Source of the DNA: a virus
Length of the DNA: 26,589 nucleotides
IMG/VR virus record: IMGVR_UViG_3300037137_002573
Location: 1 to 26,589 of that record
Direction: 5' to 3' (one strand)
Shown in pieces: positions 1 to 26,589 of the stretch. The notes beneath the pieces are model-generated. The model made no database searches. It was given only the letters and a program-made list of their open reading frames with translations, and was not told the origin of the DNA. Each line of letters opens with the position of its first letter. Positions within the stretch are counted from its first letter, which is position 1. A program made the translations under genes and the position numbers.

Positions 1-1753
1 TAAGGTGCCTGCACCGCTCCGGGATCGCCTTCATGTACCTCTCTACGTCAGGGAACGTGTCGAAGTACGCCCTTATCTTGTCGGACGCGATAGACTCTTT
101 GGCCGTCAACCACCATGCCTTCTCTTCGGTGAGCAGAGGATTGTTTTTGATCTTCCTCTTGACCCTCTTCACAATCCTTGGTCCATCACTCAACAGCTCC
201 TGAAGCCTTACCTCTACGTCCTCGTCAGGGATGTCGATTTCCGTACTGATCTTTCCTGGCCCGGCGCCGAAGATGATGCCGAACCCAACGGCCTTCATGT
301 CCTGACGAAGCCGACGCAGCCACTTCTGCCGCTCATCGGGCGTCTTTGTTTTCTTGGCAGCCACAACCTCCTCGTACGTGACCCCTGGGGTCATCCTGGC
401 TACCGTGAAAGAGTGCAAGTCTCTCCCTTCCAGAATGGCCTGGATCATGGCTTTGTCGCCCGACATGTGGGCCATGATCCGCATTTCCAACTGCTCGTAG
501 TCGGCGACGATGAGTCTGAAACCTGGGGGCGCGATGAACGCCATGCGGATTCCAAACTCGTCATGATCCGGGGTAGGAAAGTTCTGGCTATTGGGCACGT
601 CGGTAGAGAACCGCCCAGTCCTAGCTCCGAACTGGTTGAAGTTCGGGTGAATGCGGTGGTCCTCAAAGTAGTTGGACAGATCCATCAAGGTGGTCAGGTA
701 CGTGCTCTTGGTTTTGTGAAGCTTTCGGCACCGGAGAATCTGCTTCGCTACGTCTTGGCCGATAGCAACCAGAAGGTCCATGACCTCTTCGTCTACGGAA
801 GGCCGATTGCCAGCCGTCATCTTCACCGGTTTGAGCCCTAGGCCCCCTTGGTCTTTGGGACCAAAGAAGAACTCCGCCAACTGCGGCGGAGACTGGAGGT
901 TGATGGGCTTCCCCCGGACCCGGTTGACCTCGCGCTCCAGCTCTCCAATCTCAGCGTCGATGACCGGAATCTTGCTCTGCAAATACTCGATGTCGACCGG
1001 GATGCCCCGGCGCTCCATGCGCCACAGCACCTTCGTTATATCGATCTCCATGTCCAAGAAGTACTTCCAAAGGTTGTACCCTTTGTTGTCGACCGGAGCC
1101 GCAGAGAGCTTCTCGATCAGCCATTCCACCGTCCTGAGGTGGGCATAGGCGTCATACGAGGCATAGTCGATGACCTTGTTGATGGGCAGGTCATAGAGGC
1201 TGGTCTCGTACTCTTTGATCTTCTTGTTGTTGGCATCCAACCCTCCACTGAAGAGGTCAAGGAAAGGGGTCATGTGCAGCCCGCACCACTGGGCTGCGCA
1301 TGACTTCAGTCCTCGGATCTGTTTGTTCTCGTCGTGCAAGCCAGCAAGGGCGAGCCCGTCGACGATGTGGGCGTTCCAGATGTTGATCGCCATGTTCCAC
1401 GAAACATGGGCATCATACTTAGCATTCCAGCAGGCGAACCAAGCATCTGGATTCTCCAGCAGCGGAGCAAAGTACCGAAAATGTTCTCCTCGCAGGCACC
1501 ACCGGCGGTATTGACCGCGATCCTTGAATGACAGCGACCAGAACGTCACAGTGTCGGACATCCAGTCCAATGGTTTTCTGGTGCCCACCGTGAAGGGCAG
1601 CTTCTTGCCAGTCGTCTCGGTATCGAAACCGATGAGGTCGCCTTTGTCCTGTTCGATCTTCCTCAGACACAGGCACAGGAATTTCTCGGCTTGCTCATCG
1701 GTCTCGATGTACTCGGGGACTGGCACGCCTATGTTCAACGTGCGGCCTGACAT
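1..1753 (-). CDS. Family A DNA polymerase with 3'-5' exonuclease domain (C-terminus outside the window)
   Basis: Replicative phage DNA polymerase of the Pol I family. It is partial: 584 codons are visible with no stop before the left edge. The N-terminal exonuclease domain has Exo I IGFDTETTG (D44, E46), Exo II NAKYDAH and Exo III with the Y-x3-D pattern (YASYD), so proofreading looks intact. Polymerase motif A is LIVADYEQLEMRIMA, with the metal-binding Asp near residue 418. Motif B is RQDMKAVGFGIIFGAG, which keeps the O-helix Lys and Phe but has Phe where E. coli Pol I has Tyr766. Motif C (HDE) lies beyond the window. The ATG at 1753 is preceded by GGAG five bases upstream and overlaps the upstream gene by 59 bases. 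It is the last visible gene of the leftward replication operon. The family call is secure. Confidence 0.95.
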   Translation of the reverse strand, partial: MSGRTLNIGVPVPEYIETDEQAEKFLCLCLRKIEQDKGDLIGFDTETTGKKLPFTVGTRKPLDWMSDTVTFWSLSFKDRGQYRRWCLRGEHFRYFAPLLENPDAWFACWNAKYDAHVSWNMAINIWNAHIVDGLALAGLHDENKQIRGLKSCAAQWCGLHMTPFLDLFSGGLDANNKKIKEYETSLYDLPINKVIDYASYDAYAHLRTVEWLIEKLSAAPVDNKGYNLWKYFLDMEIDITKVLWRMERRGIPVDIEYLQSKIPVIDAEIGELEREVNRVRGKPINLQSPPQLAEFFFGPKDQGGLGLKPVKMTAGNRPSVDEEVMDLLVAIGQDVAKQILRCRKLHKTKSTYLTTLMDLSNYFEDHRIHPNFNQFGARTGRFSTDVPNSQNFPTPDHDEFGIRMAFIAPPGFRLIVADYEQLEMRIMAHMSGDKAMIQAILEGRDLHSFTVARMTPGVTYEEVVAAKKTKTPDERQKWLRRLRQDMKAVGFGIIFGAGPGKISTEIDIPDEDVEVRLQELLSDGPRIVKRVKRKIKNNPLLTEEKAWWLTAKESIASDKIRAYFDTFPDVERYMKAIPERCRHL

Positions 1754-2033
1754 GTGCTCTCCATTTGAATGCGGGGATTGCATCCAGGATGAGGTGAACG
1801 TAGGCGCTGACGTCTACGTCGTAATCTCCACCAACGGCTTCTCGTAGTTTCACGAACTGACCAAGCGCGTGATGGAGCGCGCTCCCCAGCTCCAAGACTG
1901 TTTCGCCGCTACCTGAGTCTGGGCATTCAAGCTCAGACTGCAGGTTCTCGACGATAGCCTTGAGACTGGAGAGCGCCTTGGACCTCATCGCACTCTGATA
2001 CCGCACGGCATCATAGTGCTTGGTCCAGCCCAT
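1695..2033 (-). CDS. Hypothetical protein, 112 aa
   Basis: Not recognised. It is a small, mostly helical-looking protein. Its ATG shares one base with the TGA of the preceding zinc-ribbon gene (TGATG), which implies translational coupling; no strong Shine-Dalgarno sequence lies directly upstream. The last 19 codons overlap the start of the DNA polymerase gene in another frame, and that overlapping tail is Arg/His-rich. Its place between the candidate single-strand binding protein and the polymerase suggests a replication accessory role, but only by position. It fills the gap between two well-supported genes in the same direction, which supports it being real. Confidence 0.7.
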   Translation of the reverse strand: MGWTKHYDAVRYQSAMRSKALSSLKAIVENLQSELECPDSGSGETVLELGSALHHALGQFVKLREAVGGDYDVDVSAYVHLILDAIPAFKWRAHVRPHVEHRRASPRVHRDR

Positions 2034-3277
2034 CAGTACGGAACGTCCTCACCCTCGGCAGGGGCCGCGGGATCTGCGTTGGCTTGGTCCCTGTTGAACT
2101 TGGGGTACACGCCAGCTCCAACTGCACGTCCAGAAGACGTGAAGGGGTTGGCCAGCTTGACCTCCTTGGATTGCTCCTCGGGAGTCATGGGCCGCAGCAG
2201 GTACTCCAAGTCCATAGGCTTCTTGTGGCTCTCGGCGATCTTCACAGCCAAGGCATCCCCACCCTGGAACTGAGGGTCAAACAAGCGGGGATCGGGTTCT
2301 TGGATCTTGTAGTCGTCGATGACCACCCGGCGCTCCTTGTCGGCGCCTGTGGTGCGCAGCGTGAGCTGGCAATCGAACACCCCGTATGGGTCGACCGCAC
2401 AGTCAGGCGTCGAGCACACCCGGCTGGGAACCGGGAGGGCATTGGCGCCGCACTCGCACTTGTGTCGCTCCTTCGTGGCCGGAAGGATCTTGTCATGGTC
2501 CGTGTACCGAGCGGACCAGCGGGCATGACACTTCGGGCACTCTGCCTCATTGGTGTCGGCGTGGATCTCCACCCCATCGGATTGGCAGGCGTCACACGTC
2601 AGGGCGACGTCCAGAATCACCTTCTGGCACCCCGAGCAGTAGAAGCTTGGGACATAGACGCTGCCTCCGCACTTGCAGTAGCTGTTCTCGATCTGCTTGT
2701 TGAGATCATGGATCGAGTGCTGCCACTGGCCAGGAGAGAAGGTCGTGTAGAACTTGTTGCCGAACACCTTGGGGAGACTCTCTCCGCAGTACTGACAGCC
2801 TCGGCCTTCGCACTTCTCTCGCCGGTGGTACGTTCCCTTGGCGGTGTCGTTCTCGTCCTTGTAGTACTCCACCAGGTGGTACCACTCCTCGATCCAGCCG
2901 CCGACCGCGTAGTAGATGCGGGCGCCCTGCTGGTCGAGGTTGGGATTTGCCGGGATGTTCTGCAGACCATAGGCCTGCGGGTTCATGTAGGCGTGGATGA
3001 TGCACGGCTCGTTGATGTCCGCGCCGCACTCCAGGTACGTGCCCTTGCCCTTCTTGCCTCCGAACGGGAGGTAGTGCTGCTTGCCCACCCGGAACGGGAG
3101 CTTCTTGCTCGTGACAGGATGAACGTAGGGTTTTTCGGGGTAAGAGAAGTGCACCTTGATGGGTGCGTCGCTGAGCTTGTGGAACAGTGACCACTTCTTG
3201 CCCGAGGTCTTCCTACCTGCTTTGCGGTCTTGGTCGAGACTTTCGTCCCATCCATCTTGATCGTACTCCGTAGCCAT
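2033..3277 (-). CDS. Zinc-ribbon-rich protein, candidate single-stranded DNA-binding protein, 414 aa
   Basis: The middle of the protein carries at least three Cys-based metal sites: C156/C161/C164, C201/C203/C214/C217, C228/C231/C247/C250 and C274/C276/C288/C293. The C-terminus is Pro/Ala-rich and ends in EGEDVPY, which resembles the acidic tip of bacterial SSB proteins (DDDIPF) that recruits partners. It sits between primase and polymerase, where many phages keep their ssDNA-binding protein. The SSB role is therefore inferred from the tail and location; I do not recognise an OB fold directly. The start ATG at 3277 has an AGGAGG site seven bases upstream, which lies inside the primase coding sequence. 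An alternative is a zinc-binding replication or recombination mediator. Confidence 0.6.
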   Translation of the reverse strand: MATEYDQDGWDESLDQDRKAGRKTSGKKWSLFHKLSDAPIKVHFSYPEKPYVHPVTSKKLPFRVGKQHYLPFGGKKGKGTYLECGADINEPCIIHAYMNPQAYGLQNIPANPNLDQQGARIYYAVGGWIEEWYHLVEYYKDENDTAKGTYHRREKCEGRGCQYCGESLPKVFGNKFYTTFSPGQWQHSIHDLNKQIENSYCKCGGSVYVPSFYCSGCQKVILDVALTCDACQSDGVEIHADTNEAECPKCHARWSARYTDHDKILPATKERHKCECGANALPVPSRVCSTPDCAVDPYGVFDCQLTLRTTGADKERRVVIDDYKIQEPDPRLFDPQFQGGDALAVKIAESHKKPMDLEYLLRPMTPEEQSKEVKLANPFTSSGRAVGAGVYPKFNRDQANADPAAPAEGEDVPY

Positions 3278-4289
3278 GTCTGCCTCCTACGCGCGTTGCG
3301 TTGCTGAGAACTGCATTGAGTTCTTGTTCATCAAGGTCGTCTGGCTGCGTGTCCTCGTCATACTGACTAGGATAGTGGCAGCGGTAGACCGGAAAGGAAC
3401 CTACCGCCAAGGTCTGACAGATCTTTTCTGCTCCCGACTTGCCGGCGTAGTTGTTGTCCAGGAGCACAAAGGTCTCAGGCCCCAGACTCCGTACGATTCT
3501 CTCCTGTGCCGGCGACAGCCGAGCTCCCATCAGCGCCACCGTGTTGGTCCAGCCTTGCTGAACCATCCACAGACAGGCCTTGTAGCCTTCGACGATGATG
3601 AGCTGCTCGGTGTGCGAGCGGTTGACACGTTGATGGCACTTGTCCAGTCGCCAGAGGTGATCTCTCACCCCCTCGTTGGAGTAGTCGGGATACCATTCTC
3701 CGAGCTCTCCGGGAACCTCCTTGCCGTGCACTACGTGACGGCCGTTGTAGACCAGGTACTTTGGTTGCTCGAACGGGCGCGTGGCCCGCCCTGAGATGCC
3801 GATGAGATTTCCAAACAAGTCTCTGATGGGGAACGTGATCCTGTCGTTGCGCTTGTCGTAGCCAACGTCGTGCTCTTTCAGGATCTGGGGCTCGAAGCCC
3901 TGCTCCACCAGCTCGTTGGGCAGCCAATCAAACACCCCCAACAAAGCATCGGGAAGAGTGTGCTCTCCTTTGAAAGACTTCCTGGCCCGCAAGCGAGCCC
4001 TGGCTTTGAACACCTCTTCGTTCTTGACGGAATCGCGCTCGGCGTCCTCGAGCAGTGCCTCAATCTTGAGGCTCTTGAGCCCGAGCTCCTTGAGCAACCA
4101 CTTCAGACCACTGCCGTGAACTGGACAGCCGAAGCAGCCCCATTTACCCGTCTCCCGGTTGATCCAGAAGGATGGGTGACTCTCCTGCCCCCCTTTGTGA
4201 AACGGACATGCTGCGGAAACGAAATCCTCTTTGATCCTCACAAGCCTCAGGTTTTCTTGGGCTATCTGGTCTACGAGTCCTCCTATCAT
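3213..4289 (-). CDS. DnaG-type primase (CHC2 zinc finger plus TOPRIM), 358 aa
   Basis: Makes RNA primers at the replication fork. The N-terminal zinc finger is C28-P-F-H31 with C52-F-G-C55. The central region matches the DnaG catalytic core, with a TOPRIM domain starting LIIVEGYKA (E234) followed by VLLDNNYAG (D278) and a QPDDL segment. The usual D-x-D of TOPRIM reads D278-N-N280, so the second acidic residue is Asn. The protein stops shortly after TOPRIM in a basic tail and lacks a DnaG-like helicase-binding domain. The ATG overlaps the TGA of the helicase gene upstream (ATGA), so the two are translationally coupled. The last 65 bases overlap the next gene. Primase plus DnaB-like helicase as adjacent separate genes fits a primosome. 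Confidence 0.9.
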   Translation of the reverse strand: MIGGLVDQIAQENLRLVRIKEDFVSAACPFHKGGQESHPSFWINRETGKWGCFGCPVHGSGLKWLLKELGLKSLKIEALLEDAERDSVKNEEVFKARARLRARKSFKGEHTLPDALLGVFDWLPNELVEQGFEPQILKEHDVGYDKRNDRITFPIRDLFGNLIGISGRATRPFEQPKYLVYNGRHVVHGKEVPGELGEWYPDYSNEGVRDHLWRLDKCHQRVNRSHTEQLIIVEGYKACLWMVQQGWTNTVALMGARLSPAQERIVRSLGPETFVLLDNNYAGKSGAEKICQTLAVGSFPVYRCHYPSQYDEDTQPDDLDEQELNAVLSNATRVGGRHGYGVRSRWMGRKSRPRPQSR

Positions 4290-5899
4290 TTCTTCACCGT
4301 GGCCTTCATGGAGGCGCTGATTTGAGCTGCGTACTCAGAGGTCGCGACCTTGACGTTCGATTTCTTGGGACGGGTATCATCGTCTCCCTTCTCGTCGTCC
4401 TTGACCCACTTCTCGATGTCCTTCATGGACGGCCGGTCGTCTAGCAGCTCGAACTTGTAGCCTGGTATGACTCGCAACGTGAAAGCGTTGAGCACACCTT
4501 CCCGATTGCCGCCGAGCACCAAAGCGATGTCGGCATAGGCCCGCCCTTGCCCTTCTCTTTCGGTCAGACGGTCGGCTAGCCAATCCATCGACAGCCTGGG
4601 GTCTCCTGGTGGCAGGTCAAGCTGTGGCCTTCCATCATAGGCGGGCCTCGGCTGCACTCGTCTTGGGGCCCTCTTGATCTTGTCGTACTCCACCTCGTAG
4701 TCCTCTTCGTGCAAACCCGCTCCTGTGCCGGGTTTCTTGAGAACTCGGATTATGAGATCAGATTCCCTGGCGATGACGTCAGCGTCTGCCATATCGGCCA
4801 GGGTGTTGCCGTAGGTCTTGTCTCCCATTCGGTTGGCCTGATGGACCGCTACGATGGGCAGCCCGATGTCCTCGGCGTATCCCTTGATGTCCTCGGCCAG
4901 GGCCGCCACCCTCTTCCACCTTTCGCTCAGGTCCTCTGACCGCTCTGAGTCCATGTGGTAGAAGCTGTCCATGTAGATGACATTGGGTCGGAACCTCGAG
5001 ACCCATGCCTTCAACCCATCCAGCTTCACCGGAGCGTCACGGCCACACAGGAGTAAGAGATCTCTGGTCCCCCGGTCTGCCCCGTAGCTCATGTCCTCCT
5101 TGGCCGCTTCCCTGGTAAGAAGGCCGTCGAAAATCCGAGTCGCCTGCTGTTCCAAGCGAGGTGGCAGAAGCCCCGCTTTGAACATCTGGTAGTCGACGTT
5201 GGCCAGAAGCGACCCCATCCTCATGGCGAGCTTCCGCTCAGACATCTCTCGGGACCAGACGAGGACTCGACAGTTGTTCACCATGAAGTCATAGGCCGCG
5301 CAGTATAGGAGGATCCAAGTCTTCATGGACTTCATGCGGCCATAGAAGACAACGAAGTCCCCGTCCCTTTTCCCCAAGGTATCCTCAGTTAGGCATTTCC
5401 ACGGCCATGCCACTCCGTAGATTGACCCCGACCGCGCGCCGGCATACTGCTCCTTGGACAACGATGCGATGTCGGACAAGCTTGTGTATTCCACGCTTTC
5501 TCCGGAGCGCTCCATCTCCAGGTCTTGAACGCGCTGACGCATGATCTTCAGAGCATTCTCTGGGTTCTCTATGACGAGCTCCTGGAAGAACTGTGCTAGC
5601 CCTCGAGCGTCGTTGTCGAACTTCGACATCTTCAGCTCGTTGATGAGCTGCTCCAGACCCTCGTACTCATCCGGAGAGTTGGCTGTCGGCACAAACGAGG
5701 GCCACCGCATCCGTACTCTCCCGATTGTAGGGAGGGTGCGGATGGTGCCTGGGCTATGCCAGAACTGGCTGATGTATTCCCAGATCCCACGGGCCTCGGC
5801 GCCTGTGAAGTGCTCCTTCTTGAGACCCTTGTGGATGGCGTCCTGAAGAGTCCCAGACTCCAAGATCTTGGTCAGGATTCGGTGCTCCAGTGCAGCCAT
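4286..5899 (-). CDS. DnaB-like replicative helicase, 537 aa
   Basis: RecA-fold helicase of the DnaB family, expected to form a hexamer that unwinds DNA ahead of the polymerase. Residues 1 to about 100 are a helical N-terminal region. The ATPase domain has a P-loop at 187-194 (GRMKSMKT), Walker B VIYMDSF with D311, and AVHQANR near 351-357, which corresponds to the DnaB motif containing the sensor Gln. The P-loop has Met where the conserved Gly before Lys-Thr is expected. The open frame extends to 6022, but the ATG at 5899 has a perfect AAGGAGG site and lies one base after the stop of the upstream gene, so I chose it. The C-terminus is charged and Lys-rich. The gene is coupled to the primase by an ATGA overlap. 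Confidence 0.88.
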   Translation of the reverse strand: MAALEHRILTKILESGTLQDAIHKGLKKEHFTGAEARGIWEYISQFWHSPGTIRTLPTIGRVRMRWPSFVPTANSPDEYEGLEQLINELKMSKFDNDARGLAQFFQELVIENPENALKIMRQRVQDLEMERSGESVEYTSLSDIASLSKEQYAGARSGSIYGVAWPWKCLTEDTLGKRDGDFVVFYGRMKSMKTWILLYCAAYDFMVNNCRVLVWSREMSERKLAMRMGSLLANVDYQMFKAGLLPPRLEQQATRIFDGLLTREAAKEDMSYGADRGTRDLLLLCGRDAPVKLDGLKAWVSRFRPNVIYMDSFYHMDSERSEDLSERWKRVAALAEDIKGYAEDIGLPIVAVHQANRMGDKTYGNTLADMADADVIARESDLIIRVLKKPGTGAGLHEEDYEVEYDKIKRAPRRVQPRPAYDGRPQLDLPPGDPRLSMDWLADRLTEREGQGRAYADIALVLGGNREGVLNAFTLRVIPGYKFELLDDRPSMKDIEKWVKDDEKGDDDTRPKKSNVKVATSEYAAQISASMKATVKK

Positions 5900-5900
5900 T

Positions 5901-6251
5901 TCATCCTCCTTCCCCCAAGCCGGGCGGCAGTTGGGGTCCTTGTCCAGATTCGGCTTGAGTCCTTGGGTTCTGGACAGGCCCAAAGGGCGAGATGACCCCG
6001 CCCCCAAACACCACTTGACCAAAGTCCTCCTCAGCTGACTCTAGGAAAGCTCTGAGAGCTTCGATTGTCTTCGGGCTGAAGATTGCCGACTTCACCGGGC
6101 ACGAGCCATAGGTACTGCCCGTCCCTGCGTTCAAGTAGATCATCAGCATCTCGATGTTCGGCTCCGTGTCTAGCTGAGGACGGAAGGTGAACTTCCCCTC
6201 CACCGCCATGACGGCGTCGAACGCAGGGATACCATCGGTGTGTCGGTACAC
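5901..6251 (-). CDS. Hypothetical protein, 116 aa
   Basis: Not recognised. It starts with GTG at 6251 preceded by AGGAGGT, and stops one base before the helicase ATG. The N-terminal two-thirds look like a compact mixed alpha/beta domain. The last 30 residues are rich in Gly, Pro and Gln and are probably disordered. Its position directly upstream of the DnaB-like helicase in the same operon suggests a replication-associated role, such as a loader or accessory, but nothing in the sequence shows this. Confidence 0.75.
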   Translation of the reverse strand: MYRHTDGIPAFDAVMAVEGKFTFRPQLDTEPNIEMLMIYLNAGTGSTYGSCPVKSAIFSPKTIEALRAFLESAEEDFGQVVFGGGVISPFGPVQNPRTQAESGQGPQLPPGLGEGG

Positions 6252-6253
6252 GA

Positions 6254-6793
6254 CTACCTCCTGAAGCTTGGCTTGGGCGGGAGCTTCTTCACGGCGTTGA
6301 CCGCTGGCGCTGCCGCCATCGGGTTGGGTGTTGACGTCCTAGGGACAATCTTCTTCGGTTGGGGAGGGCCTGGAGAGAACCTGCCTTCAGGTGCCGCCGG
6401 CGCTGCCGCCTGCTCTCCTTGGAGGTGGTGGTCTCGGTCTTCCTTCATCATGCTGAGGTCTTCGTTGAGGAGGGCGCGCACCGTGGGTTGGACGACATCA
6501 TGGACGGCCTGACAAGTCTCCAGACTGTTGTCACAGGTGATCGACATGCTCACGAACGACTTGGCCGAGCAGCCGTACTCCTTGGAGTGGGACAGCTCTC
6601 CACCAATCGTCACCCTCCCAAGAGCGTTGCCGAGAAACTCATCAAGCTGAGCCATGATTTCCTCCGTCAGGACGGTAGCCAGCTCTTGCTGCTTGGTCCT
6701 GTGTTTTGCTTGTCCGTTGTTGGTCCACTCGCAGTTGCGAATGACGTGGTCTCTGAGATCGTAGGTCTCGTAGAGAACTGCTTCGTCTGACAT
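6254..6793 (-). CDS. Hypothetical protein with Pro/Ala-rich C-terminus, 179 aa
   Basis: Not recognised. The first 110 residues look folded, with a short beta-like stretch around GRVTIGGELSHSKEYGCSAK followed by helix. The final 60 residues are Pro/Ala/Lys-rich and likely a flexible linker or tail. The ATG at 6793 follows an AGGAGG site. Two bases separate its stop from the next gene, and it lies in the middle of the replication operon. No catalytic motif was seen. Confidence 0.75.
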   Translation of the reverse strand: MSDEAVLYETYDLRDHVIRNCEWTNNGQAKHRTKQQELATVLTEEIMAQLDEFLGNALGRVTIGGELSHSKEYGCSAKSFVSMSITCDNSLETCQAVHDVVQPTVRALLNEDLSMMKEDRDHHLQGEQAAAPAAPEGRFSPGPPQPKKIVPRTSTPNPMAAAPAVNAVKKLPPKPSFRR

Positions 6794-6801
6794 GGCGCCT
6801 C

Positions 6802-7338
6802 CTAGATGGGCGGCACCGTCACCGCCGTCGTCATCTCTTCTTTCTTCCTGAACGCTGAGTTGAATGCTTCAGCGTAATCGGGGTGCTGAGCAAACCAGGC
6901 AACAGCAGCCTTCTTCTCGAGCACCACAGTCTTCAGCACACCCTCTTGAATGAGCGCGTGAAGAACGTCGGGCCCGTTGTCCATGCTGGCGATGAGTTTG
7001 GTGACAGCGTCATCGTCATAGTGGTCAGTCGACCACTTCTTTTGGGCTATGAAATCTCCGATCGTCATTCCAGCCGCGGCCACCAAGGGCTTGGCCTTGT
7101 TGATGGCATTCACGACGATGTCCTCTTGGTGTTTGACGTCGTCGAGCGCCTGCTTAGCCTTCGGGAACTTCTGGTCCCACTCGGCGCGCATCTGCTGGAG
7201 AACGGAGAACTGCCGCTCGAATGCAGCGACGGCTGTTCGAGCGACATGCACCTCTGGACTCTCCTTGGGAGCTGCGGGGCGGGGTTGGACTTTGTTGGTG
7301 GGCTTGAGAGACGGTCTACCGATAGTCGGCCGGGGCAT
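6802..7338 (-). CDS. Hypothetical protein with central coiled-coil, 178 aa
   Basis: Not recognised. A basic, Pro-rich N-terminus (about 30 residues) precedes a long charged helix of roughly residues 33-85 that looks like a coiled coil. A second helical domain follows. The ATG at 7338 has a GAGGAGG site. The gene follows the uracil-DNA glycosylase gene by nine bases and belongs to the same leftward operon. It could be an adaptor or a structural partner of the repair and replication enzymes; this is only positional inference. Confidence 0.72.
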   Translation of the reverse strand: MPRPTIGRPSLKPTNKVQPRPAAPKESPEVHVARTAVAAFERQFSVLQQMRAEWDQKFPKAKQALDDVKHQEDIVVNAINKAKPLVAAAGMTIGDFIAQKKWSTDHYDDDAVTKLIASMDNGPDVLHALIQEGVLKTVVLEKKAAVAWFAQHPDYAEAFNSAFRKKEEMTTAVTVPPI

Positions 7339-7347
7339 GGTTCCTCC

Positions 7348-8094
7348 TCAGATGGGGCGCGCCGGGTTGGCATAGCGCGCTTTGATGGTCTCCACGTACG
7401 TGGCTATTTTCTCCAGATCTCTGACAGTTTTCACTGCCCAGCCGTTTTGTGGAAAGACCGGCTTCTTTGGGTCGTATCCATCGGTGCGGAGCACGAAGGC
7501 TGGATGCACGATGGGGATCATGTCGTAGTCGAGGGTGTGCTCTTTCTTGTCGTCTCCTTTCCGTGGGAACAGACGGCCCGGTATCTCAGCCCCGTTCGGG
7601 TCTCCCAGGATCCTGAACTCCGGGCGCGGGCTGCTGAACACTGTTCCGTGGTGGTCCAAGATCGACCAGTCCCGACCTCGAGCTAACGCTTTGAGAGCCT
7701 CGGCTCCGATGGGGACGATGACCAAGGGGTCCACAATGTAGATGATCTCGTTGAGCCGAGGTCGACAAAAGTCTCGCTCGACCTTCATGGGATCGCGGTT
7801 GTTGGGAGGACGGCACGCCACGATGTTCGTGATGTAGGTGTCCCCCCGAGAGATGTTTGCCAAGGAGAGCAAAGCATCGAACAGACTGCCCGACTCCCCG
7901 CAAAAAGGAATACCCTGCTCATCCTCGTCACCACCGGGTGCCTCCCCGATGAAGAGGATGTCGGCATTTGGGTTTCCTATTCCGAACACGACGTTGGTTC
8001 GGGTCTGGCAAAGATCACAACTACCGCAATCGCTCCAGAGGTCGGCTAAAAACTCGAGCTTTTCGGCTTTCCATTCCGGAGTCCACTTGTCCAT
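7348..8094 (-). CDS. Uracil-DNA glycosylase, family 4 type (Fe-S), 248 aa
   Basis: Removes uracil from DNA. The N-terminus has the Cys pair C23-x2-C26 (also C29), and the middle has C94 and C110. The spacings C23-C26, C26-C94 (68) and C94-C110 (16) match the 4Fe-4S ligands of family 4 enzymes such as Thermus UDGa. Motif 1 is IGEAPGGDEDEQGIPFCG and the distal motif is IVHPAF. Compared with cellular family 4 enzymes (about 200 residues) it has an insertion of roughly 30 residues at 155-190. The start ATG overlaps the stop of the upstream gene by one base (TGATG), with AGGAAGG eight bases upstream. It may remove cytosine-deamination damage during replication, or be part of uracil-related host conflict. 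Confidence 0.92.
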   Translation of the reverse strand: MDKWTPEWKAEKLEFLADLWSDCGSCDLCQTRTNVVFGIGNPNADILFIGEAPGGDEDEQGIPFCGESGSLFDALLSLANISRGDTYITNIVACRPPNNRDPMKVERDFCRPRLNEIIYIVDPLVIVPIGAEALKALARGRDWSILDHHGTVFSSPRPEFRILGDPNGAEIPGRLFPRKGDDKKEHTLDYDMIPIVHPAFVLRTDGYDPKKPVFPQNGWAVKTVRDLEKIATYVETIKARYANPARPI

Positions 8095-8540
8095 CAGTGA
8101 TGCCTTCCTGTGGGCGGAGGCGGCAGCTTGGTGCCGGGCCCCACGATAGAGATGCCGTGCTCCGCAGCCATGCGGCGCACTTCCATCTGCTTGGCGTTGT
8201 CGAGAAGCCCTTGGAGAGGTCTCTTGCAGTCATCGTTGTCAGATGGGAAGTACCACGCTGACGCCATGACGTTGATCTTATCGACGGCCTGGGGGAACAC
8301 GTCGATGGGCATGAGGATCATGAGGTTGCCGATCATCATGCCGCCATCCGGACTCTGCTGGGTCTGGATCTGGGAGGCGAGGACCCGGACCTGCCGGAGC
8401 TCGACTGGCTTGTTCTCCTCTACCCGCTTTTCGATGTACGCCCTGGGGTCTTTCTCTTCCGAAGAGATCCACCCGAGGTACTTCTCCCCGTGGCGGGCCG
8501 CGACGATGACCATGTTCTCCCAATTCTCAAGTTCCGGCAT
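8094..8540 (-). CDS. Hypothetical protein, 148 aa
   Basis: Not recognised. The open frame extends further upstream to 8744, but that part is antisense-frame filler within the helicase gene. The ATG at 8540 is preceded by GGAG with six bases of spacing, so I place the start there; ATG 8552 is the alternative. The protein has a beta-rich first half and a helical second half, and ends in a Pro/His-rich tail. It overlaps the 3' end of the SF2 helicase gene by 14 bases and is coupled to the uracil-DNA glycosylase by TGATG. Confidence 0.72.
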   Translation of the reverse strand: MPELENWENMVIVAARHGEKYLGWISSEEKDPRAYIEKRVEENKPVELRQVRVLASQIQTQQSPDGGMMIGNLMILMPIDVFPQAVDKINVMASAWYFPSDNDDCKRPLQGLLDNAKQMEVRRMAAEHGISIVGPGTKLPPPPTGRHH

Positions 8541-10887
8541 CTTCTTCTCCATAGGTGTTGACCCGCTCGTACGGGTAGTTGAAGTCTCTGAGGATCGCTC
8601 GAAGACTGTTGCAAGAATTTCTACAGTACGAAAACGCCATGTCTTCGAAGACCCTGACGATAGGCTGTCTCTTGTTCGGGTACTCCCTTTGAATCCTGCC
8701 CCATGCCTGTTGCAGGTCATTGGGATTCCCGAAGGGGGTGACAACGTAAAGGGTGTCCAGCTCAGGCTTGTTGAGCCCCTCGCGTGCCAGCTGGAATGTC
8801 CCGATGACAGGGTTGCAGACCCTCAGGATCCCCATTCGGTCTCCCTGAAGAGTCTCACCGATGATCATGCCAGCTCCGACTGCACTGACGTACTGGTACA
8901 GCGCCTGAACGTGGCCCACGCTGTGGCTCAGAACCAAGATCTTGCGGCCTGCCTGTAGGTCAAGGAGGAGCTGCTGATAGATGACCCCGTTCCTCCAGTC
9001 AAGCCGCCCCAGGTAGGTGCGGACTCGGGAAGTGTTAACCTCACCGAACTTGTCTTGGACGAGCTTCTTATCCCGTACTGGCATGTCCCATTGCAGGACA
9101 TGAAAGAACGTGTGGGGGATGAGCTGCTGCTCCAGGTCTGAGTGAATGACGCGCCCAAGGTGGTACTGATAGATGGTCTCCAGCCCATCGGTTCTGGTGG
9201 CCGTCGCCGTCAGAGAGAACCTGCGTCCGTAGAACAGGTCGGCACTCTTGACGAACACCGGAGCGCTCATGTGGTGACAGTTGTGCACCACAAAGCTGTT
9301 GGCTATGTAGGTGTGGGTGCCTTCAACTTCGAGATTGTAGACAAAACCGTCTGGACACAGGCCTCCAAATGTTCCGTCACTTCCTGATTCGAGAACCTCA
9401 ACACGGTCCACCCCAACCCAGCTAAGATTTTCTCCTTCTTTTGGTCCTGATTTTTCCGGATCAGAGAGAAATGAGAAGGCCCATCCACCTCTATTCCCAG
9501 CTTTAGATTCAGATTCCCGATGTCCAGCTTGTAGACCCGAGCACTTCTGACCCGCTTTGCATTCGGTATCCCTACTGGTATTTCTGTGGGCCACCCCAGA
9601 GCGCATGCTAGAAGCTGCTGAGCAACCGGAAGGGGCTTCCCGTTCCCGCCTTGTATTGAAGGTTTCCAGCCCCGCGCCCTCAAGGTGGTGCTGACTTTTG
9701 CCCGCACCTCCACCTTGTACATCGGGTTGTTCCTTTTCATTCTTTCGGACGCATATTCCCGATTGGTCTGAGACATCCTTATGGATCTTTTCCGGGAAAG
9801 TTGGGTCTTCGCACATTGTCGAGAGCAGTACACTGCTTTCCTTCTCACCTGCTCCAGACCCGCTTTCCCTGACTTCTGCGTCAAGACCCCACATTCTTTG
9901 CAACGAGCAGTTACGGTACGGGGTGTATTCATGCTTTGTGCCCTTTTCTTGTTGGTAAGTTTCCATGATGCTACGCACCATAGATCGGCTTGTCAAGTCT
10001 TGGGCCCTTACCCACCCCTCTTTTGTCAGGAACGGGTGATTCGGGGTACAGATCACACTCTTGCCGTTTGCCTGTACCCGTATGAGGTGAGAGACCGGTT
10101 TTCGGAATACTCGAATTACCTTTCCGACCAGGACCTGACCTTGGTTCGTGGAATAGCTTGGTACCCGATCTCCTGGCTGCAGGTTTTGGATCGGGACATT
10201 TCCAACCAAGGTTCCGGCGGGAAAGCACTCATCGTACAGAGCTAGGCCAAAGTGCCTCCGAAAATTCATAGGCCATTGTTCTCTTCGGTTTGACAACGTG
10301 TGGACCATGGCGACCACTACGGGGTGCCTCCAATCCTGCAACAGCCCCTGCACGGTGCCGATGCCAGAGACCAGTAGGTGCCGCTCGATCTCCTCCTTCC
10401 ACTGCTCCAACAGCGCCGTGGTGTTGACCACGATGATGGTGGGCACATTGAGGGTAGCGGCCAACTTCAGAGCGAGGACGGTCTTCCCTTTCCCGCAGGC
10501 CAGGTTGAGAGTGCCGCTGTCGTGACTGAGCAGCGCCTCGAAAGCCTTGGCCTGCTCGTCGTCTCGGAGTGAGATCTGATCGACGATACCAGCCTCTTGG
10601 TAGACCGGCCTTGGCAGAACAACAAACTCACACCGAAAGTCGTGGTACTGCGCTGGGTGAAGAAACTCCCGAGGCACTACCAAATGGTGAGCTGTCTCGT
10701 TCCAGAGGCTCATGATGGCTTGGCGAGTGTCGATCTGGATGCCCTCCTCATCGAGGACTGGCTCCTCGTCACCCAGTACGAAATTCAGAGCGGCCTTCAC
10801 GACGGTCTCGTTGATGCAGGACTTGGGCAGCAGAAGGTTGTTGGAGACGTAAGCTTTGTTGGGGTCTAGCTCAAAATACCTAAGCAT
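8527..10887 (-). CDS. SF2 DNA helicase (UvsW/XPB-like) precursor containing an intein, 786 aa
   Basis: Superfamily 2 helicase likely used in recombination-dependent replication or fork repair. Motifs in order: motif I ACGKGKT at residues 130-136, motif Ia VVNTTALLEQW, motif II split by the intein (DE at 219-220, then CHH from 537, giving DECHH after splicing), motif III SLTATATRTDG near 558-568, and motif VI QQAWGRIQRE near the C-terminus. Without the 316-residue intein the enzyme would be 470 aa, close to UvsW size. The open frame continues to 11505, but homology begins at the ATG at 10887, which has GGAG upstream and overlaps the end region of the preceding gene. The precursor cannot have a working motif II until the intein is removed. 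Confidence 0.9.
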   Translation of the reverse strand: MLRYFELDPNKAYVSNNLLLPKSCINETVVKAALNFVLGDEEPVLDEEGIQIDTRQAIMSLWNETAHHLVVPREFLHPAQYHDFRCEFVVLPRPVYQEAGIVDQISLRDDEQAKAFEALLSHDSGTLNLACGKGKTVLALKLAATLNVPTIIVVNTTALLEQWKEEIERHLLVSGIGTVQGLLQDWRHPVVVAMVHTLSNRREQWPMNFRRHFGLALYDECFPAGTLVGNVPIQNLQPGDRVPSYSTNQGQVLVGKVIRVFRKPVSHLIRVQANGKSVICTPNHPFLTKEGWVRAQDLTSRSMVRSIMETYQQEKGTKHEYTPYRNCSLQRMWGLDAEVRESGSGAGEKESSVLLSTMCEDPTFPEKIHKDVSDQSGICVRKNEKEQPDVQGGGAGKSQHHLEGAGLETFNTRREREAPSGCSAASSMRSGVAHRNTSRDTECKAGQKCSGLQAGHRESESKAGNRGGWAFSFLSDPEKSGPKEGENLSWVGVDRVEVLESGSDGTFGGLCPDGFVYNLEVEGTHTYIANSFVVHNCHHMSAPVFVKSADLFYGRRFSLTATATRTDGLETIYQYHLGRVIHSDLEQQLIPHTFFHVLQWDMPVRDKKLVQDKFGEVNTSRVRTYLGRLDWRNGVIYQQLLLDLQAGRKILVLSHSVGHVQALYQYVSAVGAGMIIGETLQGDRMGILRVCNPVIGTFQLAREGLNKPELDTLYVVTPFGNPNDLQQAWGRIQREYPNKRQPIVRVFEDMAFSYCRNSCNSLRAILRDFNYPYERVNTYGEEDAGT
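9280..10227 (-). other. Intein inserted in the DECHH motif of the SF2 helicase, 316 aa
   Basis: The intein begins with Cys1 (CFPAGTLVG, block A) directly after the helicase DE. Block B is VICTPNHPFLTKEGW with the T-x2-H signature. It ends in VYNLEVEGTHTYIANSFVVHN (block F/G, His-Asn), followed by Cys+1 of the helicase. All residues for canonical class 1 protein splicing are present, so it should be active. In the helicase frame, residues about 85-285 are a Ser/Gly/Glu/Lys-rich stretch without LAGLIDADG, HNH or other nuclease motifs. That stretch coincides with an endonuclease gene read in another frame. Boundaries are exact if Cys1 and the terminal Asn are correctly identified. Confidence 0.93.
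9303..9932 (-). CDS. EDxHD/Vsr-fold homing endonuclease, out of frame inside the intein, 209 aa
   Basis: A complete nuclease gene lying wholly inside the intein but shifted one base relative to it. The N-terminus is a Cys zinc finger (CKECG, then YCSRQC). Next come a NUMOD-like helix segment with RMKRNNPMYKVEVRAK, a GGNGKPLPVAQQLL segment, and the catalytic core: KLGIEVDGPSHF, a lysine-rich helix, then LGWTVLRFSNQEV. This matches the Vsr-like EDxHD homing endonucleases of phages (I-Bth0305I type). The ATG at 9932 follows AAAGGG by eight bases, so separate translation is plausible. The last 30 or so codons share bases with intein splicing block F. It should cut intein-free helicase alleles and drive intein spread. 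Confidence 0.85.
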   Translation of the reverse strand: MNTPRTVTARCKECGVLTQKSGKAGLEQVRRKAVYCSRQCAKTQLSRKRSIRMSQTNREYASERMKRNNPMYKVEVRAKVSTTLRARGWKPSIQGGNGKPLPVAQQLLACALGWPTEIPVGIPNAKRVRSARVYKLDIGNLNLKLGIEVDGPSHFSLIRKNQDQKKEKILAGLGWTVLRFSNQEVTEHLEACVQTVLSTISKLKAPTPT

Positions 10888-10889
10888 CG

Positions 10890-11303
10890 CTACTCCAATG
10901 TCGCCTTCAACAGCAGAGTCATGCGGGCCAACAGTACCCGCTTGGTCTTCTCGTCGAGGACGACCCTCGCGGCCTTGAGAATGTAGAGCATCTCGTTGTG
11001 CAGGTGGACAGCCAACTTGTCCAGGTCTACTTCCTTCCTCATGCCGGTCAACAACTCGATCCCAGCTTGCTTGGCTTTTGCATCTGCCCACTCGACTCGC
11101 AGCTTCTTGGCTCCGTCTGTAGGGAACATTCCGTACCGAATGATGTGGTCGAGCGCCTCCGAACTGGGGAGGCGCTCGCCAATCTCGTACTTCCTGTAGC
11201 CCCCAAGACTCAGACCCACCCGGTTGGCAAAGTCCTCCATCTCTGGCCACTGAGACAGCTTCCGAAGATTCAGTAGAGTGAGACAAAAGAAATGGACTGC
11301 CAT
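10890..11303 (-). CDS. XRE-type helix-turn-helix protein, 137 aa
   Basis: A probable DNA-binding regulator. Residues roughly 18-55 fit a Cro/CI (HTH_3) fold: WPEMEDFANRVGLSLGGYR, followed by KYEIGERLPSSEALDHII, which has the family's Y-x2-G-x4-P pattern. The rest is helical and may dimerise. The ATG at 11303 has an AGGAGG site seven bases upstream, and its TAG lies two bases before the helicase ATG. It is the second gene of the leftward operon, close to the divergent promoter region, so autoregulation or control of the early/late switch is plausible. The target is unknown; an inverted repeat at 11891-11905 is a candidate operator. Confidence 0.72.
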   Translation of the reverse strand: MAVHFFCLTLLNLRKLSQWPEMEDFANRVGLSLGGYRKYEIGERLPSSEALDHIIRYGMFPTDGAKKLRVEWADAKAKQAGIELLTGMRKEVDLDKLAVHLHNEMLYILKAARVVLDEKTKRVLLARMTLLLKATLE

Positions 11304-11329
11304 GGGTGCCTCCTACATAGAACGTATGT

Positions 11330-11827
11330 CTACTCTGGTCTCCGCTTCCTGAAGAAGTTGAGAGCCATCTCCAAACCGCCTTCACCGGCGCCCCAGGCAA
11401 CAACTTGCCAGAAGCGTTGGAACAAGCCGTGTTCTGAGTTGAGTTTGATGGGCTCTGGTGCGATGGGCTGCTGCACCAGCAGTGGCTCCCCAGGCTGGGG
11501 CCCATAGGCTGACATGGGCGGTGCCTGCATGCCAGACGATACCCTGACGGCCTGACCAGATGGCGTTGTCCTGACTCCAGGGTAGACTCTGGTCGGTGCC
11601 GAAGGATGAATCACGTGAGGAGCTGCGTAAGCGGGCGCACGATTGAGTCCGTGCGTCATAGCGGCGCAGTCCTGACGGATGTAGCAGGCGTTGCAGTCTG
11701 GGTGGTTGTACTCGTGGCGAGCGCTGAAACAGCACTCCCCATTTCTGGAAGGGTGGGCCGGGCACCAGTTGCAGTCCCGGTCCCGTTCGCCGTTGAGACA
11801 TTGTGAGATGAGCTGAGTCTGATCCAT
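11330..11827 (-). CDS. Cys/His-rich protein with Pro-rich linker, 165 aa
   Basis: Not recognised. The first 60 residues hold about nine Cys and several His (CNWCPAHPSRNGECC, then HPDCNACYIRQDC), which look like a compact zinc-binding domain. A Pro/Ala/Gln-rich linker follows, then an amphipathic helix and a basic C-terminus (FFRKRRPE). The open frame extends to 11914, but the ATG at 11827 has a GGAGG site and I chose it. It is the first gene of the leftward operon and so would be made earliest. A regulatory or host-takeover role is possible but not shown. Confidence 0.7.
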   Translation of the reverse strand: MDQTQLISQCLNGERDRDCNWCPAHPSRNGECCFSARHEYNHPDCNACYIRQDCAAMTHGLNRAPAYAAPHVIHPSAPTRVYPGVRTTPSGQAVRVSSGMQAPPMSAYGPQPGEPLLVQQPIAPEPIKLNSEHGLFQRFWQVVAWGAGEGGLEMALNFFRKRRPE

Positions 11828-11987
11828 GGTTACCTCCAAGGCGTTTTTGGGGCCTATTTCAGAATCCTTATGCCCGCTTCCCCGATGGATTTTCGTTGAC
11901 CGAAACGGCCCCACACGAATAGGTTGCTAGGGTCTGCCCTCCAGCTATGGGTGGATGTATGCTAGGCTTTGGCCCTCAGGAGATGAC
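11828..11987. promoter_or_regulatory. Divergent intergenic region between the two transcription units
   Basis: This 160-base gap separates the leftward replication operon from the rightward structural block, so promoters for both must lie here or be read from farther away. On the plus strand, TTGACC (11896-11901) and TAGGTT (11920-11925) with an 18-base spacer form a weak sigma70-like pair. No convincing minus-strand hexamer pair was found. A 5-base inverted repeat, TTTCG-ttgac-CGAAA, overlaps the plus-strand -35 element. If the fused RNA polymerase reads its own promoters, the functional sequence could differ from sigma70 consensus. Confidence 0.45.
11891..11905. repeat. Inverted repeat, candidate operator
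   Basis: TTTCG and CGAAA arms are exact reverse complements separated by TTGAC. The repeat overlaps the candidate -35 hexamer at 11896 and lies about 590 bases upstream of the XRE-type gene start. Binding by that protein is a guess from proximity and geometry. Confidence 0.35.
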
Positions 11988-13781
11988 ATGCCGCAGCCAC
12001 CGTTTGAGAAGAGCTCGAACATCAAAGACTGGGCTCAGCGAGTCCTCCATCTGGTCAAGAAGCCCGACGTCGTGGTCAACAAAGCAGTTGGGGAAGCGGT
12101 CCATCGTTCTGTTCCTCAGATTGCCGCCGAGCTCGGCCGCAAGGCAGTCAAAACTGTAGGGCCTTCGGCTCTCATGGGTGCGGGGACTGGCGCGGCTGCA
12201 GGGGCAGTCGGTGGTGGCGTCAAAGAGAAGACCCCGGGCGGTGCCGGCCGCGGTGCCATGAGGGGCGCGCTGGCTGGAGCAGCTGGTGGAATGCTAGGCC
12301 GAGCGACTGGACCAAGCCTTTCCCGTGCCGCAATCGGTGGAGCAGCTGCAGGTTTGCCCGCCGGCTATCTGTTCACCAGGAAGCCTGGCGGTCGAGATGA
12401 GATTCAAAGAAAAGAGGCAACCGTGAAGAACCATTACGCGGGCGTCACGCTCGACTTCTACGACGACAACGGCGACACCCTGAAGCAGAAGTTCCCAACG
12501 GCGGCCGCGCTCCCTGACGTCATCAAGACCGCGGACATCCGAGCCAAGGATAGCCTCGACCAAGAGGACTTCGCTCTTGTTGCCATCGACGGCGGCAACG
12601 TGATGAGAAAGTTTGCCTGCCACGATCCTGGCACCACGGCGATGTCGGTCATCTACTTCATGGAGCATGGTGACAAGCTGCCCGAGGAAGCTCAGAAGAC
12701 TGCGGCTGTAAACCTAGTTGTTTCGTGCGCTCGCTTCAACTTGGATCCTCCCAAAGCTCTGGAGAAGATTGCTGCCCTAGACCCAGAAGTGCTTGAGATT
12801 CTTTTGAAGGGCCCGCTCGCGGGCGCTGTAGGTGGCGGCCTTGGAGAGATGGCAGTCAACCCAGACGCCAATCTGAAGCATTTAGGGCTTTCCGCTTTGG
12901 GTGGAGCGGCAGCTGGGCTCATTCCAGGTGGCGCGACTAGGAACGCATCAATTGGTGCGCTGAGCGGAGCGGTGGTTCCGGCGCTGAGCCGTGCGATACA
13001 AAATAGTCGGCTCCAAAAGTCAGCGTCTGTCGACATCACTGGCCAGCGGCCAAAGCAAATCATCAAGGTGGCAAAGCCCATGAACGACAACGACTACGCC
13101 GTAGTGCTGCCCGATGGGCGGCGCCTCTACCCCATCAACTCCTGGGACCTCGTCAAAAAGGCCGAGGACTACTACCACCTCGAAGGTTGCCGCATGCAGC
13201 CCGAGATCCGCCGGCAGTACGCCACCAAGCTGGCAGCCAAGGCTGAGGTCTTGGGCTACCCACTCGACGAGCAGGTCAAGGAAGCGGGCGCCCGTACCTA
13301 CGCGGAGCCGGGCCACATCCGGGCCTCCATCGAGATGCGCAAGGTCGCCTGCGCCGAAGAGTCCGACAAGCAGTTCCTGGAAGACCTCTTCACCAAGCAG
13401 GCGGCGCTTGACCCCAACACCTACGCAGAGTGCCTGCGGCGCTTCGACGTGAACCACGGGTTCGATTACGCCTGGGACCAAGAGATCCCAAGCCCTTGGG
13501 CTTCGACGTTCGGCCTCCAGAAGACCGCCGAGGTTCTGTGGGAAGAGGGCGCGGACCGCATGACGCGCGAGCAGCTCATCAACATGGCCGAGAACCACAC
13601 GTCCGGCATCCAGGAGCTGTTCAGCCACGACTTCCTGCGTGAGTTCATCAAAGACCCGGTCGCTGTGTTCAACTCCCTGCCTCTGCCCAACAAGCGAATC
13701 CTGGCCCGCCTGTCTGATCAGATGTCACATGCCGGCGGCAGCGAAGGAAGCGGCACGAAGAACGAGACGATGCGGGCGTAA
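11988..13781 (+). CDS. Probable virion-associated protein with two glycine-zipper regions, 597 aa
   Basis: Not recognised by family. Two Gly/Ala-rich hydrophobic segments, roughly residues 55-125 (for example ALAGAAGGMLGRATG) and 270-340 (for example LSALGGAAAGLIPGG), look like glycine zippers able to pack helices in a membrane. Between and after them are soluble-looking domains; the last 240 residues are charged and helical. The open frame starts at 11955, but the ATG at 11988 has AGGAG six bases upstream and is preferred. Its TAA overlaps the next ATG by one base (TAATG). Location just ahead of the portal gene suggests a structural or DNA-ejection component. This is inference from composition and context. 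Confidence 0.7.
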   Translation: MPQPPFEKSSNIKDWAQRVLHLVKKPDVVVNKAVGEAVHRSVPQIAAELGRKAVKTVGPSALMGAGTGAAAGAVGGGVKEKTPGGAGRGAMRGALAGAAGGMLGRATGPSLSRAAIGGAAAGLPAGYLFTRKPGGRDEIQRKEATVKNHYAGVTLDFYDDNGDTLKQKFPTAAALPDVIKTADIRAKDSLDQEDFALVAIDGGNVMRKFACHDPGTTAMSVIYFMEHGDKLPEEAQKTAAVNLVVSCARFNLDPPKALEKIAALDPEVLEILLKGPLAGAVGGGLGEMAVNPDANLKHLGLSALGGAAAGLIPGGATRNASIGALSGAVVPALSRAIQNSRLQKSASVDITGQRPKQIIKVAKPMNDNDYAVVLPDGRRLYPINSWDLVKKAEDYYHLEGCRMQPEIRRQYATKLAAKAEVLGYPLDEQVKEAGARTYAEPGHIRASIEMRKVACAEESDKQFLEDLFTKQAALDPNTYAECLRRFDVNHGFDYAWDQEIPSPWASTFGLQKTAEVLWEEGADRMTREQLINMAENHTSGIQELFSHDFLREFIKDPVAVFNSLPLPNKRILARLSDQMSHAGGSEGSGTKNETMRA

Positions 13782-14650
13782 TGCAATCCGTCCTCACCAA
13801 ATGGGGGATGGATCCCGCTCGCATCCCGCCGCCCCTGCAAGACTCCCTGGAGCCTATCATCCGGTTCTTCAGCTACCACGACGCGCACCCTATCGCGTTG
13901 ATGATGGCGCTCATGGAGAAGTTCGGGGCTGACTGGTTCGAGTGGGAGCCTGAGACTTTGCGCTCTGAAATCTTGAAGACGTTCAAGGCCCACTCGATCA
14001 GTGACCACAACTGGCAGAAGATCCAAGCTATTCGTACATTGACGACCACGATGGGATTCTGGTTGGAGTGGCACATCTTTGAGAAGCTCGTCCAGGCTCT
14101 CAACAACAACATCCCGAGGTTCGATATCTCTCAGCGATGCACGATGTCTCAGCTCATGGCTGGCGTCGACATCGCCAACACCATTCGAGTCGAGCAGTAC
14201 GGAGACGAGATCCAAAAGTACATTGCAGCCTGCGCTATCGACGAGGCCGTCACGTACCTGCCTGCCCCCCTGGACTTTGCCAAGACCATCTTGTCGGAGC
14301 CGAAGTACTACTGCCCAAAGTGCGGGACTGTAGATCGAGACGACATGGATGGGCGCTGTGACTTCTGCACAGGCCGGTTCCAAGGAGACCATCCTCTCAG
14401 CATGAAGCCCGCAAGCTTTGTGTCAGCGGAGGCTGGCACCGGGGTGACAAGGTTCTTGTATCGAGATCCCACCCAGGTGAAAGCGAGATTCGATGAGCTC
14501 AAAGAGAACATCGACGGCGCTAAGCTGAAGGATGACGTTACCGAGGATGTTCAGGCCGTCAAGCTCGTGGTAGCGTACCGCTACATGAAGGAGCGGCAGA
14601 AGCAACTCATCGACCAGCTGGAAGAACTGAAGACATGGGTGACACATTGA
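13781..14650 (+). CDS. Hypothetical protein with zinc ribbon, 289 aa
   Basis: Not recognised. The protein is largely helical with one Cys4 site around residues 183-202 (CPKCG then CDFC). The last 40 residues form a charged helix that may be a coiled coil. It starts at the ATG overlapping the previous stop codon, without a strong ribosome site, so translation is probably coupled. It ends 16 bases inside the next gene. As part of a tight rightward cluster leading to the portal, it is probably a morphogenesis or virion accessory protein. Confidence 0.7.
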   Translation: MQSVLTKWGMDPARIPPPLQDSLEPIIRFFSYHDAHPIALMMALMEKFGADWFEWEPETLRSEILKTFKAHSISDHNWQKIQAIRTLTTTMGFWLEWHIFEKLVQALNNNIPRFDISQRCTMSQLMAGVDIANTIRVEQYGDEIQKYIAACAIDEAVTYLPAPLDFAKTILSEPKYYCPKCGTVDRDDMDGRCDFCTGRFQGDHPLSMKPASFVSAEAGTGVTRFLYRDPTQVKARFDELKENIDGAKLKDDVTEDVQAVKLVVAYRYMKERQKQLIDQLEELKTWVTH

Positions 14651-15606
14651 ATCCTCACACTCTGACAGCTTTCGTTGAGGAACTCGGTGAGCTTCAGAAG
14701 GAAGCCATCTCGGTACCCGGTATTCTTGCGGCTGGGAAGTCTGTCTTTTCCAGGATGCCTTTTATGAAGAACCCTCGTCAGGCTGCTGCCCTGGCGCACA
14801 TTGGCCAGCAATCGAAGAAGCTGTTTGCGCCTAACTGGGCGCGTGAGTTGCTCGGCCACCCAGCAGAGATTGGTCCAAGGCTTTTGCACCCAATCGCCGG
14901 CGCGAAAGAAGGCTTTGGCTTGATGTCTCCTGTCAAACAGATCGCGAGAAAAGCGCAAGAGATGGGCTTCTCTCATCCATCCGAAGCTTTGGCCGAGATC
15001 GGGAAGATAGGTCCTGGGTATGCGGGGAAGTACAAGGACCTATTCGAGCAGCATCTCCAAAGACACCAAGGAGATGTTGCTAAGGCTACGACTACGGCGG
15101 CCACACAAGCACGCAAGGAGCTCATGGGGTCAGGTATGACGGGGGCGCGGCACTCGGCCATGTTGGATCCTAACGTGTCGTTGAGAGAAGCTTGGAGAAC
15201 AGGTGGAGCGCAGGGGCTTGCCGAACAGCTCTCTCGCAGTGGCTGGACCGGGGAGACCAAGTACACCAAGTACCTACCGGTTGGTACGAAGAGCTGGATC
15301 CCGGGGCTCGCCGCTACCGAAATCCCTGGAATCGTGAACGCTCCGCCGCCAAAGAAAACAGGGGAAGGCAGTACTCTTGAGAAGGGGCTGGGAGCTCTTG
15401 GAAGTACCGCGGGGCTGGTGCTAACAGGTGGTCTCGGTATCATCCCAGGAACAATAGGATGGAGCCTCAGTCAGAAGGCGGGCCGCAGGGCCGGTCGAGT
15501 GCTGGACCGATTGCGCGCCGGTTCCTCTATGGATCAAGCCATCAATGCTCCGTCTCCCACAGAGGCCGCTCAACAGCTCAGCCGAATTGAGCAGACGTAC
15601 GGATAA
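14635..15606 (+). CDS. Probable virion protein with N-terminal AFVEEL motif and C-terminal glycine-rich helix, 323 aa
   Basis: Not recognised. The N-terminus (LNPHTLTAFVEELGELQKEA) resembles the N-terminus of the 199-aa protein encoded just after the portal. The middle is helical with many Lys, His and Gln. Near the C-terminus, residues about 252-290 hold a hydrophobic Gly/Leu/Ile stretch (LGSTAGLVLTGGLGIIPG) that could insert in membrane, followed by a basic helix. The ATG at 14635 follows GGAAG. The gene ends three bases before the portal start. Composition and place suggest an internal head or ejection protein, without direct proof. Confidence 0.7.
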   Translation: MGDTLNPHTLTAFVEELGELQKEAISVPGILAAGKSVFSRMPFMKNPRQAAALAHIGQQSKKLFAPNWARELLGHPAEIGPRLLHPIAGAKEGFGLMSPVKQIARKAQEMGFSHPSEALAEIGKIGPGYAGKYKDLFEQHLQRHQGDVAKATTTAATQARKELMGSGMTGARHSAMLDPNVSLREAWRTGGAQGLAEQLSRSGWTGETKYTKYLPVGTKSWIPGLAATEIPGIVNAPPPKKTGEGSTLEKGLGALGSTAGLVLTGGLGIIPGTIGWSLSQKAGRRAGRVLDRLRAGSSMDQAINAPSPTEAAQQLSRIEQTYG

Positions 15607-15608
15607 CG

Positions 15609-17645
15609 ATGTCAACTCCTGACGCCCTAAGCTTCGGGCCTGCTGGTGGCCTCCGGTTCTCCCGAAACAGCGGGCGTTCCCTCACTAGCGAAGCTCTCGG
15701 TGCGATCCGGTATCCCTCGCCGTTCTTTGACATCGCCCACACCTACCTGCCGTCGTCCTTCAAGACGATGCTGCGATGGTGCCGCTACTACTTCCTCACC
15801 AACCCGCTCATCAACGCCGTCTGTTACAAGATGGCCGAATACCCCGTCACCGACCTGGTGTTCGACACCACCAACGAAGAGCTCAGGAAGAAGTGGGAGT
15901 ACATTTTCGGCCGCATCCTCAACTTCAAGAAGTTCGAGGTTGAGGCTGGGCTGGACTACAACACCTATGGTAACGCCTTCATCTCGATCTCGTTCCCATT
16001 CCAGAAGCTCCTCATCTGCAAGCGCTGTGGATTCACAACCAGAGCCGACGACCAGAAGTATCTCTTCCGAGAGTACAAGTTCGTTGGAGACTGCAAGCGC
16101 TGTGGCAACAATGGAGATTTCCGGGTGCGGGACCACTACCTACGGTCCATCCGAGACATCCGCTTGATCCGGTGGAACCCCGAGTACATCACCGTCCAGC
16201 ACAACGACGCGACTGCTGAGGACCGCTTCTACTACTCAATCCCACCGCAGATGGCCAACGACATCCGGATGGCCAAGCGCCATATTGTTGAGCGCGTGCC
16301 TCAGGTGTTCATCGAAGCGCTCCGACAGAACAAGGCCCTGCTGTTCAGCCGGGACAACATCTACCACATGAAGCGCCCCACCATTGCCCAGAAGGACAAA
16401 GGTTGGGGCATGCCTATGATCCTGCCGGTACTCAAGGACGTGTTCTATCTGCAGGTGCTTCGCAAGGCGCAAGAAGCCATCGCGGTCGAGCACATCGTCC
16501 CTCTGCGTCTGCTGTTCCCGCAGACATCGTCGAGCACCGCGGATGTCTACTCGACCATCAACCTCACCCAGTGGCGAGACAAGATCGAGCAGGAGCTCAT
16601 TCGTTGGCGCCTCGACAACAACTACATCCCGCTCCTCCCAATTCCAGTTGGCCAGCAGACGCTAGGCGGGGAAGGCAAGGCCCTCATGCTCGCCCAGGAG
16701 TACCGGGTCTGGTCCGAGCAGGTCATCGCAGGCATGGGGGTTCCAATCGAGTTCGTCTACGGTGGCATGCAATACAGCGGGTCCAATGTCTCGATGCGAA
16801 TCCTCGAGAACCACTTTCTCGACCAGAAGACTCAGCGCAAGCAGCTCATCACCGACTTCTTGATGCCCAACATTGGGGCCTTCATGGGCTGGGAAGTGGT
16901 GCCCTGCCACTACAAGCCGTTCAAGATGGCTGATGACCTGCAGCGCAGCGCCTTCCACCTGCAGCTCAACCAAGCAGGCAAGATGTCGGACCGCACGCTG
17001 CTCGAAGATGTGGACCGTGACCACAGCACTGAGATGAACCAGATTCGTGAAGAGCAGAAGCTCGTCCTGGAGAACCAACGCAGCCAGGCTTTGGCTCAGG
17101 CGAGCATTCAAGGTGAGGCTCAGCTGGTCGGTATCAAGTACCAAGGCCGCGCCCAGAAGATCATGATGGAGCAGCAAGGCCCACCGCCTTCACCACAAGA
17201 TGCCAAAGCTTTGTCTGAGGCCGGCATGCAGGCATCCGGTCAGCCTGGGATGGCGTCTCCAATGGCTACCGGGCAAGCCATGAACGCGCAGATGGGCATG
17301 ATGAACCAGACGGGTCAGATCCCTCCAATGGAGTTCCCCAACCAGCAACAAGAAGGCCAGCAGCAAGACCCAATGGCCGGCATTCAGTCCCCTCTCAACG
17401 CCGGCCAGAACGGCTCTCAAGCAGACCTCATGGGTATAGCCCAGCAGGTAGCGTCCCACTTGAACCAGTTGCCCGATCACGAAAAGCAAATGGAGATGGG
17501 CAACATGCAGAAGACCAATCCCCAGCTCTACTCTCTGGTACTTTCTATGGTCCTGACGACCGCGGGGGCCGATAAACCCTCGAACGCCGTCCCTCTCCCA
17601 GAACAGCGACCTCCACAACGAGGTCCAGAAGCGGCGATGGTATGA
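15609..17645 (+). CDS. Portal protein, 678 aa
   Basis: The dodecameric ring at the capsid vertex through which DNA enters and leaves. The N-terminal two-thirds fit a phage portal: MLRWCRYYFLTNPLINAVC near residue 54, a long crown/wing region, GVPIEFVYGGMQYSGSNVSM near 377-396, and the following helix ENHFLDQKTQRKQLITDFLM. These resemble the conserved stem/clip area of large-phage portals. Two unusual features occur: a Cys4 site (C137, C140, C162, C165; each pair inside CKRCG), and a long tail from about residue 510 rich in Gln, Met, Gly and Pro. The start is two bases after the previous stop; the last codons overlap the next gene (ATGA). The call rests on motif resemblance and genome context. 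Confidence 0.78.
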   Translation: MSTPDALSFGPAGGLRFSRNSGRSLTSEALGAIRYPSPFFDIAHTYLPSSFKTMLRWCRYYFLTNPLINAVCYKMAEYPVTDLVFDTTNEELRKKWEYIFGRILNFKKFEVEAGLDYNTYGNAFISISFPFQKLLICKRCGFTTRADDQKYLFREYKFVGDCKRCGNNGDFRVRDHYLRSIRDIRLIRWNPEYITVQHNDATAEDRFYYSIPPQMANDIRMAKRHIVERVPQVFIEALRQNKALLFSRDNIYHMKRPTIAQKDKGWGMPMILPVLKDVFYLQVLRKAQEAIAVEHIVPLRLLFPQTSSSTADVYSTINLTQWRDKIEQELIRWRLDNNYIPLLPIPVGQQTLGGEGKALMLAQEYRVWSEQVIAGMGVPIEFVYGGMQYSGSNVSMRILENHFLDQKTQRKQLITDFLMPNIGAFMGWEVVPCHYKPFKMADDLQRSAFHLQLNQAGKMSDRTLLEDVDRDHSTEMNQIREEQKLVLENQRSQALAQASIQGEAQLVGIKYQGRAQKIMMEQQGPPPSPQDAKALSEAGMQASGQPGMASPMATGQAMNAQMGMMNQTGQIPPMEFPNQQQEGQQQDPMAGIQSPLNAGQNGSQADLMGIAQQVASHLNQLPDHEKQMEMGNMQKTNPQLYSLVLSMVLTTAGADKPSNAVPLPEQRPPQRGPEAAMV

Positions 17646-18241
17646 ACCCCACCATTCTTTCAGCCTTTGTCGATGAGCTCGTGAAGATTGCGCTTCCGAT
17701 GGGGAACTTTGCTCTTGCTGGCCGCCGAGCTATCGTCTCTGAAGGAGCGCGCGGTGCCGGCAACTTGGGGAAGGTGCTGCATCAGGGGCAGCAGTTCTCT
17801 CAAGCCTCACGAGCGGCTGAAGCTGCGCACCATGCCAAACTGGAGAAGATGCTCCAGTCTGGGGCCTTCAATCCAGCGACCCACGATGCCTCGACGTTCA
17901 TGCGGTCGGGTCAGGTAATCCCCAAGAAAGCTCCAACCCCTATGCCCGCAGCCAGACCTACGGAGTCTGCGACGAAGGTGTTGCCGCGGCCTGAAGGCAC
18001 CGCTGTCGTCACCCCGCAGCAACGAGCCGCCACCCCGATGCCAGCGGCTGCAAAGCCTGCGCCCACCCAGGCAGCAGCTCCAGCTCGCCCCGTGACCCGA
18101 GGTCCTCCTGCAGTCGTGAAACCTGGAATGTTTTCTCAGCCAAAAACCACAGCCCCTGCCCAGGGTTGGTCGAAGTGGGCTCCTCATGCGGGCATTGGCC
18201 TGGGAGCGGCGGGCCTTGGGTATGAGGCTGCGAGCCCATAG
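17642..18241 (+). CDS. Hypothetical Pro/Ala-rich protein with N-terminal AFVDEL motif, 199 aa
   Basis: Not recognised. It begins with NPTILSAFVDELVKIA, similar to the start of the 323-aa protein ahead of the portal. A helical segment follows to about residue 80, then a long Pro/Ala/Thr-rich stretch (residues 95-165) that should be disordered, and a short Gly/Ala-rich end. The ATG overlaps the portal TGA (ATGA), so it is coupled to portal translation. A head-assembly partner of the portal (scaffold, protease substrate or internal protein) is a reasonable guess. Confidence 0.68.
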   Translation: MNPTILSAFVDELVKIALPMGNFALAGRRAIVSEGARGAGNLGKVLHQGQQFSQASRAAEAAHHAKLEKMLQSGAFNPATHDASTFMRSGQVIPKKAPTPMPAARPTESATKVLPRPEGTAVVTPQQRAATPMPAAAKPAPTQAAAPARPVTRGPPAVVKPGMFSQPKTTAPAQGWSKWAPHAGIGLGAAGLGYEAASP

Positions 18242-18246
18242 CTAAA

Positions 18247-18265
18247 GAAGGGCGTGGCGCCCTTC
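18247..18265. terminator. Hairpin between convergent genes, candidate bidirectional terminator
   Basis: An 8-base-pair perfect stem (GAAGGGCG / CGCCCTTC) with a three-base loop sits in the 35-base gap between the end of the rightward block and the end of the leftward island. No long T-run follows on either strand (TTTAGC on the minus side, a mixed pyrimidine stretch on the plus side), so it may be a weak intrinsic terminator or an mRNA-stabilising end. Confidence 0.6.
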
Positions 18266-18276
18266 AGATTCTCCTT

Positions 18277-18525
18277 TCAGATGAGTGTTCGTAGTCGTAC
18301 CCGGCATGCCGGGCAGACCTGATCGTGGACCTGCTTGAGCTCTCGTCTCATCTCCTTTTCAGCTCGCTCTCTCAGCGGGCCTTCCAAGAAGAACTCCACA
18401 AGACACTCGGTGTCGCGGCACAGCCGCACCACTTTCCCGCCCTCCAACGGGATGACTGCGAAGGGTGGTACGAGGACGCGACTACACTGGTCGCACTGGT
18501 GTTGACCTGTGCGCCCGACGTTCAT
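18277..18525 (-). CDS. Small zinc-binding protein, 82 aa
   Basis: Not recognised. Cys pairs CDQC near residue 11, C36-x4-C41 and CPAC near residue 71 suggest one or two zinc sites flanking a central charged helix (LRERAEKEMRRELKQVHDQ). Its ATG overlaps the stop of the gene upstream (ATGA). It is the last gene of a three-gene island that runs against the surrounding structural and RNA polymerase genes. Such small zinc proteins are often regulators or host-directed factors, but no function is visible. Confidence 0.65.
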   Translation of the reverse strand: MNVGRTGQHQCDQCSRVLVPPFAVIPLEGGKVVRLCRDTECLVEFFLEGPLRERAEKEMRRELKQVHDQVCPACRVRLRTLI

Positions 18526-19154
18526 CCGTAGAAGTCCTTTTCGTCTGGGGCATCGACGTCTTCGATCAGGTGATTCATTTCAAGTCCGAGCTCGTCCATG
18601 CAGCCCCAGTGAACATGCCCCGAGGCGTGTTCAAGAGGATAGAACTGGAAAGCATTCCCTCGAGTCGAGCGCAACTTCTGAACCAGCTCGATCTTGAGAG
18701 CTGCCGACCAGTCCTTAATGGGGTACGGCTGGATGCCTTCTTCGCAAAGGCAACACCAGCCCTGCTGGAGATTCTCTATAAGCTCTGACAGGCCGAAGTA
18801 CTCGTCGTGGATGATGTAGTGCTCGTTGGCGCAGTCAAGACACAACCACTTCACCATCGTCAGGTCTGGAAACTTCGTAGCTTGGAACTCTGCTTCGTGG
18901 GGTCGTCCTTGCGGGTAGGTGATTCGTCCGTGTGTGAGGCGAACCGCTTCGGGCCCATTGAAGAGCTCGTCACAGTACAGACAAACCCCCACCTCCTGCT
19001 CGTGCGGTACAGCTTGAGTCTGTCTCCGCGAGCTTGGGTGGACGGGCCTCGGAACTACCGGTTGGCTACCAGTAGGAGTAGCTGGGCGATTTGGGATTAG
19101 GCGGGGCCTGCCCAAGGGCACCCGCTGAAGCCGCATTTCGTTTTCTGAGCTCAT
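18522..19154 (-). CDS. Cys/His-rich hypothetical protein, 210 aa
   Basis: Not recognised. The first 50 residues are Pro/Arg-rich and probably disordered. The rest holds four Cys elements: CLYC near 58, CLDC near 105, CCLC near 134 and a later HWGC, with several His, consistent with two zinc-binding modules. The C-terminus is acidic. The ATG at 19154 has a GGAGG site seven bases upstream. It is coupled to the 82-aa zinc protein by an ATGA overlap. Its position opposite the RNA polymerase gene invites a regulatory hypothesis, not a claim. Confidence 0.68.
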   Translation of the reverse strand: MSSENEMRLQRVPLGRPRLIPNRPATPTGSQPVVPRPVHPSSRRQTQAVPHEQEVGVCLYCDELFNGPEAVRLTHGRITYPQGRPHEAEFQATKFPDLTMVKWLCLDCANEHYIIHDEYFGLSELIENLQQGWCCLCEEGIQPYPIKDWSAALKIELVQKLRSTRGNAFQFYPLEHASGHVHWGCMDELGLEMNHLIEDVDAPDEKDFYG

Positions 19155-19211
19155 CGGCGAACCTCCATGAAAGGCCCGCCAATATGCCGAGCAAGAAGAT
19201 GCGCCACGGCA

Positions 19212-19394
19212 TCAGTCTAGCTCGTCAAATTCGGTGGGACTGGACCGTGTGTTCCTGTCCTTTTCATCTTCATCGCGCAGAAGATCTGAATCTTCGTCAG
19301 GCTGACTGTTCTTCCCGTCGTCGAGGTGGTTGATTCCTCCGCCCACCATCGAGTTGAGGTCCTCCTGGAACATGTCGGTGACGCCTCTTGCCAT
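19212..19394 (-). CDS. Small acidic protein, 60 aa
   Basis: Not recognised. The second half is strongly acidic (DEDSDLLRDEDEKD), as in DNA-mimic or RNA-polymerase-binding small phage proteins, though that parallel is loose. The ATG at 19394 has a GGAGG site eight bases upstream, and that site sits in the loop and stem of a short hairpin. It is the first gene of the leftward island and diverges from the RNA polymerase gene. There are 57 non-coding bases between it and the next gene. Confidence 0.6.
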   Translation of the reverse strand: MARGVTDMFQEDLNSMVGGGINHLDDGKNSQPDEDSDLLRDEDEKDRNTRSSPTEFDELD

Positions 19395-19573
19395 ATTGAT
19401 TCCTCCGAATCATCTCTCCCCTCCCGTGGTTGATGGATAGAAAACATGGGCCCTTACCAAGTTCCTTATACCGTTTTGCTATCGTGGTTTTCTGTTGTAC
19501 GATGGCCCAAGTTGAACTACTTCGAGTGCTTAGGCGGCCGTCACCGCCGAAGACAGCGCGACGGAGAAGTAGA
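19395..19573. promoter_or_regulatory. Divergent intergenic region upstream of the fused RNA polymerase gene
   Basis: This 179-base gap must hold the start signals for the RNA polymerase and for the opposing island. A possible plus-strand promoter is TTGCTA (19476-19481) with TACGAT (19498-19503) and a 16-base spacer; both hexamers match sigma70 consensus at four of six positions. The leader also has a GGCGG/CCGCC stem (19533-19537 with 19544-19548). An open frame runs through this region into the RNA polymerase, but its codons look non-coding and it lacks a ribosome site. Confidence 0.4.
19397..19412 (-). promoter_or_regulatory. Hairpin over the ribosome binding site of the 60-aa gene
   Basis: On the minus-strand transcript the arms UGAUUC and GAAUCA (6 base pairs) enclose GGAG, the Shine-Dalgarno sequence. 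The hairpin ends two bases before the AUG. It could modulate initiation; the stem is short and AU-containing, so the effect may be small. Confidence 0.4.
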
Positions 19574-22500
19574 ATGGCTCACTACGCGCCTCAAGAGGCG
19601 TTCGATATCCTCAAAGATCGAGTCTCCAGTACGGTCAAGAGCTACTTCCCGATCGAAGGGCAGAAGAACGTCCTCGTGGCCAACAAGGTTTGGGTCGACG
19701 ACCACTCCGACATCGACGATATCCGTAGTCAGAAGCAAGCCAAGCTCACGGGGCGCACCTGGTCGGTACCTGTGAGGGCCGAGCTCGAGCTCCGAGACAA
19801 GGCCACCAGCAAAGTGAAGGACCGCCAGGTCGTCAACGTGGCGCAGCTCCCCAAGATTACTAGGCGTTACAGCTACATCGTCAACGGCAACGAGTGGCAG
19901 GTGAACAACCTGTTCCGCCTGAAGTCGGGCGTCTACACCCGAGTCAAGGCAAATGGGGAGCTCGTAGGGGAATGGAACCTGGCCAAAGGTGCTGGGTTCA
20001 AGATGACTCTGGACCCAGTCTCCAAGAAGATCACGATCAACCATGAGGACCAAGGTTCCAAGATTCCGCTCTACCCCATCCTCAAAACCCTTGGGGTGGA
20101 TGACGATGCCATCGAGAAACAGTGGGGCAAAGAGATCTTGTCAGCTAACAAGAACGTCAACGAAGAGGCAGCCCTCAAGACCTTCTTCAAATCTCTCAAA
20201 GGTGAGTACCCCCAGAGCGCGGACGAGGCTAAGAAATACTTGATCGAGGAGCTGGGCAAGACGGTGCTTCGTCCGGACTCCACCAAGCTCACCCTGGGAA
20301 AGGGTTTCACGCAGGTCAATGGAGAGTCCCTACTGGCTGGCTCCCACAAGATGCTGCAAGTCTCCAGGCAGGAAGCTATTCCCGATGACCGAGATTCCCT
20401 CCAGTTCAAAGACCTCTACTCCGCCGAAGACCTCATCGACGAGCGTCTTCAAAACTGGAAGACCAAGAAGGACCTCAACCGAAAGATCACCAACGTCCTC
20501 GATAAGCATGACCGCATCCGGACGGTACTCAGTCCTGACATCTTCGGACGCCCCATCAAGAACTTCTTCGTCAACAACCCATCAGGTTTGAGCGAGCGCC
20601 CCGACCAGATGAACCCCATCAGCTTCCTCTCAGGCAATCGCCGCACTACCCTCATGGCCCCTGGCGCCGGCGGCATCACGTCAGCCCACCAGGTCTCAGT
20701 CGAAGCCCAGTCCATCAACCCCAGCCATATGGGATTCCTCGATCCTATTCAGACTCCTGAAGGGGAGCGAATCGGTATCACGTTGCAGCTGGCATCCGTC
20801 GTCAGAAAGGTAGGGCACGATCTCAAGATCCCGGTCTACAACGTGAAGACCAAGAAGAGAGAGATGATAGGACCAGGAGAGGCTCTGACCTCCAACCTAG
20901 CGTTCTATGACCAGTACAACTGGACGAACGGTCATCCGGTTCCCTCGGGCAAGCTGGTCAAGGTCTCGGACAAGGAAGGCACCATCACGGTGGTCCACCC
21001 GGGGACCGTTGACTACGTTTTGACTTCCACCAAGGGAATGTTCGACCTGCCTGCCAACATGATCCCTTTCCTGCAGAGCGACCAGGGTAATCGCACTATG
21101 GTGGCCTCCCGTCAGCTCGAGCAGGCGGTACCACTGGTACACCGAGAGGCGCCGCTCGTTCAAGTCCGAAGCGATGACCCAAAAACATTCGAGAGATCGA
21201 TCGGTGAGTTTAGCAGCCACATAGCCAGAGTCGATGGGAAAGTCGAGAAGATCAGCCGGGAAGCCATCGTCATCAAGGACAAGAAGGGCAACCGGCACGA
21301 GGTGCAACTCTACGAGGACTTCCCTCTCAACGACGCAAAGAGCGTACTCAACTCGACTCCGATTGTGGCAGTGGGGGATTCCGTCAAGGCCAGACAAGTG
21401 GTTGCCGACACCAACTTCACCCGCAATGGAACCTTGGCGATCGGCACCAATCTTCGTGTCGCCTACATGCCATACAAAGGCTACAACTTCGAAGATGGCG
21501 TCGTGATCTCCGAGTCGGCTGCTACCAAGCTGACGTCTGAGCACATGCTGCGCGAGAAGGTGCGGTCTGACCCCAACACCATCCTCAACAAGAAGAAGTT
21601 CATCGCCCACACAGCGGGCCAGATCACCAAGGACCAGGCTGCCAAACTAGATGACGACGCTGTGGTGAAGCCGGGTACCCAAGTTTTCAAAGACGACGTG
21701 CTGATCGGAGTCCTCAAAGAAGAGTCCATCACGCCAGAGCAACAGAGACTCAGCCTCATCTCCAAGAAGCTCATCTCTCCGGTGCGGCCTCGGGAGATTC
21801 GATGGACTAAAGAAGGTCCAGGCGTAGTCGCCCGAGTCGTGAAGCACGGCAAAGACGTGACCGTCTATGTGAAGGCAACATCGGCGGCGGACGTGGGGGA
21901 CAAGATCGTAGGGAGGCACGGAAACAAGGGCATCATCACATCGATTCTTCCAGACCACGAGATGCCAAAGGACAAAGAAGGAAAGCACGTCGAAGTTCTT
22001 CTCAACCCTGCTGGTGTCCCTTCCCGAATCAACCTGGGGCAGGTTCTTGAAACAGCAGCCGCCAAGATTGCTGAGAAGTCGGGCAGACCTTACATCGTCA
22101 ACAACTTCGACCCGGCCATCAAGGACTACACCCGGCATCTGCAGGCCCAGTTGAAGGGCGCCGGAGTCAGCGAGACCGAAGAGCTGTTCGACCCGCAGAC
22201 CAACCGCTCGTACGGGCAGGTGCTGACCGGGCCGCAGTATATCCTCAAGCTGCACCACATGGCCGAAACGGGCCTGCAGGCTCGCTCTCGTGATGCCTAT
22301 GATTCCAACATGCAGCCCCGGAGTGGCGGCCCTCGCAGCGGTCAGACGATGGACGCTCTCGGTCTGTACGCCATGCTGGCGCACAACGCCCGTGAGAACA
22401 TTCGGGAGATGCAGACCTACAAAGCCGACATGAACGATGACTTCTGGGCAATGCTGCAGATGGGGGACTCGGTTCCCACGCCCAAGATTCCGTTCGTGTT

Positions 22501-25500
22501 CAAGAAGTTCGAGGGTTACCTCAAAGGCATGGGCATCGACCTCAAGAAGGAAGGCAACGACCTGATCCTTCAGCCTCTGACCGACAAGAGAGTCCTGGAG
22601 ATGAGCAATGGTGAGCTGCTAGACCCAGCCCGCGCTCTCCGTGCCAAGGACGCAAAGCCCGAAGTCGGTGGGGTGTTCGATCCCAAGCTCACCGGCACGT
22701 TGTGGCCGGGCGGGCAGATGGGGAACAAGTGGACCCACATCACGCTACCAGAACGAATGCCGAACCCTGTGTTCGAGACCTCCATCTCCGCCCTGTTGGG
22801 AATCACCCACGGCAACTACCAGAACGTCATCCTCGGCAAACAGAATCTTGGGGAGCACACCGGGCCCAGCGCTATCGTGAAGGCCCTCAAAGATATTGAT
22901 GTTGTCTCTACCAAGAAGGCACTGGAGAAGAGGATCCCTTCGCTCCGAACTACCAGGCTCGACAAGGCCTACAAGCAGCTCAAGTACCTGCGGGCTCTTG
23001 AGCGAGCCAGCATGTCACCGACCGAGGCCTACACGACCAAGCATCTGCCGGTGCTGCCTCCTACCATGCGGCCCGTCACCATCTTGCCCAACGGAGACAT
23101 CAACTACGACGACATCAACAGGCTCTACAACCACATCGGCACCGTCAACCACAAGATCAAAGACTTCGACCCGGCGCTCCCGCCCGAAGAAAAGATCCCG
23201 ATTCAGGCAGCCCTCTACGACGCCGTGAAGGCCCTGCATCTGACGGGCACCGTCTATCAAGGTCGGCACCGCAACTCGATTGTTGAGATGATCGCTGGTC
23301 GCAAGGGACAACAACCCAAAGAAGCCTTCTTCCAGTCCAAGATGATTGGAAAGCGCCAAGACCTGTCGTTGCGAGGCGTCATCATCCCCGAGCCGGCTAT
23401 GAGCTTGGATGAAGTCGGCCTTCCTCGTAAGGCCGCCGCTGAGCTCTTCAAACCCTTTGTTGTCCAGCGGCTCGTGTCTCAGGGCCACGCTCCTGCCGAG
23501 GCCCAGAAGATGGTGAAAGAGAACCATCCTGCGGCCGTCAGTGCGCTGGAAGCTGTGGCCTACGAGCGTCCTATTCTCCTGAAGCGTGACCCAGTGCTCC
23601 ACAAGTTTGGAGTGCAAGCCTTCCGTCCGAGGCTCACTGAGGGAAAGGCTGTCCAGATCCACCCACTCGCTACCATCGGGTACAACGCAGACTTTGATGG
23701 TGACAAGATGTCGGCCTACGTGCCGGTCAGTCCGAAGGCAGTGAAAGAAGCCTTCAAGATGATGCCGTCCCACAACCTCTTCAACCCTACAACCGGCTAC
23801 TTGATGTTCAAGCCTACCCACGAGTCTTCTCTTGGGCTGTTCAAGCTGACCGAGGTTGGGCGCCGCACAGGGAAGCGTTTTGCAACGACAGCGGACGCCG
23901 CACACGCTGCCCGAAAAGGTGAAATCAGCATCAACGATTTGATTCACATCGACGAGGTCGAGAAGGGATTGGAGGGGTTGGAGAAGATCGGGTCGTTGGC
24001 AAAGACCACGCTAGGCCGTCTTATGGTTCATCGAGCCCTTCCCGAGGAGCACCAAGATAACCGACTCCTGGTGGACCCGGATTTTGTTTTGGACAAGAAA
24101 AAACTCGATCAGGTACTTTCTTCTGTGGCAAAAAATTCACCTGGAGACTTCGGCAAGATTTCGGACCGGCTCAAGGATCTGGGCAATGAATTTGCCACCG
24201 GCATCTCGATTAGCCTCAAGGACTTCGAATCCGACTACAGCACTCGAGATCCCATCCTCCATCAGGCCAATGACCAAGAGCTGCGAATCCGGTCCTCTAT
24301 CAAGGACCCCGTCAAGCGGAACGAGAAGATCGTGCAGCTCTACATCGACGCTGGCCAGAAGATCGACAAGCTGACCAAAGCCAGAGCCGAAGTTTCTGGG
24401 AACCGCATGTATGACTGGGTGAGGTCAGGGGCCAGAGGAGATTGGGACCAATTCAAGCAGATGATAGTGGCCCCTATTCTCGTAGCTGACTCTGCCGGCA
24501 ACCCTGTCCCCATCCCCATCGGTAGGTCCTACTCGGAAGGCTTGGACATTGGGTCCTACTGGGCCGCTATGCACGGAGCCCGCATGGGCACCATCGGCAA
24601 AGTCCAAGGCACCCAGGCGCCCGGCAAGATGGCCAAGCAGCTCGCTCAGGCCACCATGAACCAGATGATCTTGGATGAAGACTGCGGCGCGAAGAAGGGC
24701 GTCACGATGCCGCTCGACGACCGAGATCTCTTGGACCGCTTCACGGCCAGCGACATCTCCCTGGGACTCAAAGGACTCGAGAAGGGCATCATCCCAGCCG
24801 GCTCCCTCGTCACTCCAGACCTGCTCAGCCGGCTGAAGAACAACAAGGTCAAGGATGTTCATGTCCGCTCTCCCTTGAAGTGCCAGCACGGGACCGGCAT
24901 GTGCGCCAAGTGCTACGGGATAGCCGAAAACGGACAGCTTCACCCCCAAGGCACCAACATCGGAATCATAGCGTCCCATTCTTTGGGAGAGCCTGCGGTA
25001 CAGCTTTCGATGAACGCTTTCCACACAGGGGGCGTCGTTGGCGCTAAAGGCACTACGGCAGAGAGCATGTTCCGAAGGCTCGAGCAGCTCCTCAACATGC
25101 CAAAGAAGCTGCCAGGCTCCGCCACGTTGTCTACGGCAGAGGGCAAGGTTGAGAAGATTGAATCCAACCCAGCGGGCGGTTGGGACGTGGTCGTTGGTGG
25201 AGACAGGCACTACGTCCCCGCCAATCGAGAGCTCGCCGTCAAGCGGGGCTCTTCGGTGAAGCCCGGGGATGCCCTCTCCAGCGGCACGAAGAACCCTCTT
25301 GAGCTGCTCAAGACTACCAAGAACATTGGGGCGGTGCAGCGGTACCTGACGGACGAGATCTGGAACGTCTACCACGACAAGAGCCCTGTCCGTAAACGCA
25401 ACATCGAGACTTTTGTTCGGGCCGTTACGAATCTTTCAGTGGTGACGGATTCGGGAGATCATCCAACTTTGCTACCTGGAGACCGCACAGCGACATCGTC

Positions 25501-25765
25501 GGTTGCCTCTTTCAACAGTCAGATTGCCGGGACAAAGAAGAAGCCAGTGGTGTATGAACCTGTCCTCCAAGGCATCAACATGCTGCCTCTGGAAATGCAG
25601 ACGGACTGGATGGCCCGGTTGCAAAGCCGAGAGCTCAAGAGCACGATCCTCGACGCGGCAGCAGAAGGGTGGCGCTCCATGCTACATGGAACCCACCCGA
25701 TACCTGGCATGGCATGGGGTAGAGAATTTGGTCTTGGTACGAAGGAGCAGCCGTGGCTTTATTGA
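19574..25765 (+). CDS. Single-chain DNA-dependent RNA polymerase, beta and beta-prime fused, 2063 aa
   Basis: Phage transcription enzyme homologous to cellular RNA polymerase. Beta part (residues 1 to about 1000): TPEGERIGI (394), YMPYKGYNFEDGVVISE (NFED at 638-641), GRHGNKG (780-786), then SGGPRSGQTM. Beta-prime part (about 1000-2063): LPVLPPTMRPV, GKRQDLSLRGVI, KRDPVLHKFGVQAF, catalytic NADFDGDK (D1373, D1375, D1377), Zn site C1704/C1770/C1777/C1780 with the same last spacings as bacterial beta-prime, and trigger loop GEPAVQLSMNAFHTGG (H1817). The N-terminal beta-prime zinc ribbon is absent. It is about 690 residues shorter than E. coli beta plus beta-prime. The ATG at 19574 has GGAG eight bases upstream. 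The C-terminus is duplicated on the next gene. Confidence 0.96.
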   Translation: MAHYAPQEAFDILKDRVSSTVKSYFPIEGQKNVLVANKVWVDDHSDIDDIRSQKQAKLTGRTWSVPVRAELELRDKATSKVKDRQVVNVAQLPKITRRYSYIVNGNEWQVNNLFRLKSGVYTRVKANGELVGEWNLAKGAGFKMTLDPVSKKITINHEDQGSKIPLYPILKTLGVDDDAIEKQWGKEILSANKNVNEEAALKTFFKSLKGEYPQSADEAKKYLIEELGKTVLRPDSTKLTLGKGFTQVNGESLLAGSHKMLQVSRQEAIPDDRDSLQFKDLYSAEDLIDERLQNWKTKKDLNRKITNVLDKHDRIRTVLSPDIFGRPIKNFFVNNPSGLSERPDQMNPISFLSGNRRTTLMAPGAGGITSAHQVSVEAQSINPSHMGFLDPIQTPEGERIGITLQLASVVRKVGHDLKIPVYNVKTKKREMIGPGEALTSNLAFYDQYNWTNGHPVPSGKLVKVSDKEGTITVVHPGTVDYVLTSTKGMFDLPANMIPFLQSDQGNRTMVASRQLEQAVPLVHREAPLVQVRSDDPKTFERSIGEFSSHIARVDGKVEKISREAIVIKDKKGNRHEVQLYEDFPLNDAKSVLNSTPIVAVGDSVKARQVVADTNFTRNGTLAIGTNLRVAYMPYKGYNFEDGVVISESAATKLTSEHMLREKVRSDPNTILNKKKFIAHTAGQITKDQAAKLDDDAVVKPGTQVFKDDVLIGVLKEESITPEQQRLSLISKKLISPVRPREIRWTKEGPGVVARVVKHGKDVTVYVKATSAADVGDKIVGRHGNKGIITSILPDHEMPKDKEGKHVEVLLNPAGVPSRINLGQVLETAAAKIAEKSGRPYIVNNFDPAIKDYTRHLQAQLKGAGVSETEELFDPQTNRSYGQVLTGPQYILKLHHMAETGLQARSRDAYDSNMQPRSGGPRSGQTMDALGLYAMLAHNARENIREMQTYKADMNDDFWAMLQMGDSVPTPKIPFVFKKFEGYLKGMGIDLKKEGNDLILQPLTDKRVLEMSNGELLDPARALRAKDAKPEVGGVFDPKLTGTLWPGGQMGNKWTHITLPERMPNPVFETSISALLGITHGNYQNVILGKQNLGEHTGPSAIVKALKDIDVVSTKKALEKRIPSLRTTRLDKAYKQLKYLRALERASMSPTEAYTTKHLPVLPPTMRPVTILPNGDINYDDINRLYNHIGTVNHKIKDFDPALPPEEKIPIQAALYDAVKALHLTGTVYQGRHRNSIVEMIAGRKGQQPKEAFFQSKMIGKRQDLSLRGVIIPEPAMSLDEVGLPRKAAAELFKPFVVQRLVSQGHAPAEAQKMVKENHPAAVSALEAVAYERPILLKRDPVLHKFGVQAFRPRLTEGKAVQIHPLATIGYNADFDGDKMSAYVPVSPKAVKEAFKMMPSHNLFNPTTGYLMFKPTHESSLGLFKLTEVGRRTGKRFATTADAAHAARKGEISINDLIHIDEVEKGLEGLEKIGSLAKTTLGRLMVHRALPEEHQDNRLLVDPDFVLDKKKLDQVLSSVAKNSPGDFGKISDRLKDLGNEFATGISISLKDFESDYSTRDPILHQANDQELRIRSSIKDPVKRNEKIVQLYIDAGQKIDKLTKARAEVSGNRMYDWVRSGARGDWDQFKQMIVAPILVADSAGNPVPIPIGRSYSEGLDIGSYWAAMHGARMGTIGKVQGTQAPGKMAKQLAQATMNQMILDEDCGAKKGVTMPLDDRDLLDRFTASDISLGLKGLEKGIIPAGSLVTPDLLSRLKNNKVKDVHVRSPLKCQHGTGMCAKCYGIAENGQLHPQGTNIGIIASHSLGEPAVQLSMNAFHTGGVVGAKGTTAESMFRRLEQLLNMPKKLPGSATLSTAEGKVEKIESNPAGGWDVVVGGDRHYVPANRELAVKRGSSVKPGDALSSGTKNPLELLKTTKNIGAVQRYLTDEIWNVYHDKSPVRKRNIETFVRAVTNLSVVTDSGDHPTLLPGDRTATSSVASFNSQIAGTKKKPVVYEPVLQGINMLPLEMQTDWMARLQSRELKSTILDAAAEGWRSMLHGTHPIPGMAWGREFGLGTKEQPWLY
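25706..25765 (+). repeat. RNA polymerase tail copy 1 (in the RNA polymerase gene)
   Basis: Sixty bases coding GMAWGREFGLGTKEQPWLY and TGA. They align without gaps to 26344-26403; by hand count 38 of 60 bases and 13 of 19 residues match. Changes such as W/Y, R/K and Q/E are conservative, so the copies are diverged homologues, not a recent exact duplication. Confidence 0.85.
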
Positions 25766-26403
25766 CATATGCAACCATGCTCACGAAGCCGGGGCCCAAG
25801 CCGAAAGACTTGACGGGGATGGTGTTTGGGCACCTCACGGCAGTTAGGCCAACTGGGAAACGAACCCGTCAAGGGGTTGTTTGGGTGGTTCGTTGCCAGT
25901 GTGGGAAGGAACTGGAGCGAGTTGCCTCCGCTCTTCTTTCGAAACCAAGGCGGCCGTCCCAGATCCCGGCATCATGCGGTTGTTTCGGAAAAAGGAATCG
26001 AAGTCCAAAGTACAAAGGGGTCGGAGACCTTTCCAGCACAAAGTTCCGTGGTATCATGGCAAAAGCCAAGCAACGGGGAATCCCTTTTGGAATCCCCATC
26101 GAATATGCTTGGAAGCTATTCCTGGCCCAAGACAAGCGATGTTCGTTGACGGGAATCCTGCTGACGCTATCTCCAAGCAGCGTAGAGGTAGGAGCCTCTA
26201 CTGCGTCTTTGGATCGCATCGACAGCTCTAAAGGGTATGTTCCTGGAAACGTACAATGGGTGCATGTCGCTATCAACTTCATGAAGCACAGCTTGCCGTT
26301 GAAAGAGTTTGTGGATTGGTGTTGCCGAGTAGCTGCGCACACGGGCATGGCCTATGGTAAGGAGTTCGGCAAGGGCACTGAAAAAGAGCCTTGGTTGTAC
26401 TGA
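25753..26403 (+). CDS. HNH homing endonuclease with a copy of the RNA polymerase C-terminus, 216 aa
   Basis: A mobile DNA nuclease. The N-terminal third carries Cys pairs RCQCGKE and SCGCFGK, a likely zinc-binding DNA-recognition unit. The catalytic part fits the phage HNH type: CSLTG, then ASLDRIDSSKGYVPGNVQWV, then INFMK. The GTG at 25753 has AAGGAG five bases upstream, inside the last codons of the RNA polymerase, and overlaps that gene by 13 bases; ATG 25777 is an alternative without a ribosome site. The last 19 residues (GMAYGKEFGKGTEKEPWLY) copy the RNA polymerase end (GMAWGREFGLGTKEQPWLY) and are not part of the usual HNH fold. This marks the insertion footprint. Confidence 0.88.
   Translation: MALLTYATMLTKPGPKPKDLTGMVFGHLTAVRPTGKRTRQGVVWVVRCQCGKELERVASALLSKPRRPSQIPASCGCFGKRNRSPKYKGVGDLSSTKFRGIMAKAKQRGIPFGIPIEYAWKLFLAQDKRCSLTGILLTLSPSSVEVGASTASLDRIDSSKGYVPGNVQWVHVAINFMKHSLPLKEFVDWCCRVAAHTGMAYGKEFGKGTEKEPWLY
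26344..26403 (+). repeat. RNA polymerase tail copy 2 (end of the HNH endonuclease gene)
   Basis: Sixty bases coding GMAYGKEFGKGTEKEPWLY and TGA, fused in frame to the HNH endonuclease. This copy lies directly before the next gene, where the native RNA polymerase end would be expected, so it may be the displaced original. See the copy at 25706-25765. Confidence 0.85.
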
Positions 26404-26405
26404 CC

Positions 26406-26589
26406 ATGAGCATTCAATCGCCAAGCCCTATTGAGGGTCGGTGGGTACCTTCCACCATCGAGACCGGGCGCATCATCAACGTCAACATTGAAGACTGGTC
26501 GGTCGACGTAGCTTCCGAGTACGCCAACAAAAGGTACTTCGATCTCCAAGTGATGATGCCGTACTTCCACTACGTCAACGGTGAAGGCT
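26406..26589 (+). CDS. Start of an unknown gene, possibly tail or baseplate (3' end outside the window)
   Basis: Only 61 codons are present. The ATG follows the HNH stop by two bases (TGACCATG), suggesting coupled translation; no strong ribosome site is visible. The fragment reads GRWVPSTIETGRIINVNIED early and PYFHYVNGEG late, a beta-rich pattern reminiscent of hub or baseplate proteins with a DxQ...PY.HxxNGEG segment. That resemblance is weak and from memory. The open frame continues past the right edge. Confidence 0.55.
   Translation, partial: MSIQSPSPIEGRWVPSTIETGRIINVNIEDWSVDVASEYANKRYFDLQVMMPYFHYVNGEG

Follow-up and report, generated by a model that had tools for sequence, protein, structure and literature searches.

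The closest precedents for the locus described here are found in fungal mitochondria. In atp6 of Allomyces, and in atp6, atp9, cox2 and nad3 of Glomus, a mobile ORF has brought in a foreign C-terminus that displaces the native one (PMC3630166). The endonuclease ORF lies near the 3′ end of the host gene, with the foreign C-terminus upstream and the native one downstream, and the displaced native C-terminus clusters with those of relatives (PMC3630166). A second group of related systems comprises the free-standing HNH endonucleases of T4-like phages, such as MobE in nrdA of Aeh1 and MobA in the topoisomerase gene of T4, which are inserted into conserved phage genes without an intron, and which split the host gene into two pieces that are both needed (PMC2988022, PMC3653736).

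The viral locus shares features with each of these. An HNH endonuclease ORF lies at the 3′ end of an RNA polymerase gene, flanked by two versions of the end of that gene, of which the right one groups with the tails of relatives. A likeness to Allomyces atp6 was drawn in an earlier note on this DNA; there too the foreign C-terminus lies upstream and the native one downstream (PMC3630166), and the divergence is similar, at 63.5% base identity for the fungal atp6 tails (PMC3630166) and 63% for those examined here. Yet the fungal mobile ORFs are mitochondrial and encode LAGLIDADG or GIY-YIG enzymes (PMC3630166), whereas here we have an HNH enzyme in phage records; the phage arrangement is therefore not a member of the fungal mitochondrial system. 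The intron-free insertion in a conserved phage gene is like that of MobE and MobA, but unlike those the replacement tail completes the host gene, leaving the old tail dispensable. In the open-licence literature we found no report of displaced native tails in phages, and the layout appears to be undescribed there.

The polymerase gene and its two tails

The window is the whole stretch of DNA analyzed, a virus record of 26,589 bases, and its largest gene encodes a fused β-β′ RNA polymerase (RNAP). The reading frame is open from 19430, upstream of the likely ATG. Pfam matches include RNA_pol_Rpb2_6 (1.1e-58) and Rpb1_2 (2.4e-27), and PHROG RNAP beta families also match. The features are as follows.

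19574..25765, + strand: fused β-β′ phage RNAP in one ORF, assigned by Pfam and PHROG; likely start ATG 19574
25706..25765, + strand: left RNAP tail GMAWGREFGLGTKEQPWLY plus TGA, the replacement, departing from the tails of relatives and in GC3
25753..26403, + strand: HNH endonuclease ORF with GTG start; its last 19 codons run through the right tail
25753..26343, + strand: HNH core, residues 1–197, conserved with two other phages (L006 and L017)
26344..26403, + strand: right RNAP tail GMAYGKEFGKGTEKEPWLY plus TGA, the native and displaced copy, in the HNH frame in the window
26406..26588, + strand: 5′ part of the downstream gene (MSIQSPSPIEGRWVPSTIETGRIINVN...), which adjoins RNAP directly in HNH-less relatives and here runs off the window

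The peptide codons of the left tail occupy 25706–25762 with the stop at 25763–25765, and those of the right tail 26344–26400 with the stop at 26401–26403. The two peptides are exactly those quoted in the earlier note, each followed by TGA, and the base identity of about 63 percent given there corresponds to 38/60 positions, with 13/19 residues identical. Scored by BLOSUM62 with the ends anchored, the match reaches 84, whereas 5,000 pairings of tails with the wrong HNH gave 34 at most; measured against shuffles, z is 14.8. The similarity between the RNAP and HNH ends is far outside chance. No direct repeat was found on searching the window for DNA repeats, because the synonymous sites of the two tails have diverged; the same codon is used at just 2 of 11 identical residues that have several codons, and an identical stretch of 8 nt remains.

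Which copy is native? The earlier note had proposed looking to the RNAP 3′ ends of HNH-less relatives for the answer. We fetched 80 loci of RNAP relatives, nine near HNH-less relatives being usable for tail comparison. The near relatives L007, L008–L012, L072 and L076 have no HNH gene and a single tail each, and wherever the ORF call is clean the same downstream gene starts at most 15 bases after RNAP. The right, HNH-side copy is the better fit (BLOSUM score) to eight of the nine. The RNAP of L007 is 75% identical to that of the window (tree columns), and its tail scores 99 against the right copy and 81 against the left; for L012 the scores are 96 and 78. The sole exception is L014 (68 against the right copy, 74 against the left). 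The left tail differs from those of the relatives at W, R, L, K and Q, and its GC3 is 0.45 compared with a mean of 0.73 for the body of RNAP, which lies at the 2.4th percentile. Given the closeness of the relatives' tails to the right copy and the odd GC3 of the left one, the comparison indicates that the right copy is the original RNAP end, and the left a replacement. This is the arrangement that had been claimed, with the original tail beside the downstream gene. No donor for the left tail of the window came to light.

Some of these relatives show other rearrangements. The RNAP frames of L072, L076 and L077 are about 400 residues longer than those of relatives with the homology interrupted, probably by inteins in β′. 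The RNAPs of L015 and L080 are nearly identical, yet their last residues and the next gene differ, so that exchange seems to occur at the RNAP 3′ end even where there is no HNH gene. In L015 a cargo gene is flanked by an exact repeat that spans the end of RNAP and the start of the next gene (4464–4510 and 5300–5346). We considered this as a further duplication of the RNAP tail and rejected it, as an exact repeat of ~46 nt around a cargo gene with HNH absent.

The RNAP ORF of the window is full length, having a tail and stop of its own, and the host gene is not divided into two needed parts. A search of the window against Rfam found neither a group I or II intron nor any other match, and with the ORF filling the insert the HNH gene is free-standing, outside an intron or intein; RNAP is complete without either, as the earlier note had it. 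We therefore find it barely credible that the HNH ORF belongs to a group I intron or intein that has degenerated, with the true 3′ exon in the right tail. RNR, ThyA and polymerase genes are classic intron and intein targets, the same kinds of gene being targeted by the phage endonucleases encoded within these elements, and some of the RNAP and RNR genes studied here appear to contain inteins. But nothing is missing on the left side, where tail and stop are both present, intein ends are not seen around HNH, and introns were found neither in the window nor in an Rfam search of 15 comparable loci (below) at gathering thresholds.

The HNH gene and its occurrence in other RNAP genes

The GTG start of the HNH ORF at 25753 lies within the left tail, overlapping the tail and its stop. 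In L006 there is an ATG at the aligned residue, with the same overlap (MALL...). PHROG endonuclease/HNH families match the protein at 3e-21 to 2e-14, while searches of Pfam and NCBIfam with the protein, and of PDB sequences with the HNH profile, found no match. In an AlphaFold model (mean pLDDT 86) the core is ordered, with a ββα HNH arrangement near residues 151–177; by contrast the pLDDT is about 48–53 for residues 201–216, nearly all of which belong to the tail. Among solved structures the core of the model best matches PacI HNH (VIA Z 7.2) and the Geobacter (Gme) HNH nickase (Z 6.1), both of these being middling values, and Foldseek with the model gave middling HNH matches at most. From the PHROG matches and the likeness of the model to PacI and the Gme nickase the protein is assigned to the HNH (His-Me finger) nucleases, as a predicted member. 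Residues 153–157 are LDRID, placing arginine where the first catalytic histidine is usual, and this is nearly invariant in 43 relatives. Since the usual histidine is replaced (DRID), the putative nuclease activity is taken as an assumption.

A close-relative search with HNH alone gave one other phage, and so wider alignments were used. The core is 69% identical to that of L006 (tail excluded) and 55% to that of L017. In L006 the HNH gene is found at the same position of RNAP as in the window, even though the two RNAPs are only 42% identical. The RNAP of L006 ends VHGAEVGRGDKPWLY, while the DNA behind the HNH core encodes VHGAEIGKGKHPWEY in the RNAP frame. The HNH ORF crosses this displaced tail in another frame, ending ...WGRDWQGQASMGVLT. 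The native ending PWEY matches those of its own relatives (HWEY in L019, PWEY in L024), and the left tail ends PWLY like that of the element in the window; 14 nt are still identical between the two tails of L006. Its RNAP beta part (L006:3-170) has in addition an apparent intein C-terminus (VYCVDVPNHIVYVRRNGVPVWSGN/C) before IIPDHEMP.

The HNH gene of L017 begins directly after the RNAP stop and ends without a tail relic, so that some insertions may be plain intergenic ones; its sister L016 has no HNH gene. On an RNAP tree from which the tail was omitted, the three phages with HNH (window, L006 and L017) are scattered, and well-supported branches force three separate HNH changes. Some relatives thus have an occupied site and others an empty one, in a sporadic distribution.

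The RNAP-like tail might serve the HNH protein in some function, such as binding a partner by mimicry of the RNAP C-terminus, and it is in frame in the window, as are tails fused at reductase and thymidylate synthase loci (below). We think this very improbable. In L006 the displaced tail is out of the HNH frame, and is therefore a relic and not a domain of HNH; in L017 it is absent; at L099, L150 and L177 it lies behind the HNH stop. Moreover, the tail is always that of the local upstream gene, and in the AlphaFold model it is of low confidence.

Probable tail swaps at other phage genes

How general is this arrangement? HNH relatives from phage records and viral contigs gave 142 distinct loci among the matches listed, 126 of them with an upstream ORF; these are the most similar loci and not a random sample. 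We compared the C-terminus encoded by each upstream gene with the peptides that end at the stops immediately following the HNH core, anchoring the ends. Among the matches listed, 18 of the 126 loci carry a copy of the upstream tail scoring at least 24 (0.76 expected), and nine score at least 30 (0.15 expected). The expectation comes from mismatched loci, and it is conservative because many of these share a host gene family. The reading of the window as a tail swap is supported and generalized: what the earlier note treated as a single oddity is recurrent. That note held that unrelated HNH proteins sharing one end peptide would speak against it. They do not share one, for each ends in, or precedes, the tail of its own upstream gene.

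The host genes include class II ribonucleotide reductase (RNR), thymidylate synthase (ThyA) and dUTPase (FGSTG motif), and a separate test added a methyltransferase (MTase) of Lactococcus 936 phages; together with RNAP these are the hosts of the phage system, in which tails can be as short as ~5 codons. At ThyA the right copies are NPTIKAEVAV and DYDPHPAIKGQVAV. At most of the loci HNH runs in frame into the relic, with in-frame fusions at RNR and ThyA, and in a reductase-like gene (L175) the native tail into which HNH continues in frame exceeds 40 residues. At L099, L150 and L177 the relic follows the HNH stop. Several of the matched tails are merely 4–8 residues long and rest on statistics. 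Neither local alignment nor the end-anchored test captures every case: L099 and L175 were seen only by local alignment, and L177 only with a longer downstream window. High local-alignment scores at L173, L158 and L184 were rejected as low-complexity chance.

Three loci have further features. The RNR-like gene of L175 (2-400), the same gene as has the swapped tail, has a match below cut-off to an intein splicing domain (Pfam PF14890). The HNH protein of L177 (2498-3331) has an extra C-terminal region of ~100 residues ahead of the displaced RNR tail. In the crAss-like phage cr111_1 (L092:3204-3671 and 4667-5101) the annotation gives a flavin-dependent thymidylate synthase in two pieces, with an HNH relative between them; this gene is split, not tail-swapped.

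Ordinary modular recombination at gene ends might have made such chimeras, with HNH as passenger and not driver. RNAP ends do exchange where there is no HNH, as in the tail and next gene of L015 and L080. However, many genes that are unrelated have a tail copy directly after the HNH core, and the same HNH is found at the same RNAP position in distant lineages; we regard a passenger role as unlikely.

Alleles that are empty, occupied and scarred are found in the Lactococcus 936 phages. In PhiM1127 and phi93 an N6/N4 DNA methyltransferase with a foreign tail is followed by HNH and then by the native tail. MP1 has one native methyltransferase tail and no HNH, and from base 2242 (relic through downstream genes) PhiM1127 is identical to it for 1,518 bases. 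Relic and empty allele are identical, whereas the left tail shows differences along its whole length and makes the protein 12 residues longer; 16 nt are still identical between the two tails. Three phages have lost HNH. Phi40 has the foreign tail and half of the relic, in phi145 the foreign tail is joined to the end of the relic, and in phi109 (L103:781-1518) a crossover between swapped tail and relic at the common 16-base stretch has left the MTase frameshifted and truncated. These three alleles are the expected products of insertion followed by loss of HNH.

The HNH gene HNHPhi93-3 beside M.Phi93I, which belongs to the tail-swap set, was already described together with an active MTase (PMC4190342); the portion of that article available notes the gene and makes no mention of a duplicated tail or relic. 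Phi93 DNA is not cut readily by HphI, to which it is resistant, and DNA is also protected from this enzyme by cloned M.Phi145I (PMC4190342), so swapped-tail methyltransferases work. The activity of M.Phi93I and M.Phi145I (PMC4190342) also lends indirect support to expression of a hybrid transcript, as in the fungal system.

These alleles bear on whether there is anything foreign in the left tail at all. In a plain duplication the 3′ end of the gene would be duplicated on insertion, like a target site, and one copy would then diverge. The short identical stretches between copies (8 nt in the window, 14 nt in L006, 16 nt in the 936 phages) could be read in this way. Yet the unused right copy should decay first, and it is the right copy that is well conserved; the synonymous sites are saturated; and in the 936 phages the relic matches the empty allele exactly, the differences and the 12 added residues lying in the left tail. 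We consider a duplication decidedly unlikely. Saturation is also what remains of the earlier claim that the tail is recoded. At 16 loci the left and right tails have 37 of 92 codons in common where the residues agree, compared with 44.5 for independent draws, so the divergence of the tails is saturated, while selection for recoding is a weak trend that is not clear.

A proposed mechanism and its implications

We think it highly probable that the HNH gene, together with a foreign and diverged copy of the tail, inserted into the last ~20 codons of RNAP and displaced the native tail, most likely by cutting and homing. The inserted unit would be ~638 bp, comprising the replacement tail and the HNH gene. 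During co-infection HNH would nick or cut the native tail of an HNH-less phage, and repair by recombination with the HNH-bearing phage would copy in the unit, using the body of RNAP as its left arm and, for the right arm, the native tail together with the downstream gene. The replacement tail completes RNAP, keeping it intact without intron or intein, and the displaced native tail is a relic, adding 19 residues to HNH if the frames coincide, as in the window, and meaningless otherwise, as in L006. Unlike the endonucleases encoded by introns and inteins there would be no splicing element, repair being made via the coding tail that is carried. The new allele should resist HNH, its target being split in two by the insert and its left tail being different. 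The 14–16 identical bases in L006 and the 936 phages mean that the replacement is not fully recoded, and hence any immunity rests on part of the tail. In MP1 the cut would be expected near GGTTCAGGA/ACAACAGC in the 3′ end of the methyltransferase gene, with the swapped tail uncut.

On balance we favor the broader view that tail-swap cassettes are general mobile elements of phages that dispense with splicing, carrying a cleavage-resistant 3′ end, exchanging the C-termini of essential enzymes between lineages and leaving scars when lost. If this is true, such a cassette allows HNH to lodge in C-terminal motifs that are essential, in the genes for RNR, ThyA, dUTPase, RNAP and methyltransferase. 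Besides introns and inteins, this would give free-standing endonucleases a third way of settling in a conserved essential site while the host gene survives. It would account for the short peptides of the upstream gene that so often end the phage HNH proteins of this family and are annotated as part of the nuclease. In conserved enzymes that serve as phage markers, such as RNAP, RNR and ThyA, C-terminal exchange and scars are to be expected. The Lactococcus 936 phages, with their empty, occupied and scarred alleles, provide a cultured system in which homing, immunity to cleavage and loss are directly testable.
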